Virus record (IMG/VR): IMGVR_UViG_3300028800_000005
Coordinates: 48,018-112,017 of that record
Strand: one strand, 5' to 3'
Origin: a virus
DNA: 64,000 nt
Each line of letters starts with the position of its first letter. Within the stretch, counting starts at the first letter, position 1. Below the pieces are notes generated by a model. That model had not been told where the DNA came from. It saw nothing but the letters and a program-made list of their open reading frames with translations, and made no database searches. Below are positions 1-64,000 of this stretch, piece by piece. The position numbers were made by a program, and so were the translations under genes.

Positions 1-2
1 TC

Positions 3-344
3 AACCTCTCGAAGTTTAGCAAGAGCGTGGATAAGATCGACTTCTCGAAGCTCAGCAAGAGCGTAGAGGGAGTCTCCGTGTCCAGCGGGGAATCAGTCCG
101 GGACCTGCTGATCGTGGCTCTTCGTGGCGCTCTGAGCGCCCTGGAGGCTGCTGACGCCCCGCTCGGTGCCGTGCTGGACGCTGCGGACGCGGGCCAGCCT
201 GGTCCGACCACGGCCTACATCCGGGACGACGAGACCGGGAAGCTCCGCAAGCGGGGGCGCGGGAAGCCGCGTGCCGGTGAGACCGCCGTCTACCTCACCC
301 CGTCCCAGGAGAAGGCAGCCAGGGCTAAGGGAGAGCTGGAGTAG
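3..344 (+). CDS. Hypothetical protein, 5' end outside window
   Basis: The frame is open from the first bases of the window, so the true start probably lies upstream; the GTG at 27 is the first start codon inside. The N-terminus shows two copies of a 12-residue unit of the type (N/D)-(L/F)-S-K-x-S-K-S-V, so a short tandem repeat may extend to the left. The middle is Ala/Leu-rich and probably helical; the C-terminal half is basic (RGRGKPR). No family recognised. A strong hairpin follows, making this the last gene of its transcription unit. Confidence 0.6.
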   Translation, partial: NLSKFSKSVDKIDFSKLSKSVEGVSVSSGESVRDLLIVALRGALSALEAADAPLGAVLDAADAGQPGPTTAYIRDDETGKLRKRGRGKPRAGETAVYLTPSQEKAARAKGELE

Positions 345-354
345 CAAATGAAAA

Positions 355-393
355 GGGCCCCTCTGCGAACCAGTGGCTCAAGCGGAGGGGCCC
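355..393 (+). terminator. Strong GC-rich hairpin, probable terminator
   Basis: Arms GGGCCCCTCTGC (355-366) and GCGGAGGGGCCC (382-393) pair over 12 positions with one wobble. No clean T-run follows, so factor-independent termination is likely but not certain. An open frame (348-605) runs through it, but coding probably begins only at 477. Confidence 0.6.
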
Positions 394-476
394 CTCTCTC
401 GGTGAGGAGGAGGCACCGTGATCCCAGTATAACCAAAGTGCAGAATCAAAAGCAAAACAGGGAGGAGGAAAGCAAC

Positions 477-605
477 GTGACCATCTTTGACATGAGGCCG
501 CGCGAGCCGGAGATAAAGTTCCCGAAGTGCTGGGAACATATCCCTGCTCTGTTCGAGCTATGCCTCGCGGATCACTTCGGCAGGCAAGACGACGATGAAG
601 AATAA
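477..605 (+). CDS. Small hypothetical protein (42 aa)
   Basis: Start chosen at GTG 477 because GGAGGAGGA lies just upstream and the longer reading from 348 would translate the terminator hairpin. The product ends in the acidic tail QDDDEE. Its stop overlaps the next start at 595. Function unknown. Confidence 0.6.
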   Translation: MTIFDMRPREPEIKFPKCWEHIPALFELCLADHFGRQDDDEE

Positions 606-1038
606 CGATCTCTCAGCGGACCCTGTGCCCAGGCTGGCACTGGTTTTCGAGGGTGCCCTGGCCTGGCTTCCTGACGAGAAGGTACAGCGTCAGTTCACCC
701 GGCACATGGACCGGGGCGAATTCAGTAAGGCCGTCGACCTGTTCGAGTTTAACCAGAAGCTTGAGACGGTGATCTGGGACAGGTCGTTCCGTGTGTCGAT
801 GCAGATCGACGTCATAACTTTCCTTGGCCCGGACAAGTTCGCGGAGGAGGTAGCCCGTAGGATAGGCGACGAGGAGCTGCCGATCCACAAGGTCTGGGCT
901 ACGACGCCGAAGATACTCGGCCGGAGGCTGGCCTACATGCCAGACCTTGTGCGGGTCTACCACGCGTACCCGCAGTACCAGCTTTACTTCGGGCAGAAAG
1001 GCAGGCTTCTAGATGACGCTAACCAGTTCGGGTACTAG
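595..1038 (+). CDS. Hypothetical protein, possibly HAD-like fold without catalytic Asp
   Basis: A 147-residue protein with no clear named family. The order of hydrophobic strands and the C-terminal block around VYHAYPQYQLYFG resemble small phage proteins of Rossmann/HAD-like fold, and it is loosely similar in layout to the protein at 31878-32339. The usual HAD DxDx(T/V) motif is not visible, so enzymatic activity is not claimed. It overlaps the preceding gene by 11 bases and is followed at 9 bases by the HTH gene. Confidence 0.65.
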   Translation: MKNNDLSADPVPRLALVFEGALAWLPDEKVQRQFTRHMDRGEFSKAVDLFEFNQKLETVIWDRSFRVSMQIDVITFLGPDKFAEEVARRIGDEELPIHKVWATTPKILGRRLAYMPDLVRVYHAYPQYQLYFGQKGRLLDDANQFGY

Positions 1039-1046
1039 GAGGAGAC

Positions 1047-1433
1047 ATGAAGGAACCAGCATTTAAGAGCTATTTCGAGGCCCGGGACTTCCTAGACATC
1101 ACATCCATGAACATGCCAGTCGAGTTCAACATGGCACAGATGGCGATCTTCAGGTTCCTGCTGTCACACACGATGTTCACGCAGGACGACGACTACGGGC
1201 GCGTGGATGACCGGTGGACCCGGCAGGAGACGATCGCGGACGCGGTAAGGTGCTCACGTGAGTATGTAAACAGGGCACTGAAGATTCTGGAGAACAAGGT
1301 CGGAGCCATCAAGCGCAAGAAGTGGCGGGACGGGGCACCGGGAAGCGTGCCGGACGAGATTCGGATCACCTGGCGGGCCATGTACAAGATTGCCGAGGGT
1401 GAACCTGGATCACACTCTATAGGAAGTGACTGA
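1047..1433 (+). CDS. Helix-turn-helix DNA-binding protein
   Basis: 128 residues with a winged-helix-like HTH at about 52-82 (TRQETIADAVRCSREYVNRA), as in phage replication initiators and repressors. Start at ATG 1047 follows AGGAGGAGAC. Direct and inverted copies of a GATCACACTC element overlap its 3' end and the following gap (1408-1470), which is compatible with it binding there. Whether it represses the operon or opens replication cannot be told from sequence. Confidence 0.75.
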   Translation: MKEPAFKSYFEARDFLDITSMNMPVEFNMAQMAIFRFLLSHTMFTQDDDYGRVDDRWTRQETIADAVRCSREYVNRALKILENKVGAIKRKKWRDGAPGSVPDEIRITWRAMYKIAEGEPGSHSIGSD

Positions 1434-1470
1434 TGATCACAGCGAGTGTGACCTACGATCACACTCTATT
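1408..1470. promoter_or_regulatory. Three-copy operator-like repeat (GATCACACTC)
   Basis: GATCACACTCTAT occurs at 1408-1420 and 1457-1469, 49 bp apart. An inverted partial copy, GAGTGTGAC, lies between them at 1444-1452. The first copy is inside the end of the HTH gene and the others are in the gap before 1523. Iterated sites beside an HTH gene suggest an operator or iteron. Confidence 0.5.
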
Positions 1471-1522
1471 CCTTTGTAAAGAAAGAAAAGAACTACGTCG
1501 GTAGTGTTAGGAGGAAGAAGAC

Positions 1523-2074
1523 ATGAGTAACAGGTCATGGCTGAACAGCAAGGACCCGAACTACACTCGCCGTCAGTTCGACCCGAATTACAAGCCAGCA
1601 CGACAGGACCCCAGGCACCAGGAGAAGAAAGGTCCCCGCGAGTTCGACAGGAACTCCTGCCCCGCAGGATGGGACGCCTCAGTCTGGGAGCTGACCCTCC
1701 AGTTCGAGCAGGCAGCCGCCAGGGAGGGGATTCAACTGGCGACCGGCAGGCCCGTGATCTACTCCCTCCTGCGCGACAGGTGCGACTCGTTCCGCGACGG
1801 GCTGTACACCAGGCACAAGCGCTGGTCAGTCGACGGGGTGAACGTCCACGCTACCTGGCAGGAGATAGTCTCCGCTGCGATCTCCCGGCACTTCAGGGAC
1901 TACCAGGAGGACGAGTACGCGGCGGACTACTTTTGCGGGCCGGTGGTGTTCAACGATATGATCAGAGAGGTCCGGGAGCACGGGGCGAACCTCTACGGGG
2001 TCCGCAAGCTTGAGGAGCGGTACGGCTCCCTGGACTACAATCACAGCTACGCTGAGGAGGACGGCAATGAATGA
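1523..2074 (+). CDS. Hypothetical protein
   Basis: 183 residues; the first 45 are polar and basic, probably disordered, followed by a mixed helical domain (about 50-175). No catalytic motif or named family recognised. Starts with ATG after AGGAGGAAG and overlaps the next gene by 8 bases. It lies in the replication operon. Confidence 0.75.
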   Translation: MSNRSWLNSKDPNYTRRQFDPNYKPARQDPRHQEKKGPREFDRNSCPAGWDASVWELTLQFEQAAAREGIQLATGRPVIYSLLRDRCDSFRDGLYTRHKRWSVDGVNVHATWQEIVSAAISRHFRDYQEDEYAADYFCGPVVFNDMIREVREHGANLYGVRKLEERYGSLDYNHSYAEEDGNE

Positions 2075-2360
2075 CAGCTACAACTGGGACGAGTACTTCA
2101 AGAGCCACAACGTCCTGGATCTTCGGGAAGACCTCGGCCACTGGAAGGACGCCCGTCACTACTACACCCCGTCTTCCAGTCAGCGGCACACGCTTGACGC
2201 CCGGATCGCGCGGCTCGAAGAGTACCTGGCCGCCCGGAAGTTCACCGAGGCTGACGCCCGCGAGCTTCTGGCATCGATGGGGATCGATGACCCGCTTACG
2301 TGGCAGGTTCAGGTACTGGTTAACGTCCTGAACGCGGAGGGCCCGATCCGTGCCTTCTGA
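2067..2360 (+). CDS. Hypothetical protein
   Basis: 97 residues. ATG 2067 was chosen over the upstream in-frame ATG 2010 because it gives the usual short overlap with the preceding stop and follows GAGGAGGA. Helical, with an acidic LEEYLAARKFTEADARELL segment. Function unknown. Confidence 0.7.
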   Translation: MNDSYNWDEYFKSHNVLDLREDLGHWKDARHYYTPSSSQRHTLDARIARLEEYLAARKFTEADARELLASMGIDDPLTWQVQVLVNVLNAEGPIRAF

Positions 2361-2595
2361 GCGCCAGACATTCCACTGCGGTGCGGAGGTTCTCCCTATC
2401 CTGCGTGAAGCGTGGAAGCCCCATGACGTCGACCACACATCCAATGGCTTTATCGAGTGGGCGGCCCCGTCCCCGCTGCCATACGGCATCGACATCTACG
2501 AGGAGCCGGACTTCCCGGACCATTACTTCGAGGTGCGAGCAGGTTCCGAAGTTCTTCTCGCCGGATTCATAGAGGCAGGCAATGGATCTAGGTAG
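2350..2595 (+). CDS. Hypothetical protein
   Basis: 81 residues from GTG 2350, overlapping both neighbours. Mixed composition, a central Pro-rich acidic part and no known motif. Coupled to the helicase gene at 2582. Confidence 0.65.
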   Translation: MPSERQTFHCGAEVLPILREAWKPHDVDHTSNGFIEWAAPSPLPYGIDIYEEPDFPDHYFEVRAGSEVLLAGFIEAGNGSR

Positions 2596-3856
2596 AGAAA
2601 TGATCCGGGCGGTCCTGACAGAGAAGGGCGCGCTCAAGAAGTTCATCGACGCTGGATTCGGGCACGACTGGGTAAACGACAAGCAGGATCTTTCCCGCGC
2701 CGCTATCTTCGGGGACACGGACCTGGATGCCTACCGGTTCATCCTCCGGCACTGGGAGGACTACCGCGAGCCGCCTAGCCTGAGTTTCTTCCAGCACAGT
2801 TACCCGCCTGAGTCCCTCCGGCTGCCGAAGTCAGACCTTAAGGTCGAAGAACTCCTGGCGATGGTCCGCTCCGACGTGACCCGCGTCCAACTGGAGGAGG
2901 GCGGGTCGGAATTCATCGACGCGTTCGAGTCCGGGGACCTTGAGGGTGCCGTCGCGAAGATGGAGGAGACGGCACGGAAGATCCGCGCGGAGCGGACCTC
3001 CCGGAGCGTGCAGATTCCCTGGGACAGCGCGGACTACGACCTTGAGTCTAAGCTGAACCGAAAGGAGGTCGCCGGAATACACACGGGCATCGCAAAGCTT
3101 GACGAGAAGTTCTCCGGCTGGCAGCCCGGGGAGATGGTGACCTTCCTCGGCCGGGCGAAGGCGTGCAAGACCTCGCACCTCCTGAAGGCCGCGCTGGCTG
3201 CCCACGACGACGGCTGGAATTCCCTGGTGGTCACCGTGGAAATCAAGGGGTCGTCTATTGCCGAGCGGCTGGACTGCTTCGCGGCCGGGGTAGAGTACGA
3301 CCGGTACGTCCGGGGAAGGCTGGACGAGTCTGAGAAGAAGCGCGTCCGGATGGCGAAGTCTAATCGCGGACGAGAGGAGTACCTTCACGTAATCCAGCCG
3401 ACCGGGAAGTACACTATCGCGGACCTTGAGATGGACATCGAGAGGTACCGGCCGCACGTCGTCTTCCTTGACGGGTTCTACTTCCTGATCGACAGCCGGA
3501 CAGGGAAGCCCGGGTCGAACTGGGAGGGGCACGATAACCTCGCCCAGGATCTGCATAACCTCTGCCTGCGTCATGACATAGTGATCGTCGTGACGATGCA
3601 GGTCCGGGAGAAGCAGGCCCGGGGCGGTAAGAAAGGTGACCTGGACGACAACACGATGATGGGCGGGACCGGGCTTATCATGTTCTCGGACATGGTACTT
3701 ACCCTGGACATGGACAAGGAGACCTGGCTGAACACTATCCAGTGCTCCCGCAGCAGGACCCGGTACCTTCCCACGGTCAAGGGGACATGGTACTGGCCGA
3801 AGTCAGAGTTCCGGGTGATGGAGGATTACCTGGACGAGGACGAGGAGGACGAGTAA
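2582..3856 (+). CDS. DnaB-like replicative helicase
   Basis: 424 residues. The C-terminal RecA-type ATPase has a divergent P-loop at 190-198 (GRAKACKTS), a Walker B strand VVFLDG, and the late GGTGLIMFSD segment typical of DnaB/RepA-type helicases. The N-terminal ~160 residues are helical and would correspond to the primase-contact domain. Expected role: hexameric 5'-3' unwinding at the phage fork with the primase encoded at 4441. The P-loop lacks the usual second Gly (ACKT instead of GKT), which is common in phage members but worth noting. Confidence 0.88.
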   Translation: MDLGREMIRAVLTEKGALKKFIDAGFGHDWVNDKQDLSRAAIFGDTDLDAYRFILRHWEDYREPPSLSFFQHSYPPESLRLPKSDLKVEELLAMVRSDVTRVQLEEGGSEFIDAFESGDLEGAVAKMEETARKIRAERTSRSVQIPWDSADYDLESKLNRKEVAGIHTGIAKLDEKFSGWQPGEMVTFLGRAKACKTSHLLKAALAAHDDGWNSLVVTVEIKGSSIAERLDCFAAGVEYDRYVRGRLDESEKKRVRMAKSNRGREEYLHVIQPTGKYTIADLEMDIERYRPHVVFLDGFYFLIDSRTGKPGSNWEGHDNLAQDLHNLCLRHDIVIVVTMQVREKQARGGKKGDLDDNTMMGGTGLIMFSDMVLTLDMDKETWLNTIQCSRSRTRYLPTVKGTWYWPKSEFRVMEDYLDEDEEDE

Positions 3857-4059
3857 TGGACGACACTCTTGACGGAGTTTACAAGTGGCTAGTGGAGGTC
3901 GTGCACTTCCCGTTCGACTTCTTCTTCGGGGACAAGCCGGAGTGGATGGACGTCGAGCGGCTAGCGACGGCCTGGTGGCTGTACGAGGGGAAGCAGGAGT
4001 CAATCGAGGACTACGTGGGAACTATCTACTACGAGACTTCATGGCCAAGGGATAACTGA
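3856..4059 (+). CDS. Small hypothetical protein
   Basis: 67 residues from ATG 3856, which overlaps the helicase stop (TAATG); the longer in-frame reading lies inside the helicase gene. Aromatic-rich (HFPFDFFFG, WWLYEG). Function unknown. Confidence 0.7.
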   Translation: MDDTLDGVYKWLVEVVHFPFDFFFGDKPEWMDVERLATAWWLYEGKQESIEDYVGTIYYETSWPRDN

Positions 4060-4253
4060 TGGAAGCGATCGACGGCCGGGGAAATGTCTGGACGAAATTC
4101 GATGACGCGGAGTTCCCGTGGCACATCACGAAGCTTACGACTGATCCCGACTGGAGCACGACAGCGGGCTGGCACTCCGGACGGGCCAGGAACCTTCAGA
4201 CTATCGAGATGATGTTCGGGGCCGTGGTGGTCCTGGATTCCGAGGAGGAATGA
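4059..4253 (+). CDS. Small hypothetical protein
   Basis: 64 residues, Trp-rich. Coupled to both neighbours by overlapping stop and start codons. No motif recognised. Confidence 0.68.
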   Translation: MEAIDGRGNVWTKFDDAEFPWHITKLTTDPDWSTTAGWHSGRARNLQTIEMMFGAVVVLDSEEE

Positions 4254-4441
4254 TGGCAGAGGCACCTAAGCTCGTAGGTATTCCGGCGTACGAGATATTC
4301 GAATGGCGCGGCGATTACTGGATGACCCTGGGCATCGGTGATGATAACGAGGAGTTCGCCAAGGCCGCCGCCCGGCGTGAGCAGGAGAGTTACAAGCACG
4401 TCCGTCTGTTCAAGGTCACCCGCATCGAGATCGAGTTCTGA
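4253..4441 (+). CDS. Small hypothetical protein
   Basis: 62 residues. Two adjacent ATGs occur (4250 and 4253); 4253 leaves a workable distance to GAGGAGG. The shape suggests a small beta-alpha fold (YEIFEWRGDYW, then a charged helix). Function unknown. Confidence 0.68.
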   Translation: MAEAPKLVGIPAYEIFEWRGDYWMTLGIGDDNEEFAKAAARREQESYKHVRLFKVTRIEIEF

Positions 4442-5397
4442 TGCCTAAGACGGAATTCATCCGGCGGCCGGTGCCGAGTGACGTTCCGGCTGCCCTGGAT
4501 GAACTCGGGCTGGACTACTCAGTCTCCGGGGACAACGCGAAGATACTCTGCCTGTTCCACACTGACCATAGCCCCTCCTGCTACGTCCATGTCGACAGTG
4601 GCGTCTTCCACTGCTTCGTCTGCGACTCGGCCGGTCAGTTCGTGCAGCTCGTACAGCGCGTCAAGGGCCTGTCTGAGGAGAAGGCGGCACTCTGGTGCCA
4701 GACGAGGGCGTTCGGCCGCCTGCGTGGCGCTGCGGAGCGCATGGAGCTATCCTCGCACCGTAACGACACGACCCTGGTGATAAACGAGGCGAGCCTTGCC
4801 CTGTTCACGGCCCCGCCTGAGCGCGAGCTGCGTAAGCGCGGTATTGATTTGGACGCGGCCGATGAACTTGGGATACTATGGGACCCGAAGGAGCGTGCCT
4901 GGATTCTCCCCATGCGGGATCAAGACGGGAAGCTCGAAGGATGGCAGGTAAAGAAGGGCCATGATGTCTGGAACTACCCCGGGGACGACCGGAAGCGGGG
5001 AGTCAAGGGCGTTCGGAAGTCCGACTACCTCTTCGGACTCCATGCCATCTCTCACACTGCTCCAGTACGAGGCCTGCTGGTTGAAAGTCCACTCGATGTT
5101 GCTGTCTTCCGGACTGCCGGATTCCGAAGCGCGGTCGCAAGCTACGGCGTACGTGTCTCTTCTAGCCAGCTTGACCTTCTGACTGCGCACTGCGACGAGC
5201 TTATCTACGCCGGGGACAATGACGAGGCCGGATGGCTGATGGCTGATATCCTGCGGAAGGAGTTCAAGCGGCTGCCACTTAGTTTCTATAACTACGGGAA
5301 GACTAAGTGCAAGGACCCGGGAGAGATGTGGACGAAGGGGGAGGACATACTGTGGGGCATAACGAACGCGACGCGCGCACTGACGACGAGGTTCTAG
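4441..5397 (+). CDS. DNA primase, CHC2 zinc finger and Toprim domain
   Basis: 318 residues. The N-terminal zinc finger is a textbook CHC2: C37-x2-H40-x17-C58-x2-C61. The Toprim part follows, with LLVESPLDVAVF (the catalytic Glu motif) and YAGDNDEAG (the DxD metal motif), then KDPGEMW. Role: synthesis of RNA primers for lagging-strand replication with the adjacent helicase. It is shorter than DnaG, lacking a DnaB-binding C-terminal domain, as usual in phage primases. Start overlaps the previous stop. Confidence 0.92.
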   Translation: MPKTEFIRRPVPSDVPAALDELGLDYSVSGDNAKILCLFHTDHSPSCYVHVDSGVFHCFVCDSAGQFVQLVQRVKGLSEEKAALWCQTRAFGRLRGAAERMELSSHRNDTTLVINEASLALFTAPPERELRKRGIDLDAADELGILWDPKERAWILPMRDQDGKLEGWQVKKGHDVWNYPGDDRKRGVKGVRKSDYLFGLHAISHTAPVRGLLVESPLDVAVFRTAGFRSAVASYGVRVSSSQLDLLTAHCDELIYAGDNDEAGWLMADILRKEFKRLPLSFYNYGKTKCKDPGEMWTKGEDILWGITNATRALTTRF

Positions 5398-5621
5398 ATC
5401 AACACCTGTGGGCCCAAATGGACCTGCGGGACGACAGTGATAACGTGGTGTGGCACGGGCGAATCTGCATCACGGGACCCGACGACATCGACCGCATCAA
5501 TGAGATCGCCCAGCCTTACCTGAACGTTCCGTTGACAAAGGATGCGGTGTATAAGCTAATCGCGGTGCTGCACGACGCTGGATTCCCGTCACGACATGCG
5601 AAGGACTGGATCTTCCAATGA
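5352..5621 (+). CDS. Hypothetical protein
   Basis: 89 residues. GTG 5352 was chosen because GGGGGAGG precedes it at good distance and it shortens the overlap with the primase gene to 46 bases. A beta-rich start is followed by a helical end. Function unknown. Confidence 0.65.
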   Translation: MGHNERDARTDDEVLDQHLWAQMDLRDDSDNVVWHGRICITGPDDIDRINEIAQPYLNVPLTKDAVYKLIAVLHDAGFPSRHAKDWIFQ

Positions 5622-5794
5622 CGCGCAACTTTTCGGTAGAGCTTTACAAGTACCTGTCCGAGGACCCGGACCGTGCGGAGCGGTACCTGCTTGAGCCGGA
5701 GTACCGTACGGTAGTACGGCGTCTGATAGAGCAGCGGGTTATCAGCCGAAAGATAGAAGACAAGGTAATTCAGAAGATGGAGGAGGAGTTTTAA
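5618..5794 (+). CDS. Small hypothetical protein (58 aa)
   Basis: Coupled by ATGA to the previous gene and by TAATG to the next. Highly charged and mainly helical, with RVISRKIEDKVIQKMEEE at the C-terminus. Function unknown. Confidence 0.65.
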   Translation: MTRNFSVELYKYLSEDPDRAERYLLEPEYRTVVRRLIEQRVISRKIEDKVIQKMEEEF

Positions 5795-6216
5795 TGATTC
5801 GATGGATGCTATGGGGACGGCAGTGGGGCAAGAGTTACCAGACACTGGAGTGGTTCAAGGGGGACCCGGTCCACCGTGTTATCATCACCCCGAACCTGGT
5901 TCAGGCTGAGCAGCTCCGTCGTGAGCTTGCAAACTACTACCCGCACGGCCCGGACGATGCTGCCGCTGAATGGCATGAGCTACTGGAGACGAACGTCGTC
6001 AGCCTGACGCAGTGGTCACAGGAGGGAGACCATCACGCCAGGTACACCAGGGACTGGGAACGATTCTATCCGGAGGTCGCGATAGATAACCTGGACATGA
6101 TGCTCAAGGGCCTGGTTGGAGCGGACGTCTCCCTGGTTACCGCGAGCGGCGGGAACGACACGCCCGTGGGTCTCGTCATCGACCCGCGCACGCTAAAGTA
6201 CCCGACCATCGACTGA
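5794..6216 (+). CDS. Small P-loop-like ATPase
   Basis: 140 residues. The N-terminal WGRQWGKS has the GKS of a Walker A but not its first Gly. VIITPNL then resembles helicase motif Ia, and AIDNLD could be a degenerate Walker B. This looks like a helicase half-domain or a loader-type ATPase. It sits directly before the SNF2-type helicase and may work with it. Function inferred only from shape. Confidence 0.6.
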   Translation: MIRWMLWGRQWGKSYQTLEWFKGDPVHRVIITPNLVQAEQLRRELANYYPHGPDDAAAEWHELLETNVVSLTQWSQEGDHHARYTRDWERFYPEVAIDNLDMMLKGLVGADVSLVTASGGNDTPVGLVIDPRTLKYPTID

Positions 6217-6219
6217 CCC

Positions 6220-7872
6220 GTGCTGACCGGAAAGCTTCACCCGTACCAGGACCCCTGTGTTGACGCCGCGCTGGCACGGGGGCGGTACCTTATCGCCGCA
6301 GACATGGGTACCGGCAAGACGGTCATGTCCATAGCAGTGGCCGAGGAGCTGCTCGGGTGCGGGGACGTCTCCCGGGTCCTGATTGTCGTCCCGTCTTCCC
6401 TGAAGTACCAGTGGGCCCAGGCCCTGGCGAAGTTCACCGACCTGCCGACTAAGGTGGTCAAGGTAGGCAAGCACAAGATCACCGTCCCGGCAGATCCAAG
6501 GTGCGTTGTAATCAACGGGCGTGCATTCCAGAAGAACAAGGTCCAGTACTCTGCGGCCGATGACCGTAAGCGCCAGTACAATTCGGTGACCGACGCGACT
6601 GAGTACGTCATCCTGAGCTACGAGTCGATCCTTGATGACTCCCGGCAGGTACGCAAGCTCAAGCCCGGCCTGGTCATCCTTGACGAGTGCACCCAGATAA
6701 AGTCCTTCCGAGCGCAGCGGTCAAAGAAGATCAAGAGGATGCTTGACTCCGAGTACCGACTCGGACTGACCGGTACCCCCATTGAGAACGGCAGGCCCGA
6801 GGAGCTGTTCTCTATCATGCAGTGGGTCGACGAGGACGTGCTCGGCCGGTGGGATTTCTTCGACCAGACGTACATCCGCCGCGATTCAAATGGCATATCC
6901 AAGGGGTACAAGAACCTGCCGGTACTGCGCGAGCGGCTGGCCCCGGCGATGTCCCGGCTATCCAGGCACGACCCGACCGTCCGGTCGTACATGCCAGACG
7001 TGACCGAGGACCGCTGGTCAGTAGAGATCACCGGCCCTATCCGGGACGCGTACATGTCGATGGCCCGGGACCTTTACGCGGAGCTGAAGAACATTGGATT
7101 CGCCGGGAGGTCGTTCTCCGTGGCGGATTACTACGGGGGAGCGGCGGACGAGAGCACTAAAATCGGCAAGATCATGGCAATTCACACGGCCATGGAGATG
7201 CTGCTCGACCACCCTGACCTGGTAGTGAAGTCCGCCATGGAATACGAGGCCACGAAGAACCTGCCTTTCGAGAAGAGAAAGGGATCGAAGTACGCGTACC
7301 AGGTATGGCAGGACGACCTGCTTGATGACGTTTGGGACAGCCCGAAGCTGACCGAGCTGACCGAAAGGCTAACCCGCGCGCTGTCCTTTGACGCCAAGGT
7401 TCTGGTGTACACCAAGTACCGGTCGATGCTCCCGGTACTGTCGGAAGCGATCGGTGTCCCGTCCGTCCTGTACCACGGTGAGCTGACGTCCAGCCAGAAA
7501 GCGGCTGCTGTGGCTAAGTTCTCCGCACCGGCCGGGCCCCGCGTCTTCCTGTCATCCCATGCCGGTGCCTACGGCTGTGACATGAACATGGCTGACCACC
7601 TGGTCGACTACGATAACGCCTGGCAGGCGGGCAAGGCTGACCAGATCGACGCGCGCCACGTCCGAGCCAGCAGCGAGTTCAAGAACGTCTACGTCCACAA
7701 GATGGTCTGCGAGGGGACGGTGGAGGAACGCATCCTCCAGATGCAGCACCACAAGCGACGTGTGTCCGGCGCGGTCATGGACGGCAAGGGCGCGGACAAG
7801 TTCGGCCGCGTGGAGAACGACGTCACCGGGCTGACGGCGTTCCTTGAGGGCACGGTCGACGGCTTGATTTGA
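6220..7872 (+). CDS. SNF2/DEAD-type helicase
   Basis: 550 residues. Motif I ADMGTGKT at 27-34, motif II LDECT, motif III GLTGTPIENG, a C-terminal RecA domain with VLYHGELTSSQK and motif VI near QAGKADQIDARHVR. The set is that of SF2 SNF2-like translocases common in actinophages. GTG 6220 is the start, 3 bases after the previous stop. Likely DNA translocation or remodelling in replication or recombination; the substrate is not predictable. Confidence 0.9.
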   Translation: MLTGKLHPYQDPCVDAALARGRYLIAADMGTGKTVMSIAVAEELLGCGDVSRVLIVVPSSLKYQWAQALAKFTDLPTKVVKVGKHKITVPADPRCVVINGRAFQKNKVQYSAADDRKRQYNSVTDATEYVILSYESILDDSRQVRKLKPGLVILDECTQIKSFRAQRSKKIKRMLDSEYRLGLTGTPIENGRPEELFSIMQWVDEDVLGRWDFFDQTYIRRDSNGISKGYKNLPVLRERLAPAMSRLSRHDPTVRSYMPDVTEDRWSVEITGPIRDAYMSMARDLYAELKNIGFAGRSFSVADYYGGAADESTKIGKIMAIHTAMEMLLDHPDLVVKSAMEYEATKNLPFEKRKGSKYAYQVWQDDLLDDVWDSPKLTELTERLTRALSFDAKVLVYTKYRSMLPVLSEAIGVPSVLYHGELTSSQKAAAVAKFSAPAGPRVFLSSHAGAYGCDMNMADHLVDYDNAWQAGKADQIDARHVRASSEFKNVYVHKMVCEGTVEERILQMQHHKRRVSGAVMDGKGADKFGRVENDVTGLTAFLEGTVDGLI

Positions 7873-7898
7873 TTTGGGGAGTAACTCTGGGCTACCCT
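7869..7898 (+). promoter_or_regulatory. Sigma70-like promoter
   Basis: TTGATT (7869-7874), 18-bp spacer, TACCCT (7893-7898). It begins at the stop of the helicase gene and sits just before the small gene at 7922. It fits the promoter architecture repeated through the window. Confidence 0.55.
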
Positions 7899-7921
7899 GA
7901 AGGGGAGCTTAGGAGGCTGAC

Positions 7922-8044
7922 ATGACAGACAAGCCACGGTACACCTACCAACTGCAGTACCTGCCATGGCTAGGGGAACCTCGCTACGTCCTGGTCGACC
8001 CTGAGGCGCTTGACGGGGACACGATCATCCGGGGGGAGAACTAG
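7922..8044 (+). CDS. Small hypothetical protein (40 aa)
   Basis: ATG 7922 follows AGGAGG and a promoter. Aromatic, compact product (YTYQLQYLPWLG). Its stop overlaps the next GTG. Function unknown. Confidence 0.65.
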   Translation: MTDKPRYTYQLQYLPWLGEPRYVLVDPEALDGDTIIRGEN

Positions 8045-8328
8045 TGAAGGCAAAGAAACTGCTCGCCCATTTCCTGGAGTACTTTAACCTTACTCGGGAA
8101 GAGGCCGAGCACGTCTTCCACTGTTTTTCATGTGAACTCTCCGGACTGGAGGGTGCCCAGGAATTCTGCCGGGAGTTCATGGTTGAGTTCCGTGGATGGA
8201 CACCCCCGGTCCTGACGGAGGACGATAAGCTGTTCTCCCGGGCCCTGCAGAACTTGTGGGCTCCGTATATCCTAGATCAGATGCCCGTACTGAAGTTCGA
8301 GAAGTTCCAGGCCAAGGAGAACCAATGA
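8044..8328 (+). CDS. Hypothetical protein
   Basis: 94 residues from GTG 8044. Contains HCFSC at about 28-32, too little to call a zinc finger. Mostly helical. Function unknown. Confidence 0.7.
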   Translation: MKAKKLLAHFLEYFNLTREEAEHVFHCFSCELSGLEGAQEFCREFMVEFRGWTPPVLTEDDKLFSRALQNLWAPYILDQMPVLKFEKFQAKENQ

Positions 8329-8888
8329 CGACACGTAAGCGCCGCCGCCCGGCTCCGTCAATCGACATCGCGCACACGTTCCAGACGTACCTGTTCCAGC
8401 GGGAAGTCGCCGCGACCGCGACGAAGGAGAAGGAAAAGGCCGCCAAGGAGCTGCGGAAGGCTACCATTGAGCGTGGCGTGGTAGCCCTTGACGAGTACGG
8501 TAACGAGATCCACGGCGGGAACATCGAGTACGCCCTGGACGACCCTATCCAGGTCGGTAACAAGGTGTACGCCGGGATGGAGATGCGGAAGTCCCCGCAG
8601 ATATCATTCGATGAAGACACTGCCATGGACCTGGCCAGGGCCAAGAAGATCCCGTTGGCTGATGTCGTCGGCACGGTCACACTCACTATGTCCTACTCGG
8701 ACTACGAGCAGCTCCAGCGGGAAAGCACGCTGGACTCTTGGGACATTACCGTGTACCAAGAGGTCAACCAGGACGCATTCTATGTACTGAACCAGCAGGG
8801 CAAGATCACCGACGACGAGCTGGACTCACTGCTTATCGAGGGCGAGCCCAAGTACAGTCTCTGGCCGATCGAAAGGACAGGGGAATGA
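8325..8888 (+). CDS. Hypothetical protein with basic N-terminus and charged helix
   Basis: 187 residues from ATG 8325 (the in-frame ATG 8256 lies inside the previous gene). RKRRRP at the start, then a Lys/Glu/Ala-rich helix (residues 30-52) and an acidic beta-containing C-terminal half. No family recognised. Confidence 0.72.
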   Translation: MTTRKRRRPAPSIDIAHTFQTYLFQREVAATATKEKEKAAKELRKATIERGVVALDEYGNEIHGGNIEYALDDPIQVGNKVYAGMEMRKSPQISFDEDTAMDLARAKKIPLADVVGTVTLTMSYSDYEQLQRESTLDSWDITVYQEVNQDAFYVLNQQGKITDDELDSLLIEGEPKYSLWPIERTGE

Positions 8889-9193
8889 TCGATAGCATCA
8901 CGCAAGAAGAACTAGCTGAGGCGTTCATACGCCTGGGGTACACAAGTCGGCATCACGCGCCGAACATCTTCGCGGACATCGAAGCCCACCGCGAGTACTT
9001 CGAGGTCGGGGAAATCTACGAGGACAACAAGGGACGCCGCCTGCTGCGCCGGGAGAATGACCTGTGGCCGTGGCAGGTCATTACGTATGTCAAGGGTGAT
9101 CCGATGACCCAGCACGATGGGAGTCACTACGGGACGCTGCAGCTTGAGACGTTTCCGGAGCGCCCGCTCAGGAAGCTAGTCCCGGAGGGGTAG
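8885..9193 (+). CDS. Hypothetical protein
   Basis: 102 residues from ATG 8885, ATGA-coupled to the previous gene; the longer reading from 8738 overlaps that gene and has no protein-like character. No known motif. Confidence 0.7.
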   Translation: MIDSITQEELAEAFIRLGYTSRHHAPNIFADIEAHREYFEVGEIYEDNKGRRLLRRENDLWPWQVITYVKGDPMTQHDGSHYGTLQLETFPERPLRKLVPEG

Positions 9194-9195
9194 CC

Positions 9196-9531
9196 ATGGA
9201 GATCCTGATACTGAGCCTGGTCGCCCCTCCCCTGGGGCTGGCTTCCTTCTGGTTCTCGCTGCGCCACCCGTGGGGATGGATCTTCGGGATCGCGCAGTCG
9301 GTTGTCTACGCCACGCTCGGTGTCGCCAGCGGTGCCATCGGGCTGCTGATCTTCTCCCCCCTGTACATCCTTGTGTTCTCCAGGAACTTCTACCTAGCGG
9401 AGAAGGACCACAAGAAGAAGCTAGCCAAGAAGGCTAAGAAGACAGCCAAGAAGCAGGCAAAGATAGCCAGGCGCGTGGCCGAGGAAAACGCTACGCTCTG
9501 CATAATAGGAGGCAGTAATGCCAAAGGGTAA
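9196..9531 (+). CDS. Small membrane protein with Lys-rich tail
   Basis: 111 residues. Hydrophobic segments at about 2-20 and 28-60 make two or three membrane spans, followed by a long cytosol-type basic helix of repeating KKAKK units (70-95). Could anchor nucleic acid or a complex at the membrane; function unknown. Confidence 0.7.
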   Translation: MEILILSLVAPPLGLASFWFSLRHPWGWIFGIAQSVVYATLGVASGAIGLLIFSPLYILVFSRNFYLAEKDHKKKLAKKAKKTAKKQAKIARRVAEENATLCIIGGSNAKG

Positions 9532-9748
9532 GGGAAAGGCACCCCGGCCTGAGATCATCCCGCCGCCGCCCCTGACCGCTCCCGTCCCGGAGCTGTTCAC
9601 GGATGCCGACCGGCAGCTACCCGGCGCGGTCCAGTGGGTCCGTCGCGGTATCAAGGAACTGATCCAGAAGGCGTACTACATCGGGTACAACGATGGGTAC
9701 GCGCACGGGTACCAGGACGGCACCGATCACGGGCACGTCAATGCGTGA
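9518..9748 (+). CDS. Hypothetical protein, Pro-rich N-terminus
   Basis: 76 residues. Basic/Pro-rich start (EIIPPPPLTAPVPE), then a helix and a His/Gly/Tyr-rich end with repeating GY-x-x-GY-x-H-GY. Function unknown. Confidence 0.65.
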   Translation: MPKGKGKAPRPEIIPPPPLTAPVPELFTDADRQLPGAVQWVRRGIKELIQKAYYIGYNDGYAHGYQDGTDHGHVNA

Positions 9749-10142
9749 CGAGTACTTCATCCCGGGACTCAAGGGCCCGCAGAAGTTCGCGGCCCCCGAG
9801 CAGCATGAGGATGCCCTTGACGCCCTGCTGGGCCATCCGATCCTGATGCGGTACCAGGGAGAGGTCACCGAGTTCTACAAGATCGGCGCGCTAGCGAGGT
9901 CCCTGAACAGGTCCGTTGTCACCATCAGGAAGTGGCAGGACAAGGGGATAATCCCGAAGCCAAACTTCGCTATCCCTACGAAGGCACTGGGTGGTAAGAT
10001 CCGTCTGTACTCCCGGCCGCAGGTGCTGGGACTCCGGGAGATCGCGGAGGAAGAGGGCATCCTGATCGACACGACCAAGGCCATAACCCACACGCGCTTC
10101 GAGGAGCGCGCGTTTAACCTGTTCAGGGAGCTTAGGCAATGA
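9741..10142 (+). CDS. MerR/excisionase-like HTH protein
   Basis: 133 residues from ATG 9741. FYKIGALARSLNRSVVTIRK followed by WQDKGIIPKPN is a clear MerR-type helix-turn-helix with wing. A second helical part follows without a recognisable ligand or dimer domain. Probably a DNA-binding regulator of phage genes; excisionase function is unlikely as no integrase is seen. Confidence 0.8.
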   Translation: MRDEYFIPGLKGPQKFAAPEQHEDALDALLGHPILMRYQGEVTEFYKIGALARSLNRSVVTIRKWQDKGIIPKPNFAIPTKALGGKIRLYSRPQVLGLREIAEEEGILIDTTKAITHTRFEERAFNLFRELRQ

Positions 10143-10324
10143 GGATCGAGATACGGGACACTGAGGAACTGGTCCAGTACCTGCATCCGGCCACGATACA
10201 TGAGGTACGGTTCGTGCATGACACTGGAGGTTCGTCAACGTCTACCTCGGTGGAGCGAATGACCACGGCCGAGCTTAGGGAGCTGTGGGAGCGGGTTACT
10301 GACAGATTGGGGAGCATACGGTGA
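10139..10324 (+). CDS. Small hypothetical protein
   Basis: 61 residues, ATGA-coupled on both sides. Beta strand start and a C-terminal helix (AELRELWERVTDRL). Function unknown. Confidence 0.65.
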   Translation: MRIEIRDTEELVQYLHPATIHEVRFVHDTGGSSTSTSVERMTTAELRELWERVTDRLGSIR

Positions 10325-10500
10325 AGGCAACCCTGCGCATGATAGTTCCGGGCAAGCATGCATGGAGCGAGAAGATAGATCTAACCATGACCATGACGGA
10401 CGAGCGCGCCGCCCGGCGCACGTACGAGTACCTTACCGAGCGCGAGATCGGTGCCGAACTAACCACCACTAAGCAGGTCGTAGAGAAGAACGGGCTATGA
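10321..10500 (+). CDS. Small hypothetical protein (59 aa)
   Basis: Starts at GTG 10321 overlapping the previous stop; ends overlapping the next ATG. Begins with a strand (ATLRMIVPG), then a charged helix. Function unknown. Confidence 0.65.
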   Translation: MKATLRMIVPGKHAWSEKIDLTMTMTDERAARRTYEYLTEREIGAELTTTKQVVEKNGL

Positions 10501-10742
10501 TAATCGAACGCAGCCGCGAGCACGTGGTGAACCTGGGGAACTACGAGTCCGTCCGGGTCGGTGCTAGGATCACCCTGGACCGGGCGGATATCGAGGAGCT
10601 ACTGCAGGATGGCCTGAAGATCGAGGACGTTGTCACCCAGGCTGACGAGTGCCTTGATGCCCTGCTAGCCGCCGACCTCGCTGAGGCCGAGCAGAATGTC
10701 CCACCGGACAAAGAAACGCACCTCACGACCTGGAAGAAATGA
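10497..10742 (+). CDS. Small hypothetical protein
   Basis: 81 residues; acidic helical C-terminal part (AADLAEAEQNVPPDKE). Last gene before a hairpin and a promoter, so the end of an operon. Confidence 0.68.
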   Translation: MIIERSREHVVNLGNYESVRVGARITLDRADIEELLQDGLKIEDVVTQADECLDALLAADLAEAEQNVPPDKETHLTTWKK

Positions 10743-10743
10743 G

Positions 10744-10766
10744 AACTACCCCCCAGCGGTAGTTTT
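10744..10766 (+). terminator. Short intrinsic terminator
   Basis: AACTACC (10744-10750) pairs with GGTAGTT (10758-10764) around a 7-base loop and is followed by more T. Its T-run overlaps the -35 of the next promoter. Confidence 0.5.
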
Positions 10767-10794
10767 GACCGGGGACAGTGGGCCCCAGTACCCT
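10765..10794 (+). promoter_or_regulatory. Sigma70-like promoter of the ssDNA-binding gene
   Basis: TTGACC (10765-10770), 18-bp spacer, TACCCT (10789-10794), 30 bp before ATG 10824, which has GGAGGAAA. Confidence 0.65.
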
Positions 10795-10823
10795 TAGTAC
10801 GGACATCACATGGAGGAAATTCA

Positions 10824-11645
10824 ATGGCCCGAGCACTGCGCCGTAGCGTTAACCCAGAGCCCGAGGACGAGGAGGAGGTCGAGGAGCGCGCCGAAAGCCG
10901 TCGCCTCTCGAAGTCCGCTGGCCGTCGCACCCGTAACGTCGAGCCCGAGGACGACGACGAGGACGAGGAGGACGAGCCGCGCGGTGGATTCCGTAGCCGG
11001 TCTTCCAAGCGTCGTTCTTCCCGGGACGACGAGCCCCTTAGTTCTTCTCTCGGCAGCGGCTGGGACGCCTACAAGAAGAACAAGGCTAAGTCCAGCAAGT
11101 TCAACAGTGAGGACCAGTTCAAGGTCCCGATGCTTCCCAAGGAAGACGAGGCTCTTATCCTTTTCCTTGAGGAGAAGCCTTTCGCTACCTACAATGAGCA
11201 CGGCGTTGGCCAGGGCAAGGGGTACCGAGCGTACGTCTGCCTAGGGGATGACTGCCCGTTCTGTGAGTTTGGGGACTCTCCCGGGTACCGTGCCGTCTTT
11301 AACATCGCCGTCTTCGACGACGACGGGAACGCGTCCGTCAAGTACTGGACGGCCACCCCGGCTCCACTGGACGAGATCGAGGAGCATGCCTTCAACGATC
11401 GTTACGGCCCGCTTAACAAGCCAGGGAACTACTACGTGGTCTCCAAGAAGGAGCAGAAGAACCACTTCAACAAGTTCAAGGTCGAGCGGGTCACTGAGGA
11501 CCAGGTTCGCGCCGAGTTCGAGATCGAGCCGATGTCAAAGGACGAGATCAATGAGCTGCGGGACGAGATGTTCGCGGCGAAGGACGTCGTCCGGGTCAAG
11601 ACCCGGCGTGAGCTGCGCGAGGCCGCGAAGGACGCTGAGGACTGA
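10824..11645 (+). CDS. Putative single-stranded DNA-binding protein
   Basis: 273 residues. Residues 1-75 are an acidic and basic low-complexity tract (EDEEEVEE, EPEDDDEDEEDE). The core from about 95 resembles actinophage OB-fold ssDNA-binding proteins, with a cysteine cluster around CLGDDCPFCEF that could bind zinc. A basic C-terminal helix ends the protein. It has its own promoter and sits just before the DNA polymerase, as expected for an abundant replication protein. Assignment is by shape and context, not by a diagnostic motif. Confidence 0.65.
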   Translation: MARALRRSVNPEPEDEEEVEERAESRRLSKSAGRRTRNVEPEDDDEDEEDEPRGGFRSRSSKRRSSRDDEPLSSSLGSGWDAYKKNKAKSSKFNSEDQFKVPMLPKEDEALILFLEEKPFATYNEHGVGQGKGYRAYVCLGDDCPFCEFGDSPGYRAVFNIAVFDDDGNASVKYWTATPAPLDEIEEHAFNDRYGPLNKPGNYYVVSKKEQKNHFNKFKVERVTEDQVRAEFEIEPMSKDEINELRDEMFAAKDVVRVKTRRELREAAKDAED

Positions 11646-11812
11646 TGCCGGGAAAGCAGATCAACGACTGGCAATTGCAGTCCCTTGTTGGTGCGCTGGA
11701 AGCGGCTGCCTCGAATGACATCCGGGATTTCGAATGGGGAAGTGAGGGCACGAGCTACCAGGTGCACTGGGATGACTCCGCAGAGGAGCACTACATCATC
11801 CTGGCTGACTAA
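11645..11812 (+). CDS. Small hypothetical protein (55 aa)
   Basis: Coupled by ATGA to the previous gene and by TAATG to the next. Acidic. Function unknown. Confidence 0.65.
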   Translation: MPGKQINDWQLQSLVGALEAAASNDIRDFEWGSEGTSYQVHWDDSAEEHYIILAD

Positions 11813-11952
11813 TGCCTGAGTTCCGATACCCGTACTACGAGCGGGGACCAGACGGCAAGGCGGTGCCCAGGGAGATCATAGTCGTCGCTGCCACCGAGGA
11901 AGACGCGCTTGCTCTGGCAGTAGCGGAATTCCAGCTCCGGATAAACGGATGA
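11812..11952 (+). CDS. Small hypothetical protein (46 aa)
   Basis: Starts at ATG 11812 sharing a base with the previous stop, and overlaps the polymerase start by 4 bases. Pattern: strand (EIIVVAATEEDA) then a helix. Function unknown. Confidence 0.62.
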   Translation: MPEFRYPYYERGPDGKAVPREIIVVAATEEDALALAVAEFQLRING

Positions 11953-13913
11953 CCGGGAACATTGTCTTCACGGCCGAGCACCTTCGCTCGGTCGTGGAGC
12001 ATTTCCTGAAGCAACCTGCGTTCGCATGGGACGTAGAGACAGTCGGGGACCACCGGGGGACGCCCGCGCTGAACACGGTCACCTGGATCTCCATGGCGAC
12101 GCACGGCATGACCGTGGTCATCCCCTGTGGTCACCCTCTCGGGACGAAGATCATCGGGACGACTAAGGAACCACGCAAGGACAAGACCGGGAAGACTAAG
12201 TTCTTCACCGTCCCGATCTACGAGGACCCCCCCGAGCAGTTGTCCATCGGGACAGTGGCTGAAATACTGCGCCCGCTGTTCTTCACCGAGGGCATCACAA
12301 AGATCGCGCATGAGGCGACGTTCGACACCGGGTCGATCACTAAGTACTTTGACGGGGAGATATTCCCGGGCCCGTACGACGACACCAAGGTCATCATGCG
12401 CCTGCTGGACGAGAACACGGCGCAGAAGGACAACGGGCTTAAGGCTTGGACCAAGAGGATATTCGGGGCCGAGTACGATCACGAGAACGTCGGCAAGCGG
12501 GTAGAGATCCACCCGTTCGACAAGGTCGCCCACTACAGTTACATGGACGCGCTGTACACCTGGCTGCTCTGGTTGCAGAAGTTCCCCCGGATTGAGCGGG
12601 AGGGACTGACGGAGGCGTGGAAGGTCGACGTCGACCTTATCCCTGTTCTCACGGACATGCGGCTTAACGGGGCACACATGGACGTCCCCAGCCTGGAGAG
12701 TACCCAGGAGGAAATGGGTTCGCGGATGGTACTCCAGGAGGCGGACTGTTACCGTGCTGCCGGGAAGGAATTCAACCTGAATTCCCCGCCGCAGAAGCAG
12801 AAGATCCTGTTCGGCCCGAAGGCAGAAGGGGGACAGGGCCTCAAGCCCTGGAAGCAGACGGACAAGGGCGGCTGGTCGACGGACGCTGACGTCCTGGCGA
12901 GCTACCCGACGAACCCAGTCTGCAAGGCACTGCTGGCCTATGCCGACACGCACAAGCTCTTGAGCACGTACATCAATTCCTGGCTAGGGGAACCAGGGAA
13001 CCCCAAGAAGCCCTGCCTTATCACGGACGGGTTCCTTTACACGGAATTCCAGCAGCACGGTACCGTGACCGGGAGGTTCAGCGGGCGGACCCCGAACCTC
13101 CAGAATATCCCCCGGCCTGACAAGCCGTACGGAAAGCTAATCCGTGGCGCGTTCGACGCCCTGCCCGGTCATAAGCTAGTCGTCGCTGACTACGGTCAGA
13201 TTGAACTGGTCATCCTGGCGCACATGCTAGGCAAGGGCAAGCTCTACGATGGTTTCATGCACGGCGTCGACCCCCACACCGCGCACGCCGCTGGTGTGCT
13301 GCACAAGAAGCCGTTCATCACTAAGGACGGGGGCAAGGACGGGGGCATTACCCCGGCCGAGCGCCAGAAGTACGGTAAGACCCTGGGATTCACGATCGTT
13401 AACGGCGCGGGCTGGAAGACGATCGCGGAGACGGCCGGGGTATCGGGCAAGGAAGCCAAGAAGATCCAGGAGGACTACGACACCGAGTTCCCAGAGACCG
13501 ACCGGCTCAAGATAAAGCTGATCAAGCAGGCCATGTCCGTCTCCGGGGTGCCGTACATCCGGACTCCTATTCTCGGGCGGAAGCGCAGGCTGCGCGGGCT
13601 GTTCTCTGACGACTACGGCACGCGCGGGTACAATGAGCGCCAGTTGTTCAACACCATGATCCAGGGTGGAGCGGCCGAGCTTATGAAGCTCGCACTGATA
13701 CGGGTCTACTGGGCATTGAAGGAGCAGGTCCCCGAGGCCAGGCTTAGCCTCACCGTGCACGACGAGATGGTAGTCATGTGCCCGGAGGACAAGGCCGAGG
13801 CAGTGCGGAAGATCGTTATTTGGGCCATGACCGGCGGGGGAATTCAGGACCGCGTCAAGGTACCCTTGAATGTCGACTGCAAGATAGTTGACCGTTGGGC
13901 AGATGCTAAGTGA
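11949..13913 (+). CDS. Family A DNA polymerase with 3'-5' exonuclease
   Basis: 654 residues. Exonuclease motifs: Exo I D28-V-E30, Exo II around KIAHEATFD, Exo III YSYMD. Polymerase motifs: A at 414 (DYGQIELVILAH), B at 472-486, C at 604-606 (VHDEM). No 5' nuclease domain, as usual in phage Pol A. In motif B the invariant Lys (K477) and Phe (F481) are present, but Asn485 occupies the place of E. coli Tyr766 and Gln473 that of Arg754. Phe at 481 predicts discrimination against dideoxynucleotides. It is the likely replicative polymerase, working with the helicase and primase upstream. Confidence 0.93.
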   Translation: MTGNIVFTAEHLRSVVEHFLKQPAFAWDVETVGDHRGTPALNTVTWISMATHGMTVVIPCGHPLGTKIIGTTKEPRKDKTGKTKFFTVPIYEDPPEQLSIGTVAEILRPLFFTEGITKIAHEATFDTGSITKYFDGEIFPGPYDDTKVIMRLLDENTAQKDNGLKAWTKRIFGAEYDHENVGKRVEIHPFDKVAHYSYMDALYTWLLWLQKFPRIEREGLTEAWKVDVDLIPVLTDMRLNGAHMDVPSLESTQEEMGSRMVLQEADCYRAAGKEFNLNSPPQKQKILFGPKAEGGQGLKPWKQTDKGGWSTDADVLASYPTNPVCKALLAYADTHKLLSTYINSWLGEPGNPKKPCLITDGFLYTEFQQHGTVTGRFSGRTPNLQNIPRPDKPYGKLIRGAFDALPGHKLVVADYGQIELVILAHMLGKGKLYDGFMHGVDPHTAHAAGVLHKKPFITKDGGKDGGITPAERQKYGKTLGFTIVNGAGWKTIAETAGVSGKEAKKIQEDYDTEFPETDRLKIKLIKQAMSVSGVPYIRTPILGRKRRLRGLFSDDYGTRGYNERQLFNTMIQGGAAELMKLALIRVYWALKEQVPEARLSLTVHDEMVVMCPEDKAEAVRKIVIWAMTGGGIQDRVKVPLNVDCKIVDRWADAK

Positions 13914-13937
13914 TATGCTTGCGGCGATAGGAGACTA

Positions 13938-14372
13938 ATGGCGAACGACATGGAACAACCGATTGACCTGACTCCGCTGCTGAAGACGCGGCTAGCCTGG
14001 GACCTGCTGCCTCATGAGGAAATGCACGCGTGGATGGAGAAGCTCGGACTGACTCCGGCGAACAAGGATGTCTCGGACATGGAGCACAAGGAGGCCCACG
14101 GAAGGGCCCAGCTCGCGGCTCCTATTTCCCGCCTTGTCGACGCGTACGTCGCAGTTATCTCAGAGATCCAGGCCGCGTACCTCGGAGAGCACGCTGAGGC
14201 TAACCAGGATCAGCTTGAGGCGTTCACGGAGGACGCGTTCATGCTCGGCCGCGCCGCTGCCCTGGCCGTCCTGGTGGAGTTCCTGGCGGACGGGGTTCTG
14301 GTTTACGGCCCGGAGCTAGTCCAGGGTCTATTGGAACTTGCTGAAGAACGAGAAGACGAGGACGAGAAATGA
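13938..14372 (+). CDS. Hypothetical helical protein
   Basis: 144 residues, helical throughout with a hydrophobic stretch (AALAVLVEFLADGVLV) and an acidic tail EEREDEDEK. ATG follows ATAGGAGAC. Function unknown; overlaps the next gene by 4 bases. Confidence 0.72.
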   Translation: MANDMEQPIDLTPLLKTRLAWDLLPHEEMHAWMEKLGLTPANKDVSDMEHKEAHGRAQLAAPISRLVDAYVAVISEIQAAYLGEHAEANQDQLEAFTEDAFMLGRAAALAVLVEFLADGVLVYGPELVQGLLELAEEREDEDEK

Positions 14373-14947
14373 GCTTTTGGGACCGCGCGCTCGGGACCCC
14401 GGCCCGCCCGAACGTAGCCCCGGCCCCCCAGCCGGGATGGGTTGCCCCTCAGCGGCCCCAGATGCCCCCTCAGGGCTACCCGCCGCAGCAACAGGGGTAC
14501 CAGCAAGGCTACCAGCAGCCATACCCCCAGCAGGCCCCTCAGGGACCGGGCAGTGGCCTCCCCCCGCAGTTCCAGGGCCTGGCCATTCAGCCAACGAAGA
14601 ACGCCGAGGACCAGCAGGCCGGGTACACTGCCGCGACACAGGGGTACATCAGGAAGCCACCTGACTGGGTGCGTAATCAGGCTTCGGAGCGCTGCCCCGA
14701 GTGCAACGGGGTTAACTTCGCGCGGCACGGGCAGGGTGAGGGAACCTACGGGAAGCTGCGCCGGACGACTGCGGGCGCTGTTGAATTCGGGCACTGTTTC
14801 GATTGCGGGTACACGATGAACGGCGGGAACCCCATGAGCGATGCCCAGATCGGGAACTCGCACTCACATGGCCTGTCAAATTCCAGCGGGACGGTTAAGG
14901 CTACCCGCCAGCCGCACGGGCTCAAGAATTTCTACGTGATATCGTGA
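14369..14947 (+). CDS. Pro/Gln/Tyr-rich disordered protein with zinc ribbon
   Basis: 192 residues. Residues 10-70 are low-complexity with repeats of QGY and PQQ, a composition typical of prion-like or condensate-forming segments. The C-terminal half has a four-cysteine zinc ribbon (CPEC ... CFDC). It lies between polymerase and RecA, so nucleic-acid binding in the replication compartment is plausible but inferred. Confidence 0.75.
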   Translation: MSFWDRALGTPARPNVAPAPQPGWVAPQRPQMPPQGYPPQQQGYQQGYQQPYPQQAPQGPGSGLPPQFQGLAIQPTKNAEDQQAGYTAATQGYIRKPPDWVRNQASERCPECNGVNFARHGQGEGTYGKLRRTTAGAVEFGHCFDCGYTMNGGNPMSDAQIGNSHSHGLSNSSGTVKATRQPHGLKNFYVIS

Positions 14948-15105
14948 CCTCCGACCAGCTCAGGGAGCTGGCGGGCATCACGGGAGTACGAAAGCTAAGC
15001 GACCACACTACTACTGTCGTCTTCCCAAATGGTGCCGCCCGCCCTGCCACGTCCCTTGAAGTCCGACTCTGGCATATTTTGACTAGCATGGCCCAGGAGG
15101 AATAA
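14944..15105 (+). CDS. Small hypothetical protein (53 aa)
   Basis: GTG 14944 overlaps the previous stop. The promoter of the RecA gene lies inside its 3' end. Function unknown. Confidence 0.65.
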   Translation: MTSDQLRELAGITGVRKLSDHTTTVVFPNGAARPATSLEVRLWHILTSMAQEE

Positions 15106-15108
15106 ACT
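15079..15108 (+). promoter_or_regulatory. Sigma70-like promoter of the RecA-like gene
   Basis: TTGACT (15079-15084), 18-bp spacer, TAAACT (15103-15108), 27 bp before ATG 15135, which is preceded by AGGAGGAATT. It lies largely inside the end of the upstream gene. Confidence 0.65.
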
Positions 15109-15134
15109 AAGGCCAGACCTAGGAGGAATTATTT

Positions 15135-16253
15135 ATGGCCCTCAGTACTGAGGTTCTCACCTGGATGGCCCGCCTGAACAAGGATATCGGGCCGGACACC
15201 ATTGTCCGGGCATCGGACATCGTGGTAGCCCACCGATTCACTTCCGGTAGCCTAGCCCTTGATGTAGCACTCGGCGGTGGCTGGCCAGGTAACCAGGCCG
15301 TTGAAGTCATCGGTAACGAGTCCAGCGGGAAGACGTACACCGTACTTAAGACCATCGCCGCTAACCAGAAGATCGATAAGGAATTCACGACCTTCTGGGT
15401 CGCGGCCGAGCACTACTCTCCGGAGCAGGCCGCTGCCCTTGGCGTCGACAACGACAGGGTAGTCGTCGCCCCGGCCGCACAGCAGGCCGAGGTCGGCCTT
15501 GACCTCATGCTGGACGCCCTGGAATCCAAGCTCTATGACTGCGTCGTCCTAGACTCATTCCCCGCCCTCATTCCCAGGGAAGAGGACGAGAAGGCGATGA
15601 ACGAGGCCGTCGTGGCTACCGGGGCGAAGCTGTTCAACAAGTTCTGGCGCAAGTACGGGACCTCGTCACACAGGAACAGCGACGGAACCGAGCGCCCCTA
15701 CCTCCTTATCGTCATCAATCAGTTCCGTGACAAGGTCGGCGGGTTCCAGAAGTTCGGTGTCCCTCAGACTACTCCGGGGGGACACGGCAAGGACTACGCG
15801 TTCTACACCCGGGTAAAGGTCGCCCGCGACGAGTGGATAACGGAGAAGCGCCCCGGCCTGCCGGACCCGGTGATTGTCGGTCAGGTCATGGCCTACAAGA
15901 CGACCAAGAACAAGTCCGCCTCGCCGCAGCAGACCGCTAAGGTGCGCGCCTTTACCCGGAACGCTCCCCTTCTCGGGTTCCACCGGGGGGACTATGACCT
16001 CGGTTCCGACTACGTCGACATGGGAATTCTCTTCGGCGTAATTCAGCTTAAGGGGTCCTGGCTTAACTACGACGGCCAGCAGTGGCAAGGCAAGGATGCC
16101 ATGAAGGACTCTGTCCGGGAAGACCTGGACCTTCAGGCTAAGTTGTCGGCCGAGGTTCTAGAAGTCGCCGCCGACCCGCGAAAGGCCGACGCGATGCTCC
16201 AGCAGGCCATAGAGGAAGCGCCGCCCAGGCGCAAGAGGGGACGCGCAGCATGA
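15135..16253 (+). CDS. RecA-like recombinase
   Basis: 372 residues. Walker A GNESSGKT at 60-67, the catalytic-Glu region FWVAAEHYSPEQ, Walker B YDCVVLDS and the INQFRDKVG segment of the L1 region are in RecA order. The C-terminus is basic (RRKRGRAA). Role: strand exchange in phage recombination and replication restart. It lacks the bacterial RecA acidic tail. A second, more divergent RecA-like ATPase is at 53382. Confidence 0.88.
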   Translation: MALSTEVLTWMARLNKDIGPDTIVRASDIVVAHRFTSGSLALDVALGGGWPGNQAVEVIGNESSGKTYTVLKTIAANQKIDKEFTTFWVAAEHYSPEQAAALGVDNDRVVVAPAAQQAEVGLDLMLDALESKLYDCVVLDSFPALIPREEDEKAMNEAVVATGAKLFNKFWRKYGTSSHRNSDGTERPYLLIVINQFRDKVGGFQKFGVPQTTPGGHGKDYAFYTRVKVARDEWITEKRPGLPDPVIVGQVMAYKTTKNKSASPQQTAKVRAFTRNAPLLGFHRGDYDLGSDYVDMGILFGVIQLKGSWLNYDGQQWQGKDAMKDSVREDLDLQAKLSAEVLEVAADPRKADAMLQQAIEEAPPRRKRGRAA

Positions 16254-16405
16254 TGAACGTTCGGGAACTGATCGAGGCCCTGAAGGACAAGCCACAGGAC
16301 GCTATCGTGGTTTACGACGTTGAGTGGGGGCTAGGGAGCATCGCCTTGGTGGAAATTCAGCCACCCTTCGGCGCAACCAAGGAAATGGTGGTCTTGTCAT
16401 CATGA
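16250..16405 (+). CDS. Small hypothetical protein (51 aa)
   Basis: Begins with a helix and strand of the type ELIEALKDKPQDAIVVYD, seen in many small actinophage proteins. The start overlaps the RecA stop; the stop overlaps the next ATG. Function unknown. Confidence 0.65.
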   Translation: MMNVRELIEALKDKPQDAIVVYDVEWGLGSIALVEIQPPFGATKEMVVLSS

Positions 16406-16965
16406 CACTCATAGGTGGCGTAGTGTCCGGGAAGCAAGTCATCATCGCAGGTGACCGCGCGGCCCTGTCACCGGAGGAACTCACCTCCGACACGCTGAAG
16501 CAGCCGAAGGTATTCCGATCGGGGGAACTAGTCCTTGGCGGGAGCGAGTCCTTCCGGATGATACAGGTTCTCCAGTACCAGCTCAAGATACCGCCGCTAA
16601 CCGACTTCGCCTTGTCGGACGGAGATCCCATGAGGTACATGGTCGAGGAGTTCATCCCGGCGGTGCGCGAGCTTCTGACGGATAACGGGTTCAACGAGAC
16701 CGGGGAAGAGGCGTCCCCGCCGGGCAATATCATGGTCGGGCTGCGTGGTCACCTGTACGTCATCCAGGGGGACTACGCGGTGATGGAAGCGACGGACCCG
16801 TTCGACGCGATCGGCTTCGGGAAGACGGCGTTCCTCGGTGCTATCCGTGCCGTTCGAATCGCCCAGCCGAAGCTTGCCGCGCACCATCAGCTAGCCCTTG
16901 CCATGGAGGTCGCGGAGAGCGTTACCTTTGCGGTCAAGGGCCCGTTCGATATCCTGGCCGCCTGA
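16402..16965 (+). CDS. HslV/proteasome beta-like Ntn hydrolase
   Basis: 187 residues from ATG 16402 (the in-frame 16324 start lies inside the previous gene). The N-terminus Met-Thr-Leu would expose Thr2, the nucleophile of this family, after Met removal. VIIAGDRA matches the conserved HslV/proteasome strand with the Asp near the active site; later IGFGKTAFLGAI and a helix AMEVAESVTFAV fit the fold. Length is close to HslV (about 175). No HslU- or Mpa-like ATPase is visible nearby, so it may use a host unfoldase or act alone. Call is by pattern recall. Confidence 0.68.
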   Translation: MTLIGGVVSGKQVIIAGDRAALSPEELTSDTLKQPKVFRSGELVLGGSESFRMIQVLQYQLKIPPLTDFALSDGDPMRYMVEEFIPAVRELLTDNGFNETGEEASPPGNIMVGLRGHLYVIQGDYAVMEATDPFDAIGFGKTAFLGAIRAVRIAQPKLAAHHQLALAMEVAESVTFAVKGPFDILAA

Positions 16966-17309
16966 TGGACGAGAGGATCGCTAGGAGCAGGAAGCAGGAG
17001 CGTAAAGGGGCACAGCGGTACGGCGGGACGGTGAACAGCCAGTCCGGTGCCGGTGACATACGCAAGAACGATGTTCGAACCGAGACCGAGAGCATCGAGT
17101 TCAAGGGGACGTCTAACACCGGGTACCGTCTGACGCTGGCGGACCTCTGTACGGCCTGGCGGCATGCCCTGATGGACGGCCGGAACGTGATCTTCGGGAT
17201 CGAGTTCTTCCGGACGGACAAGTTCTTCGGGGTACCGACGCGCTGGGTCATCATGCCAGAGGATGATTACCTCGCCATGAAGGACCAACTACGTTTCTAC
17301 GAGGACTGA
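16965..17309 (+). CDS. Holliday junction resolvase-like PD-(D/E)XK nuclease
   Basis: 114 residues. Basic N-terminus RKQERKGAQRYGG, then SGAGDIRKND supplying an Asp, then IEFKGT (E-x-K), the arrangement of Hjc-type and other phage resolvases. Likely cleaves branched DNA made during recombination by the neighbouring RecA. Confidence 0.75.
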   Translation: MDERIARSRKQERKGAQRYGGTVNSQSGAGDIRKNDVRTETESIEFKGTSNTGYRLTLADLCTAWRHALMDGRNVIFGIEFFRTDKFFGVPTRWVIMPEDDYLAMKDQLRFYED

Positions 17310-17312
17310 CCT

Positions 17313-17696
17313 ATGGTGCTGCATCTCCGTCAGCCTAGTCCGGACCAGTGGCGTAATTCAAAGTGCCTTGGAAAGGTATTCGACGAGGACGGGAAGTACC
17401 AGGAGGAGCTGGACCCTTTTTTCACCCCCGACCGGGAAGAGGAAGCGGTTGACTTCTGCCGGGGAAAAGATGGGACCCCCTGTCCTATCATGGAGCAGTG
17501 CCTGATATTCGCCCTAGTCAACAACGAAAAATCAGGCGTGTTTGGTGGTACGCCTGAGCTGGATCGCAAGGCCATCCGTAAGAAGTGGCCACTCCGTCGT
17601 GGTAAGGACCCCCGCCCAGAGTGGCAGCTATTCGAACCGGGAGAGCCAGCGAGCTGGTACGCCGACGAGGAGCTAGGGGACGATAATGACGATTGA
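17313..17696 (+). CDS. WhiB-like iron-sulfur transcription regulator
   Basis: 127 residues. Four cysteines (C18, C49, C57, C63) and the G-V-F-G-G turn followed by a basic segment (RKAIRKKWPLRRG) match WhiB proteins. The usual C-x2-C is widened here to C-x7-C. WhiB proteins carry a [4Fe-4S] cluster and bind the host primary sigma factor; phage members can block or redirect host WhiB regulons. A second WhiB-like gene is at 49847. Confidence 0.85.
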   Translation: MVLHLRQPSPDQWRNSKCLGKVFDEDGKYQEELDPFFTPDREEEAVDFCRGKDGTPCPIMEQCLIFALVNNEKSGVFGGTPELDRKAIRKKWPLRRGKDPRPEWQLFEPGEPASWYADEELGDDNDD

Positions 17697-17937
17697 CGAG
17701 GCTCTGGCCCGCCTTGAATCAGATCTAACGCCCATCCTGGAGGCCACAACTATCCTCGGGCCGCTGAGCGAATCAGAAATTGCCCGGTATATCATTAGTC
17801 AGTACACAGAGGTTCCGTGGGAATACGTGAGTAACCTGCACGCGAAATTTAATGATGACGGTTCGGTGCATATTTCCTTGACGTACATGCCACCAATTAC
17901 GGAGGCTGAGGTGCACCTTGACGAAGCCAACGGGTAA
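17686..17937 (+). CDS. Small hypothetical protein
   Basis: 83 residues, acidic, overlapping the WhiB gene by 11 bases. Less GC-biased third positions than its neighbours (for example ATT, AAT, TAT). Function unknown. Confidence 0.68.
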   Translation: MTIDEALARLESDLTPILEATTILGPLSESEIARYIISQYTEVPWEYVSNLHAKFNDDGSVHISLTYMPPITEAEVHLDEANG

Positions 17938-19165
17938 GTTCGCCGCCCTCGCGAATGCCAAGAAGCAGGGGGGTATCCTGATCCCCGAGCTGCAAAAGGT
18001 TGCCCTGAAGTCGGCCGGTGGTGGCCATCCTGGCGGTAATGACCATATTCACCCGTCTGAGATGTCTAAGGCTGACTGGTGCCCCCGCGCGACCTATTAC
18101 CGCCTGAATACCGGTAAGGTCTTTGACGACAAGTTCTCGTTCATCCTTGAGAATATCTTTGACGAGGGTAATGAGATCCACGCGAAGTGGCAGCGGAGGA
18201 TGCGGGAGACAAAGAAGCTCTGGGGGTCCTGGAGGTGCCTGACCTGCAAGCAGTGGCGGCACCAGTGCTTTGAGCCCGGTATTGCCGCTGGCGGGATGTG
18301 CTATGACAAGATTATCCACCACTGGGAGTACATGGAGGTCCCTCTCGAAGACAAGGAGTCTTTGATCTGGGGCCACGAAGACGGGGCCATGGCCTTGGAG
18401 TCCGCCGCGCCAGAGGACGATATGCTTCCTGGCGGGTACATGGTCGAGCTAAAGTCGATCGGCCTCGGTACAGTTCGAGTCGACGCGGCCGAGAAGCTCA
18501 AGAAGTATTACGTGGAGACGACAGACGGCGACCGTATCTATAACCTGAACAAGTTCTGGAAGGACCTTAAGCGACCGTTCCTTTCCCACGTCAAGCAGGC
18601 GAACATTTACCTATGGCTGTCCGAGCGCATGGGCTTGCCGTTCACTGAGGTCCGGTTCCTGTACGAGTTCAAGGCAAACCAGCAGGTCAAGGAATTCGTC
18701 ATAAAGAAGTCCGACCGGATTCTGGAGCCGCTTTTGACCATGGCCAAGGGTGTCGTCTACGCTCTGGAGAGCGGGACCCCGCCGGTTTGCCCGAACGTAG
18801 ACGACCAGGGTAATCACGGCTGCAAGGCCTGCCGAAAGTATGAGGAGGAACTTGATGCCCCGCAGGAGAACAGCGCCAGAAGCGCCCCTGGAGAGCCCGG
18901 AGACGCACCAGGAGAGCCTGTACCGGCGCGAGGGAGCAAACGTCGCCGCACGCCGCCTGAAGTCTCAGGGGATCGACGTCGACCGGTGGGCGAGGCACCC
19001 CGAAAGCGACCCGCCCGGCGTACCACGGGACCTGACGGAGGAACGCGACCGGGACCTGATGAACATCTACCAGGAGGTCCAGCGGTGGGTGAAGTACCTG
19101 GCGCTTCAGCTAGCAGCGGCCGAGGTCGACGAGTCCTACGCCGAAAGGGCAGTAACCCGGACTGA
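17918..19165 (+). CDS. Cas4/RecB-like exonuclease, out-of-frame-looking C-terminus
   Basis: TTG 17918 is the probable start. HPSEMSKADWCPRATYY supplies the first conserved Cys, GYMVELKS the E-x-K of the PD-(D/E)XK core, and CPNV..HGCKACRKYE the C-terminal cysteines that in Cas4 hold an Fe-S cluster. These come at the usual end of such proteins, yet this frame stays open another ~105 codons as Pro/Arg/Gly-rich sequence, overlapping the next gene by about 310 bases. A shift of one base before 18841 would end the protein at TGA 18841-18843 in an ATGA overlap with ATG 18840. Expected role: 5'-3' ssDNA exonuclease in recombination. Confidence 0.78.
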   Translation: MTKPTGKFAALANAKKQGGILIPELQKVALKSAGGGHPGGNDHIHPSEMSKADWCPRATYYRLNTGKVFDDKFSFILENIFDEGNEIHAKWQRRMRETKKLWGSWRCLTCKQWRHQCFEPGIAAGGMCYDKIIHHWEYMEVPLEDKESLIWGHEDGAMALESAAPEDDMLPGGYMVELKSIGLGTVRVDAAEKLKKYYVETTDGDRIYNLNKFWKDLKRPFLSHVKQANIYLWLSERMGLPFTEVRFLYEFKANQQVKEFVIKKSDRILEPLLTMAKGVVYALESGTPPVCPNVDDQGNHGCKACRKYEEELDAPQENSARSAPGEPGDAPGEPVPARGSKRRRTPPEVSGDRRRPVGEAPRKRPARRTTGPDGGTRPGPDEHLPGGPAVGEVPGASASSGRGRRVLRRKGSNPD

Positions 19166-19394
19166 GGCCCTGAAGGGCTACGACTTCCGTAAGGTCGACG
19201 CTAAGACCCGCGCGAACGAGGACCAGGAGTACCTGGATGTCAAGGAAGCGCAGCTCGCCGCGTACGGGTACCGGAAGATGATCGCCGCCCTGTACGCGAA
19301 CGTCGACCGCGACGCTTTCCAGCTTTCCCGTGAGATCACCCGGCGTAGCGCCAGGTCTGACCGGGATCACCGCGCTGACCGGCACAGCAGTTAG
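18855..19394 (+). CDS. Hypothetical helical protein
   Basis: 179 residues. ATG 18855 is favoured over 18840 because GAGGAGG sits 7 bases ahead. The first ~50 residues are polar; the rest is strongly helical (YQEVQRWVKYLALQLAAAE and following). Its coding pattern is protein-like throughout the overlap with the Cas4-like frame. Function unknown. Confidence 0.75.
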   Translation: MPRRRTAPEAPLESPETHQESLYRREGANVAARRLKSQGIDVDRWARHPESDPPGVPRDLTEERDRDLMNIYQEVQRWVKYLALQLAAAEVDESYAERAVTRTEALKGYDFRKVDAKTRANEDQEYLDVKEAQLAAYGYRKMIAALYANVDRDAFQLSREITRRSARSDRDHRADRHSS

Positions 19395-19397
19395 CTT

Positions 19398-19427
19398 TTG
19401 CCAGCATGGCCTGGGCAGGACTAGACT
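19398..19427 (+). promoter_or_regulatory. Sigma70-like promoter of the PEPCK operon
   Basis: TTGCCA (19398-19403), 18-bp spacer, TAGACT (19422-19427), starting just after the stop of the preceding gene. It should drive 19466 to the PEPCK gene and beyond. The same pair occurs at 34015-34044. Confidence 0.65.
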
Positions 19428-19465
19428 GGGGAACGAAGCCAAGAAGACACGTCACAGGAGGAAAC

Positions 19466-19687
19466 ATGGAGACCCGCAAGACCCTGCCCCGGACACTGGA
19501 GCTAGCCGCCGTGATCGCGGTTGTCTACCCGATCGACCGCCTATGGGCCGCGTTCGGTGCCCCGCACACTGAGACCTGGCCGTTCTTCGCTAAGCCCCTG
19601 CCGTTCCTGCTGGTCCTCCTGAGCTTCCTGGTCCTGCTCTACGTCCCGACTATCAAGAAGGTCTACGACCGCGCGCGGAATGCCTGA
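19466..19687 (+). CDS. Small two-span membrane protein
   Basis: 73 residues from ATG 19466 after AGGAGGAAAC; the upstream in-frame ATG 19406 lies in the promoter. Two hydrophobic segments (12-30 and 46-64), then a basic end. First gene of the PEPCK transcription unit. Function unknown. Confidence 0.75.
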   Translation: METRKTLPRTLELAAVIAVVYPIDRLWAAFGAPHTETWPFFAKPLPFLLVLLSFLVLLYVPTIKKVYDRARNA

Positions 19688-19989
19688 TGCACCAGGTAAC
19701 CGAGCGCGTCCTGAATATCATGTGGCAGCTAGAGTCTGTCTACGCCGAGATGGACCCGGACTTCGCACTGCTGCTGTCGTTCCAGGAGGCCCGGGAGCTA
19801 TATCACGACCTTGGGTCCAGCGGTTCCTTCGAGGTACACACGTATCTCCCTGTTAACGGGGAGGTGCAGTGTAATAGTTACGTCATTCCGCTGCAGTTGA
19901 GCCCGCCACCGTACCCGGACGGAAAGAGAGTCGTCTGGGCCCAGTGCGAGGGCCTTAAAATCGCCATCAAAGGCACCGAGGAGGCATAA
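19687..19989 (+). CDS. Hypothetical protein
   Basis: 100 residues; helix-rich first half, beta-rich second half. Coupled by overlapping stop and start to the membrane gene and to PEPCK. No motif recognised. Confidence 0.7.
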
Positions 19990-21920
19990 TGACATTCACA
20001 GGACATTCAGCGAACCTGAACCTGAACCAGTGGGTTCTAGGCATCGCGGCACGAACCAGTCCCGACGAGATCCTCTGGCTTGACGGCAGCGATGCCGAGT
20101 ACCAGGAGCTTCTCAGGACGCTTGTCGCGTCCGGTACTATTCAGGGCCTGAACCCTCGTAAGCGGCCGAACAGTTTCCTGGCCCGGAGTGACCCGGGTGA
20201 CGTCGCGCGTGTCGAGTCCCGGACCTTTATCTGCTCGAAGAACGAGTCGGACGCCGGGCCGACCAACAACTGGGCGGACCCTGAATACATGCGTGGTGTC
20301 CTGGAGGCTAAGTTCAATGGGGCAATGCGCGGCCGGACGATGTACGTCATCCCGTTCTCAATGGGCCCGTTCGGCGGCCCGATCAGCCAGGTCGGCGTCG
20401 AGCTTACCGACTCACCGTACGTCGCGCTCTCCATGATGATCATGACCCGAGTCGGCCAGCAGGCCCTTGACGTCCTAGGTCCCTGCGGGGAATTCGTCCC
20501 GGCTGTGCACAGCGTCGGCTACCCGCTGCGGGACTTTAGTGGTGACTACCCGTTCGCGGACAACCCATCCCGCCCGGATATTCCGTGGCCGTGCAACGAT
20601 GACAAGTACATCGTGCATTTCCCGGAGACCAGGGAGATCTGGTCTTACGGTTCCGGCTATGGCGGTAACGCGCTGCTCGGTAAGAAGTGCTACGCGCTCC
20701 GCATCGCGTCAGTCCAGGCCCGGGATAACGGCTGGATGGCCGAGCACATGATGATTCTCAAGGTCACCCCGCCGTCCGTTATCGGTACGGTATCGTATGC
20801 CGGAGAATCCGGGCACGTCGTAACGGTTCCCGGCCGGACGGATCAGCCCGAGCCGATCTACGTCGCCGGGGCATTTCCGTCAGCGTGCGGGAAGACGAAC
20901 CTCGCCATGATCGAGACGCCAAAGGATCTTCCCGGGTGGAAGTTCGAGACCATCGGGGATGACATCGCCTGGATGAAGCCAGGGGCGGACGGCAGGCTAT
21001 ACGCCATTAACCCGGAATTCGGGTTCTTCGGTGTCGCGCCGGGGACGAACTACAAGACGAACCCGAACGCGATGCGCGCGATGGAGAAGGACACGATCTT
21101 CACGAACGTCGCGCTCACCGACGACGGGGACGTCTGGTGGGAGGGCATCGACGGTGACAAGCCAAGTCACCTTGTCGATTGGACTGGCCGCGATATCTAC
21201 CGGATGGGTGGGTACTACCAGACCCGTAATGGTGAAAAGGCTTTGGCCGCGCACCCTAACAGCCGGTTCACCAGCCCCACCAGGAACGCCCCCAGCCTGG
21301 CCCAGGAGTACCTGAACGCCCCTCAGGGTGTTCCTATCTCGGCTATCCTGTTCGGTGGCCGTCGTCCCTCCCTGGTCCCCCTGGTGACCGAGGCTAAGTC
21401 CTGGGCCCACGGGGTTTACATGGGCGCGACGATCGCGTCCGAGCAGACCGCAGCGGCTGAGGGGACGGTCGGGGAGCTTCGCCGGGACCCGATGGCGATG
21501 AAGCCGTTCATCGGCTATAACGTCCGCGATTACTGGCAGCACTGGCTGGACATGGAGAACATTCTCGGGGAGTCGAAGCTGCCGATGATCTACCGGGTGA
21601 ACTGGTTCCGTCAGGACAAGGACGGGGAATTCATCTGGCCAGGATTCACCGCGAACGCTCACGTTCTCCGCTGGATCTACGACCGGGTTACCGGATCGAC
21701 CTGGGGCCGTGTGACCCCTCTCGGAATCCTGCCTGTCCCGGCGCAGATCCCGGACGCCGACGCGAGCCTGTTCTTCGTTGACGTCCAGGGCTGGCAAAAG
21801 GAGCATGAGCTTTCCGGGAATTACCTCCGGGAAATGAAGGCCCCGAAGGAACTCCACCGGGTCCTGACCGATGACGACGCGGCCCTGGTCGCCCTCGCGC
21901 TGCATGAGGGGTCGGAGTGA
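19989..21920 (+). CDS. pckG: Phosphoenolpyruvate carboxykinase, GTP type
   Basis: 643 residues, full length (cellular GTP-PEPCK is about 600-622). Catalyses oxaloacetate + GTP to PEP + CO2 + GDP, reversibly. Visible conserved sites: VARVESRT (substrate Arg), [15 protein letters not shown] (metal Lys), AEHMMIL (metal His), P-loop FPSACGKTN at 296-304 with mobile-loop Cys300, kinase-2 [19 protein letters not shown], and the guanine pocket [12 protein letters not shown]. All expected catalytic residues appear present, so activity is likely. About 20 extra residues sit between AEHM and the P-loop. It is in a coupled operon with a promoter at 19398, which argues against contamination. Confidence 0.95.
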
Positions 21921-22222
21921 GTCTTGTTGACCGGGAAATCCTCCGGTACACCGACCGTATCCGAACCCCCACCTTGGATCATGTCACACGGAATGATCCG
22001 CAGTTCGTAGCGGAATGGGTTCGGGTCAAGAAGCTCTTGGTAGCGGTTGACGAGGCCATGATGCTCCAGGGGATCTCGGAGGATACCCGGGCCAGGGTTA
22101 TCCGGACGGTTCTCCTGGGGTCGCCCGACGAGTCCGACGCGCTCGAACGTATGGCAGCCAGAGAGCGTGAAATGAAGCTGATGAACCAGCGGGTTTCTCC
22201 GCTGACATTTCCTCCAAAGTGA
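21917..22222 (+). CDS. Hypothetical protein
   Basis: 101 residues from GTG 21917 (ATGA-like overlap with PEPCK). Helical and charged. Function unknown. Confidence 0.7.
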
Positions 22223-22392
22223 AAGTACGGACCACTGACCTCCCGAAGAAGGCGTTCATATTCGAGGACGATTCTCTGGAGGTCAAGAGGTCCAAGCGGT
22301 ACATAAACACGATCATTACCTTGAGAAAGGCGGCAAGAAATGGGCACATGGCGTGGGACAGGACCGTGGGCAGAACCAGCGGCGGGCGTTGA
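22219..22392 (+). CDS. Small basic hypothetical protein (57 aa)
   Basis: GTG 22219 overlaps the previous stop. Lys/Arg-rich (LEVKRSKRYINTIITLRKAAR). The last 53 bases overlap the next gene. Function unknown. Confidence 0.55.
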   Translation: MKVRTTDLPKKAFIFEDDSLEVKRSKRYINTIITLRKAARNGHMAWDRTVGRTSGGR

Positions 22393-22846
22393 CGACGAGG
22401 ACGAGGTGACCTACCACAGCGACGTGGCCAAGCAGCACGCTTGCCGCTGCAAGAAGGCGGAAGAGGACGACGGCACGCTCCGGACGTTCGCCACGGGCGC
22501 GACCAGGGACACGGGCGAGGGGAAGCCACAGCACTGGGCCTTTGGTTCGGCCCTGGTGGAGAAGCGGTTCGGTGAGTACATGCACTCGAAGCGCATCCAG
22601 ACGGACGGCAAGCTCCGGGCCGGGGATAACTGGAAGAAGGGCATTCCGCAGTGGGAGTACTTCCATTCCCTGTCGCGGCACACCAATGACATGCGCCTGA
22701 TATCCGAGGGGTTCCGCGACGAGGCTACTGAGCCCGACATGGAGGTCGTTCTCTGCGCGATGCTGTTTAACGTCCAGGGCCTTCTCCATGAGGTTCTTAA
22801 GGAGAACATGGTCAACGGGAACCCGGCGAATAGGGAGCACAAGTGA
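22340..22846 (+). CDS. dATP/dGTP diphosphohydrolase-like domain protein
   Basis: 168 residues. The run FATGATRDTGEGKP, then FGEYMHSKR, DNWKKGIP, and LCAMLFNVQGLLHEVLKE matches a phage family (annotated in Pfam as dATP/dGTP diphosphohydrolase N-terminal, formerly DUF5664). Such proteins hydrolyse purine deoxynucleotides and occur in some pathways for altered dNTP pools. It is followed directly by a MazG-like gene. Confidence 0.75.
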   Translation: MGTWRGTGPWAEPAAGVDDEDEVTYHSDVAKQHACRCKKAEEDDGTLRTFATGATRDTGEGKPQHWAFGSALVEKRFGEYMHSKRIQTDGKLRAGDNWKKGIPQWEYFHSLSRHTNDMRLISEGFRDEATEPDMEVVLCAMLFNVQGLLHEVLKENMVNGNPANREHK

Positions 22847-23217
22847 CGACGTACGACACTATACTCGTTACCAGTGCAAACGCGGAAGTCCTGGCGGACA
22901 TAGACGACGAGCGCGATTACCAGGATTCCAAGTGGGGCGAGCAGAACTGGCCGGACGGGACAGGTGACCTACGTCGTATCCTGTACATGACCGACAGCAA
23001 CCTGGACCTGCGCAGCGGCCGGGAACTGGCTGACATCTTCCGTGCGAAGTGTAAGAACAGGCACGCTGCAGGGGCCCTCACCTGGCGCGATATCCTCCTG
23101 GAGGAGGTATTCGAGGCCATGGCCGAGGAGGACCCGGTGAAGCTACGCGCCGAGCTTATCCAGGTCGCGGCGGTCGCGACATCACACGCCCAGGCAATTG
23201 ACCGGCGGCAGAAATGA
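22843..23217 (+). CDS. MazG-like NTP pyrophosphohydrolase
   Basis: 124 residues from GTG 22843. DIDDERDYQDSKWGEQNWPD and ILLEEVFEAMAEEDPVK with ELIQVAAV follow the MazG-like helical pattern with acidic metal-binding positions (E-E-x-x-E). Removes pyrophosphate from (d)NTPs. Context with 22340 points to control of nucleotide pools. Confidence 0.82.
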   Translation: MTTYDTILVTSANAEVLADIDDERDYQDSKWGEQNWPDGTGDLRRILYMTDSNLDLRSGRELADIFRAKCKNRHAAGALTWRDILLEEVFEAMAEEDPVKLRAELIQVAAVATSHAQAIDRRQK

Positions 23218-23621
23218 GCTGTATCGCGCGCATTGAACATCTTCGTCAATGCGGGTCAGAGGACTTGAAGAACGAGTTCTACTGCACGCAGCATCATGCC
23301 AAGAACCTTTACCTTATCCGCACTTACGGCATAAACCTCCTCAGTGCTGAGCAGCTCCTGGACCGGCAGGGTTGGAAGTGCCCGATTACGGGTGACGAGC
23401 TGACAGAGGGGCACTGGGTAGTCGACCACTCCCACAGGCAGAAGAAAGTCCGGGGGATAACGACCAGGTACGCTAACCACCGTCTTATCGGTCGGCATGA
23501 GGACTGGGTCCTTGTCCAGCACATAGCTGACTACCTGCGTGACCCCCCGGCGTACCGTCTGATGCCAGAGCAGAAGGTCCCGGTCAAGAAGCGAAAGAAG
23601 CGAAAGAAGAAAACCAGTTAA
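23214..23621 (+). CDS. Endonuclease VII-like HNH nuclease
   Basis: 135 residues. Cys pairs near the start, then LLDRQGWKCPITG and WVVDHSHRQKKVRG contain the HNH/endonuclease VII core (D-H-S-H), with a poly-basic tail (KKRKKRKKKTS). Probably resolves or nicks branched or foreign DNA, or is a mobile-type HNH. Another member is at 29284. Confidence 0.78.
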   Translation: MSCIARIEHLRQCGSEDLKNEFYCTQHHAKNLYLIRTYGINLLSAEQLLDRQGWKCPITGDELTEGHWVVDHSHRQKKVRGITTRYANHRLIGRHEDWVLVQHIADYLRDPPAYRLMPEQKVPVKKRKKRKKKTS

Positions 23622-23626
23622 CAGCA

Positions 23627-23694
23627 CAGTGCGCTCCCTGTCTATTCTGGAGGAGGGTAATACTATCTTCTGGAGCATGACATGGAGCGCACTG
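23627..23694 (+). promoter_or_regulatory. Perfect 11-bp inverted repeat spanning the SpoVS start
   Basis: CAGTGCGCTCC (23627-23637) is the exact reverse complement of GGAGCGCACTG (23684-23694). The right arm begins in the start codon (ATG 23682) and enclosed bases include GGAG at the ribosome site, so the mRNA could fold to hide its start. A -10-like TACTAT is also inside. Confidence 0.5.
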
Positions 23695-23957
23695 ATGACC
23701 TGGTTCTCCGGGTAAAGTCCACAACGCCGGTACCAGACCTGGCGAGTGCGGTGGCACACGGGGTTACTGACGGCAAGCACGTTATCATGCGGTGCATCGG
23801 CCCGCAGCCTATCTCGCAGGCTACCAAGGCGGTCGCCGTCGCACGCGGGTACGTAGCACCGCGAGGAATTGACCTGGCTTTGATACCCGGGTTCATAAAC
23901 GTTGAGATGCCCGAAGGCACGGTAACCGGAGTAGCATTGAGAGTTGTGGTCCTGTAG
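23682..23957 (+). CDS. SpoVS-like (Alba superfamily) protein
   Basis: 91 residues, the length of Bacillus SpoVS (86). ISQATKAVAVARGYVAPRGI aligns closely with the SpoVS hallmark around NQAVKAVAIARGFV, followed by LALIPGF where SpoVS has a matching strand. In Bacillus SpoVS affects sporulation gene expression; the fold is Alba-like, so nucleic-acid binding is likely. In a phage it may alter host development or bind phage RNA or DNA. Its start is enclosed by an inverted repeat. Confidence 0.85.
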   Translation: MERTDDLVLRVKSTTPVPDLASAVAHGVTDGKHVIMRCIGPQPISQATKAVAVARGYVAPRGIDLALIPGFINVEMPEGTVTGVALRVVVL

Positions 23958-24002
23958 GTAATTCCGCGTACAATGGGAGTGCATGCAACATAGGAGTTCT
24001 CC

Positions 24003-24308
24003 ATGATGATGAATCAGCAGCCAGTAGGGAACGGCGGGTTCTCTCCCCAGCAGCCACCGCCATTCCAAAGTCGTGGGCAGGCATTTGGCGAAGGAATGGT
24101 CGGCGGGCAGTTGTCCGCACCCCCGTCGATGCTTGAGCAGGCCGCGAAGTTTAATGCGCAGGTCCCCCAGACCTACCGACCCAGCGGTTCCATGAACGGC
24201 ATGAGCGCCAACCAGTACCAGAATACCCTGGGCGGTCAGTTCCAGAACCCTAACGGTATTTCGCAGGACTACTACCAGACCAAGCGCTACTTCCCCCAGG
24301 GACAGTAA
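24003..24308 (+). CDS. Gln/Pro/Gly-rich low-complexity protein
   Basis: 101 residues, Asn/Gln/Pro/Gly/Ser-rich with little hydrophobic core (for example SPQQPPPFQSRGQ). AGGAG precedes three consecutive ATGs. A TACAAT -10-like box lies about 30 bases upstream. First of four small disordered proteins in a row; virion or scaffold-type roles are possible but not shown. Confidence 0.68.
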   Translation: MMMNQQPVGNGGFSPQQPPPFQSRGQAFGEGMVGGQLSAPPSMLEQAAKFNAQVPQTYRPSGSMNGMSANQYQNTLGGQFQNPNGISQDYYQTKRYFPQGQ

Positions 24309-24538
24309 TGAGCACTAAGCGGTTCAGTAACCCAGACGGCACGGACTCCCCGGAAACTGGCCATTGGACGATCCAGGAGACCGCCGCTAACCCCGGGCAC
24401 GTTGCCGGTGGCGAGGTCTTCCGAACGTACGCGCCGGACCACACGAACACCCCGGCTAACGTCCGGACGTGGACCGTCCAGAGCAGCATGACCGGGTCAG
24501 ACCAGAACCTTACCGAGCACACCGGAGCCGTCTCATGA
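24308..24538 (+). CDS. Small hypothetical protein, disordered
   Basis: 76 residues, Thr/Ser/Asn-rich with HWTIQETAAN and WTVQSSMTG, possibly a small beta structure. TAATG-coupled to the previous gene. Function unknown. Confidence 0.66.
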   Translation: MSTKRFSNPDGTDSPETGHWTIQETAANPGHVAGGEVFRTYAPDHTNTPANVRTWTVQSSMTGSDQNLTEHTGAVS

Positions 24539-24873
24539 GTTCAGACCCAGTAAAGACTGACTTCCCGGCGATGGGCCTTAACGGCATCCCGGAGTCGGTC
24601 ATTAACATGTCCGGCAACCGTTCGCCGTACACCACGCCGCGCCCGAACTCGGGACCGTCTGGTGACTCCATCGACGGCGCTACCGGTGGCCCGGCCAAGC
24701 ACAGCCTGGTGAACGCCGAGGTTCTCGGCCCGGTCTGCGCCCCGCAGACCACGCTGTTCTACCCGAACGCGGCCGACCACGAGAAGACCGGCCGGAACGT
24801 GAAGCTCCTGCCGCCCCGCTCGGGTGCCTCGGACTTCTGGGACAACCGCGCGCAGGGCCCGTACGTCGGCTAA
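24535..24873 (+). CDS. Hypothetical protein, Pro/Gly/Ser-rich
   Basis: 112 residues from ATG 24535 (ATGA coupling). Low hydrophobicity; SPYTTPRPNSGPSGDSIDG is disordered. Function unknown. Confidence 0.66.
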   Translation: MSSDPVKTDFPAMGLNGIPESVINMSGNRSPYTTPRPNSGPSGDSIDGATGGPAKHSLVNAEVLGPVCAPQTTLFYPNAADHEKTGRNVKLLPPRSGASDFWDNRAQGPYVG

Positions 24874-24874
24874 C

Positions 24875-25099
24875 ATGCCTCAGGATAACCAGCAGCAGAA
24901 TGTCGGAGCGTCGCGGAATGAGAACTTCTACGACGCCTCCGATTCTGCGCGTTCTGGGTTCCTTAACGCCGGGCGAACGCCTAGCTGGGGACCGCAGACG
25001 GCAGGGAACCCGCACGACGGCGGGTACAATCCCTGGCACAGCACCCGCGAGGACATTCCCGACGAGACACCGGACAGCCCCTCTTCCGACCAGTGGTGA
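24875..25099 (+). CDS. Small disordered hypothetical protein
   Basis: 74 residues from ATG 24875. Polar, Asn/Gln/Pro-rich throughout, no stable domain expected. Function unknown. Confidence 0.62.
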   Translation: MPQDNQQQNVGASRNENFYDASDSARSGFLNAGRTPSWGPQTAGNPHDGGYNPWHSTREDIPDETPDSPSSDQW

Positions 25100-25103
25100 T
25101 CAC

Positions 25104-25802
25104 ATGACTGACGAGCGTGGCAAGTGGCCAAACACGCCCGGTGGACGGCGCAGGCAGCGCATCCAGGACGTCCGGGAACAGATGCCGCCTGTCTACAACA
25201 AGAATGGCGAAGAGAGCTTCGGACGTAGCCGCAGGCGCTTTGAGGGTGCTGTCGCGCGTTCGTCCATGCCTGCCGGTGACCTTTCGGCCGTCAATGAGGT
25301 TCACCTGACGAGGGCTAACCAGTCAGCCCTGGCGCAGTACGATATAAATAGCCGGGACATAGAGATCCCGACACCTAAGGGACAGAGCCTGAAGCGGGAC
25401 ACGGCCGAGGACAAGACACTGCTCGCGCATTCTATTGTCCATGAGACCGGGCACGCTATCGACCGGAACCTTAACCCGGAGCAGTTCTTCCCGATTAAGG
25501 ACAAGGCTCGATCGGGCCGCCGTGAGGCGGTCGCGGAGAACTACGCGGACAAGCACACACGTGGTTACGGTGGTGAGCCCGGCGGGAGTTACTCCACCTA
25601 CGATGCCGCAGTGCAGGCCCACCTGAACAACAAGAGCAGGGGCGGGTACGCACCCATTAAAAAGGACTTCGGGGCGAAGGGCGTGGAAACGTACCAGGGA
25701 TTCCGTAAGCTCGGCATGACTCCGTCTGACTCGGCACCGCCAGAGCATGAGGTAAACCAGAAGCTGTCCCAGACGTGGGCACCGAATAGTAAGTTCGTCT
25801 GA
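25104..25802 (+). CDS. HExxH zinc metallopeptidase-like protein
   Basis: 232 residues from ATG 25104. The motif HSIVHETGHAID contains HETGH, and EAVAENYAD about 40 residues later can supply the third ligand, as in gluzincin-type peptidases. The N-terminal 60 residues are basic and polar. No signal peptide, so action would be in the cell or in the particle. It could process a phage or host protein; substrate unknown. Confidence 0.72.
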   Translation: MTDERGKWPNTPGGRRRQRIQDVREQMPPVYNKNGEESFGRSRRRFEGAVARSSMPAGDLSAVNEVHLTRANQSALAQYDINSRDIEIPTPKGQSLKRDTAEDKTLLAHSIVHETGHAIDRNLNPEQFFPIKDKARSGRREAVAENYADKHTRGYGGEPGGSYSTYDAAVQAHLNNKSRGGYAPIKKDFGAKGVETYQGFRKLGMTPSDSAPPEHEVNQKLSQTWAPNSKFV

Positions 25803-26377
25803 TGGACAGCACCGCTAACTCAAACTGGAGTGTCCAGGCGCAACCTTGGAACGGCAGCGCCGGTAAGATGCTCGGCGGTGGCGGGGACCCGTCGATGGTA
25901 AACCTCGGTACGGGCGCGGCCCGGCTGGACAAGATCCGCATGGGTGCGGGCCAGCTACCGGACGCGCAGTACCCCGACGGCTACCTCGGGAACTACCGGA
26001 GCAAGAACGAGGGCAAGCTCCAGCAGCGGATGGACGACCGGAGCTACCAGCGAGGCGTCCACAAGTTCGTCAAGATGACCCCTGACGAGTACCGCTGGCC
26101 CTCAGACTTCGGCCCTGACTCGGGCCTGGTGAACCAGGCCAGGACCGCACGGGCTACGGGTGACGGCACGATCCAGACGCGGCGGTTTGGTTCGACAGGA
26201 GACCCTGCCGAGAGGTATCGTGGATACATGCAGGGTGGCCCGATGGTCACCGACCGTGAGATGTCTGAGCTGTACCGGCGCTACGGCATCAACGCCGTCA
26301 CCGGTCAGGGCACGGACCCGGTCGACCCGGCACGCAGGGCCGTAATCTCCAAGATGGCACCCGGACTGAGCTGGTAG
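25802..26377 (+). CDS. Hypothetical protein
   Basis: 191 residues, Gly/Arg/Tyr-rich with few hydrophobic stretches. TAATG-type coupling to the metallopeptidase, so it might be its partner or substrate. No family recognised. Confidence 0.68.
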   Translation: MDSTANSNWSVQAQPWNGSAGKMLGGGGDPSMVNLGTGAARLDKIRMGAGQLPDAQYPDGYLGNYRSKNEGKLQQRMDDRSYQRGVHKFVKMTPDEYRWPSDFGPDSGLVNQARTARATGDGTIQTRRFGSTGDPAERYRGYMQGGPMVTDREMSELYRRYGINAVTGQGTDPVDPARRAVISKMAPGLSW

Positions 26378-26385
26378 GGGGAGAC

Positions 26386-26643
26386 ATGAGCGCAACCGAG
26401 AACTTGAACGGAGAGCAGTTCTCTGACTGGGCCCGTAGCGCCCTGGACCCTCAGGGACCTCTGCGCCAGGGACTTCAGGAAGAGTACGCCCAGCGGGGGC
26501 CCCGCATGGAGCGCAAGGTCGCGGGACAGCGCGTGGATAACTACTGCACCGGATGCGGCGTCCACCAGCCCGTGAACCCGGGAACCTTCAAGTGCCCGAC
26601 CTGCACCGACAAGGCATACGACCGCATGTCTGCGAGGATCTGA
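26386..26643 (+). CDS. Zinc-ribbon protein with the shared N-terminal block
   Basis: 85 residues. The first 12 residues, MSATENLNGEQF, carry the block shared by nine proteins of the window (Ala3, Glu/Asp5, Gln11-Phe12). The rest is unrelated: a polar helix then a four-Cys zinc ribbon (CTGCGVH ... CPTC). GGGGGAGAC precedes the ATG. Confidence 0.75.
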   Translation: MSATENLNGEQFSDWARSALDPQGPLRQGLQEEYAQRGPRMERKVAGQRVDNYCTGCGVHQPVNPGTFKCPTCTDKAYDRMSARI

Positions 26644-26945
26644 TGCCCTGGCGACTCCCTGACAGTTTCATCGATGACACGCACACCTGGAATAACCACA
26701 ATGACCAGGTGATGTTCGAGCGTGCATTTGAGACTGAGCCCGGGGAGGAGCAGAAGATGGCATTGTCACTTCTTTGCGCGAACCCTGGTACCTCCGAGAA
26801 GTTCATCCGGAACACGCTGCAGAACCCGAGCATGACTGATCGTACCGCTCCGTCCTTCCCGCCGCCTACAATTGAAGAAGTATTCGCACGCAGTCAGGCC
26901 CCCACCGGGGACAATGACATGGCCCGTCAGGCAGGGGCGCATTAA
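26643..26945 (+). CDS. Hypothetical protein
   Basis: 100 residues from ATG 26643. A folded N-terminal part (to about 63), then a Pro-rich tail. Function unknown. Confidence 0.66.
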   Translation: MPWRLPDSFIDDTHTWNNHNDQVMFERAFETEPGEEQKMALSLLCANPGTSEKFIRNTLQNPSMTDRTAPSFPPPTIEEVFARSQAPTGDNDMARQAGAH

Positions 26946-27898
26946 TGCCAAAGAAGCAGCCCGCACCGCAAGATAACCCGAATTTCGCGACTCACGTCCA
27001 GAACGTCGTGAACTCGGTCAAGTCGGCTACGCCCGCAGAGACCGAGGCCGGGCTGAAGTGGTACCCGGAAGCGCACGCCCAGACTCTTGACGTCGCGAAG
27101 CGCAATCCCGGGCCGATTGAGGACTACGAGTCCGCCGGGACAATGGACAAGCACGGGGTCGGCGGGAACAACGTCGGTTCAGTTCACCCGGCCATGGCCC
27201 GCGCGGCTGGCGAGGTCGCGGCATTGTCTCCCGCGCGCCCGGCGGGAATGCGATGGGAGCATAACGTCCCGGCAGCCGCTCAGCTAAAGGACGTCACGCC
27301 GGAGCAGCGCGGTTCGATTAATGACGCCCGGTCGATGGCTAAGCGCCAGTCACAGGCAATGGGCGCGCTAAAGTCTGCGAAGAACCGTGGCGCTGGCGTT
27401 GACGAGGCCCAGGGTAACCTGGACAGGGCCTCCGAGGCGTTCAAGGTCCGCTCCGCGCAGGCGCGTGCCCCGTTCAAGGACACGCCACTGGGTCACGCCG
27501 GAGTTCACGCGATCGGAAAGGCCCTGGACATCCAGGCTGGTGACGTCCACCCGTACGAGGCGCTCGGTACCGTCAAGGAACGTCACTTCGCCCATGATCT
27601 TTCCCGGCCGCATGACGCGGAAAAGGTTTTCCACGGCGCTAGCGGGACGATTGACGAGCACATGAAGAACGTCATGGAGGGCCCGGAAGTCAGCCACGGG
27701 TGGAAAGAGAGTGCGGCGGCCCTTAGCGTGCCCCGAACTGCCCCCGACCCCGGCACCCAGGGCGGGTACGTGTACGGCAGGTCCGTCCTGCATGAGGCTG
27801 CCCGGCAACTGCGCATGCGACCTAATGCGGCCCAGCCTGTATCCTGGGTACATGAGAAGGCAACAAAGCCACGCACCGGTAACCGGGGCACTAAGTAG
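26945..27898 (+). CDS. Conserved actinophage-type hypothetical protein
   Basis: 317 residues. GLKWYPEAHAQTLDVA at the start and AGEVAALSPARP further on recall a family common in actinophage genomes, of unknown function. Long helical middle (130-165), then the segment around HPYEALGTVKERHFAHD. TAATG-coupled to the previous gene. No catalytic motif recognised. Confidence 0.75.
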   Translation: MPKKQPAPQDNPNFATHVQNVVNSVKSATPAETEAGLKWYPEAHAQTLDVAKRNPGPIEDYESAGTMDKHGVGGNNVGSVHPAMARAAGEVAALSPARPAGMRWEHNVPAAAQLKDVTPEQRGSINDARSMAKRQSQAMGALKSAKNRGAGVDEAQGNLDRASEAFKVRSAQARAPFKDTPLGHAGVHAIGKALDIQAGDVHPYEALGTVKERHFAHDLSRPHDAEKVFHGASGTIDEHMKNVMEGPEVSHGWKESAAALSVPRTAPDPGTQGGYVYGRSVLHEAARQLRMRPNAAQPVSWVHEKATKPRTGNRGTK

Positions 27899-27906
27899 GA
27901 GTTCAC

Positions 27907-28167
27907 ATGGGACGTCCAGTCAGCAGGAGCTGTAACCGCGAGCTTGCGCAGGGCCTTACCGATGGCTCCTACAAGCAGATCGTGAAGGACCGTGGCGGCA
28001 TAGTCGAGTCGTCGACTTACGAGGCGCGCAAGAACCTCAGCGTGCCGCTTTACGGCATCGTGGAGAAGGAAGAGAAGGAACTCGGGGACGCGGTCGGCCC
28101 GGTTCGCACGCCGTACGTCGTCGACAGCCCGAAGCCCGGACTCCTGGTGACCGACCAGGACCGGTAA
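27907..28167 (+). CDS. Hypothetical protein
   Basis: 86 residues after TAGGAGTTCAC. Mixed alpha/beta, charged middle (EKEEKELGD). Ends an operon; a promoter follows at once. Confidence 0.68.
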   Translation: MGRPVSRSCNRELAQGLTDGSYKQIVKDRGGIVESSTYEARKNLSVPLYGIVEKEEKELGDAVGPVRTPYVVDSPKPGLLVTDQDR

Positions 28168-28169
28168 TT

Positions 28170-28199
28170 TTGACATCGGAGAACTAAACGGACTAGCCT
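28170..28199 (+). promoter_or_regulatory. Sigma70-like promoter
   Basis: Perfect -35 TTGACA (28170-28175), 18-bp spacer, TAGCCT (28194-28199). Preceded by GGTAATTT, a short AT-rich context seen at several other promoters here. Confidence 0.65.
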
Positions 28200-28227
28200 G
28201 AAGTCTAGGCATCGAATGGAGCACCAC

Positions 28228-28380
28228 ATGATCATCGGCACGGACGTGCACGGGGACGCAGTAGAACTCCCCGTAGAGCTTAGGGACGAGGGCATCCTCG
28301 ACTTCGGCTCCGAGCACGCGCTTTGCTGGCACTGGGCCGATGACTTTGTGCTCCGCATTTCTACTGAGGAGCATGAATGA
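28228..28380 (+). CDS. Small hypothetical protein (50 aa)
   Basis: ATG 28228 follows GGAGCACC and the promoter; ATGA overlap with the next gene. Acidic, Trp-containing (ALCWHWADDF). Function unknown. Confidence 0.66.
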   Translation: MIIGTDVHGDAVELPVELRDEGILDFGSEHALCWHWADDFVLRISTEEHE

Positions 28381-28721
28381 CGATCGACCGCAAGGTGCAG
28401 TATGGAAGCACGGTCACGGCTGTTACCGGACTGGCTACCTGGCTGCTCACGACATACGCATTCCACGGGTCCATGCCGACTGCGGTTGCCACCGCGCTCC
28501 CTGTCCTGATCGCCTCGGTTATCGGCTGGATTACCTCTTACATGACCAAGCAGGCACCGAAGGACGTCGTCCGCGCGGCGGACAAGCTCGAATCGGATGC
28601 CACCGTGCACCAGATGTCGCTGGCTCTCCTGGCCACGCACACCCCGAACAAGGTCCAGGCACGCGCTTTCCCAAAGGCATACCCGCCAGTCGGCCCGCAA
28701 GCCCCATTCGGGGGACAGTAA
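28377..28721 (+). CDS. Two-span membrane protein, holin-like
   Basis: 114 residues. Two hydrophobic segments (about 9-29 and 33-55) separated by a short turn, then a charged helix and Pro-rich tail. Topology and size suit class II holins and similar small phage membrane proteins. It is 20 kb from the endolysin, which weakens a holin call. Confidence 0.55.
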   Translation: MTIDRKVQYGSTVTAVTGLATWLLTTYAFHGSMPTAVATALPVLIASVIGWITSYMTKQAPKDVVRAADKLESDATVHQMSLALLATHTPNKVQARAFPKAYPPVGPQAPFGGQ

Positions 28722-29284
28722 TGGCTGGTAAGCGGGTCCGGATTCTCGTATGTCCCCGGTGTGAGACGGTAGAACCCATTGAATGGTGCGCCACCGCTCC
28801 CGGCTCGAATCCTGAGTGCGGGCACGCCCAGTGCGCTGACCTCCTGAACTTCAGGGTAATGCCGCACACTGCCGACCTGGCCGAAGGCAGGGTCTACCAC
28901 AGTAACCTGCTGCTGACTGACGTCGCGTCCGACGACTGGAACCGGCTGTCGACGCGAAAGAACATCCTGAAGAACTTCACCGCCCCGGGTGACGCCACGC
29001 CTTACGGCGCGGAACTCTACGCGATCAAGGAGAACTACCAGGAATCCGCTATGCAGTGCTGGAAGCAGCATAACCGCACGACAGACTGCGGTGAATGGCG
29101 GCACTCTTCAAAGCGCCTGGTTGACCAGCGTGAGGAGACAAAGGATCTCCGTCGTGAGCTAAAACTGGAGACGCGCTCGAAGCACCGGCCGACCATGACC
29201 TACCTCTGTGACTTCTGCCCGATGCGGAGCATCAAGGAGACTAAGGTCGACGCAGAGAAGTACGGATTCCAGAGTCCGTACTGA
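28721..29284 (+). CDS. Hypothetical protein with two cysteine clusters
   Basis: 187 residues from ATG 28721. N-terminal CPRCETVEPIEWC and C-terminal CDFCPM make probable zinc sites; the middle is charged and helical. May bind nucleic acid; function unknown. Confidence 0.7.
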   Translation: MAGKRVRILVCPRCETVEPIEWCATAPGSNPECGHAQCADLLNFRVMPHTADLAEGRVYHSNLLLTDVASDDWNRLSTRKNILKNFTAPGDATPYGAELYAIKENYQESAMQCWKQHNRTTDCGEWRHSSKRLVDQREETKDLRRELKLETRSKHRPTMTYLCDFCPMRSIKETKVDAEKYGFQSPY

Positions 29285-29844
29285 TGATCATTACCTGCGG
29301 CATGTGCCCGGCGTCTTTCGAGCGAACTTTTTATCGCCGGAAGTACTGTAGTGATGCGTGCGCAGCAGCGGCCATTCGCAGGAGAGATCGACTCCGGTAC
29401 CAAAATCCTCCACGCCGGGCGGATTGTAACGCACGCGCCGCCGCGTGGAAGGGCGCTCACCCAGAGACGACGAAGGCGCATATGCACTCAAGGCATTTGC
29501 TTCGCCGGTACAACCTATCGGTAGAGCAGTACCTAAAGATGCTTGATGACCAGGGTGGGGTTTGTTACACCTGTCATCGAACCGAGAACGGAGTGCATTA
29601 CAAACAACTCTCGGTGGACCACGATCACAACTGCTGCCCCGGATCTAGGTCGTGTGGTAAGTGTATCCGCAAGCTACTGTGTCATCAGTGCAATAGCATA
29701 CTTGGTATGTTGGATGAAGATCCAGTGGTGCTCCAGTGTATTGCGGATCGTCTTGACACATTCTTCGGACTCCCAGGTAGTGTGTTCACATCAATGGCCA
29801 ATTATGTTCAAGAATATTCAGTAACCCCTACTAGGAGGAACTAG
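29284..29844 (+). CDS. Endonuclease VII-like HNH nuclease, atypical base composition
   Basis: 186 residues. An N-terminal zinc knuckle (CGMCP ... YCSDAC) is followed by LKMLDDQGGVCYTCH, LSVDHDHNCC and CHQCNSILGML, the endonuclease VII core. Codon use is clearly more AT-rich than neighbours from about 29300 to 29830, a sign of recent arrival; HNH genes of this kind often move as free-standing homing nucleases. Confidence 0.8.
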   Translation: MIITCGMCPASFERTFYRRKYCSDACAAAAIRRRDRLRYQNPPRRADCNARAAAWKGAHPETTKAHMHSRHLLRRYNLSVEQYLKMLDDQGGVCYTCHRTENGVHYKQLSVDHDHNCCPGSRSCGKCIRKLLCHQCNSILGMLDEDPVVLQCIADRLDTFFGLPGSVFTSMANYVQEYSVTPTRRN

Positions 29845-30320
29845 TGCTGTTTACCGAGATCGCACTGGCGATCGTCGCCGCTGCATTCCTTTTCATCGAC
29901 GCCCTGTACATTCGGGAGCGCAAGTGGCGTCGTTACACGGAGTACGTCCTGCGCGAGGAGGCCAAGCATCACAACGACATGATGTCGGCCCACCTTGACC
30001 TTATCACGCGGTACGAGCGAGTCCAGCACGGGTACGACCAGGGTGTCCTGGAGGGAATGCGGCAGGCGTACGTGAACGTCCGCGCTACACTGGCCGACGA
30101 ACTCTTTATCACGGGCGGGACAGACGGGGCGAAGCTCCGTGCGTTCGTCCTTCCCTTGCTGGAGAACCTCGGAACTCACGAGACCAAGATCCTGGACGAG
30201 ATGAAGGGGAACACGAAGGCGCGCGAGGCATTCGAGAAGCACGCGGGGAACACCGAGCCAATCAACATGTTCCCGGGCAATAACAAGCCGCAGATAGCAC
30301 AACCAGTGGAGGATAACTGA
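29844..30320 (+). CDS. Membrane-anchored hypothetical protein
   Basis: 158 residues from GTG 29844 after AGGAGGAAC. One N-terminal membrane span (about 4-24), then a basic patch and long helices on the cytosolic side. Function unknown. Confidence 0.7.
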   Translation: MLFTEIALAIVAAAFLFIDALYIRERKWRRYTEYVLREEAKHHNDMMSAHLDLITRYERVQHGYDQGVLEGMRQAYVNVRATLADELFITGGTDGAKLRAFVLPLLENLGTHETKILDEMKGNTKAREAFEKHAGNTEPINMFPGNNKPQIAQPVEDN

Positions 30321-30321
30321 C

Positions 30322-30714
30322 ATGGACATTCCCGAACTCGGACACTCGGCAGCTCGCGCTCGCCAGGAGTCCCCGAAGGCAATTCCCGACGAGGACGACA
30401 TGAGTCCGCTGTCCCCGCTCCCGGACGTCATTCACGCTGACACGGCGTTCCTCGTCTACAAGACCCCAGACGGTCAGGTTATCCTGACGGCGGACCTGAA
30501 CACTCCGGTGTCAGTCCGTCGCGGGCCGCTGAACCACGATATCGTCGGGATGTCACACTGCGTCCTTGAGGACATCCGGCTGATGGGTTCCGCCCCGGCA
30601 ATTGCCCAAACGGTCGTGAACGCGGTTAAGCTGGAGCAGCAGCAGCAGATGGAGCAGATGCAGCAGGCCCAGGTTCTCCAGCAGATCCAGAAGCAGAAGC
30701 AGGGGCACCTGTAA
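30322..30714 (+). CDS. Hypothetical protein with Gln/Met-rich tail
   Basis: 130 residues. A beta-rich middle (FLVYKTPDGQVILTADL) and a C-terminal coiled-coil-like Gln/Met tract (QQQQMEQMQQAQVLQQIQKQ). Function unknown. Confidence 0.7.
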   Translation: MDIPELGHSAARARQESPKAIPDEDDMSPLSPLPDVIHADTAFLVYKTPDGQVILTADLNTPVSVRRGPLNHDIVGMSHCVLEDIRLMGSAPAIAQTVVNAVKLEQQQQMEQMQQAQVLQQIQKQKQGHL

Positions 30715-30875
30715 TGACCAGTGAAGAGATGCACCTGGATAACGCACTCGCGCGACTGCAAAAGGCGCATGTGTACGACGTCAGCGCCGAGCTGACCTAC
30801 GGGCAGGCATACCAGCGGCTAGTCCAAATGGGCCTCCGTCCACAGATCCGACGCAAGTACCGAGGGACTAAGTAA
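30714..30875 (+). CDS. Small basic hypothetical protein (53 aa)
   Basis: TAATG-coupled on both sides. Helical, with basic end (QIRRKYRGTK). Function unknown. Confidence 0.65.
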   Translation: MTSEEMHLDNALARLQKAHVYDVSAELTYGQAYQRLVQMGLRPQIRRKYRGTK

Positions 30876-31858
30876 TGATCGACCCGCGTTTCTTCGAGAA
30901 GGCTGCCTCCGGGCAGCCTGCTCCCTCTACGGAGGGAGGTGCCTCCGGGTACTTCTCCCGGCCAGAGCCGATGCTGGACCCTAACCTGTTCGAGAACGGG
31001 CGCTTGCGTGAGAAGGTGCGCAATCACCTGCTCGGAACGCTGGTTAACTGGCTAGACGAGACTATGGCTGCCCATGAGATGCAATCCTGGCTGCATGTCT
31101 GGCTGGCTGGCAGCGGCATCAGTTACCAGTGGGCGGCCAGTCGTGGCAACGGTGACCTTGACGTCCTGTTCGGCGTTAACCTCGGTAAGTTCCAGGCCGC
31201 TAACCATGGCTGGGACTGGTCGGAGGCTGAGACAGCCGCCCAGGTAAACGACGGTATGAAGGAAGGACTCTGGCCGTCGACAGCACAGACCAGGTTCGGC
31301 TTCGGTACCTATGAGGTCACGTACTTCTGGAACCCGGGGACCGGAAGTGACATCAAGAAGATCCACCCGTACGCCGCGTACGACCTGGTGAAGGACAAGT
31401 GGGCAGTACCCCCTCCGCAGCTCCCAGAGATCCCTGGAGAGCTTTACCCCCAGGACTGGTACATCCAGGCCGGGAAAGACTCCGAGGCCGCCCTGAGGCT
31501 CACACGGGCCTTTAACGAGCATATCCAGAAGTACTCGGACGCAATGCCAGGCTCAATGACCCAGCATAACTCCGGAGCGGCCCTGAACGGCATCGTCGCG
31601 GAGGCGAATAACCTATTCACGGACATGCACACCGGACGCCGTGCCGCCTTCAGCGACCAGGGCCAGGGCTACGGCGACTACGCTAACTTCCGGTGGCAAT
31701 TCAATAAGTTGAATGGAGCAGTGCAAGCCCTTTCCCAGATAGCAAACGTTGGTAAGGAAGCGCGGCGGCAACAAGAGACGGAGCAATGGGGAGCGCCCAT
31801 CGATGGGGCAGAGATCGCGCTCCGTCGGGCAGTACAACAGTACCGAGGTCGTTTGTGA
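30875..31858 (+). CDS. Nucleotidyltransferase-like protein
   Basis: 327 residues. WLAGSGISYQWAASRGNGDLD followed by VLFGVN has the strand, Gly-Ser and D-x-D arrangement of the polymerase beta-type nucleotidyltransferase fold, with DLD as the probable metal pair. Similar proteins are often annotated as nucleotidyltransferases in large actinophages. Substrate unknown (tRNA, protein or nucleotide). Confidence 0.62.
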   Translation: MIDPRFFEKAASGQPAPSTEGGASGYFSRPEPMLDPNLFENGRLREKVRNHLLGTLVNWLDETMAAHEMQSWLHVWLAGSGISYQWAASRGNGDLDVLFGVNLGKFQAANHGWDWSEAETAAQVNDGMKEGLWPSTAQTRFGFGTYEVTYFWNPGTGSDIKKIHPYAAYDLVKDKWAVPPPQLPEIPGELYPQDWYIQAGKDSEAALRLTRAFNEHIQKYSDAMPGSMTQHNSGAALNGIVAEANNLFTDMHTGRRAAFSDQGQGYGDYANFRWQFNKLNGAVQALSQIANVGKEARRQQETEQWGAPIDGAEIALRRAVQQYRGRL

Positions 31859-31877
31859 GTGAAGAGGTCTTGCAGGT

Positions 31878-32339
31878 ATGAGGAAGACATTCGTCATCCC
31901 GGTCGAGGGTGTTATTCGCAAGGTAACAGACGGCCAGCCTATTGTGCAGATGGTAGAGCTTATCAGCTCGTTCGCCGGGGAGAACACGTTCATCTACCTG
32001 ACCGACGAGGCTGCCAATGACACCGCTGACTGGCTGAACCTCCACGGCCTTGGGCACACGCTTGTCCTCGGGCGTGATGCTGACCGGCTGATGCAGCTTC
32101 GCCGTATTCAGCATGAGTGGGGATATAACGTAGACTTCGTTATCGAGCCCGATCCTGAGGTTGTCGCGAAGCTCGTCGAGCACGGTTACCCGGTTCTAGC
32201 TTTCTTCCACCCGTACTATTCAAAGCGCGAGTGGAGACCAGATTACAAGTTCGAGGTCACCCCCTGGGACGACATCAAGGAAGGCATCGTGAAGCAGCAG
32301 GCAATGCGCGCGAACGACAGCCGCACACGGAGCGAGTAA
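31878..32339 (+). CDS. HAD-like fold protein
   Basis: 153 residues. Strand-helix alternation with IYLTDEAANDTADWL, DFVIEPDPEVVAKLVEHG and ending near FFHPYYSKREWRPD resembles HAD-like phage proteins. The nucleophile motif DxDG at the N-terminus is replaced by IPVEGVI, so phosphatase activity is doubtful. Confidence 0.65.
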   Translation: MRKTFVIPVEGVIRKVTDGQPIVQMVELISSFAGENTFIYLTDEAANDTADWLNLHGLGHTLVLGRDADRLMQLRRIQHEWGYNVDFVIEPDPEVVAKLVEHGYPVLAFFHPYYSKREWRPDYKFEVTPWDDIKEGIVKQQAMRANDSRTRSE

Positions 32340-33841
32340 TGTTGCTGTACATGGCAGGTGCCGAGAATAACGAGTGGAGGAACTTTCTCTCTGACCTCGG
32401 TGTCGAGTACGTCTCGATGTCCTTCGTCGGCCTGTCAAAGCGCGTAAAGGGCACGGCGAAGTGGTCGATTGCCTCGCACTTCGAGGGGCAGCATGTTCTC
32501 CTTGACGCTGGCGGGTACTCATTCAACAAGAAGGACTCCACCGCGACCGAGGAAGAGGCGATGGAGACAGCGAACGCTTACATGGCGTTCGTCACCCAGA
32601 ACATTGACGCGGTCGACCTTGTTACTGAGTTCGACGCGAATATACTCGGCCGTGACTGGCTGCTGGCGATGCGAGAGGATTTCTATGACGACCTCGGGGA
32701 CAAGTTTTGCCCAGTATGGCATGAAGACACCAGTACAACGGAACTGGAACGACTCGCGAGCCGCTACGCGCATGTGGGAGTCCTGGCTTCAGGACTTGAC
32801 GAGCACCTTGTGCCTATACTCAATGGATTGGTATCGCGTTACGGTGTCAAGTTCCACGGTCTAGGCATCACCGCGACAAAGACCTCGTTGTGCCAGGCGG
32901 TGAAGTGGGACTCGATCGGCTCCAAGAGCTGGATCTCACCGTCCATCGACGGCGATACTATCATCTGGACCGGGCAGGAGCTGAAGCGCTACCCGGCTAA
33001 GCTTAAGGACCAGGCCAGGCGACGCCACAAGAGCTACCTGGAGCGTCAGGGCTTTGACGCCGACAAGATAGTAGGGGACGACCGCAAGGAGGTTCTACGG
33101 CTCTCTGTGTGGTCCTGGCAGCAGTTCATGGAGTCGCTCGCACATGCCAGGGTGTTCAATCCTTTCGGTGGTGGCCCTATCGGAGTTACTCCCCAGGGTG
33201 ATAACGGGGATACTGAAAATGAGGAACGGCATGTAGACGGTGTTGATCACCCTGTGCCTGACCCGGGGAACCGTGGGTTGCTCCCCGCCGTCGTCGAACG
33301 ACGTGATCCCGTGCTCCTGCCGGTCATGGGAATCGAGGTAATCACCAATAAGTCCGAGGACGAAGATGGTGAGGATTTCGAGGAGCGGGTCGTAACCACG
33401 CCCGCAAAAGCACCCTTGATGCAGTGCAACACATGCCACATCAGGGACAATTGCCCGAAGGCAAAAGCGAACGCTGAGTGTGCCTACGAGATACCGATCC
33501 AGGTAACCTCGAAGAACCAGATGCGCAGGCTTCAGGACGCGCTGATTGAGATGCAATACCAGCGTGCGGCGCGGATGGTGATGTTCGAGCAGGCCCTTGG
33601 CGGATACTCAGACCAGAATGCATCGGCCGAGATAGACAGGCTTCAGAAGCTGATTAACGCCAAGCGTGAGGCAGAGAAGACAGGCTTCACCCTCCACATG
33701 GAGGCACACGACGACAAGGGCGTTGGCGTCATGAGCCGGGTGTTTGGTCGCGACGCGGGCGACGCTGTCACGGCTCTCCCTGAGGTTGTCGACGCCACAC
33801 AGTACATTGAAGCCGAGATCGTAAACGAGACGGAAGAGTAA
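32339..33841 (+). CDS. TGT-like TIM-barrel protein fused to a zinc-binding domain
   Basis: 500 residues from ATG 32339 (the in-frame 32231 start is inside the previous gene). Residues 1-270 look like a tRNA-guanine transglycosylase/DpdA-type barrel: LLDAGGYSFNKK, DLVTEFD, VGVLASGLDEH, FHGLGITATK, DSIGSKSWISPS. The C-terminal part has C-x2-C-x5-C...C (NTCHIRDNCPKAKANAEC) with YEIPIQV and helices, a module often found as a separate actinophage protein. If TGT-like, it might exchange a base in phage DNA or in tRNA; no queuosine precursor genes are in the window. Confidence 0.6.
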   Translation: MLLYMAGAENNEWRNFLSDLGVEYVSMSFVGLSKRVKGTAKWSIASHFEGQHVLLDAGGYSFNKKDSTATEEEAMETANAYMAFVTQNIDAVDLVTEFDANILGRDWLLAMREDFYDDLGDKFCPVWHEDTSTTELERLASRYAHVGVLASGLDEHLVPILNGLVSRYGVKFHGLGITATKTSLCQAVKWDSIGSKSWISPSIDGDTIIWTGQELKRYPAKLKDQARRRHKSYLERQGFDADKIVGDDRKEVLRLSVWSWQQFMESLAHARVFNPFGGGPIGVTPQGDNGDTENEERHVDGVDHPVPDPGNRGLLPAVVERRDPVLLPVMGIEVITNKSEDEDGEDFEERVVTTPAKAPLMQCNTCHIRDNCPKAKANAECAYEIPIQVTSKNQMRRLQDALIEMQYQRAARMVMFEQALGGYSDQNASAEIDRLQKLINAKREAEKTGFTLHMEAHDDKGVGVMSRVFGRDAGDAVTALPEVVDATQYIEAEIVNETEE

Positions 33842-33850
33842 CTCCCCAAC

Positions 33851-34009
33851 GTGCGTATTCCTAACAACGGTCCCCTGGAGGGCGAGACTCAGGTCTGCCC
33901 CCGCTGCAAGGGCACCGGGTTCACGGACCAGTATGACGAGGACGTCTGCCTTACGTGTCTGGGGGAGGGCGAGGTCCCTGTGCTCCAGGTCACACGGAAG
34001 ACACCCTAG
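33851..34009 (+). CDS. DnaJ-type zinc finger microprotein (52 aa)
   Basis: GTG 33851. Two CxxCxGxG repeats (CPRCKGTG and CLTCLGEG) as in the central domain of DnaJ, without a J domain. Such proteins may act as small chaperones or zinc-binding partners. Confidence 0.72.
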   Translation: MRIPNNGPLEGETQVCPRCKGTGFTDQYDEDVCLTCLGEGEVPVLQVTRKTP

Positions 34010-34014
34010 ATCTG

Positions 34015-34044
34015 TTGCCAGCACCCCCATCGGCCGACTAGACT
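34015..34044 (+). promoter_or_regulatory. Sigma70-like promoter
   Basis: TTGCCA (34015-34020), 18-bp spacer, TAGACT (34039-34044), the same hexamers as the promoter at 19398. Confidence 0.65.
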
Positions 34045-34066
34045 GGAGTTGTCGGAAGGGGACACC

Positions 34067-35299
34067 ATGGACACCGCAGTCACCACTGAGGCACCAGAAG
34101 TGCAGGCCGACCGCTGGCTGTACCGGCTGAACGACCAGGAGCTGGTCGACACCCGCGAGAAGATCGCCAAGATGAACGCACGGGCTGCCAAGCGCGGCCT
34201 GGCTGGTGAGCTGACCGTCTCGGCCGTGAAGGTCCGCCAGACGCGCAAGCTACCGAGCGGCTTCGAGATCACCGAGTCCTGGTGGGACACTGAGATCCTC
34301 GGTGCAGCTCCCCAGTACAACGGGTGGAAGTTCATCGCTAGCCTGGACTTCGACCCGGCTGCTGGCCTGATCACCAAGACGATCCCCGGCCTGGCAGGCA
34401 AGATCGACCGCAGCAAGCTGCAAGACAACTGGTGTGACCACTGCAAGACCAGCCGGTTCCGTCGACTGGCCTACCTCCTGGAGAGTGCGACCGGCGAGCG
34501 ACTGCAAGTCGGCAGCACGTGCATCAAGGACTTCCTCGGCCAGGCGGTGCGTCCCGTGTTCACCAGTGAGGACACCATTCGCGAGGAGTTCGGCGGCTTC
34601 GGTGCCTCTGACTACGACGTCACCCCGCTGGACGTGCTCGCTATCGCGTGGGCCGCAGTTCAGGAGTTCGGTTTCGTCCGCTCTGGTGACTACGACGACG
34701 TCCCGACCAAGCGGCGCATCGATCAGGTTCTGTACCCGGCCAGCAAGGGCCAGGCTGCCATCGACGACCGGGCCCTGGGTGAGAGGCTCCGTCCGCTGGC
34801 TGCCAAGGCTGCCGAGCAGGCCAAGCTGATTCAGTCCTACATCCTCAGCGACGAGTTCAGCGGCGACAGTGAGTACGTTCAGAACCTCAAGCAGATCGCC
34901 GGGGCCGAGCGGGTCGGCCGGAGGTTCTTCGGTCTCCTCGCTAGCGCGCCGCAGGCGTGGGCCAAGTCGGTCGAGCGGGACCTGCGCCGCCAGGCCGAGC
35001 AGGCTGAGATCAAGAACGAGTTCTTCGGCTACGTCAAGGACAGGATTGAGCTTACCGTCCGCATCAAGTCCATCCGCTACTTCGATGGAGCCTACGGGAC
35101 CACCACCTTGTACACCCTGGTTACCGACGACGGTCACCTGGCGCAATGGTGGGCATCCAATTCCGCACTGGGAAATGAGGTCACCAATCACAGCTACCTA
35201 GTCAAGGCCACGATCAAGGGCCACGAAGATTACCAGGACACCAAGTACACAAAGCTCACGCGGGTCACTGTCCTAGAAGACATCCCCGGAGAGGAGTAA
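34067..35299 (+). CDS. Large hypothetical protein with zinc-like motif
   Basis: 410 residues from ATG 34067, with AAGGGGAC upstream. DNWCDHCKTSRFRR and LQVGSTCIKDFLG form a probable zinc site seen in phage and plasmid proteins of unknown function. The C-terminal 90 residues look like an OB-type beta domain (ELTVRIKSIRYFDGAYG). Codon use is strongly GC-ending and the promoter is strong, so it may be an abundant early protein. Confidence 0.75.
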   Translation: MDTAVTTEAPEVQADRWLYRLNDQELVDTREKIAKMNARAAKRGLAGELTVSAVKVRQTRKLPSGFEITESWWDTEILGAAPQYNGWKFIASLDFDPAAGLITKTIPGLAGKIDRSKLQDNWCDHCKTSRFRRLAYLLESATGERLQVGSTCIKDFLGQAVRPVFTSEDTIREEFGGFGASDYDVTPLDVLAIAWAAVQEFGFVRSGDYDDVPTKRRIDQVLYPASKGQAAIDDRALGERLRPLAAKAAEQAKLIQSYILSDEFSGDSEYVQNLKQIAGAERVGRRFFGLLASAPQAWAKSVERDLRRQAEQAEIKNEFFGYVKDRIELTVRIKSIRYFDGAYGTTTLYTLVTDDGHLAQWWASNSALGNEVTNHSYLVKATIKGHEDYQDTKYTKLTRVTVLEDIPGEE

Positions 35300-35301
35300 G
35301 A

Positions 35302-35499
35302 ATGCAGGCAGCACAGCCAGACAGCCGGTACGCTTACCGGCTAGTCTGCGGAGACATAGGCCTTGGTTCAAAGGACCTATCGGAGCACGACCACCTGTTT
35401 TGCGCAGTTCACCGGAATTATGAGCGCATCGCAGGGTTCGGCATCAGGTGGAGCAGGCTCCAGGCTGAAGCCGCAAGTGAGAGTGCCAGTGTTGTCTAG
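35302..35499 (+). CDS. Small hypothetical protein
   Basis: 65 residues. Contains HDHLFCAVHRNY, a possible metal site. Starts 2 bases after the previous stop with GGAGAGGAG upstream. Function unknown. Confidence 0.65.
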   Translation: MQAAQPDSRYAYRLVCGDIGLGSKDLSEHDHLFCAVHRNYERIAGFGIRWSRLQAEAASESASVV

Positions 35500-35540
35500 G
35501 TAGGAGGTGATCCTCTATCTCCCCTGTCGGAGGGGTAATT

Positions 35541-35570
35541 TCGACAACACGATCCGGTCCCCGGTATACT
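35541..35570 (+). promoter_or_regulatory. Sigma70-like promoter
   Basis: TCGACA (35541-35546), 18-bp spacer, TATACT (35565-35570). Same form as the promoter at 52729. A short CCCC/GGGG hairpin lies just upstream. Confidence 0.55.
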
Positions 35571-35597
35571 GGGGATCGGATCATTTATTGGAGGAAC

Positions 35598-35828
35598 ATG
35601 GACGTCAACGACTACATCAGGGGCCTTTCGGACCAGGATCTGAAGAAGGAGATCCGCCGTCGTAACGAAGAGGTCGCGCGTGAGGCCCGTGAGTGGATGG
35701 AACGGGAGTACCGGGAGCGGCAGGCTGTACGGGCCGGTGCCAGGTCTGAGTTCTGCGCGGCACAGGGTATCACACCGGAGCAGTTCGAGGCCGTCGAAGA
35801 CTACCTGGACGAAGAAGCGAATTCGTAA
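35598..35828 (+). CDS. Small charged hypothetical protein
   Basis: 76 residues, long basic/acidic helix (LKKEIRRRNEEVAREAREWM) and an acidic end. ATG follows GGAGGAAC. Function unknown. Confidence 0.7.
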   Translation: MDVNDYIRGLSDQDLKKEIRRRNEEVAREAREWMEREYRERQAVRAGARSEFCAAQGITPEQFEAVEDYLDEEANS

Positions 35829-36379
35829 TGCTCTCTGACCTACCGCAGCCAGGAACAATCGGGCTAACTGCGATCGACGGCCAGGTCGGCAAGGCAATTC
35901 ACTTCCTGCAATGGCTGAATGAGAACCCGTTCAAGAACTGGTTCAAGAAGAACACCGACCCGAACTATGAGCATGTCGTGCTCTACCTCGGCGCGACGAA
36001 AGAATACCCTGAGGGTGCACTGCTTGAGGCTGAGCCCGGCGGCTCAAGGATTCGCTCGGTAGAGGAATACTCGGAGATCTACTGGTGCACGCGCATCGCG
36101 TGGAAGTTCTACAAGGCACTGCCCCTGATCGCGAACGAGGCTAAGCGTGACACCGGCATCCCGTACTCGTTCCTTGACTACCTGGCGCTTACGCTCCGGC
36201 GAATGCACTTCTGGTTCCCAGGGATGCGCAGGTATCTCAAGGCCATTGGGCACCAGATCTGCTCCCAGCTAGCTGTCTGGGAGTACGAGAAGCACGGCTG
36301 TTACCTGTTCCCACACGAGTGGGCCGGGGATGAAACGCCGATGGATATCTACTACCTGGATCAGAAACTAGGAAAGTAA
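35828..36379 (+). CDS. YiiX-like NlpC/P60-related hydrolase
   Basis: 183 residues. HVVLYLG (catalytic His strand), EAEPGG, then late ICSQLAVWEYEKHG (catalytic Cys) give the circularly permuted NlpC/P60 order of YiiX/YebB proteins. GIPYSFLDYLAL is also typical. No signal peptide. Could act on peptide, lipid or cell-wall-like substrates. Confidence 0.7.
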   Translation: MLSDLPQPGTIGLTAIDGQVGKAIHFLQWLNENPFKNWFKKNTDPNYEHVVLYLGATKEYPEGALLEAEPGGSRIRSVEEYSEIYWCTRIAWKFYKALPLIANEAKRDTGIPYSFLDYLALTLRRMHFWFPGMRRYLKAIGHQICSQLAVWEYEKHGCYLFPHEWAGDETPMDIYYLDQKLGK

Positions 36380-36693
36380 TGGCACTACTCGATTACAAGC
36401 CGCAGGGCAAGGGCACACTGGGAAGCTACGTCCGCTTCGCCCCTGGGGAGATCGACCACGCCGTCGATGCCCCGGGGCTTGGCGTCATCACATATTACGG
36501 GACCAGGCGACGAGGTGAGTACGTCGACATCACGGCCGATAACATGAAGGCTATAGAGCTTGTCCCTGGCATGGAGGCCGAGCAGGATAACGGCAAGGCC
36601 CAGACGTTGTCACGAATGCCCAAGGATTTCTCGCAGGAGCAGCGTGAGGTTACCTGGTACGCACTTCTGGGAGGCCGACGTGCCAGGCACTGA
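36379..36693 (+). CDS. Hypothetical protein
   Basis: 104 residues; beta-rich start (GSYVRFAPGEIDHAV) suggests a small barrel. TAATG-coupled to the previous gene. Function unknown. Confidence 0.66.
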   Translation: MALLDYKPQGKGTLGSYVRFAPGEIDHAVDAPGLGVITYYGTRRRGEYVDITADNMKAIELVPGMEAEQDNGKAQTLSRMPKDFSQEQREVTWYALLGGRRARH

Positions 36694-37039
36694 GCAGGCG
36701 CAAGGGTGGGGCATGGGCGCGTACGCGATGTGGGGTGCGAGCGCGTTTACTAAGCATAGTCTCATGGCTGATGTTACCCCCAGCGCGTCTAGCCCGGGGC
36801 TGCGTGAGATCTACTGCTGGCAGTGCGGGACGCTGGCCCTTAGGACGTACTCGTACCAGACGACGTACACCTGCAAGGTCTGTGAATGCTCAGGCAAGCT
36901 GACTCCAGATGAAGGGCGGAAGTCGTTCACTGACCCGAGGACGACCAATATGTTCCGTGGGGTGACGACGGTGACTCACGAACGGTACCTGGACTTCGGT
37001 GACCCTGAGGTGTCCAGGATGAACGGCAGCCCGGCTTGA
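36680..37039 (+). CDS. Zinc-ribbon hypothetical protein
   Basis: 119 residues from GTG 36680, 14 bases inside the previous gene after GGGAGG. CWQC and CKVCEC give a four-Cys ribbon. Last gene before a strong terminator. Confidence 0.65.
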   Translation: MPGTEQAQGWGMGAYAMWGASAFTKHSLMADVTPSASSPGLREIYCWQCGTLALRTYSYQTTYTCKVCECSGKLTPDEGRKSFTDPRTTNMFRGVTTVTHERYLDFGDPEVSRMNGSPA

Positions 37040-37051
37040 CCCACCTTACAA

Positions 37052-37084
37052 CCCCCTCTGTACGGCCCAGAGGGGGTTTTTTCA
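37052..37084 (+). terminator. Strong intrinsic terminator
   Basis: CCCCCTCTG (37052-37060) pairs with CAGAGGGGG (37068-37076) around a short loop and is followed by a run of six T. The clearest factor-independent terminator of the window. Confidence 0.9.
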
Positions 37085-37096
37085 TGCCCTCTTATT

Positions 37097-37127
37097 TTGC
37101 GTTCAGCAGGACGCGGGCGGGTATGAT
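37097..37127 (+). promoter_or_regulatory. Sigma70-like promoter of the tagged ADP-ribosyltransferase cluster
   Basis: TTGCGT (37097-37102), 19-bp spacer, TATGAT (37122-37127), right after the terminator. The start at 37134 is very close, so the first mRNA may have an almost absent leader. Confidence 0.55.
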
Positions 37128-37133
37128 TGTGGT

Positions 37134-37361
37134 ATGCCCATAGACGTCGACTGGTCCCACCGGCACCACATGGTCAAGTGCCCTGTGTGCCACGTGCTGC
37201 ACTGTGCTTGCCAGTGCCCGCGTGACCGCTGGCGCTACGACATTGTTGTCCGCCGGGCGGCTGACGGGCTGATGTACTGGGACGCTAGCGAGCACGCCTG
37301 GTGCAAGGTCATAGGCTCGAAGCACGAATCCGACTGGAGGCAGCACATTGAGCGCAACTGA
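37134..37361 (+). CDS. Small Cys/His-rich protein
   Basis: 75 residues. HHMVKCPVCHVLHCACQC is a probable zinc site. First gene of the cluster carrying the shared N-terminal block. Function unknown. Confidence 0.68.
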   Translation: MPIDVDWSHRHHMVKCPVCHVLHCACQCPRDRWRYDIVVRRAADGLMYWDASEHAWCKVIGSKHESDWRQHIERN

Positions 37362-37551
37362 GGTACTAAGTTCCCTTCAGTTCAAGAGGCACCCCGTGAG
37401 GGCCGCAGCGCAACGTGTGCACGCTGCTGAGAAGCACGCGGCTGGTCGCCTCGGCCACGGTGTCGACCGGGCGCTAGACGCCCTTGAGGGCCCGCATGAC
37501 CCAGGGAACTGGAACGATCACCCGGATGACATCGGGGAGATCACACCGTGA
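37348..37551 (+). CDS. Small protein with the shared N-terminal block
   Basis: 67 residues from TTG 37348, with GGAGG 7 bases upstream. Its first 12 residues (MSATEVLSSLQF) fit the block of the nine tagged proteins. The rest is His/Ala-rich and helical, unlike the ADP-ribosyltransferases downstream. Confidence 0.68.
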   Translation: MSATEVLSSLQFKRHPVRAAAQRVHAAEKHAAGRLGHGVDRALDALEGPHDPGNWNDHPDDIGEITP

Positions 37552-37715
37552 CTGAGGATCGTGACCAGGCGGCCCTGACCCTGCTGAAGATGATGTCCGA
37601 GCTGAACTTCGACCAGATAGCGTTCCTCGTCGGTTACATGACTATCAAGGACATCGACCTCGCAGCCAGGGCAATGACAGCACTCCAGTTCACCGACGTC
37701 GGGCAGGTCAAATGA
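37548..37715 (+). CDS. Small hypothetical protein (55 aa)
   Basis: GTG 37548, ATGA-type coupling on both sides. Helical, Leu/Met-rich. Function unknown. Confidence 0.65.
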   Translation: MTEDRDQAALTLLKMMSELNFDQIAFLVGYMTIKDIDLAARAMTALQFTDVGQVK

Positions 37716-38086
37716 GCGCACAAGAGAATTTGAATCCTCAGCAGTTCTATCATGGTTCTAACCAGGAGTTCAAGCCAGGTGACATGCTGACTCCTGCGGG
37801 CGGTAAAGCCCACGCTGACTCCTGGGATAACAAGGATTACTCGCCGGGAGAGTACGTCCACACGACGCTTGACCCAGGGACGGCACATCTTGTCGCGGGG
37901 CGAAAGAACGATTACGAAGGGCTAGGTCACGTCTACACGGTAGAGCATACCGGCCCGGTAGAAGAGGACAAGTCGATGAACGCCGACATGCAGTCCGCCG
38001 GAGCGAGGAACTTCCGCACCAAGAGCCCTGTACGTGTCACCGGGGAAGATCATGACTGGTGGGAACGCCAGCAGAGGGGCGTGTAA
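37712..38086 (+). CDS. Arr-like mono-ADP-ribosyltransferase 1, tagged
   Basis: 124 residues, close to Arr enzymes (about 140). After the 12-residue block comes YHG (His14), GDMLTPAG, the EYVHTTLD strand (central Tyr), GHVYTVEHTGPVEED (the Asp/Glu region) and FRTKSPVRV: the order and motifs of rifampicin ADP-ribosyltransferase (H-Y-D class). It would move ADP-ribose from NAD+ to a target. Whether the target is rifampicin-like, host RNA polymerase, nucleic acid or another protein cannot be told. Confidence 0.8.
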   Translation: MSAQENLNPQQFYHGSNQEFKPGDMLTPAGGKAHADSWDNKDYSPGEYVHTTLDPGTAHLVAGRKNDYEGLGHVYTVEHTGPVEEDKSMNADMQSAGARNFRTKSPVRVTGEDHDWWERQQRGV

Positions 38087-38364
38087 TGGCAGCCACAGAT
38101 AACCTGAATCCCCACCAGTTCTACCACGGGTCGGACCATAAGTTCGGCCGAGGGGCAATGGTGAAGCCAGGGCATGCCCCGCTGAATTCACCGTCCCCTG
38201 AGGAGCACGCTTACTTCGCGCGGACGCCGGAAGAGGCAGAGGGATACGGAAGGTACGTCCATGCGGTAAACCCGACAGGGGACTACGAGGACGACCCTAA
38301 CGCACAGGGGGCACTGCGCTCACGTGATCCCCTGCGCGTCCGGTATACCCACTCGACGTCCTAA
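38086..38364 (+). CDS. Arr-like mono-ADP-ribosyltransferase 2, tagged
   Basis: 92 residues from ATG 38086, a minimal version. Block MAATDNLNPHQF, then YHG (His14), EHAYFARTPEEAEGYG, YVHAVNPTGDYEDDPN and RSRDPLRVRY. The DDPN before the RS segment is the best match among the copies to the Arr Asp motif. TAATG-coupled to copy 1. Confidence 0.8.
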   Translation: MAATDNLNPHQFYHGSDHKFGRGAMVKPGHAPLNSPSPEEHAYFARTPEEAEGYGRYVHAVNPTGDYEDDPNAQGALRSRDPLRVRYTHSTS

Positions 38365-38377
38365 ATGAATTCGGGAG
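38361..38377. repeat. 17-bp direct repeat, left copy
   Basis: CTAAATGAATTCGGGAG, identical to 38705-38721; the two flank the third ADP-ribosyltransferase gene. Shortened members of the same family follow in the non-coding region. Confidence 0.8.
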
Positions 38378-38381
38378 TGTA

Positions 38382-38702
38382 ATGGCAGCGCAAGATAACC
38401 TGAATAAGAAGCAGTTCTACCACGGTACTAGCGCTGCCCTGAAGCCTGGCGATTACCTGTCTCCCAAGGGCGCTAATGAGTTCGGCAGGCATGAGACGGA
38501 GAGCGGGAGAAGCCACGTCTACGCAACACTCGATGAGGACACAGCGTGGGGGTACGCCATAGACCATGCAGGGTCCGTCGACCGGGCTCACGTCTACCAG
38601 GTTCAGCCAACGGGGAAGACAGAGCCCGACCCGAATGCCGGTGAGTACCCGGCTATAAGGACACGCGCTCGCATGAAGGTCACACGGGAACTGGCCTACT
38701 AG
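38382..38702 (+). CDS. Arr-like mono-ADP-ribosyltransferase 3, tagged
   Basis: 106 residues. Block MAAQDNLNKKQF, YHGT, GDYLSPKG, HVYATLDEDTAWGYA, HVYQVQPTGKTEPDPN. The gene is flanked by a perfect 17-bp direct repeat (38361-38377 and 38705-38721), so it may have arrived or been duplicated as a unit. Confidence 0.8.
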   Translation: MAAQDNLNKKQFYHGTSAALKPGDYLSPKGANEFGRHETESGRSHVYATLDEDTAWGYAIDHAGSVDRAHVYQVQPTGKTEPDPNAGEYPAIRTRARMKVTRELAY

Positions 38703-38704
38703 CG

Positions 38705-38721
38705 CTAAATGAATTCGGGAG
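38705..38721. repeat. 17-bp direct repeat, right copy
   Basis: Identical to 38361-38377, 344 bp apart. It continues as GATAG, which also follows the related copy at 38931. Confidence 0.8.
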
Positions 38722-38733
38722 ATAGCAGGTTAC

Positions 38734-38895
38734 CTAAAGCTCCCTGCCGTCCAGGCTATGGTGAACGTACAGCCAGCCGTATGACCCGTCATCCCGGTGA
38801 ACCGGATTCAAAGTCGGCCCGCAGGGACAGTCCTCTGTTACCTCATGCCGGATAATATCATCCAGGGGGTGGACGTGGAGCGTGTCGTCATCCAT
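38734..38895 (-). CDS. Conserved small actinophage protein, minus strand (53 aa)
   Basis: Reads from ATG at 38895 down to TAG at 38734-38736. DCPCGPTLNPV, DGSYGW and HHSLDGRE are recognisable as a widespread small actinophage protein of unknown function. It has its own 18-bp-spacer promoter on the same strand. One of only two genes seen on the minus strand. Confidence 0.8.
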   Translation of the reverse strand: MDDDTLHVHPLDDIIRHEVTEDCPCGPTLNPVHRDDGSYGWLYVHHSLDGREL

Positions 38896-38901
38896 GGCCC
38901 T

Positions 38902-38931
38902 AGCCTATGCCGGTAGCCTGTGCTAAGTCAA
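38902..38931 (-). promoter_or_regulatory. Minus-strand sigma70-like promoter
   Basis: On the minus strand: TTGACT (38931-38926), 18-bp spacer, TAGGCT (38907-38902), upstream of the 38895 start. Its -35 abuts the AAATGAATT repeat at 38931. Confidence 0.65.
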
Positions 38932-39229
38932 AATGAATTTGGGCGGGGGAGATAGCCCAAGGGTAGCGCACACACATAGTGCATACACACCACGCACCAC
39001 ACTCCCAGGGGTGTCAGGAGAGTATCACCACCAGGTATACCCTCCCTCACACCTACTCCCCACCCTCCCATACCCTGTCACCTAATTAATTTGGCGAGGG
39101 GGGATATGCAGACTGACACCCCCCATACTATGTACTTGGAACCATCATGCTCAGGAGAGTAACTGTACACCCCTGATACCCTCCCTCAGCCTATGGTCCT
39201 TGGGTAAATTAATTTGGGCGGGCGGGGAG
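38931..39229. repeat. Iterated AAATKAATTTGGGCGGGG repeats in non-coding DNA
   Basis: Copies begin at 38931, 39083 and 39206 and belong with the 17-bp repeats at 38361 and 38705. Between them, TCAGGAGAGTA (39015 and 39151) and ATACCCTCCCTCA (39037 and 39176) are also duplicated, giving an imperfect tandem unit of about 135 bp. Strand-biased (G-rich repeat, C/A-rich spacer). No protein-like frame. Candidate origin iterons or regulatory array. Confidence 0.6.
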
Positions 39230-39418
39230 TCCAGGGGACTACCACTATTAGCTATACACATAGGGATGGGCTAAGGCACCGGGACCAGGAGTAACTATGC
39301 GGTCACTCCTACCCCTCTGGTCTAGCTACTCCCCAGTGTCCACTACCCTGTCTCACCTGGACCGGCAAATGTGCAAAGCACATTATGTCGTCCAGGTGGC
39401 CGCTTGTGGCCTCGAATT
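39230..39418. other. Non-coding stretch without clear elements
   Basis: A 118-codon frame is open from 39297, but its composition is not protein-like, it crosses the palindromes downstream and has no ribosome site of the usual kind. Nothing else supported here. Confidence 0.4.
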
Positions 39419-39847
39419 CGGGGATTTATCCCCGTATTCGCGCTGTTCACGACCAAATCTCGTAGATTTGTTCGAGAACACCCTTGTAATTACTAATTGC
39501 GCAAGCTTATTAGTAATTACTGCACTGCCATGCCCCTGGCACCGGACTGGCCACGAAATAGTAATTTCGGCGGCCAGGCCGATGGCCAGTGGTACAGGCG
39601 ACACGTGTATGTACTGCATTATCCCGCGCGCTGCGCGGAATAGATTGGTATAGGCACTCGGTAATTCCGAGGGGGGGTACCCTTTAACGGCTTTTCCCTG
39701 GATTAGCGCGGCCAGGAAATCGGGATGAACAGCCAGCGGGACTCCGGGACAGTGGCTACAGGCAGGATCTTAAATCGGTAATTCCGGGCAGTGGCCCCTA
39801 TCGGTGCACCCGGATCACGACTGGATAGCCCCCCTAATTCGGAATTA
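39419..39847. repeat. Series of strong palindromes in non-coding DNA
   Basis: At least seven hairpins follow each other: 39419-39434 (CGGGGAT/ATCCCCG), 39445-39479 (17-bp arms with two mismatches around CGT), 39486-39520 (GTAATTACTAAT, 12-bp perfect arms), 39547-39577 (CTGGCC and CGAAAT arms), 39624-39638 (CCGCGC/GCGCGG), 39657-39671 (CTCGG/CCGAG) and 39835-39847 (TAATTC/GAATTA). Several are AT-rich. Suited to origin, pausing or multiple-protein binding roles. Confidence 0.7.
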
Positions 39848-39863
39848 AGGCTCTGATATTGTT

Positions 39864-39893
39864 TTGCGGGGCCGCCGGGGACCGTGGTAAGAT
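39864..39893 (+). promoter_or_regulatory. Sigma70-like promoter
   Basis: TTGCGG (39864-39869), 18-bp spacer, TAAGAT (39888-39893). It follows the palindrome TAATTCGGAATTA and precedes ATG 39920. Confidence 0.6.
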
Positions 39894-39919
39894 CGGTGTA
39901 CACACAGACAGGAGACCGT

Positions 39920-40216
39920 ATGTACATCGCACTTTCAATTCCGCCCCGCCCGGGACGCCCGGACGGCGTCATGCTTCTGACCCAGGCGGCGACCTACTCG
40001 ACCGACTCGGCCGGGACCCTCCACATGTACAGGATGCGCGAGTACCGTGAAGACGTTCCTTGCCAGTATGGCGGGTACCACACGGTCACCCGGACGGAGC
40101 CGGAGGAGTTCCTTACGCTCCCCCGGGGCGCGTACGAGGCGGTCCTCGCCGGGGACACGCGCGAGGAGAGGGACCTCCTGGTCTCGATGTTCACCGCGAG
40201 GGAACCTCAGGGGTAA
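39920..40216 (+). CDS. Hypothetical protein
   Basis: 98 residues from ATG 39920 with AGGAGACC. Beta-rich first half (MYIALSIPP, GVMLLTQAATYS). First gene after the non-coding region. Function unknown. Confidence 0.7.
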   Translation: MYIALSIPPRPGRPDGVMLLTQAATYSTDSAGTLHMYRMREYREDVPCQYGGYHTVTRTEPEEFLTLPRGAYEAVLAGDTREERDLLVSMFTAREPQG

Positions 40217-40231
40217 CCCATAATTCGGAAT

Positions 40232-40260
40232 TTGCGCGTCCCGCATGCCCCTGGTAAGCT
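40232..40260 (+). promoter_or_regulatory. Sigma70-like promoter
   Basis: TTGCGC (40232-40237), 17-bp spacer, TAAGCT (40255-40260), right after TAATTCGGAATT. Confidence 0.58.
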
Positions 40261-40287
40261 CAGGGGGTACCTAGACAGGGAGGGCAC

Positions 40288-40500
40288 ATGGGTTTCAGCA
40301 GGCCGAACGTAGCTCAGGACGCCAGGGCCCGCTATGAGGCAGGCCACACGATCCTGGCCGTCACCCACGACTGCGGCATGAAGGTCGACACGGAGGTCTT
40401 CGCTAACATCATCGAGGATGCCGAGAGGGAAGGCTGGCACCTGGAGCACATCTACCAGGCACCAGGACGGCAGCTCATGATCTTCCGGCGCGCACGGTAA
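40288..40500 (+). CDS. Small hypothetical protein
   Basis: 70 residues, alpha/beta (HTILAVTHDCGMKVD). ATG after AGGGAGGGCAC. Function unknown. Confidence 0.7.
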   Translation: MGFSRPNVAQDARARYEAGHTILAVTHDCGMKVDTEVFANIIEDAEREGWHLEHIYQAPGRQLMIFRRAR

Positions 40501-40514
40501 CCCCTAATCTCGAT

Positions 40515-40544
40515 TTGACGGTCCTGCGGAGGCGTTGTTAGTCT
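40515..40544 (+). promoter_or_regulatory. Sigma70-like promoter
   Basis: TTGACG (40515-40520), 18-bp spacer, TAGTCT (40539-40544), preceded by TAATCTCGAT. Confidence 0.6.
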
Positions 40545-40579
40545 TGGATCTTCACAAGGACCAGGACGGGAGAACCGGA

Positions 40580-40759
40580 ATGCTAGCAAAGGAAGAGGCG
40601 GTCGCGATGACCGTCATCACGATCTGCGGTATCGGCTGCAAGCCGGTATCTGCCGGGAAGCGCGACGAGATCCAGGAGGTTCTTGACGCGCTCTGGGAGA
40701 ACGGACGCCAGAACGGGCTCGCTGAGGCGCAGCTTGACGAGGGCCCCGGGACCGGCTAA
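40580..40759 (+). CDS. Small hypothetical protein (59 aa)
   Basis: ATG 40580 was preferred over TTG 40535, which overlaps the promoter -10. Helical, with ICGIGCKP near residue 15. Function unknown. Confidence 0.65.
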   Translation: MLAKEEAVAMTVITICGIGCKPVSAGKRDEIQEVLDALWENGRQNGLAEAQLDEGPGTG

Positions 40760-40762
40760 ACT
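40734..40762 (+). promoter_or_regulatory. Sigma70-like promoter
   Basis: TTGACG (40734-40739), 17-bp spacer, TAAACT (40757-40762), at the end of the previous gene and before ATG 40780 with AGGAGGAA. Confidence 0.58.
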
Positions 40763-40779
40763 GAGGGCTAGGAGGAATT

Positions 40780-40992
40780 ATGGCACACTACGACGAGATG
40801 AAGTCCGAGGAAGACCTTCGCCGCGATAACGCGGTCGCCCTGGCCCTGCGCGAGATCGACCGGGCGCGCATTTCCGGCGTCTCTGCGGTCCCGGCCCTGG
40901 AGCAGCTCTTTAACTACGGCGAGGAGACCGGGTACGACCAGGCCGTCCGCGACGTCGCGGAGGGGATATCCAAGCTAGGGAGCGGGCGCTGA
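40780..40992 (+). CDS. Small hypothetical protein
   Basis: 70 residues, charged and helical; the end (YGEETGYDQAVRDVAEG) recalls the 41213 protein. Opens a chain of coupled tiny genes to 41580. Function unknown. Confidence 0.7.
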   Translation: MAHYDEMKSEEDLRRDNAVALALREIDRARISGVSAVPALEQLFNYGEETGYDQAVRDVAEGISKLGSGR

Positions 40993-41213
40993 TGACTACC
41001 GTGAACCGCGAGGACGCGACAGCGATCCTGGTCTCCAAGGGCTACTCAGGCGACGAGGCCAGGAAGATCCTTGACGAGGCGAGGGTTTACGGGACGGCCC
41101 TGACCGTCCCGCGCGACTGCCCTAGCCTCTGGGTCACCTCCTGGTACCAGGGGTCGGTCGTACCGGCCTACCGGATTCAGGAAAACGACTCCGGCGAGGA
41201 GGTTACCTTCTGA
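40992..41213 (+). CDS. Small hypothetical protein
   Basis: 73 residues; helix (REDATAILVSKGYSGDEARKI) then beta strands. Coupled to both neighbours. Function unknown. Confidence 0.68.
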   Translation: MTTVNREDATAILVSKGYSGDEARKILDEARVYGTALTVPRDCPSLWVTSWYQGSVVPAYRIQENDSGEEVTF

Positions 41214-41398
41214 TGGACTTCGAGACCAGCAGGGACCCGGACCAGGCTGTCCACTTTACCGCCAGGAAGCTGCAGGACATCCTCGGCGTGGAAGTTCCCC
41301 CGGCGTACCGCTCGAAGTTCTACGCGGCCCTTCGGAACCTTCGCCAGTCCGGGTACACCACCGGCTGGGACGACGCCGAACAGCTTGGAGATAACTGA
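41213..41398 (+). CDS. Small hypothetical protein
   Basis: 61 residues, helical, ending YTTGWDDAEQLGDN. Coupled to both neighbours. Function unknown. Confidence 0.68.
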   Translation: MDFETSRDPDQAVHFTARKLQDILGVEVPPAYRSKFYAALRNLRQSGYTTGWDDAEQLGDN

Positions 41399-41580
41399 TG
41401 TACAGCGTATTCATCCGCCGGAACAGGATTCGCCAGGAGCCGGAATGGCTTCTCCGCGCGAGGACAGACGAGAGGTACGAGGCGTGGGACCGCGCCCAGA
41501 AGCTCGCGGACGCCTACCAGTACCACGTCCGGGTCACCGACCCTGACGGTTCCGTGGTCTCCGAGATAATTCCGGCGTAA
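41398..41580 (+). CDS. Small hypothetical protein
   Basis: 60 residues; strand-helix-strand layout with VTDPDGSVVSEI. Last of the coupled chain; a gap with CCTCGGGGA direct repeats follows. Confidence 0.68.
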   Translation: MYSVFIRRNRIRQEPEWLLRARTDERYEAWDRAQKLADAYQYHVRVTDPDGSVVSEIIPA

Positions 41581-41632
41581 TTCCGATTTTACCGTACCCT
41601 CGGGGAAGCCCCTCGGGGAGTCAGGAGGAGAA

Positions 41633-41830
41633 ATGGGCGATCACACGGAGCAGTATTACCGGATAGGAAAGAAATACGTCCGGCAGCAACTGGCTAAGGT
41701 CCTTACCGAGTCCCGCAGTGAGGTGACGGCCTCGGGGATCATCCAGGCCCTTGACCATGTCGCGGAAGAGATGGGCCTGGAGAAGAAGACCGTGGTCCGG
41801 ACCTACTACACCAGTAACGAGGAGGAGTAA
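41633..41830 (+). CDS. Small hypothetical protein
   Basis: 65 residues, mostly one long helix pair (RQQLAKVLTESRSEVTASGI). AGGAGGAGAA precedes ATG. Function unknown. Confidence 0.68.
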   Translation: MGDHTEQYYRIGKKYVRQQLAKVLTESRSEVTASGIIQALDHVAEEMGLEKKTVVRTYYTSNEEE

Positions 41831-42144
41831 TGAACCGGGAGCACGCGCTGAACACCGCAATCCAGCTTCTTTTCGGGGACCAGGTGACTGAGTCCCAGGA
41901 GAGCATCCTGTCCGACCTCTATGAGAAGGGGGTCCGTGACGGCCAGTCGCTGAAGGTCACCGGGGGATGGGTCAATGAGTTTTCCGACCTCGAATGGCAG
42001 CCCCTCGGTGAGTTCCCCCCGCTGGACGGTCCCTACTTCAGCCGGATGACTGAGACCGGGGAATGGGCCAGGGAGACAATTTCCACCCTGCAGGCCGAAG
42101 CGGACGCTTACCGTATCTACGGGCGCACCCTGGACGGTGCCTGA
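41830..42144 (+). CDS. Hypothetical protein
   Basis: 104 residues; helical ends with a Pro/Gly/Trp-rich middle. TAATG-coupled. Function unknown. Confidence 0.68.
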   Translation: MNREHALNTAIQLLFGDQVTESQESILSDLYEKGVRDGQSLKVTGGWVNEFSDLEWQPLGEFPPLDGPYFSRMTETGEWARETISTLQAEADAYRIYGRTLDGA

Positions 42145-42329
42145 TGGCGACAGAGGGCGCGGTCGCCCAGTACGAGGCCGGTTGGAACGCCGCCATGAAC
42201 CAGGTTCTCAGGGCCCTGAACGACGCCCGGTGGGGATTTCACAGCGAGGAGTACATGAGGGCCCTGGACGACCTCGCGGCGGACCTGTCCTTCCGCCGGA
42301 CAGTTATCGCGGTCAGGTACGACCTGTAA
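42144..42329 (+). CDS. Small hypothetical protein
   Basis: 61 residues from ATG 42144, helical (YEAGWNAAMNQVLRALNDA). Coupled to both neighbours. Function unknown. Confidence 0.66.
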   Translation: MATEGAVAQYEAGWNAAMNQVLRALNDARWGFHSEEYMRALDDLAADLSFRRTVIAVRYDL

Positions 42330-42601
42330 TGACACCTGTCCAGTCACCGGGAATAGAGGTTTCCGCCCTCCCGGACTACGACGAGGCTATCCCGTGCCAG
42401 TGCCGGTGGCTGGTGCCCTGGCGCGGTGAGACGTTCGAGTGCGGGGAGCCGTCAGATTTCCGGCTGCGCATCCACTGCGTGAACGGCCACGACTACACGA
42501 CCTTTAACTGCAGGGCCTGTTACGTTACCTGGGCGGCTGACGTCGTCCCGGTAACCTGCCGGGTATGTGATGCCCCCCTGACCGACTGGAGCACGACATG
42601 A
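42329..42601 (+). CDS. Cysteine-rich zinc-ribbon-like protein
   Basis: 90 residues from ATG 42329. Seven cysteines including CQC, CRAC and CRVC, so one or two zinc sites. Function unknown. Confidence 0.68.
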   Translation: MTPVQSPGIEVSALPDYDEAIPCQCRWLVPWRGETFECGEPSDFRLRIHCVNGHDYTTFNCRACYVTWAADVVPVTCRVCDAPLTDWSTT

Positions 42602-42852
42602 GGAACTTCATCCGGAGCGCGCGGGTATATGTCCAGGGCTGGATTGAGACCCTGGACATCCGCTTCCGCTCTCCCGAGACCTACCGGGCCCTGAAAGAGA
42701 ACAAGCTCGCGGGTCCTGAGAAATTTGCGGAGGTCTCCCGGCCTGCGGCACCCTACTGGCTGGACCGCCCGACAAACGAGCAGGTCCGGCGGAACTACGC
42801 TCTCAGCGACGAGGAGGTAGAGGAGCTTCTGAACCACTTCCGCCGCCAGTAA
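42598..42852 (+). CDS. Hypothetical protein
   Basis: 84 residues, basic N-terminal helix and acidic C-terminal helix (SDEEVEELLNHF). Ends the operon before a terminator. Function unknown. Confidence 0.68.
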   Translation: MRNFIRSARVYVQGWIETLDIRFRSPETYRALKENKLAGPEKFAEVSRPAAPYWLDRPTNEQVRRNYALSDEEVEELLNHFRRQ

Positions 42853-42863
42853 GGTGTCCCGCC

Positions 42864-42897
42864 AGGGCCCCCCGGGTAATTTTCCCGGAGGGGCCCT
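42864..42897 (+). terminator. GC-rich hairpin abutting a promoter
   Basis: AGGGCCCCCCGGG pairs with CCCGGAGGGGCCCT around TAATTTT. The T pair at its end is already the start of the next -35. Nearly the same hairpin recurs at 43385-43424. Confidence 0.7.
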
Positions 42898-42926
42898 TGA
42901 CTGTCTGCGACGGGGGATGATACGGT
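42897..42926 (+). promoter_or_regulatory. Sigma70-like promoter of the exported-protein cassette
   Basis: TTGACT (42897-42902), 18-bp spacer, TACGGT (42921-42926), beginning on the last base of the terminator hairpin. Confidence 0.6.
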
Positions 42927-42974
42927 CGTAACTCGTCCCGTTCAGGGAGACATAGGAAAGGAAGGAACGAGAGT

Positions 42975-43367
42975 ATGCGAAAGGTGATTCACGGCCTGGC
43001 CCTCGCCGTGGCCACTGCGTCCGTCGCGCTGGCCACTGCTTGCGCCGGGAATAAGCCCCCGCCGACCGCTAAGAGCGTCCTTACCGGGGACGGTTACAGC
43101 GTTCTGGTGAATGAGTCCCCCAAGGTCATTCACGACAGCTTCGGTGAGGCCGCCCCGTACATCGCCCCTAACGGGGTAGCCGCCGGGGAGAGGGGAAGCA
43201 CCCTGGAGCTTGTCATCGTCGCTGACACCAGCGCGGACGCGCAGAATGTCATCTATCCGGCCCTGAGCGGGTCCCTCAAGGGGGCAGGTGTCTCCTGCTC
43301 TCTTGACGGGGTGGTAACCCGCTGCACGGGGCCCGTTACCGCGAACTGGGTAAACGGGGGCCAGTAG
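42975..43367 (+). CDS. Secreted lipoprotein
   Basis: 130 residues. Basic start, hydrophobic core and a lipobox LATAC with the lipidation Cys at about 23, so a membrane-anchored extracytoplasmic lipoprotein. The mature part has a beta-rich pattern and two further Cys (SCSLDGVVTRC) that could form a disulfide. Phage lipoproteins often block superinfection; here it opens the exported cassette. Confidence 0.8.
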   Translation: MRKVIHGLALAVATASVALATACAGNKPPPTAKSVLTGDGYSVLVNESPKVIHDSFGEAAPYIAPNGVAAGERGSTLELVIVADTSADAQNVIYPALSGSLKGAGVSCSLDGVVTRCTGPVTANWVNGGQ

Positions 43368-43384
43368 GCCCCCTGCAACCCCCC

Positions 43385-43429
43385 ACAGGGCCCCCCGGGT
43401 TTGACGTACCCGGAGGGGCCCTGTAGTGT
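43385..43429 (+). promoter_or_regulatory. Terminator-like hairpin with promoter inside its loop
   Basis: CAGGGCCCCCCGGG and CCCGGAGGGGCCCTG form the stem; the loop contains TTGACG (43401-43406), and TAGTGT (43424-43429) follows after 17 bp. The same DNA can terminate the lipoprotein transcript and start the next one. Confidence 0.6.
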
Positions 43430-43470
43430 GGACGGACAGGTAAAAAGAGCGAGTGAGAGGAGAACCTCAG

Positions 43471-44094
43471 ATGATCGCCCTGACACCGATTCCGGTACTG
43501 CTACTGGCCTCACTTAGTCCGTTCCATATGACCGCACCGCCAGCCGCGCACCACGCACCACCCCCGGCCGCGACCGCCAGGGCTCACCACGCCCCGGCAC
43601 CGCACAAGGCGCACAAGGCCCGCGCCAAGGAAACCCCGTACCACGTCTGGGACACCACGGTCCCGTCGAACGTCCCGGCCGGAAAGCGCGCCGCGTTCTA
43701 CGCGAACGGCGCTTACGCCGCGACCGTCTCACAGACCGCCGGGCACACCCCGGTCCTGTGGATCGACGTCTTCGGGTCGAACCCGAACGCTAACGTCGTC
43801 GATGTAGAGCCCGGTGACGCGACCGCGTCGCAGGCCGCCGCATGGGCACACGCCCGCGTCGACCTCCACCCCGGCCAGACCGCGATTATCTACGTCGCTA
43901 AGTGCCACTGGCAGGACGTCAAGAACGCCGTCTCTGCCCTACCGAAGCACGTTCAGGATAACGTCCGCTACTGGATCACGGACCCGACCGGCGTGGACCA
44001 TGTCGTCCCCGGCTCGCAGGCGACCCAGTGGCACTGGGACGCGAACGTGGACATCTCAACTGTCCTCCCGTCACTGACGAAGGCAGGTGCCTGA
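43471..44094 (+). CDS. Exported Rv2525c/GH25-like glycosidase-like protein
   Basis: 207 residues from ATG 43471 (AGGAG 9 bases upstream; GTG 43453 is possible). Hydrophobic signal segment, an Ala/His/Pro-rich linker (to about 55), then a domain with WDTTVPSNVPAG, VLWIDVF, VVDVEPGDATASQAA and TAIIYVAKCHW, matching the glycoside-hydrolase-like TIM-barrel of Rv2525c and some actinophage lysins. DVEPGD holds the likely acidic site. Probably acts on cell-wall glycans. Confidence 0.75.
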   Translation: MIALTPIPVLLLASLSPFHMTAPPAAHHAPPPAATARAHHAPAPHKAHKARAKETPYHVWDTTVPSNVPAGKRAAFYANGAYAATVSQTAGHTPVLWIDVFGSNPNANVVDVEPGDATASQAAAWAHARVDLHPGQTAIIYVAKCHWQDVKNAVSALPKHVQDNVRYWITDPTGVDHVVPGSQATQWHWDANVDISTVLPSLTKAGA

Positions 44095-44651
44095 TGATTA
44101 TCGCCCCGATGCTGATGATCGCCGTCACGGCGAACAGCCACCACCATCCCGTCGCCTCAGCCCACCGGCACCACCACAGTGCCCCTGTACGGCCCGCAGC
44201 GCGCCACCACAGGCACCACAAGGCCCAGGTGACCATACCGCTGCCAACCGGCCCGATGCAGAACGCAGGGAGCATCTACCGGGGCCTGAGGGGCATGGGC
44301 CTCAGCCCCGCCGCTGCGGCCGGTGTCGAAGGGAACCTCTACCAGGAGTCCCACGGGGACCCGCACAGCTACAACCCGGTCGGCGGGGGACTGTTCGGGC
44401 TGACGAACCAGAACGGCGGGTCGCCGTCCGGCGGATCGCTCCAGAGTGAGCTTCAGAAGCTCCACGTCTACATCACCACGAACGGCTCCGTCCAGGACGT
44501 GAACGCGCACGCGACCGGCAGCACCCAGACGCAAAAGGCCGCGAACGTCGCGAACGATTTCGTCCAGCGGTATGAGCGCGCGGGAATTCCCGCCAGCGGG
44601 ACCCGCATGCAGGCCGCTAAGCACTTCGCCCAGGCGCAGGGGGGATCATGA
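44094..44651 (+). CDS. Exported tail-lysozyme-like muralytic enzyme
   Basis: 185 residues from ATG 44094. A short hydrophobic start is followed by a His-rich linker (HHHPVASAHRHHHSAP). Then GMGLSPAAAAGVEGNLYQES with the catalytic Glu, GGGLFGLTNQNGG and a helical end match the phage tail lysozyme (Phage_lysozyme2) domain. Likely cuts the peptidoglycan glycan strand. Confidence 0.78.
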   Translation: MIIAPMLMIAVTANSHHHPVASAHRHHHSAPVRPAARHHRHHKAQVTIPLPTGPMQNAGSIYRGLRGMGLSPAAAAGVEGNLYQESHGDPHSYNPVGGGLFGLTNQNGGSPSGGSLQSELQKLHVYITTNGSVQDVNAHATGSTQTQKAANVANDFVQRYERAGIPASGTRMQAAKHFAQAQGGS

Positions 44652-45436
44652 CACGCAAGATCATCGCGGCGACCGTCGCTGCCGCCAGCGTTGCCACGGG
44701 AGTGGCCCTGGCCGTCCCGGTGAGCGCGTCTGTGCCACCGCCGGTCACGGTCAGCGGTAACGGCTCCACCCAGACGCACACCAGCCCCCAGTTCGCTCTC
44801 CACGCGGGCGGGGCGGACGTCACCACCAGGGCTGGCAGTGTCAAGTACACCGCGAGCCACCACGGGCCAGTCTCCTGGCAGGACCCGTACCTGACGACAG
44901 GGTATAACGGAGGCAAGCGGGCGGGGACCGCGCTGCCGGTCCAGCTCGGCAAGCAGGGGAACCCGGTCGCGTCGGTCAGCTACACGACGACCCGCGACTT
45001 CTGGGGAGACGTCGGATTTGACATCTGGCTTACCGAGACGCCGAACAAGCACAGCTACGCGCAGATGACGGACGGCGGGCCCGGCACGACGGAGATCATG
45101 ATATGGTTCTCCAGCGTCGGCCTGCCCCTTCCGCGCACGGGCTACTACGCGAACATCGACGGCATGAAGTTCGGCACGATCGTCGGGCTGGCCGCCCAGG
45201 GGCACGCTAAGTCGGGCACCCGGGCCGGGTGGAACAACGTGAACTTCATCCTGGACGCCCACAAGCCCGGCGCGTTCATCCACCACGGCCACCTGGCCCT
45301 GAACCCGTTCCTGGAGTTCGCGGTCAAGAAGGGCTGGGTCAAGCCGCACGATTACATCATGGCGATCAATAACGGCGCAGAACTGACCTACGGCGGAATG
45401 TCGGTCACCGGGTACTCCCTGACCGGGCTGCGATAG
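44648..45436 (+). CDS. Secreted GH12-like beta-glucanase
   Basis: 262 residues. A typical signal peptide ending near VPVSASV, a beta-rich body, then TTEIMIWFS, the signature of glycoside hydrolase family 12 around its nucleophile Glu. PFLEFAVKKGWVKPHDYIMA followed by INNGAELTYGG gives the second acidic site and C-terminal strand of GH12. The family cuts beta-1,4-glucan and xyloglucan. An unexpected activity in a phage lysis-type cassette; it might attack a glucan capsule or biofilm of the host. Confidence 0.78.
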   Translation: MTRKIIAATVAAASVATGVALAVPVSASVPPPVTVSGNGSTQTHTSPQFALHAGGADVTTRAGSVKYTASHHGPVSWQDPYLTTGYNGGKRAGTALPVQLGKQGNPVASVSYTTTRDFWGDVGFDIWLTETPNKHSYAQMTDGGPGTTEIMIWFSSVGLPLPRTGYYANIDGMKFGTIVGLAAQGHAKSGTRAGWNNVNFILDAHKPGAFIHHGHLALNPFLEFAVKKGWVKPHDYIMAINNGAELTYGGMSVTGYSLTGLR

Positions 45437-45444
45437 GAGGCAAG

Positions 45445-45633
45445 ATGGTTTCCCGAATCCTGACTACCGTCCAGTTCGACGGTTACAGCAATTCCATCCT
45501 GGTGGAGCCTCCGGACGAGCGTACCGGGTGGAAGGTAGCACAGATGACCCAGAGCCTGTCCCGTTCGAACGGGATCGCCCAGGTAACCATTCTCTGGGAA
45601 CTAGACGAGTACTCATGGCGGGAGGACATGTAA
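45445..45633 (+). CDS. Small hypothetical protein
   Basis: 62 residues, beta-rich (TVQFDGYSNSILVEPP). ATG with AGGAGGCAAG. Function unknown. Confidence 0.66.
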   Translation: MVSRILTTVQFDGYSNSILVEPPDERTGWKVAQMTQSLSRSNGIAQVTILWELDEYSWREDM

Positions 45634-45749
45634 TGCGCTGGTCACTAACGGCCTACCTGGCTTCAGAGGCGCTAATCCGGCGCTGGGAAGCGGAAGCTGA
45701 CCTGGCCCGGAAGGAAAAGGAAGCAGAGGAGGAAGAGGAAGATGCCTGA
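45633..45749 (+). CDS. Microprotein (38 aa) with poly-Glu tail
   Basis: TAATG-coupled to the previous gene. One amphipathic helix ending in EEEEED. Function unknown. Confidence 0.6.
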   Translation: MRWSLTAYLASEALIRRWEAEADLARKEKEAEEEEEDA

Positions 45750-45969
45750 GGGAACCAGCAAGCTTATCCGCAAGCGCCCCGGGGAGCACCCTGAGGTTGT
45801 CAGCGACCCCGGTACCGGGCAGATGATGGAGTTCGAGAACCGGCAGATAGCCAGGACGTACGCCCGCCAGGCCAGGATCGCCACCGGATGGGAATACTCG
45901 ATTTACTGGGTAGCGGACGACGGGATGCCGCGCCTGGAGAGTGTCGAGCCCGTAATCCGGGAGGACTGA
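45742..45969 (+). CDS. Small hypothetical protein
   Basis: 75 residues; basic start, then a helix and strand (ATGWEYSIYWVADDG). Overlaps the previous gene by 8 bases. Function unknown. Confidence 0.66.
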   Translation: MPEGTSKLIRKRPGEHPEVVSDPGTGQMMEFENRQIARTYARQARIATGWEYSIYWVADDGMPRLESVEPVIRED

Positions 45970-45972
45970 CCA

Positions 45973-46419
45973 GTGAAGCGAGAAGTGCCAGAACTACCGG
46001 AAGGAAGTCTACTGATGACCACACCGAAGGTCTACCTGGCCGGGCCGATAAACGGCTGCTCGGACGCGGAGGCAATGAACTGGCGGAACACGGTTCACAA
46101 CCGCCTTGGACCGGGGTACTGCCTTGACCCGATGCGCCGGGACTACCGGGGCAGGGAAGACGACTTCGCGTCGGAAATCGTCGCGCACGACAAGACGGAC
46201 ATCTTTAACAGCGCGATCGTCCTGGCGAACTGCTCGAAGCCAGGATGGGGCACGGCGATGGAGATCTTCTACGCGTTCTCGCACAGTAAGCCGGTCGTTG
46301 CCGTGATACCCGAGGACGCCCCCGTATCCCCCTGGGTCAGGCAGCACACTGTCCGTGTATTCACGAGCTTTTTCGACGCCGTCGAATTCGTGGCCGATTA
46401 CCTTAAGGCAATTGAGTGA
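45973..46419 (+). CDS. Nucleoside 2-deoxyribosyltransferase-like protein 1
   Basis: 148 residues from GTG 45973; ATG 46015 with AAGGAAG is an equal alternative. KVYLAGPING, then LDPMRRDYRG, a conserved D-x-x-x-x-x-x-D stretch (HDKTDIFNSAIVLANC), GWGTAMEIFYAFSHSKPVVAV: the family pattern, with the Glu of AMEI as the probable nucleophile. These enzymes move deoxyribose between bases or hydrolyse deoxynucleotides. A second member is at 62838. Confidence 0.82.
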   Translation: MKREVPELPEGSLLMTTPKVYLAGPINGCSDAEAMNWRNTVHNRLGPGYCLDPMRRDYRGREDDFASEIVAHDKTDIFNSAIVLANCSKPGWGTAMEIFYAFSHSKPVVAVIPEDAPVSPWVRQHTVRVFTSFFDAVEFVADYLKAIE

Positions 46420-46715
46420 TCCCCCGGTACCCGGACGACAAGCTCTTTTACGCGATGGTAAGAGAGAATGTCCTGGACCGTAACATGTGGGACGACCTTG
46501 TCCAGGAGGCGCGAATCCACGACTGGAAAATGCGAACCGAGCACCCGGGCATGTCCCCGCAGTGGTACCACAAGTGCGCCCGTCGGCGAATTAACGAGGT
46601 AAGCAAGCGCCAGACGTGGACGGGCTACACCAGCCACCGGGGGCACCCGATCGATCCGCTCCGGCGCGCTCATGATTCCCTGGACCAGATGAACGGCTGG
46701 GGTTCCGAGGAGTGA
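46416..46715 (+). CDS. Sigma factor region 2-like protein
   Basis: 99 residues from GTG 46416. DDLVQEARIHDWKMRTEH and YHKCARRRINEVSKRQTWTG match sigma-70 region 2 (core-binding and -10 recognition), as in small actinophage sigma-like proteins. Region 4 is absent, so it is not a full sigma factor; it may modulate host RNA polymerase. Confidence 0.68.
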   Translation: MIPRYPDDKLFYAMVRENVLDRNMWDDLVQEARIHDWKMRTEHPGMSPQWYHKCARRRINEVSKRQTWTGYTSHRGHPIDPLRRAHDSLDQMNGWGSEE

Positions 46716-46762
46716 CCCCGGCGTGCTAGGGTGGAGTTACAAGCAATCCTGGGGAGGATGAC

Positions 46763-46981
46763 ATGGCCGGACACCGGTTCGCGGTAGGCGACGAAGTACA
46801 CAGGGTAGTTCGCGGAGAGCCCGTGACGCGCTACATCCTGGTGATCGAGGAGGTTCTGCCCGCGCGCCTCTCGGACGTGACGCGGAAGCCATTCTTCCCG
46901 TACCGGGTGTGGGACCCCCGCACCGGCCTGATCTCACATGCCAGCGACGAGTTCCTTACAGCAGCTACCGGGAGGTCATGA
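46763..46981 (+). CDS. Small hypothetical protein
   Basis: 72 residues, beta-barrel-like (HRFAVGDEVHRVVRGE). TAGGGT about 35 bases upstream might be a -10. Function unknown. Confidence 0.68.
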   Translation: MAGHRFAVGDEVHRVVRGEPVTRYILVIEEVLPARLSDVTRKPFFPYRVWDPRTGLISHASDEFLTAATGRS

Positions 46982-47247
46982 TGCCCCGCAAGAAGACGGA
47001 CTACCGGCCGGTAATCGGGCAGGTTTCCGCAGAGTTCGACGTCATCCCTGGCGTGTCCCACCGCCTGGTGAAGCTACCCTCTGGCTGGGTCCACACGCGG
47101 TACGCGGGGAACGTGCTCACCACCCGTGAGGAACTGACCCAGGAGGCAGTAGAGTCGCTCCTGACAGCCGCACAGGACCGGGGGGACGCCATCCAGGGCC
47201 CGGCTATGCCGGATATCGCGCAGGTCTACGTCATCAGGGAGGCATGA
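46981..47247 (+). CDS. Hypothetical protein
   Basis: 88 residues; 46981 chosen over the adjacent ATG 46978 for spacing to GGGAGG. Function unknown. Confidence 0.66.
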   Translation: MPRKKTDYRPVIGQVSAEFDVIPGVSHRLVKLPSGWVHTRYAGNVLTTREELTQEAVESLLTAAQDRGDAIQGPAMPDIAQVYVIREA

Positions 47248-47501
47248 TGGGGTTCTACGCCGGGAAGAAGTCCGTGGAGCTGAAGCAGGGCACGCGTTTC
47301 GTGCACCGGCACTACCTCGCGGACGGGGTAAAGCTGCAGGACGTCCGGCAGGACCCGGACAACCCCGATTTCTACGCGATATTCGAGGTGACAGCAGTCA
47401 TCTGCGGGCGGGTTTACTACCGGCACACCGGTACCGAGGGCCCGGCGCAGTGGTTGTTCGACCAGGCCAGGGCAGCCGACTACGTCAGGAAGGTGCTTTA
47501 G
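47247..47501 (+). CDS. Hypothetical protein
   Basis: 84 residues; ATG 47247 chosen over 47244 for spacing to AGGGAGG. Beta-rich with FYAIFEVTAVICGRVYY. Function unknown. Confidence 0.66.
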   Translation: MGFYAGKKSVELKQGTRFVHRHYLADGVKLQDVRQDPDNPDFYAIFEVTAVICGRVYYRHTGTEGPAQWLFDQARAADYVRKVL

Positions 47502-47503
47502 AC

Positions 47504-47689
47504 ATGATCAAGCCGATCCTAGATGGCATCATGGCATTCGAGCAGGGCGAACTTTCGGCCGAAGAGACGGTCGCGCTGTTCCAGGAGCTGGTGAACTCCG
47601 GAATGGCCTGGAAGCTCCAGGGAAGTTACGGACGTCTGGCGAATGACCTTATCCAGGCTGGCCTGGTGACTACTCCGGACGTGGCGTAA
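47504..47689 (+). CDS. Conserved small actinophage protein (DUF7417-like)
   Basis: 61 residues from ATG 47504. GELSAEETVALFQELVNSGM and WKLQGSYGRLANDLI match a short, widespread actinophage family of unknown function. Last + strand gene before a bidirectional hairpin. Confidence 0.75.
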   Translation: MIKPILDGIMAFEQGELSAEETVALFQELVNSGMAWKLQGSYGRLANDLIQAGLVTTPDVA

Positions 47690-47945
47690 CGCGCTGGTAG
47701 CTGTACCCGGTGCGACGAGAGGTCCCCTGCACATGGCGGGGGACCTCTTCATTGCTGATTTTAAGTACGTAGTTGCCTTTTACCGGCTCGAAATGGCACC
47801 AGAAGCGCCCAGTTTTCGGTGCGTGGTCATACTGGCGGGCTAGCTGCGTCGCCGGGCACTTCAAAAGGTTCCCCGGGCACCACAAAGGGTGAATTAGCAT
47901 CCAGCCGCGCTGGTCAAGCTCAATTATGTGTTCCATATGGGCCAT
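47670..47945 (-). CDS. Conserved small actinophage-type protein, minus strand
   Basis: 91 residues from ATG at 47945, with GAGGAG 5 bases upstream on that strand. IIELDQRGWMLIHPLWC, then LLKCPATQLARQ, resembles a small family known from actinophages with conserved Cys. It overlaps the converging + gene by 20 bases. Own promoter at 47997-47968. The C-terminus after the hairpin region is uncertain. Confidence 0.68.
   Translation of the reverse strand: MAHMEHIIELDQRGWMLIHPLWCPGNLLKCPATQLARQYDHAPKTGRFWCHFEPVKGNYVLKISNEEVPRHVQGTSRRTGYSYQRVTPRPE
47719..47747. terminator. Bidirectional terminator hairpin
   Basis: GAGGTCCCC (47719-47727) pairs exactly with GGGGACCTC (47739-47747), followed by TTC. 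It ends the + strand operon and lies inside the 3' part of the minus-strand gene. Confidence 0.75.
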
Positions 47946-47967
47946 TCGTACTCCTCACATTGCCTTT

Positions 47968-47997
47968 AGTCTACGGCCTAGACTGGGGACGAGGCAA
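47968..47997 (-). promoter_or_regulatory. Minus-strand promoter with symmetric -10 element
   Basis: Minus strand: TTGCCT (47997-47992), 18-bp spacer, TAGACT (47973-47968). The + strand also has TAGACT at 47979-47984, so the two -10 boxes form the palindrome AGTCTA-CGGCC-TAGACT. The + copy lacks a good -35. Confidence 0.6.
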
Positions 47998-48021
47998 AAA
48001 ACCCCCTGAGGGAAGGCAGTT

Positions 48022-49167
48022 ATGACTCACTCCACGCTAGATTACTCCGGGCAGCCGTTCGCCAGGCCCGAAAAGCCCGCCGCCGGGCTGGCAGGCCGTG
48101 TGACGGCCCGCATCCTGGCCGCCGTGCGCCCCGCCGCAGTCGGTTCGACCCTTCTCGGACAGGATTCCGTCAGCACCTCCGCTATGTCCAGGGGCCTTTC
48201 AGTCTACTGCGGCTACGAGGGCGGGCTGCTCGGGTACGCCAATGGCCGGTACACCACGATGGGTTCGGTCTACGCCTATTTCCCGGGTAAGAAGTACGTC
48301 AGCGTCGGACGGGACGCGATCGACATCGAACCGGGCCTGGCGTCCCCCTCGGCCGCCCCGAATTTCGTCCGGAACGCGAAGCCGACGCACACGACAAAGC
48401 CGGTCGTTTACTGTTCGGCCGGGGACCTTACCACCGTCATCGGGTACCTTAACCGCGCGGGCATCGCGCGCTCGAAGTACTTCATCTGGTCGGCCCACTG
48501 GACCGGTAAGCACATCTGCGGCCCCGGCACCTGTGGCTATCCCCAGGCGGACGCGACCCAGTACGGCTCGAATAACTCGTTCGACAGCGACGTTTTCAGC
48601 GCCGCCATGTTCGGGCCCGTGCCCCCGGCGGCCAATCCGTCCTTCCCGCTGAAGGAAGGGGACGCGGACGTCACTGGCTCCGGCCCGGTGCGGCAGCTAC
48701 AGACCAGGCTGAACACCTGGCAGAAGGCGATCGGGAAGTACGGTGTCCTGAAGGTCGACGGGCAATTCGGCGCGGCGACAAAGGCTGCCGTCGCGGACGC
48801 GCAGTTCCACTTCAGTGAGCGCGGGGTCAAGGCCGGTACCTGTACCAGCGCCCTGTTCAAGAAGCTCAGTGCAGCGCCCCCGGTCACTCCCGCCCCGGCC
48901 CCGAAGCCGGAGACCGACGCGCCCCTGATGGTGACCTCGCAGAAGAACGTCACCGTCGCCTACAGCCTGAAGGTGGACCGCACCATCCCCGCCTACACGG
49001 GCCTGTACGCCACCAAGGTCGAACGTGCGGGCACTACCTGGCGCACGGACCATAACAGCGCGGAGGCTGTCTTCATCCTCCACGTGCCCCTTCCCGGGAC
49101 GTACACGGTCACTACCGGTGCCCGGGGATACAAGAACACCGTCCAGACGGTGATCGTCACCACCTGA
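48022..49167 (+). CDS. Modular endolysin
   Basis: 381 residues. Residues ~50-215 form a glycoside-hydrolase-like/GH25-type domain (LSVYCGYEGG, DAIDIEPGLASP, FIWSAHWTGKHIC). A peptidoglycan-binding helical module follows (LKEGDADVTGSGPVRQLQTR ... VDGQFGAATKAAVADAQ), then a Pro-rich linker and an Ig-like beta domain at the end. No signal peptide, so release needs a holin-type partner; the 25-residue membrane peptide next door is a candidate. Confidence 0.85.
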   Translation: MTHSTLDYSGQPFARPEKPAAGLAGRVTARILAAVRPAAVGSTLLGQDSVSTSAMSRGLSVYCGYEGGLLGYANGRYTTMGSVYAYFPGKKYVSVGRDAIDIEPGLASPSAAPNFVRNAKPTHTTKPVVYCSAGDLTTVIGYLNRAGIARSKYFIWSAHWTGKHICGPGTCGYPQADATQYGSNNSFDSDVFSAAMFGPVPPAANPSFPLKEGDADVTGSGPVRQLQTRLNTWQKAIGKYGVLKVDGQFGAATKAAVADAQFHFSERGVKAGTCTSALFKKLSAAPPVTPAPAPKPETDAPLMVTSQKNVTVAYSLKVDRTIPAYTGLYATKVERAGTTWRTDHNSAEAVFILHVPLPGTYTVTTGARGYKNTVQTVIVTT

Positions 49168-49183
49168 CAGGAAGGGGGTGCAC

Positions 49184-49261
49184 ATGCTCACCACGGCCCT
49201 GATCATCCTTGGGGTGATCGCACTGATCCTGCTGATCATCTACCTCATCCGCCGGGCGTAA
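49184..49261 (+). CDS. 25-residue transmembrane peptide beside the endolysin
   Basis: ATG 49184 after GAAGGGGGTGC. The peptide is one hydrophobic helix (ALIILGVIALILLIIYLI) with RRA at the end. Position directly after the endolysin and the conserved spacing to its ribosome site suggest a real gene, possibly a pinholin-like or regulatory lysis peptide. Confidence 0.65.
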   Translation: MLTTALIILGVIALILLIIYLIRRA

Positions 49262-49268
49262 GCTCGTT

Positions 49269-49298
49269 TTGCCCTCTGGTCCCCGGATCTCCTAGTCT
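49269..49298 (+). promoter_or_regulatory. Sigma70-like promoter
   Basis: TTGCCC (49269-49274), 18-bp spacer, TAGTCT (49293-49298). Confidence 0.6.
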
Positions 49299-49332
49299 GT
49301 TGCTATCCGACAGACAGAGAGGTACGGGGACC

Positions 49333-49497
49333 ATGAAGAAACTGCGAGACCTGCTACTGAGCAGCCGGGACAGCCTCCAGGAGGCCCTGGCTGAGGCTGA
49401 GACGCTCGGGGACACCGGGCTGTATAACGAGGTAGACGAGGCGCTGGCTGGTGTTGAGACCGCCCTTAGCGACCTCCGGGACCTGTTTCCAGAGTGA
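49333..49497 (+). CDS. Small acidic helical protein (54 aa)
   Basis: ATG 49333 after GAGAGGTACGGGG; the upstream in-frame start is at the promoter. Acidic coiled-coil-like (EALAEAETLGDTGLYNEVDE). Function unknown. Confidence 0.68.
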   Translation: MKKLRDLLLSSRDSLQEALAEAETLGDTGLYNEVDEALAGVETALSDLRDLFPE

Positions 49498-49519
49498 CCC
49501 AGGACACGGGCACCCTGGC

Positions 49520-49547
49520 TTGACCTGGCCCGTTCATCGGGTAAGCT
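49520..49547 (+). promoter_or_regulatory. Sigma70-like promoter
   Basis: TTGACC (49520-49525), 16-bp spacer, TAAGCT (49542-49547), before ATG 49585. Confidence 0.55.
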
Positions 49548-49584
49548 GAAGGTACAAGACCCGGAAAGCCAAGGGAGGCACCAC

Positions 49585-49845
49585 ATGGACACCACAGTCA
49601 CCCCGCCAGTCCCCGCCGACGTTCTCGACGAGGTTGCGCAGACGGTCCTGGCCTTCGCTACGTGCGACGCTGACGCTGGCGAGGCAGAGACTGCCTACGT
49701 TCGCGTTATCGGCCCGGACGGCAAGGTTCTGGACTTCTGCGCCCACCACTACAACCTTCTCGAAGTCGACCTGCTCAGTGCCGGTTTCACCGCCGTCATC
49801 GACATCCGGTCGACCCTGGAGCCGCAACCGTCGACGGGGGCCTGA
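49585..49845 (+). CDS. DUF7455-like small zinc protein
   Basis: 86 residues. CDADAGEAETAYVRV and DFCAHHYNLLEVDL follow the pattern of a short actinobacterial/actinophage family with C-x-x-(C/A) ... FCxHH. Located just before the second WhiB gene. Function unknown. Confidence 0.68.
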   Translation: MDTTVTPPVPADVLDEVAQTVLAFATCDADAGEAETAYVRVIGPDGKVLDFCAHHYNLLEVDLLSAGFTAVIDIRSTLEPQPSTGA

Positions 49846-49846
49846 C

Positions 49847-50191
49847 ATGGCCGACCCGCTGGCCTGGAGGCGCGCAGCCCGCTGTGGCAGCTACCAGGTT
49901 GCCCCTGGTGAGCAGTGGCCGTGGGACACCGACCGGTTGCGCGGGAAGCGCGCCGCGACGGTCATGGCCGAGCGCGAGAAGGTCGCCAAGGGAGTCTGCA
50001 CCGGATGCCCCGTGCGCGACCGCTGCCTGACCGAGGGCCTCATGAACGACGTCACCACCGACATGCCAGACGGAATCTGGGGAGGCGCGACGCCAGAGGA
50101 GCGAGCGCCACTTATCGGGAAGCGCATCAAGTGGATTTCCGGGATGCGACGGCTGACTGACCCCGGGACTCCAGTTAGGAAGCGGGCATGA
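49847..50191 (+). CDS. WhiB-like iron-sulfur transcription regulator 2
   Basis: 114 residues from ATG 49847. C13, C51, C54, C60 give the canonical WhiB set with C-x2-C-x5-C, followed by GIWGGATPEER and a basic tail. Closer to the cellular pattern than the 17313 copy. Would bind an Fe-S cluster and the host sigma factor. Confidence 0.88.
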   Translation: MADPLAWRRAARCGSYQVAPGEQWPWDTDRLRGKRAATVMAEREKVAKGVCTGCPVRDRCLTEGLMNDVTTDMPDGIWGGATPEERAPLIGKRIKWISGMRRLTDPGTPVRKRA

Positions 50192-50301
50192 TATGGGTAA
50201 TTCTCGCCCTTGCGGGCCTGCTGGCCCTGGTCCTGGCCGCACACAGCGCGCCAACACGGCCCAAAGGGTCACCCCGGCCAAAGAGGAGGCCACCGAAGTG
50301 A
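50188..50301 (+). CDS. Transmembrane microprotein (37 aa)
   Basis: ATG 50188 in ATGA overlap with the WhiB stop. Hydrophobic residues 1-18 (MIWVILALAGLLALVLAA) and a basic Pro-rich tail. The overlapping 184-codon frame from 50193 shares the later part of the next gene only; this short gene fits the coupling pattern better. Confidence 0.6.
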   Translation: MIWVILALAGLLALVLAAHSAPTRPKGSPRPKRRPPK

Positions 50302-50747
50302 GGATTCCAAGTCCCGTCGCGAAAGCAGCGATCGACGTCTCACAGCTTAACCAGATCCTGGGGACTGACTCGGCTGAATCGGTCCTGCTGGCTGCCATGA
50401 CCCGTAACCGGCGTGAGGTTCTGGCCCAGGTCGCGGACATGGCCGAGGCCGCCGCTGCCTCCGAGGACGTAGCGGGCCTGGACCCGGGCATCGTCCTGGA
50501 ATGGTTCGCTGCCTACCTGCGGGAAATGCTGCCCGACGAGGACCAGCCGGGAGCGTACGCGCCGAGTGACGGCGACTACGTCGAAGTCCACCTTACCGGG
50601 GTGATCTCCGAGTACGAGATTACCGGCGATGGCGTCCCGACCTTCACCGCCTGGGATATCACGACGGACAACGGCCTGAGCATCCCGCTGGAGTCGCACG
50701 ATTTCCACCAGGCACGGGTCCAGGTGCTCCTGCCGGGGGTAGATTGA
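50298..50747 (+). CDS. Hypothetical protein
   Basis: 149 residues from GTG 50298 with GAGGAGG upstream. Helical first half, beta-rich second half with YVEVHLTGVISEYEITG. Function unknown. Confidence 0.68.
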   Translation: MRIPSPVAKAAIDVSQLNQILGTDSAESVLLAAMTRNRREVLAQVADMAEAAAASEDVAGLDPGIVLEWFAAYLREMLPDEDQPGAYAPSDGDYVEVHLTGVISEYEITGDGVPTFTAWDITTDNGLSIPLESHDFHQARVQVLLPGVD

Positions 50748-50989
50748 TTGCGGCCCTTCTCATTGGCACGGTCGGAACGATCATAGCTAACGCGCTGTGG
50801 TACTTCCTGGCCGCCCGACCGCTGCAACGGCGGGAGAGGGAGGCACTGATAGAACTTCACAGGGCGCATGAGGAGGCAGAGTCCGACCGGGCCCTGTCTG
50901 CCAGGAACCACAAGCGGCTTGCTAAGATCATTAGCAGGCTCGAATACATGGAAGTCAGGGAGGAAGAGAAAAATGGGATGGACCACTGA
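50744..50989 (+). CDS. Membrane-anchored coiled-coil protein
   Basis: 81 residues from TTG 50744, overlapping the previous stop. One N-terminal span (2-22), then a charged helix (LIELHRAHEEAESDRALSA). Function unknown. Confidence 0.66.
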   Translation: MIAALLIGTVGTIIANALWYFLAARPLQRREREALIELHRAHEEAESDRALSARNHKRLAKIISRLEYMEVREEEKNGMDH

Positions 50990-51194
50990 CGGACCCCGCT
51001 CAGTTCACACGGTGACGGGCGCGCACAGCATGCGTGAGCACCGTGAGCGCAAGCGTGACCAGGCCGAGGTCCGTAACGAGATGACCTCACCGGAGCGGCG
51101 CAGGCGCTACCGCTACGACACCGAGTACCGCGACCGGGTCCGTGCCGAGAAGTCGCACGAGTTCCTTAAGTCGACGCTCCCGGAGGAGGCGTAA
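50973..51194 (+). CDS. Small basic hypothetical protein
   Basis: 73 residues from ATG 50973. Highly charged with RRRRYRYDTEYRDRVRAEK; likely nucleic-acid binding or dis­ordered. Function unknown. Confidence 0.64.
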   Translation: MGWTTDGPRSVHTVTGAHSMREHRERKRDQAEVRNEMTSPERRRRYRYDTEYRDRVRAEKSHEFLKSTLPEEA

Positions 51195-51198
51195 CGAC

Positions 51199-51393
51199 AT
51201 GCCCGCCTACGAGTTCAAGTCCGAGGAAACCGGTAAGGTCCGGGAGCTGTGGCTGACCTTCACGGACCTTGAGTCAATGGACGGCGGGTGGACCGAGTAC
51301 GACCACGAGACCGGAGAGCTAGAGCATTACCGCCGGGTATACAACGCCCCGGCAGTTCATTTCCGGGGCAGTGGCTGGGCGTGCAAGTCATGA
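51199..51393 (+). CDS. FmdB-like protein without its zinc cysteines
   Basis: 64 residues from ATG 51199. MPAYEFKSEETGKV and the end YNAPAVHFRGSGWACKS match the frame of FmdB-type zinc ribbons, but the C-x2-C pairs are missing. Probably a decayed or repurposed copy. Confidence 0.6.
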   Translation: MPAYEFKSEETGKVRELWLTFTDLESMDGGWTEYDHETGELEHYRRVYNAPAVHFRGSGWACKS

Positions 51394-51692
51394 CCAGGTC
51401 CCAGCTCTCCGACGACATTGCCGTCAAGGTATCCGGGTTCGCTGGCTCATGGAAGTTCGTCGGCGCGTTCATGGGCGGGGCCGGTGCCTGGATGCTGGTG
51501 AACAGCTTCGCCCACTTCGACGGCCAGGACATATACCTGAACCTGATGATCTCGATAGCGACGACGCTACTGGCGACGTTCATCCTCATGAGGGAGAACC
51601 GGCACCGGCAGCACGACATCGAGGTCCGCAGGGAGCACATGGAGATGACCCGGCAGATAAAGATCCTGCTGGAAAGGGAGACTCATGGATAA
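51390..51692 (+). CDS. DUF1003-like membrane protein
   Basis: 100 residues from ATG 51390. WKFVGAFMGGAGAWMLVNS, a short loop with NLMISIATTLLATFILM, then ENRHRQHD match DUF1003: two spans and a cytosolic charged helix. Function unknown. Confidence 0.72.
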   Translation: MTRSQLSDDIAVKVSGFAGSWKFVGAFMGGAGAWMLVNSFAHFDGQDIYLNLMISIATTLLATFILMRENRHRQHDIEVRREHMEMTRQIKILLERETHG

Positions 51693-51825
51693 CCTTCAGG
51701 ACATGGCTGAGCGCGCGGTCGAGGCGCAGGCGCAGTTCGAGGCGCACTTTGACCACAAGCCGAAGATCGACACACGGACCCCGTCCCAGGTGAAGGACCA
51801 GGCCCGCCGGGAGAACTGGAAGTAA
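51685..51825 (+). CDS. Small hypothetical protein (46 aa)
   Basis: ATG 51685 overlaps the previous gene by 8 bases. Helical, charged. Last gene before the tRNA block. Confidence 0.64.
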   Translation: MDNLQDMAERAVEAQAQFEAHFDHKPKIDTRTPSQVKDQARRENWK

Positions 51826-51828
51826 GTT

Positions 51829-51858
51829 TTGCCACGGGCAGTGTCTGGGCGGTACAAT
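51829..51858 (+). promoter_or_regulatory. Sigma70-like promoter of the tRNA cluster
   Basis: TTGCCA (51829-51834), 18-bp spacer, TACAAT (51853-51858). The first RNA begins only 8 bases after the -10, so transcription probably starts at or near its 5' end. Confidence 0.65.
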
Positions 51859-51865
51859 TCAATAT

Positions 51866-51931
51866 GGCGGTAGCAGGCGCTACGAGAGTCTCATAAGCTC
51901 ACAGGCCGTGGTTCAATTCCCGGTACCGTCA
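51866..51931 (+). tRNA. tRNA-like RNA with CAT anticodon, reduced D arm
   Basis: GGCGGTA pairs with TACCGTC as a 7-bp acceptor with one wobble; CTCATAA fits a 7-base anticodon loop with CAT (Met-like). The T loop TTCAATT is present, but its stem has a bulge, and only about 12 bases remain for the D arm. At 66 nt it is short. Either a degenerate tRNA-Met or a D-armless RNA. Confidence 0.4.
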
Positions 51932-51981
51932 CGAGGAGAGCGTATGGCCCCGAAACTCGGAACACCCGCTGCGTGATCCTA

Positions 51982-52070
51982 GGTCTGCTAGATACCTGCC
52001 CGGCGACGCGGGCAGGTACCCGGGCCGGCGAAAGCCGTTACCGCAGGAGTTCGAATCTCCCGGCAGACCG
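51982..52070 (+). ncRNA. tRNA-like RNA without a normal anticodon arm
   Basis: GGTCTGC (51982-51988) pairs with GCAGACC (52063-52069) and a T arm GGAG-TTCGAAT-CTCC is intact. Between them are a 10-bp hairpin TACCTGCCCG/CGGGCAGGTA (51993-52018) and a small hairpin CGGC-GAAA-GCCG (52026-52037), and no 7-base anticodon loop. Lies between two other tRNA-type elements. Confidence 0.5.
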
Positions 52071-52073
52071 TAA

Positions 52074-52145
52074 TGGCTTGTAACTCAGCGGCAGAGTGGG
52101 TGCCTGTTAAGCACTAGGTCGCAGGTTCGAATCCTGCCAAGCCAG
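52074..52145 (+). tRNA. tRNA-Asn (GTT)
   Basis: A normal cloverleaf: acceptor TGGCTTG/CAAGCCA, D stem ACTC/GAGT, anticodon loop CTGTTAA, T arm GCAGG-TTCGAAT-CCTGC, discriminator G. No CCA is encoded. Confidence 0.9.
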
Positions 52146-52157
52146 CCTGGCACTCCG

Positions 52158-52206
52158 CGTGGTGTTGCCTTTGGGGGCCCTACGGCAACAGGGCCCGACC
52201 ACGTGC
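52158..52206 (+). ncRNA. Predicted nested stem and pseudoknot RNA
   Basis: CGTGGT (52158-52163) pairs with ACCACG (52198-52203); inside, GTTGCC (52164-52169) pairs with GGCAAC (52184-52189). Loop bases GGGCCCT (52175-52181) are complementary to AGGGCCC (52190-52196), giving an H-type pseudoknot. It lies just after tRNA-Asn on the same transcript. GGGCCC is self-complementary, so alternatives exist. Confidence 0.5.
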
Positions 52207-52212
52207 TAAAAA

Positions 52213-52344
52213 CCGTCCGTACCTGAGTGCGGGAGGGACGGGGGCCCTTCGGCGGACTTTCCTCCCCTTTCCCCGCCGGGGGGCCTTATACTTGGGGGGA
52301 CAGAGGCGGCAGAAGAATCGAGACTGTCGCCGCCCCTCCCGAAG
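52213..52344 (+). promoter_or_regulatory. Structured leader of the 52355 gene
   Basis: CCGTCC/GGGACGG forms one hairpin (52213-52240). A TATACT box sits at 52287-52292 without a good -35. Downstream GGCGGC and GCCGCC (52305-52338) would fold in the leader just before AAGAGGAAC and ATG 52355. The long leader suggests controlled or stabilised mRNA. Confidence 0.45.
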
Positions 52345-52354
52345 AGGAACTTAA

Positions 52355-52720
52355 ATGACTGCTTACGCCGATTCCGTCACCGCTGTTTCCGCGCTGACGC
52401 CTGGCCAGCTTGTCCGCTCCGTGTCGACCCGTACCGGGTTCGTGCGCGTCTACGACCCCACGCTCGGCGGGACCGCGACCCGCAGCTCTGCGAACCTCCC
52501 GTCCGTCATCGCCGTGACTCCCAAGAGCCAGTACGACGACGCGGCCCCCTGGTACAGCCAGGGCACGCTGACGAACGGCGCTGACACCGGTACCGCGAAG
52601 GCCGGTGCGGTCTTTATCCAGCTCGCGCCTGCTGCGGCCGACGTCGCTAACGCCAGCTCGGTCCAGTCGTTCTGGGTCGACCCTAGCGCGGTCATCGTCA
52701 CCTCCGTTGGTAACGACTGA
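52355..52720 (+). CDS. Hypothetical beta-rich protein, possibly abundant
   Basis: 121 residues, Ala/Thr/Ser/Val-rich with little charge and strongly GC-ending codons. Its composition is like small phage decoration or structural proteins, but no family is recognised. Stands alone between a structured leader and a new promoter. Confidence 0.7.
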   Translation: MTAYADSVTAVSALTPGQLVRSVSTRTGFVRVYDPTLGGTATRSSANLPSVIAVTPKSQYDDAAPWYSQGTLTNGADTGTAKAGAVFIQLAPAAADVANASSVQSFWVDPSAVIVTSVGND

Positions 52721-52728
52721 CCTTCATT

Positions 52729-52758
52729 TCGACACAGTGGCTCCCCCCGTTGTAGGGT
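52729..52758 (+). promoter_or_regulatory. Sigma70-like promoter
   Basis: TCGACA (52729-52734), 18-bp spacer, TAGGGT (52753-52758). Confidence 0.58.
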
Positions 52759-52806
52759 GATGTCACCGGGGAACCCCTGGTGAGACCCTGACGGGAGGGA
52801 GCCACT

Positions 52807-52968
52807 TTGCATTTGTTCTTGCTGTTTCTGCTTAGTTTTGCGATCGGCCTGGCCGCCTTGCTGGCCTGTGGCGGAGTCGGTGTCCTTGTATACATCCTGG
52901 TACTGTGGGCAGCCTGCGGTAAAGATTTTGTCCGGAAGATAATCCATTATTACCGGGAGCGTTCGTGA
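52807..52968 (+). CDS. Small membrane protein (53 aa)
   Basis: TTG 52807 with GGGAGGGAGCC upstream. Leu/Phe-rich from the first residue through about 36, enough for one or two spans, then a basic end (KIIHYYRERS). Function unknown. Confidence 0.65.
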   Translation: MHLFLLFLLSFAIGLAALLACGGVGVLVYILVLWAACGKDFVRKIIHYYRERS

Positions 52969-53189
52969 TCTGTCCATTTTGCCGCCGGGGCGGCGATTAC
53001 CTGAAGCACGCCGAGAGCAAGGCCGCTGACGCGTACCGCGATTACTTCCGCCGGACAGCGGAGACATGTCATGCCAAGTGCAAGGGTGGTACACACTGTG
53101 ACTGCCAGCACTGGACAGACGCGTCCGGCATTCAGGAGAAGTTCCAGAACAGTCTGCTTTCTACGGGGGAGAACATAAATGAAAACTGA
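52965..53189 (+). CDS. Small cysteine-rich protein
   Basis: 74 residues from GTG 52965. CPFC at the start and CHAKCKGGTHCDC further on, a probable zinc protein. Coupled to the membrane gene. Function unknown. Confidence 0.68.
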   Translation: MICPFCRRGGDYLKHAESKAADAYRDYFRRTAETCHAKCKGGTHCDCQHWTDASGIQEKFQNSLLSTGENINEN

Positions 53190-53370
53190 GGACCGCTGGT
53201 CGGAATCCCACACGCGCCGGATTTCCTTCACGAAGGACGAGGTTGTCGCGGCCCTTGGCGTTACGCCTCCCGGTCCCGGGTACACTACTCACGTATTCAT
53301 GGAGTCTTACAATACGCGGCTCGACGACCAGGGCCCGGAGTTCGTCGTAACATTCAGCAAGCACTCATAG
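53179..53370 (+). CDS. Small hypothetical protein
   Basis: 63 residues; ends in a strand-rich part (EFVVTFSKHS). Overlaps the previous gene by 11 bases. Function unknown. Confidence 0.66.
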   Translation: MKTEDRWSESHTRRISFTKDEVVAALGVTPPGPGYTTHVFMESYNTRLDDQGPEFVVTFSKHS

Positions 53371-53381
53371 GGGGAGGGCCC

Positions 53382-54179
53382 GTGCACCCGGACCAGGCAG
53401 TGGACGCAATGCACCTGGCGTATGACAGGACAGAGCACAAGACAGTTCCGACGGGGTCAGTCGGCCTGGACTACATCCTTGGTGGCGGGTACCCGGTCGG
53501 CCGCTGTTCAGAGATCTACGGCGAGACCTTCACCGGTAAGACGACGCTGGCCCTGGAGGGGGTCCGCCAGATGCAGAAGCTCGGGACAGTGGCCTACATC
53601 GACCTGGCCGGGGACTTCAACCCGGACTACGCGGAGGCGATCGGCATCGACGTCGATGACCTCCTGGTGTTCCACACCCTGAGCTGGCTGTGCCGGTACG
53701 GGGTCGACGAGTGGGTGGACCTCTACGACTTCATAGTCGTGGACGGCCTCCAGACGAAATCTGACGCCCTCTACGTCGAACGGGCCCGCCAGACCGTCCT
53801 GGCCGTCTCCCAGGTCCGTACGGCGCTCTCCGACCCGTACAGGGGTACTACCGGCGGCTACCTGGAGCACGCGAGCGTCCGGGTCCGCATGAGCAAGCGC
53901 GGGGACCTGTACGCGGCTGACGTCTCCCGGAACACCTACGGGAACCCCGGGACGTCCCGGCGGTCCTGCCGGTTCCGTATCGGCCCGGACGGGATCGACC
54001 AGGCTGACGAGGTTTTCGGGCTAGCTGTCCAGACGGGCCTGATCGACACGGAGAGGGGACGGCACTACTTCCGGGGTGATTACCTCGGCCACGGGCGTGA
54101 GGCCGCTCTACGGGCCGTTCTGAGCCGTCCAGAGGGTATCTCGGACCTTGAGGCCGCGCTGGCGGACAAGCTCTGGTAG
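53382..54179 (+). CDS. Second RecA-like ATPase, divergent
   Basis: 265 residues from GTG 53382. TGSVGLDYILGGGYPVGRCSE and Walker A GETFTGKTT are RecA-like, as is FIVVDGLQTKSD. Where RecA has its catalytic Glu after the first strand, this protein has YIDLAGDFNPDYAEA, so the Glu is absent. Shorter than the recombinase at 15135. It may bind ATP and DNA without full recombinase turnover, or act as a mediator. Confidence 0.8.
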   Translation: MHPDQAVDAMHLAYDRTEHKTVPTGSVGLDYILGGGYPVGRCSEIYGETFTGKTTLALEGVRQMQKLGTVAYIDLAGDFNPDYAEAIGIDVDDLLVFHTLSWLCRYGVDEWVDLYDFIVVDGLQTKSDALYVERARQTVLAVSQVRTALSDPYRGTTGGYLEHASVRVRMSKRGDLYAADVSRNTYGNPGTSRRSCRFRIGPDGIDQADEVFGLAVQTGLIDTERGRHYFRGDYLGHGREAALRAVLSRPEGISDLEAALADKLW

Positions 54180-54184
54180 CAGGA

Positions 54185-54223
54185 ACCACCCTGGTTTGAC
54201 ACCTGGCCAGGGTGGTGTATCGT
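54185..54223 (+). promoter_or_regulatory. Hairpin with promoter inside its loop
   Basis: ACCACCCTGG (54185-54194) and CCAGGGTGGT (54207-54216) are perfect 10-bp arms after the RecA-like gene. The loop contains TTGACA (54196-54201); TATCGT follows at 54218-54223 after 16 bp. It combines termination and initiation, and could drive the tRNA-like RNA at 54304. Confidence 0.58.
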
Positions 54224-54303
54224 AGCTAGTGAACGTTAAAACTAAATAAGGGGGACGGACCACCCGGCGCTCAGCGCTCAGGGGGCCTCGCAACCCCCAT
54301 CCA
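54224..54303 (+). other. Leader upstream of the tRNA-like RNA
   Basis: AT-rich start then a GC-rich part with GGGGG/CCCCC hairpin (about 54277-54299) and AGCGCT palindromes. No coding frame supported. Confidence 0.4.
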
Positions 54304-54382
54304 GGCAGGGAGCTGGCAGGTAGCCAGACCCACAGGGGCAGCGGACAGGACGCTGCTGGAGGTTCAATCCCTCCCCTTGCCA
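54304..54382 (+). ncRNA. tRNA-like RNA with an extra mini-hairpin
   Basis: Acceptor GGCAGGG/CCTTGCC (one G-T), D arm CTGG-CAGGTAG-CCAG and T arm GGAGG-TTCAATC-CCTCC are canonical. In the anticodon position are first CCC-ACA-GGG and then CAGCG-GACAGGA-CGCTG, whose 7-base loop lacks the usual T33 and would read CAG. Could be an unusual tRNA-Leu-like or a tRNA mimic. Confidence 0.5.
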
Positions 54383-54408
54383 CGCAGGTACCACTTCAGG
54401 GAGGAATC

Positions 54409-54687
54409 ATGAAGCACACCTGGATGACCAAGAACGACACCAGCCCCGGCTTCTGGGACGGGCACCCCGACATCGGGAACGAGGTCGACGTGTGCGCGCG
54501 TGACGCGGATGACCCGCACAACGGGCCGAAGTGCAAGGACTGCGGATTTAACTTCTGCGAGCACTGCAGCCCGGAGTGCTGGGACGACGATAACTGCGGG
54601 AACGTGAAGGTCCCTGCGGACGGGCCCGCCATGACCGAAGACGAGTTCCGCGCGGTAACGGCGCTACTGCGGCCGGTCGGGTGGTAA
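54409..54687 (+). CDS. Cysteine-rich zinc-binding protein
   Basis: 92 residues. CKDCGFNFCEHCSPEC forms a dense zinc knuckle; the N-terminal HTWMTKNDTSPG and a C-terminal helix flank it. Possibly a RING/FYVE-like fold. Function unknown. Confidence 0.7.
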   Translation: MKHTWMTKNDTSPGFWDGHPDIGNEVDVCARDADDPHNGPKCKDCGFNFCEHCSPECWDDDNCGNVKVPADGPAMTEDEFRAVTALLRPVGW

Positions 54688-54691
54688 ACTT

Positions 54692-54750
54692 GGGGGGAGA
54701 GATTCGCCGGGATCGCTCACGAGTCCTTACGAGTCTCTCCCCCCTTTCTA
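54692..54750 (+). terminator. Terminator with 11-bp stem
   Basis: GGGGGGAGAGA (54692-54702) pairs exactly with TCTCTCCCCCC (54734-54744), followed by TTT. The loop is long (31 bases). Confidence 0.7.
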
Positions 54751-54762
54751 AGTGAGGCGAAT

Positions 54763-55011
54763 ATGGCGGAACCAGACCTGACCACGGTCTACGAGGTCGG
54801 ATGGCATTCGGGCTTTGGCGGGATGTCAAGCACGCACACGCTGAACCCGATCCAGTTCCGGCACCAGCTTCACGAGAAGTTCGGTCACCTGGACTACTTC
54901 GAGATCGCGGGCGCGGGCCGGTACACACCGGACAAGATGCCGGGTGACATCGACCAGTTGCCATCGAACACTAATCCTCCGGCGCAGAAGCCGCCGGGAG
55001 CGCGTCGCTGA
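54763..55011 (+). CDS. Hypothetical protein
   Basis: 82 residues. Folded start (TVYEVGWHSGFGGM) and Pro-rich tail. ATG after AAGTGAGGCG. Function unknown. Confidence 0.67.
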   Translation: MAEPDLTTVYEVGWHSGFGGMSSTHTLNPIQFRHQLHEKFGHLDYFEIAGAGRYTPDKMPGDIDQLPSNTNPPAQKPPGARR

Positions 55012-55035
55012 CGCAAACACAGGGGAGGAACCCAG

Positions 55036-55131
55036 ATGATCATCCTTATCTCGACTGTCGTCCTGGCCGTCCTGTTCGCAGTCTTCGTCCTGGCCGCGAT
55101 GTTCGGTGCGTTCGACCACCTGCCTCACTAG
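55036..55131 (+). CDS. 31-residue transmembrane peptide
   Basis: ATG 55036 after GGGGAGGAACC. A single hydrophobic helix (IILISTVVLAVLFAVFVLAA) with a short polar end. Similar in kind to the peptide at 49184. Function unknown. Confidence 0.6.
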   Translation: MIILISTVVLAVLFAVFVLAAMFGAFDHLPH

Positions 55132-55133
55132 TT

Positions 55134-55165
55134 TTGACCGAACGAGCATCGTCGATGGTATGCTC
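55134..55165 (+). promoter_or_regulatory. Promoter with an operator-like dyad in its spacer
   Basis: TTGACC (55134-55139), 19-bp spacer, TATGCT (55159-55164). GAGCAT (55144-55149) and ATGCTC (55160-55165) make a dyad from the spacer over the -10, a natural site for repression. Confidence 0.55.
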
Positions 55166-55200
55166 GGTCACATGAGCCCTAACCGAAAGAGGTATCCCGG

Positions 55201-56613
55201 GTGACCTACCGAACTCTTACCGAAGCCGCTGATGCGATCCCTGGGATACGGGCGGTACTGCTGTCCGGGTCAGGGCACCTGTCTGCGGCCCAGGAAATCA
55301 AGGATTCATTCGGGTACTCCACGTCCGAGAAGTCCGTCCGGCGCTGGCGCTCGGAAAGGCACCTGGAGATTGGGACGGAGCCGTTCGCGGACGATCCGGA
55401 ACTAGCCGAAGACATCGGGAACGGCATGGACCTCGGTGACGAGGAAAATGTTACCGTCCCTGGCTGGTCCGGTTTCCAGGAGGATGACCGGGCGGGGCTG
55501 CACTCTAAGCTGGACACGGCCCTGGCTGCCGTGAACGCGAACCCGGACGACGTCGCTGGTCTCCGTGTCTCCCAGTACCAGACGATTACCAAGGACAAGG
55601 CCGGGGACGCGCACGTCCACGATCTGTACGCGGTCAAGCTCCTGGTCCGTACTAAGGACGTAACGCCGGAGTGGCTCCTTATTCAGCCCGCTACCCCCAC
55701 CGTCGTGCACGCGGTTAAGAGCAGTGGCCACAAGCGCAGCGGGGAGCAGGTCGCGGTGATCCTCCCGGACCCGCAGATCGGTTACCGGTTCTTTATCGAT
55801 GACCAGACCTTTGACCCGTTCCACGACGAGGCCGCGATGAACGTAGCCCTCCAGGTCGTCCGTGACGTCTCCCCGGACATGGTTATCCACCTGGGGGACT
55901 TTCAGGACTTCCCGGCATTCAGCCGGTATGAGCAGGAGCAGGCTTTCGCCGCGACGACACAGCGGGGACTCGACCGGGGGCACCAGTTCCTGGCCGAAGT
56001 CAAGGCAGTGGCCCCGGATGCCCGGCAGGTCGTCATGGAGGGTAACCATGACAAACGCCTCCAGACAATGATCGTGAATAACGCCCTGGCGGCATTCGGA
56101 CTTAAGCGGGCCGGGAGCGTCGACAAGTGGCCCGTCCTGTCCCTGCCGTACCTGCTCAGGTTCGAGGAACTCGGCGTGGAGTACATCGAGGGGTACCCGG
56201 CCGGGCAGTTCTGGCTGAATGACCACCTCAGGATCATCCACGGGCTGAAGGTCCGAAGCTCGCAGAGTACCGCGTCGGCCGTCGTCCACGACGATGACGT
56301 GTCTACGATCTTCGGTCACATCCACCGCGTGGAGACCCAGTACCTCACAAGGCAGAACAGGAACGGTGCTAAGACACTTGTAGCACATTCCCCCGGCTGT
56401 CTATGCCGGATTGACGGGGCGGTCCCCTCAGTCAAGGGGAGCACCGATCTTACCGGCCGTCCGGTGGAGTCATTCGAGAACTGGCAGCAGGGGATGTCCA
56501 TCGTCCGGTTCGAGCCAGGGGACGGGTCCTTTGCGATCGAGTCCCTGTTTATTGACACGCGGAACGGCCACAAGGTAAGGTTCGGGGGGAAGGTGTACTC
56601 GCCGGATGTTTAG
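55201..56613 (+). CDS. Metallophosphoesterase with N-terminal HTH-like region
   Basis: 470 residues from GTG 55201. Calcineurin-type motifs in order: LPDPQIGY, IHLGDFQDF, MEGNHDKR, IFGHIHR. The first ~60 residues look like an HTH (SAAQEIKDSFGYSTSEKSVR). Such phage enzymes may cleave DNA or nucleotides; substrate not predictable. Confidence 0.85.
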   Translation: MTYRTLTEAADAIPGIRAVLLSGSGHLSAAQEIKDSFGYSTSEKSVRRWRSERHLEIGTEPFADDPELAEDIGNGMDLGDEENVTVPGWSGFQEDDRAGLHSKLDTALAAVNANPDDVAGLRVSQYQTITKDKAGDAHVHDLYAVKLLVRTKDVTPEWLLIQPATPTVVHAVKSSGHKRSGEQVAVILPDPQIGYRFFIDDQTFDPFHDEAAMNVALQVVRDVSPDMVIHLGDFQDFPAFSRYEQEQAFAATTQRGLDRGHQFLAEVKAVAPDARQVVMEGNHDKRLQTMIVNNALAAFGLKRAGSVDKWPVLSLPYLLRFEELGVEYIEGYPAGQFWLNDHLRIIHGLKVRSSQSTASAVVHDDDVSTIFGHIHRVETQYLTRQNRNGAKTLVAHSPGCLCRIDGAVPSVKGSTDLTGRPVESFENWQQGMSIVRFEPGDGSFAIESLFIDTRNGHKVRFGGKVYSPDV

Positions 56614-56827
56614 GCCGGAGTACTGGAACTACACCATAGAGACTATCTCGGGACCGGCAGTCGACCGGCTGCTGTGCGAGGAACTAACACAGGAGGCACG
56701 CGAGAATGAACTTCGAGACAAGGCTAGGCCTGTACGCCGGGGCCAACAAGCTCCCCGAGCAGAACGCGCACCGGAAGGTTCTGGGCAAGGACGGGCTAAC
56801 GGGGGCGCAGCGCCGTCGCCTGCTTAA
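56606..56827 (+). CDS. Small protein, real end uncertain
   Basis: The first ~38 residues (from ATG 56606, overlapping the previous stop) look protein-like; the rest is Pro/Arg/Gly-rich and overlaps the next gene by 122 bases. A TGA in another frame at 56707 would give the usual ATGA coupling, the same pattern as at 18840. Confidence 0.45.
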   Translation: MFRPEYWNYTIETISGPAVDRLLCEELTQEARENELRDKARPVRRGQQAPRAERAPEGSGQGRANGGAAPSPA

Positions 56828-56888
56828 GAAGGACCGGAGCCAGTTCGCGGCCGAGGTCGGGGCTGAGAGCGACAAGGGGACTAAGTGA
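56706..56888 (+). CDS. Small basic hypothetical protein
   Basis: 60 residues. AGGAGG upstream. Basic and polar (QRRRLLKKDRSQFAAE). Function unknown. Confidence 0.66.
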   Translation: MNFETRLGLYAGANKLPEQNAHRKVLGKDGLTGAQRRRLLKKDRSQFAAEVGAESDKGTK

Positions 56889-57079
56889 GTACGGACGACG
56901 TCGAAGCCTTCACCAGGAACCCTTACCTGGCTGTAGCGAATAAGGGATCGGATCTCTTCCACGTGCAGTACTTTGGCCCGGGAGGGTACTACCACTACCA
57001 CCTGGAAGACGGTTACTGCACGGACAAACACTGCGCCACTTCCGTTCCCGAGGAGGTACTACGCGATGGTTATCGGTAA
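56885..57079 (+). CDS. Small hypothetical protein
   Basis: 64 residues from GTG 56885. Aromatic beta-rich (FHVQYFGPGGYYHYHL) with two Cys. Function unknown. Confidence 0.66.
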   Translation: MSTDDVEAFTRNPYLAVANKGSDLFHVQYFGPGGYYHYHLEDGYCTDKHCATSVPEEVLRDGYR

Positions 57080-57227
57080 CCTTCTCCCGGCGATCCTTAA
57101 GAGGACGCCCCGGAGGGCGCGTACGGTGTCCCTGAAGTTCGAGACCCCCGAGGCGTCCCAGCGGTTCGAGCAGTGGCTTCATGCCGAGGGGTTCCCCCTC
57201 TGGCAGGACTACGAGCCCTACGAGTAA
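57066..57227 (+). CDS. Small hypothetical protein (53 aa)
   Basis: ATG 57066 chosen; the longer in-frame reading overlaps the previous gene. RTVSLKFETPEASQRFEQWL suggests strand-helix. Function unknown. Confidence 0.64.
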   Translation: MVIGNLLPAILKRTPRRARTVSLKFETPEASQRFEQWLHAEGFPLWQDYEPYE

Positions 57228-57239
57228 ACAGTCAACCGT

Positions 57240-57278
57240 GCTCGGCTCTCTGGTAATATTACAGTGAGCCGAGCTTTT
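57240..57278 (+). terminator. Intrinsic terminator containing TAATATTAC
   Basis: GCTCGGCTC (57240-57248) pairs exactly with GAGCCGAGC (57266-57274), followed by TTTT. The loop carries TAATATTAC (57254-57262). TTGACC with a 17-bp spacer and ATAAAT (57282-57310) follow as a possible promoter. Confidence 0.75.
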
Positions 57279-57308
57279 CGTTTGACCTAATGTCCGGAGC
57301 AAAAATAA

Positions 57309-57632
57309 ATGAGTGCCATACTGGCGTTTGCGGTCATCTTTCCGTGCATTGTGGTCATCGGAGGGGTTGTCCTCGCCCTGGTCCGTATCGATGTCCAGAG
57401 GTGGATTCTGAAGGAGGTCGTCTCACTGCTGAAGAATGATGACACTCCCGTCGCGGTATACGCGCACCAGAGCCGCGAGGAGGCGAAAGCCGCCCGGAAG
57501 GAAGCCGAGGCGGTCAAGGAAGCAGCCAGCGCGCTCCGGCAGGACGTAGCGGAGACGCACACGGACGTACGTCAGATTCGGGACCTTCTTATCCAGCATA
57601 TTTCCGACCGCGAAATCCACAAGGGGCTGTAA
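57309..57632 (+). CDS. Membrane-anchored coiled-coil protein
   Basis: 107 residues. One N-terminal span (5-27), then a long charged helix (EEAKAARKEAEAVKEAASAL). Size and layout recall small phage membrane proteins near lysis genes. Function unknown. Confidence 0.7.
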   Translation: MSAILAFAVIFPCIVVIGGVVLALVRIDVQRWILKEVVSLLKNDDTPVAVYAHQSREEAKAARKEAEAVKEAASALRQDVAETHTDVRQIRDLLIQHISDREIHKGL

Positions 57633-57859
57633 TGGATAACGAGTACGCCGACGCGAAGACGGAGTGGTCGGACTGGAACGCTAATACCGCGTTCAACACC
57701 GGGCTGGCCAAGGCCAAGGGTACACCCGGTATACAGGCCAGGTCACGTAATGCCGAGTTCCAGACGGCAGCGAGCCGCCCGCACATGGAGCCGGGCCGGT
57801 TCACGGACCAGATGCTAGCGCGCGCCTGCCATGCAGGAAAGCAATACGCGGGGGTGTAG
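57632..57859 (+). CDS. Small hypothetical protein
   Basis: 75 residues, Ala/Asn/Trp-containing helix and polar tail. TAATG-coupled to the previous gene. Function unknown. Confidence 0.66.
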   Translation: MDNEYADAKTEWSDWNANTAFNTGLAKAKGTPGIQARSRNAEFQTAASRPHMEPGRFTDQMLARACHAGKQYAGV

Positions 57860-57862
57860 CCT

Positions 57863-58033
57863 GTGCCCTTTAAATCCGAAGCCCAGCGCAAGTTTCTTTA
57901 CGCTAACCAACCTGAAGTTGCCGAGCAGTGGTCCGAGGAAGACAAGAAGAAGCGCAAGGGCCGAAAGGACGAGCACAAGAAGCACCAGCGGGCCAAGCAC
58001 TTCGAGGAGGGCAGTGGCCGTGGCAGCGACTGA
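57863..58033 (+). CDS. Conserved small basic phage protein (56 aa)
   Basis: GTG 57863. PFKSEAQRKFLYANQPEVAE matches a short protein found in many phages (PFKS-AQ-R-F-YA-P-A pattern), with a poly-Lys/Glu tail. Function unknown; overlaps the tagged gene at 58020. Confidence 0.75.
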   Translation: MPFKSEAQRKFLYANQPEVAEQWSEEDKKKRKGRKDEHKKHQRAKHFEEGSGRGSD

Positions 58034-58520
58034 TAACATGAATAAGGTTCAGTTCTACCACGGGAATGCGACCCCTCTGGAAGAGGGTGACGTAATCGAG
58101 CCGGGGCACCGGGCTAACTGGAGTAAAGACCTTACTAAGGACTCGAAGCACCAGTACGCGTTCGCGACGACGAACCTCACGGATGCCGTCCGTTACGCTG
58201 GCCGCGCGGAATACAAGCAGCAGAACCGGAATATGGACCGGGCCTACGAGGAGCATTTCCCCGGCGTCCCTCGCGGCGCGGTAACAATGGGGATGCGCAA
58301 GAAGGCCGGTCTCGAATCCGATGACGCCCTGACGGGAAACGTCTCAGGGCATATCTACAAGGTTGAGCCGGTCGACTCCTCCTCGGTCTCCGTCGACCCG
58401 GAGGACGAGAACAGGAAGCGCGGGAAGGACCCGGATGCTTTCCGGAGCAAGGCAGGCTGGCGGGTTACCGGTAAGGTCCCGTACCAGGAGGCGCGGAAGC
58501 AAGCGGGGTTCAAGTACTAA
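58020..58520 (+). CDS. Arr-like mono-ADP-ribosyltransferase 4, tagged
   Basis: 166 residues from GTG 58020 with GAGGAGG upstream. Block VAATDNMNKVQF, YHG (His14), GDVIEPGH, YAFATTNLTDAVRYAG, HIYKVEPV, then VDPEDE and FRSKAGWRV. An insertion of about 40 residues (YKQQNRNM to the HIYKVEP strand) makes it the longest copy. Gln-type variation at the third motif (DPED) should be checked for activity. Confidence 0.75.
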   Translation: MAATDNMNKVQFYHGNATPLEEGDVIEPGHRANWSKDLTKDSKHQYAFATTNLTDAVRYAGRAEYKQQNRNMDRAYEEHFPGVPRGAVTMGMRKKAGLESDDALTGNVSGHIYKVEPVDSSSVSVDPEDENRKRGKDPDAFRSKAGWRVTGKVPYQEARKQAGFKY

Positions 58521-58849
58521 TGAGCGCGCGCGAGAACCTTAATCCCCAGCAGTTCTTTCACGGGACGCAGGAAGAGGTCAGCCCTGGCGACGTTATCAAG
58601 CCCGCCGTTGCGGCCGGTAAGGACATTAACTTCCCGGGACTGAGTTCCCCGGAGCACGCCTACGCCACCAAGAGCAAGCGCGATGCTAAGTTCTACGGAA
58701 GCCATGGGGGCAGCTACCCGGACACGAACGTCTACAAGGTGGCCCCCGTGAACCCGGCCGATGTTGAGCCGGACCCGAACGAGTACGCGGCTAACCCCCG
58801 CATGCACAAGGACTTCCGGTCTAAGTCCGGATTCAAGGTGGTGTCCTAA
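58520..58849 (+). CDS. Arr-like mono-ADP-ribosyltransferase 5, tagged
   Basis: 109 residues. Block MSARENLNPQQF, FHG (His14), GDVIKPAV, EHAYATKSKRDAKFYGS, VYKVAPVNPADVEPDPN, FRSKSGFKV. TAATG-coupled to copy 4 and to the next tagged gene. Confidence 0.78.
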   Translation: MSARENLNPQQFFHGTQEEVSPGDVIKPAVAAGKDINFPGLSSPEHAYATKSKRDAKFYGSHGGSYPDTNVYKVAPVNPADVEPDPNEYAANPRMHKDFRSKSGFKVVS

Positions 58850-59157
58850 TGAGCGCTCAGGACCATCTCTCGCCCCACCAGTTCAAGCACCCGAAGCTTC
58901 GCGAGGTTGGCGGGGCACTCGCCATGACCGCCGTGCTTGGCGGGGGAGTAGTCGCCCACGTTCCGTTTGACTCGGACCACGCATTCCGAGGGGCGTACGG
59001 TGTCGCATACAAGAAGCCACCGGTCGGCCAGAGGAGTGACGAGCGTGATGCTTACACTACGGCGAGTAGCAAGATTCGCGGGCAAAAGGTGACGGCCGAG
59101 TGGAATTCGTCTAACGCGCAGCTCGGGCACACTGAGTCCCATCTGGACATCATGTAA
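58849..59157 (+). CDS. Tagged protein of unknown function
   Basis: 102 residues. Block MSAQDHLSPHQF, then an unrelated body: GGALAMTAVLGGGVVAHVPF could be a membrane or hydrophobic segment, followed by a polar domain. Coupled to the ADP-ribosyltransferase before it. Confidence 0.72.
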   Translation: MSAQDHLSPHQFKHPKLREVGGALAMTAVLGGGVVAHVPFDSDHAFRGAYGVAYKKPPVGQRSDERDAYTTASSKIRGQKVTAEWNSSNAQLGHTESHLDIM

Positions 59158-59465
59158 TGCCGAACAGAGACTTTAATGAGCTTGTCGACGTCCTGCGGCC
59201 CCCTGCTCCGGAGATCCCCCGGGCCGAGCAGCTCGAACGGGAGCGGCTAGGGATCTTCTACAGCCATGAGCCAGGGACGGCCCTGCACGCCCCGGAGAAC
59301 CCCGCTCGCGAGTTCCAGCCCGACAACGGGCCAGTTGAGCCGATCCCGATGGGCCGGGCCGCTGTGTGCGTCCTGGACGAGCGCGGGGGGCATGTCCGTC
59401 TTGGGGAGAACTGCCCGCACTTCGAGGGCTACGACCGGGACACTGTGACCGAGGTAACACTCTAA
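59157..59465 (+). CDS. Hypothetical protein
   Basis: 102 residues, Pro/Glu-rich with a C-terminal beta part (CVLDERGGHVRLGENCP). TAATG-coupled. Function unknown. Confidence 0.68.
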   Translation: MPNRDFNELVDVLRPPAPEIPRAEQLERERLGIFYSHEPGTALHAPENPAREFQPDNGPVEPIPMGRAAVCVLDERGGHVRLGENCPHFEGYDRDTVTEVTL

Positions 59466-59528
59466 CTGGTTCCGCGAGGGCGGCCCACCGGGTAAGCTCA
59501 AGGTACAAGCCAACCGGAGGGGGACCCG

Positions 59529-59684
59529 ATGCAAGCCGAACTTCTGACCTACAAGATCACCTGGTCCGACGCGCACGACGAGGCGCACATAGTGGTCCGC
59601 TTCGGTGCCGAGCTAGCGCGCCAGTACATCAACGCGGTGTTCAACACCCCCGGATGCACGCTTCTGCGAGTGGAGACCGCATGA
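59529..59684 (+). CDS. Small hypothetical protein (51 aa)
   Basis: ATG 59529 after GGAGGGGGAC; TAAGCT about 35 bases upstream may be a -10. Strand-helix-strand layout. Function unknown. Confidence 0.66.
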   Translation: MQAELLTYKITWSDAHDEAHIVVRFGAELARQYINAVFNTPGCTLLRVETA

Positions 59685-59863
59685 GTACCAAGCCGGAGCT
59701 GTTCAGCTTCTACCAGTGGCCCCATACGCACATCGTCCACATCACCCACGCCAACCCCGATGGCACTGTGACCATACAGCGCGTCAGCGGGGTTACCGCG
59801 AACGGCGGCATATGGTTCGGGGTTCCCCAATCCAAGCTCACCAGGGTTAGGAGCACGGCATGA
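59681..59863 (+). CDS. Small hypothetical protein
   Basis: 60 residues from ATG 59681 in ATGA coupling. Beta-rich (HIVHITHANPDGTVTIQRV). Function unknown. Confidence 0.66.
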   Translation: MSTKPELFSFYQWPHTHIVHITHANPDGTVTIQRVSGVTANGGIWFGVPQSKLTRVRSTA

Positions 59864-60810
59864 GCGGCCAGGACAAGATTTACGAGATGATCACCGAGCG
59901 GATGATCGCCCAGCTCGAAGCTGGCGTCGTCCCGTGGCGGAAGCCCTGGGCAGCCGCCGGGATCGGGGTCCCTAGGAACATCAAGTCCGGCAAGGGCTAC
60001 CGTGGCGTTAACGTCTTCCTGCTCGCCGGAGACTACACGTCCCCCTGGTGGGGCACCTACGACCAGATGGCCGAGAAGTCCGGGGCCAGGAAGGTTTCCG
60101 ATAACTCCCGGCGCGGGAACCACTGGGAGAAGGACGGCGAGTACTGGACCGGCCTTAAGGGCGAGAAGTCGACGGTCATCGTCTTCTGGAAGCGCCTGGT
60201 CGTGGACGACAAGGAATCGGAGAACGGCAAGAAGGTCATCCCGATGCTCCGTTACTTCCACGTCTTCAATGCCGAGCAGGTCCAGGGCATCCCTGAGAAG
60301 TACCTCGCCCCGAAGACTCCGGAGACAGTGGACCCGGACGTGGTCCTTGAGACCGCGCAGAATATCCACGACGAGTACCTGGCGCGAGAGGGTGCACCCC
60401 GTTACCGCGAGACCGGTAACCGGGCGTTCTATAACCTGGAAGACGGGGACACGATTACCGTCCCCGCCCGCGCTGCCTTCCCGGACGAGCGTGATTACCA
60501 CAGCACGCGGTTCCATGAGGAGACGCACTCCACCGGGCACTCCAGCCGCTGTGACCGTCCTGGCGTCGTTAACTTCGACCACTTCGGGACCGGCCAGTAC
60601 GCCAAGGAAGAACTCGTCGCGGAAATGGGCGCGTCGATGCTTATGGCTATCGCGGGCATCGAGACCAAGGAAACGTTCGAGAACTCGGCCGCGTACGTCC
60701 AGAACTGGCTCAAGAACCTCAAGGACGACCACAAGCTGGTAGTGGCCGCAGCGGGTCAGGCACAGAAGGCAGTGGACCACATTCTAGGCGTTACCTACGA
60801 GGAGGCATGA
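59860..60810 (+). CDS. ArdC-like antirestriction protein
   Basis: 316 residues. N-terminal ssDNA-binding domain (KIYEMITERMIAQLEAGVVP, then WRKPW) and C-terminal zincin-like domain with FHEETHSTGH, the H-E-x-x-H of ArdC proteins. ArdC-type proteins protect incoming ssDNA from restriction and occur on plasmids and phages. Full length for the family. Strongly GC-ending codons suggest high expression. Confidence 0.87.
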   Translation: MSGQDKIYEMITERMIAQLEAGVVPWRKPWAAAGIGVPRNIKSGKGYRGVNVFLLAGDYTSPWWGTYDQMAEKSGARKVSDNSRRGNHWEKDGEYWTGLKGEKSTVIVFWKRLVVDDKESENGKKVIPMLRYFHVFNAEQVQGIPEKYLAPKTPETVDPDVVLETAQNIHDEYLAREGAPRYRETGNRAFYNLEDGDTITVPARAAFPDERDYHSTRFHEETHSTGHSSRCDRPGVVNFDHFGTGQYAKEELVAEMGASMLMAIAGIETKETFENSAAYVQNWLKNLKDDHKLVVAAAGQAQKAVDHILGVTYEEA

Positions 60811-61052
60811 TGGAAATCCGTAACCACCCGGACCAGTTCACCCTGACCGACAAGGAGACATTTGAACTCCTGACGGACCTGGGGGCGTCCCAGGACGCCG
60901 CGACCGAGTCCGTTAACTGGTCGCACGAGCATGGCTTCGCGCGGGCTCCCCTGGGCAAGTGGTACGTCCAGGTTGACCACGCCGGGGACCGGAAGTTCAT
61001 CGTGTCGGTCCATGCTAAGCGCGCCAGTAAGGTGACCCGGGACATCCGGTAG
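60810..61052 (+). CDS. Small hypothetical protein
   Basis: 80 residues; ATG 60810 chosen over 60807 for spacing to GAGGAGG. alpha/beta layout (GKWYVQVDHAGDRKFIVSV). Function unknown. Confidence 0.68.
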   Translation: MEIRNHPDQFTLTDKETFELLTDLGASQDAATESVNWSHEHGFARAPLGKWYVQVDHAGDRKFIVSVHAKRASKVTRDIR

Positions 61053-61061
61053 ACTAGACCC

Positions 61062-61415
61062 ATGAGTAGTCGAAAGGCAGAGTTCTGGAAGACCCTCCAG
61101 GCCGCGAAGCTTCAGGTCAAGCAGTCCGAGTCCGAGGGTGACCTCCGGCGTGACATGTTCTACGCGTCAAAGCCGGGTCCCCCCGACATCGACTTCGACC
61201 CTACTCCAAGCTCTGACCGGTCGAATCCCCGGACTGCCGCGATGCAGTACTGGCAGGATCAGCAGGTCATGCGGATTTCCTGGGGGGACGGCGGGACCCC
61301 GTACCTCTATTACGACGTCTCCCCGGACGAGGCTAGGCGCTTTACCAAGGTGACCAGCCCCGGGCGGTTCGTGAACGGTACTCTCAATATGCACGCCTAT
61401 GGCAAAGACCAGTAA
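61062..61415 (+). CDS. KTSC-domain protein
   Basis: 117 residues. The C-terminal half, VMRISWGDGGTPYLYYDVSP and FTKVTSPGRFVNGTLN, follows the KTSC domain pattern (short beta domain found in phage and bacterial proteins). N-terminal half is basic and helical. Function of the domain unknown. Confidence 0.7.
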   Translation: MSSRKAEFWKTLQAAKLQVKQSESEGDLRRDMFYASKPGPPDIDFDPTPSSDRSNPRTAAMQYWQDQQVMRISWGDGGTPYLYYDVSPDEARRFTKVTSPGRFVNGTLNMHAYGKDQ

Positions 61416-61478
61416 TTACCATTTGGCACAGCGGGGGGACTAGGCTCCTGCGCAGGAACACTAAAAGGGAGCACTGAC

Positions 61479-61916
61479 ATGGATCTCAAATGGAAGCTAC
61501 TCGGCTTGTGGTGGCGCATCCGGAGCTTTAACCCGCCAGTCATGGCGCGGCGCATCAAGCTAGCTCCGGACGCTGCCAGGGCCGACGTCGTCCGGACCTA
61601 CGAGACGGAGTACCCCTACCGGCCGGGCTACGGACTGGTACTGCACCTGTACGGCTCGCACGGCGTCCTCCTGGGCGTCCTGCAGCCTAAGGTGGACCTG
61701 GACGACGCCGCTATCGACGCGCGCCTCCTGCTGGCTCTCCGGGCCGCTGAGGGCCCCGCGTCCTGGCGGAAGCGGGCATGGCTGGCTGGCCGGGCCGCCA
61801 TCGATGCCGGGGACCTGATCGAGTACCACGCGCGCAGCGCGGAAGAGGCACGGGAGTTCTCTGACATGCTCGGCCTGGACGACTGGCGCACCAAGGTAGC
61901 CCGCGACGATGCGTAA
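61479..61916 (+). CDS. Hypothetical protein
   Basis: 145 residues. Trp/Arg-rich amphipathic start (WKLLGLWWRIRSF), then Arg/Ala-rich helices. ATG after AAAGGGAGC. Function unknown. Confidence 0.68.
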   Translation: MDLKWKLLGLWWRIRSFNPPVMARRIKLAPDAARADVVRTYETEYPYRPGYGLVLHLYGSHGVLLGVLQPKVDLDDAAIDARLLLALRAAEGPASWRKRAWLAGRAAIDAGDLIEYHARSAEEAREFSDMLGLDDWRTKVARDDA

Positions 61917-62151
61917 CAAGATCCAGGTAGTACCTGGCTGGGACCCGCACCGGTACGACAAGCTGGAGCGGAAGGTCCAGCGGCTGGATACCTCGCTGCT
62001 GCTGGACTACGCCGACGCGGCCGGGTCCGGCATGGCACGGGCGTTCGGGGACTTTCGCCGGGGCGGGGACACGGTGTCCCTGGAGGAGGTCCAGGAGGGC
62101 CTGATGTCACTGTGGGCGATCGTCCAGACCCTCAAGGCCAGGGCCGTTTGA
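61909..62151 (+). CDS. Small hypothetical protein
   Basis: 80 residues, helical. Overlaps the previous gene by 8 bases. Function unknown. Confidence 0.66.
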   Translation: MRNKIQVVPGWDPHRYDKLERKVQRLDTSLLLDYADAAGSGMARAFGDFRRGGDTVSLEEVQEGLMSLWAIVQTLKARAV

Positions 62152-62175
62152 CACCTGCGCAGGGCCGGGTAGACT
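62148..62175 (+). promoter_or_regulatory. Sigma70-like promoter
   Basis: TTGACA (62148-62153), 16-bp spacer, TAGACT (62170-62175), starting at the stop of the previous gene. Confidence 0.58.
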
Positions 62176-62203
62176 GAAGGTACACCTTGGAGGAGGGGTT
62201 CAG

Positions 62204-62611
62204 ATGACAGGCTACAGCACCGACCAGGAGCGCACCGCCCAGTTCTTCGACGACCTGAAGCAGCATCGCCACGAACAGAACGTGCGTACGGCCGAGACCG
62301 TCGCCGTCGCCGTCGCGGCAGGATACGCGGCTAGCCAGTGGGAGAAGAAGAACCAGGGGCGCAAGGCGGTCATCACGCAGATGTCCGACCCCGACCGAAG
62401 CTCCGCAGTCCGGGCCCGGCGAATCGGTGCCTGGCTCTGGGTGCTGGCCCTCCTGTTCCTGGTCCTGTGCCTGGCCCCCGCAGTCACCACGTCGTTTGTC
62501 TTCATCCCCGCGCTCGTCGCCGCATTCGCCGCAGGCGGGTTCCGGAAGTACGGTAACGACATCGTCGCGCGGGCAGCGACCCAGCTTCAACAGGAGGCAG
62601 CCAACTCATGA
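62204..62611 (+). CDS. Membrane protein
   Basis: 135 residues after GGAGGAGGGG. Charged N-terminal part, then two spans at about 75-92 and 94-112 (WLWVLALLFLVLCLAPAV). Function unknown. Confidence 0.7.
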   Translation: MTGYSTDQERTAQFFDDLKQHRHEQNVRTAETVAVAVAAGYAASQWEKKNQGRKAVITQMSDPDRSSAVRARRIGAWLWVLALLFLVLCLAPAVTTSFVFIPALVAAFAAGGFRKYGNDIVARAATQLQQEAANS

Positions 62612-62841
62612 TTATCCTGATACTCGCAATCGTGGCGCTCTGCATCGTGTACGACTGGAAGAATTCCCAGTACGTCTCACGGAACGTGAACATCGCCTAC
62701 GGCGTCTCAATTCTCTTTCTCGCCATCATCGGCCTGGGGATCATCGCCTTCGCGCTCATGATCGTGTCGGTAATCCACACCTATCTCGCCAAGCAAAAGG
62801 CGATCAAGGCCCGTAACGACCAGGACTGGGAGCGTAAGTGA
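62608..62841 (+). CDS. Small two-span membrane protein
   Basis: 77 residues; spans at 1-16 and 32-56, basic tail. ATGA-coupled to the membrane gene before it, possibly its partner. Function unknown. Confidence 0.7.
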   Translation: MIILILAIVALCIVYDWKNSQYVSRNVNIAYGVSILFLAIIGLGIIAFALMIVSVIHTYLAKQKAIKARNDQDWERK

Positions 62842-63212
62842 AGGTCTACCTAGCCGCTGACTACGCGCGGAAAGACGAGATCCAGGGCATCCGGGTTAGC
62901 CTGGAAGACCGGGGTGTCAAGGTCACCAGCCGCTGGCTGGACACGGCCGACGATGGCATTCCCTGGTCGGCCGAAGCAAAAATAGACCTGGACGACATCC
63001 GGGAGGCCGACGTGGTAGTCAGTTTCACCACGGGGGCGCACGCACGCGGGGGCAGGCATGCCGAGTTCGGCATTGCCGTCGCGCTGGACAAGGGCCTGAT
63101 CCTGGTTGGCCCGCGTGAGCATGTCTTCCATTTCCTTCCGGGTGTCCTGCTCCTGAATTCTGTCTCTGAACTTCTCTCCTGGGCCGATGTTTACACGGAG
63201 GCGCACCGCTGA
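62838..63212 (+). CDS. Nucleoside 2-deoxyribosyltransferase-like protein 2
   Basis: 124 residues from GTG 62838. KVYLAADYARKDEIQG, IDLDDIREADVVVSF and GGRHAEFGIAVALDKGLILV fit the family, with the Glu of HAEFG as probable nucleophile. Divergent from the 45973 copy. Confidence 0.75.
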   Translation: MKVYLAADYARKDEIQGIRVSLEDRGVKVTSRWLDTADDGIPWSAEAKIDLDDIREADVVVSFTTGAHARGGRHAEFGIAVALDKGLILVGPREHVFHFLPGVLLLNSVSELLSWADVYTEAHR

Positions 63213-63631
63213 TGGTCCACCGGAAGAAGTCCGCCGAGAAAGTGGCCCCTAAGGCTCCGGCTAAGCCCGAGACCTCGGCCGCGAGAATTCGAGGGTGGGC
63301 GAAAGAGAAGGGCATCCCCTGCCCCGAGCGCGGTCGAATCCCGTCCAAGGTGATGGAGCTTTACGCGGGGAAGAACATCCCGGGCCTGATCGAAGAGGCG
63401 GTATCCGAAGAGGTCAAGGACAACCCGATCTTCCATGCCCATGGTAAGCGGCACGATGCAGCCTGCCAGTTCTGCACGATAAACACGGTCTCTCACGGGA
63501 CCCGGCACGATCTCTGCCCGGGGACGATTAGGAACGCTGACCCGCGTCACCGCCATCGCGTCTGGACCTGCCCGTGCTGGCAGCAGAACCCCGAGGGGCA
63601 CACCCGGGCGAAGGACTACAGGCCCGCCTGA
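63212..63631 (+). CDS. Lsr2-type DNA-binding domain with zinc motif
   Basis: 139 residues. AARIRGWAKEKGIPCPERGR followed by IPSKVMELYAG matches the C-terminal DNA-binding domain of actinobacterial Lsr2 (AT-hook-like RGR). The second half has CQFC and CPCW as a likely zinc site. Lacks the Lsr2 oligomerisation domain, so it may compete with host Lsr2 at AT-rich DNA without bridging. Confidence 0.75.
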   Translation: MVHRKKSAEKVAPKAPAKPETSAARIRGWAKEKGIPCPERGRIPSKVMELYAGKNIPGLIEEAVSEEVKDNPIFHAHGKRHDAACQFCTINTVSHGTRHDLCPGTIRNADPRHRHRVWTCPCWQQNPEGHTRAKDYRPA

Positions 63632-63666
63632 TGATCCGGTAAACTGGAGAAGTCGACAGGAGTCCA

Positions 63667-64000
63667 ATGAGCGCGCTTGATAACGTATCCAGTCAGCAGT
63701 TCGTCAACCAGGTGCACAAGACTGGTGGCGCATCTGTCCACGCTAACTCCGGAAAGCTTCTGCCCCCCGGTAAATCCGGGTTCATGGTTGGCGGCACCGC
63801 GCCTAGCATGCAGGTTCCGTCCGAGGAGTTCGGGCCCGAGCACGTCCAGAAGTTCGCTGCCTCTCTGCCAGCCGACCACAGTACTTATGTCGGCGGCTGG
63901 GAGCATGAGGGCCAGGTCTACCTGGACGCTTCCCAGAAGGTTTCCCGGGCCAAGCAGGCGACGCGGCTAGGCAAGAACCGTAACCAGATCTCCGTCTGGG
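63667..64000 (+). CDS. Tagged protein, 3' end outside window
   Basis: At least 111 residues; no stop before the window ends. Block MSALDNVSSQQF, then an alpha/beta body with STYVGGWEHEGQVYLDAS and LGKNRNQISVW, a pattern seen in phage proteins of unknown function. ATG after GACAGGAG; TAAACT about 30 bases upstream may be a -10. Confidence 0.7.
   Translation, partial: MSALDNVSSQQFVNQVHKTGGASVHANSGKLLPPGKSGFMVGGTAPSMQVPSEEFGPEHVQKFAASLPADHSTYVGGWEHEGQVYLDASQKVSRAKQATRLGKNRNQISVW

What the first reader, a model, noticed from the sequence alone, without database searches (positions are those of the whole stretch)
44648..45436. Secreted GH12-like glucanase in the exported/lysis cassette
A signal peptide and the GH12 E-I-M-I-W motif with a plausible second acid occur next to two wall-degrading enzymes. 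GH12 enzymes cut beta-1,4-glucans or xyloglucan, not peptidoglycan. Release from infected cells could clear a cellulose-like extracellular matrix, help spread of progeny, or feed the community.
Basis: partly seen in the sequence, partly recalled or inferred. Interest (0 to 1): 0.72.

Follow-up and report, generated by a model that had tools for sequence, protein, structure and literature searches.

The report
Phage cellulase-like enzyme beside its lysozymes
A large virus of soil actinobacteria, related to known Streptomyces phages, carries an exported cellulase-type (GH12-like) enzyme coupled to its cell-wall-cutting genes, a kind of enzyme found in no other virus searched here; it may strip a cellulose-like coat from the host so that the phage's lysozymes can work.

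Summary
The ORF at 44648-45436 (262 aa) begins with a Sec-type leader and is a real but very divergent GH12 homologue. A profile built only from bacterial GH12 proteins scores it 69 bits (E 5.5e-20), with no hit among 200 shuffles; the PDB hits are GH12; an AlphaFold model (pLDDT 64) best matches GH12 enzymes (TM 0.70 to 1oa4). Glu149 and Glu245 align with the catalytic Glu120/Glu203 of 1oa4, and Asp125 is kept. The N-terminal NNxWG motif, the cysteines and an active-site Trp are lost, and the Pfam cut-off is not reached, so the substrate is open.

The gene overlaps the stop codon of an exported phage-tail-lysozyme gene, which overlaps an exported GH25-like (DxE) gene: three coupled secreted proteins. 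The phage (112 kb, contractile tail) is a distant relative of Streptomyces phage BRock. BRock and LuckySocke lack GH12, and none was found in 50,697 phage genomes or, by motif scans, in 2.9 million IMG/VR contigs.

Best mechanism (inferred): it cuts a beta-1,4-glucan on the host surface, plausibly the CslA/GlxA cellulose-like tip glucan that published work shows shields Streptomyces from lysozyme. Feeding on plant polysaccharide, peptidoglycan cutting and a dead enzyme remain possible.

The parts
44648..45436 (+). Exported, divergent GH12-type glycoside hydrolase (262 aa)
44648..44731 (+). Putative Sec signal peptide (residues 1-28)
   Evidence: inspection and hydropathy; cleavage site not computed
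45020..45022 (+). Asp125 codon (DIW motif; Asp104 of 1oa4)
   Evidence: invariant in 44 sequences
45092..45094 (+). Glu149 codon, predicted nucleophile (Glu120 of 1oa4)
45380..45382 (+). Glu245 codon, predicted acid/base (Glu203 of 1oa4)
44094..44651 (+). Exported phage-tail-lysozyme-type gene; its TGA overlaps the GH12 ATG (ATGA)
   Evidence: Phage_lysozyme2 E 3.3e-11; overlap read
43471..44094 (+). Exported GH25-like (DxE) protein; its TGA overlaps the lysozyme ATG (TGATG)
   Evidence: weak, no direct family match
48022..49167 (+). Endolysin-like protein: GH25-like DxE domain plus PG_binding_1
43385..43424 (+). Strong hairpin just upstream of the three-gene chain
   Evidence: -35.5 kcal/mol, z -4.9
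42975..43367 (+). Putative lipoprotein gene between the two hairpins; link to the cassette uncertain
   Evidence: hydropathy; lipobox-like ATAC by inspection

Best explanation
The gene encodes an exported, divergent GH12-type beta-glucanase made together with the phage's exported lysozymes. It most likely cuts a beta-1,4-linked glucan outside the host's peptidoglycan, plausibly the CslA/GlxA cellulose-like glucan at streptomycete hyphal tips, so that the co-made lysozymes reach the wall and progeny escape. Shown here: homology, retained catalytic residues, overlapping gene order with a lysozyme gene, and kinship to Streptomyces phages. Inferred: enzyme activity, the exact glucan, timing at lysis, and the host.
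For: GH12 profile E 5.5e-20; Glu149/Glu245/Asp125 kept while 24 of 41 near-invariant columns changed; GH12 fold match; stop-start overlaps with a lysozyme gene; leaders on all three proteins; terminase 49% and capsid 67% to Streptomyces phages. Literature: the tip glucan lies outside the peptidoglycan and its loss makes S. coelicolor lysozyme-sensitive (PMC9040799); CslA-GlxA product is cellulose and is cut by a cellulase (PMC11022532).
Against: Host not known; related BRock-type phages manage without GH12. Substrate-binding residues typical of GH12 are lost. The N-terminal part of the model is of low confidence. No expression or timing data. The cluster is not at the syntenic position of the BRock lysis genes.
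Confidence: 0.45

Rival explanations
1. Auxiliary metabolic gene: a secreted glucanase that digests plant cellulose, xyloglucan or mixed-linkage glucan in soil, feeding the infected host or its neighbours.
For: GH12 enzymes of soil actinobacteria do this (family knowledge); soil viruses carry an active chitosanase (PMC9485262).
Against: Coupled to a lysozyme gene rather than to metabolic genes; no close bacterial donor, best identity about 30%; no cellulose-binding domain on the protein.
Confidence: 0.2
2. GH12 fold turned to the cell wall itself: it cuts peptidoglycan or a wall-linked glycan and is simply a third lysin.
For: Lies in a chain of wall enzymes; cleft residues changed; the Streptomyces glucanase CslZ can degrade peptidoglycan (PMC9040799).
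Against: No characterised GH12 acts on peptidoglycan as far as I know; the core catalytic residues are those of glucanases.
Confidence: 0.2
3. A dead enzyme kept as a glycan-binding or structural exported protein.
For: 24 of 41 columns conserved at 97% or more in bacterial GH12 are changed; very long branch.
Against: Both catalytic Glu, the active-site Asp, and the Met and Trp of EIMIW are kept, the opposite of the usual decay of a dead enzyme.
Confidence: 0.1

Closest known systems
Streptomyces GH12 endoglucanases (Cel12A of strain 11AG8, PDB 1oa4; S. lividans CelB2, PDB 1nlr)
   Same: Predicted fold, EIMIW nucleophile motif, acid/base Glu, Asp of DIW, secretion
   Different: About 24-30% identity; NNxWG, four cysteines and the Trp after the acid/base Glu are lost; encoded by a phage, with no binding domain
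Mycobacteriophage LysB (named from own knowledge)
   Same: Would work alike: a lysis-cassette enzyme aimed at a layer outside the peptidoglycan
   Different: LysB is an esterase of the mycolyl-arabinogalactan layer, with no relation in fold or sequence; the present role is inferred
Soil viral GH75 chitosanase V-Csn (PMC9485262)
   Same: Glycan hydrolase of bacterial origin carried by soil phages, distinct from bacterial homologues
   Different: Other family and substrate; regarded as an auxiliary metabolic gene
Lysis genes of Streptomyces phages BRock and LuckySocke
   Same: Two small exported wall enzymes plus an endolysin in the cluster
   Different: Those are NlpC/P60-type, transglycosylase and amidase-type enzymes by inspection, at another genome position and without GH12
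Streptomyces CslZ (PMC9040799)
   Same: Exported glucanase acting at the Streptomyces tip-glucan/peptidoglycan interface
   Different: Host enzyme of an unrelated family (GH6 by own knowledge); builds the coat rather than removing it

Membership tests
Glycoside hydrolase family 12 | Significant sequence similarity to known GH12 proteins | tested here: met
   Bacterial-only profile 69 bits, E 5.5e-20; PDB GH12 E 3.1e-7
Glycoside hydrolase family 12 | Pfam PF01670 gathering score (27 bits) | tested here: not met
   19.8 bits; hence filed as a divergent GH12 homologue, not a standard member
Glycoside hydrolase family 12 | Catalytic Glu pair and the Asp of DIW | tested here: met
   Glu149, Glu245, Asp125
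Glycoside hydrolase family 12 | N-terminal NNxWG substrate-binding motif | tested here: not met
   Present in about 99% of the bacterial set, absent here and in L005
Glycoside hydrolase family 12 | Beta-jelly-roll fold | tested here: met
   Model pLDDT 63.7; top PDB matches GH12, TM 0.70; the alignment held GH12 proteins, so not independent
Glycoside hydrolase family 12 | Retaining hydrolysis of beta-1,4-glucan or xyloglucan | not testable with these tools
   Needs enzyme assays
Phage lysis cassette | Adjacent wall-degrading enzymes in one operon | tested here: met
   Phage_lysozyme2 E 3.3e-11 with a 4-base stop-start overlap
Phage lysis cassette | Same place as the lysis genes of related phages | tested here: not met
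   BRock and LuckySocke lysis genes map to window 28165-30872
Phage lysis cassette | Holin present | tested here: inconclusive
   Only a DUF1003 membrane protein at 51288-51692
Auxiliary metabolic gene taken from the host | Close bacterial homologue | tested here: not met
   Best bacterial relatives 27-34% identical; tree position unresolved, long branch

The most novel reading that the evidence does not exclude
Some actinophages carry a lysis enzyme aimed at the host's cellulose-like surface glucan (a 'LysB for cellulose'): a GH12-derived glucanase that removes the lysozyme-protective coat of hyphal tips during release.
Probability: 0.3. Interest if true: 0.8.

Novelty: new variant of a known kind. 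Interest (0 to 1): 0.6.

Why it matters
How phages break the non-peptidoglycan layers of filamentous actinobacteria is little known. A lysozyme-coupled, exported glucanase gives a ready test: Streptomyces cslA deletion strains, which lack the tip glucan and are lysozyme-sensitive, should make the enzyme dispensable. It also adds a glycoside hydrolase family not found in the other viruses searched here, with unusual substrate-binding residues.

Tried and rejected
Searches for viral relatives of the GH12 protein found none: tblastn in phages with the window protein and with 1oa4 (the hits are chance matches at E 0.9 to RecE-like exonucleases), four pattern scans of IMG/VR, and Foldseek on BFVD. 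The scans rely on short conserved motifs and could miss very divergent copies. Close relatives of the phage (terminase 88-100%, polymerase 89%) are fragments; none of those searched carries GH12, but by genome order they probably do not reach this region. Scans with the neighbouring lysozyme and endolysin genes found no relatives. The tree did not place the gene. A profile of the GH25-like proteins found nothing in the PDB. Promoter and terminator scans were at chance level. Recent transfer of an ordinary Streptomyces cellulase was considered and rejected for lack of any relative above about 34% over most of the protein. The first structure model had pLDDT 58.5; a deeper alignment raised it to 63.7.

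Full report
WHAT IS THERE. The window is part (48018-112017) of a 112,017-base IMG/VR virus record. The ORF 44648-45436 (+) encodes 262 residues. Its third-position GC, 0.90, is that of a real gene in this genome; the overlapping minus-strand ORF lacks the pattern. The first 28 residues have the form of a Sec signal peptide (inspection and hydropathy; no SignalP here).

IS IT GH12. Pfam lists only Glyco_hydro_12 with any weight (E 9.3e-4, 19.8 bits), below the curated cut-off of 27. Better tests agree. phmmer against the PDB gives five GH12 sequences at E 3e-7 to 6e-6 (two bear the depositors' label 'family 6', but names the same entries, 7mkr and 7mks, as the GH12 domain of GuxA). A profile built from 80 bacterial loci without the phage protein gives 69 bits, E 5.5e-20; in the same run 200 shuffles, the reversed protein and all other ORFs of this phage's searched stretches, BRock and LuckySocke gave nothing. 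AlphaFold with 44 sequences gives mean pLDDT 63.7, about 80-90 around the C-terminal catalytic strand but low in the N-terminal 60 residues. Foldseek against the PDB returns GH12 enzymes, best 1oa4 (TM 0.70 and 0.73). The alignment used for the model contained GH12 proteins, so the fold result is supportive, not independent.

ACTIVE SITE. In the phmmer alignment Glu149 of EIMIW falls on Glu120, and Glu245 on Glu203, of 1oa4. These are the nucleophile and the acid/base (family knowledge; PMC7303141 describes the same Glu pair in the GH12 enzyme NopAA). Across 44 sequences the invariant columns are Asp125, Trp127, Glu149, Ile150, Met151, Trp153, Gly243 and Glu245 (numbers shifted by 28 for the leader). 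Of 41 columns conserved at 97% or more in bacterial GH12, 24 are changed: among them the N-terminal Tyr and NNxWG residues, four cysteines, and the Trp after the acid/base Glu. Chemistry kept, binding surface changed: an active enzyme with altered specificity is the natural reading (inference).

NEIGHBOURHOOD. Three genes are chained. The gene starting at ATG 43471 ends in TGATG with the lysozyme ATG at 44094; the lysozyme ends in ATGA with the GH12 ATG at 44648. All three have hydrophobic leaders. The lysozyme matches Phage_lysozyme2 at E 3.3e-11. The 43471 protein has no direct family match; its relatives in actinobacterial genomes are 26-34% identical, one of them shows a weak GH25 match (E 0.018), and two of them share a DxE motif with it and with the N-terminal part of the 48022-49167 protein, which carries PG_binding_1 and weak endolysin matches. 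A hairpin of -35.5 kcal/mol lies just upstream of the chain (43385-43424), with a near copy at 42864-42897.

THE PHAGE. The terminase is 49% identical to Streptomyces phages BRock, GiJojo, LuckySocke, Alone3 and pSt2308, the major capsid protein 67% to LuckySocke, with sheath, tube and baseplate homologues in order. A WhiB gene is present. The host is therefore most likely an actinobacterium, perhaps a streptomycete (inference). BRock and LuckySocke keep an NlpC/P60-type gene, a transglycosylase and an endolysin between neighbours that map to window 28165-30872; that stretch of this phage shows no wall-enzyme family. So the wall enzymes of this phage seem to have been replaced by the 43.4-49.2 kb cluster. 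Neither relative has GH12 (bacterial genomes served as positive controls).

DISTRIBUTION. No GH12 was found in 50,697 phage records, in IMG/VR by four pattern scans, or in BFVD by fold. In bacterial genomes 269 loci encode relatives, the best kept at 24-32% identity; in 395 genomes of one actinobacterial class 15 had a match, all at 29-38%.

MECHANISM. Streptomycetes lay down a cellulose-like beta-1,4-glucan outside the peptidoglycan at hyphal tips; strains without cslA are sensitive to lysozyme, and cslA is in almost all streptomycetes (PMC9040799). CslA-GlxA makes cellulose in vitro, and a cellulase degrades the product (PMC11022532). A phage that couples an exported glucanase to an exported lysozyme fits this coat well. 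The link is mine; no paper found in the library joins the two. Rivals are feeding on plant glucans, direct action on the wall, and a dead binding protein. I put homology with a kept catalytic site at about 0.95, glycosidase activity at about 0.8, a role in lysis or release at about 0.6, and the specific tip-glucan target at about 0.3.

VERDICT. The finding is real and the GH12 call is right as a divergent homologue. The function is unproven. As far as searched here, it is the only GH12-type gene seen in a virus, and it stands in a lysis-type setting.

Noticed in passing
L002:2112-2717 (record 2112-2717, upstream of the terminase gene; outside the window): A 201-aa protein matching Peptidase_A4 (G1/eqolisin-type glutamic peptidase), E 3.6e-12, directly before the terminase gene; unusual for a phage.
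   Followed up: partly
37712-38702 and 57831-58520: Three adjacent short genes and one distant gene match Arr-ms (rifampin ADP-ribosyltransferase family), E 9.9e-13 to 3.9e-5; more likely phage ADP-ribosyltransferases than drug resistance.
   Followed up: no
42864-42897 and 43385-43424: Two near-identical strong hairpins (GGGCCCCCCGGG...CCCGGAGGGGCCC), the only two in the window, bracket the small lipoprotein gene; TTGAC(T/G)-N17/18-TAnnnT promoter-like sequences lie at 42897-42926 and 43401-43429 (by eye).
   Followed up: partly
L004:1470-4352 (outside the window): A 960-aa tail protein with PA14 and a weak CBM5/12 carbohydrate-binding match (20.1 bits, below its cut-off).
   Followed up: no
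28165-30872: Place where BRock-type phages keep their lysis genes; here it holds an endonuclease VII gene and unknowns instead.
   Followed up: partly
51288-51692: DUF1003 membrane protein (E 9.8e-13), a holin candidate downstream of the endolysin-like gene.
   Followed up: no
L003:3430-4970 (outside the window): Two genes among the tail genes look by eye like a polysaccharide pyruvyltransferase and a glycosyltransferase; not tested.
   Followed up: no
L087-L091, L109-L111: Fragments of very close relatives (terminase 88-100%, polymerase 89%) come from several IMG/VR metagenome samples, so this phage lineage recurs.
   Followed up: partly
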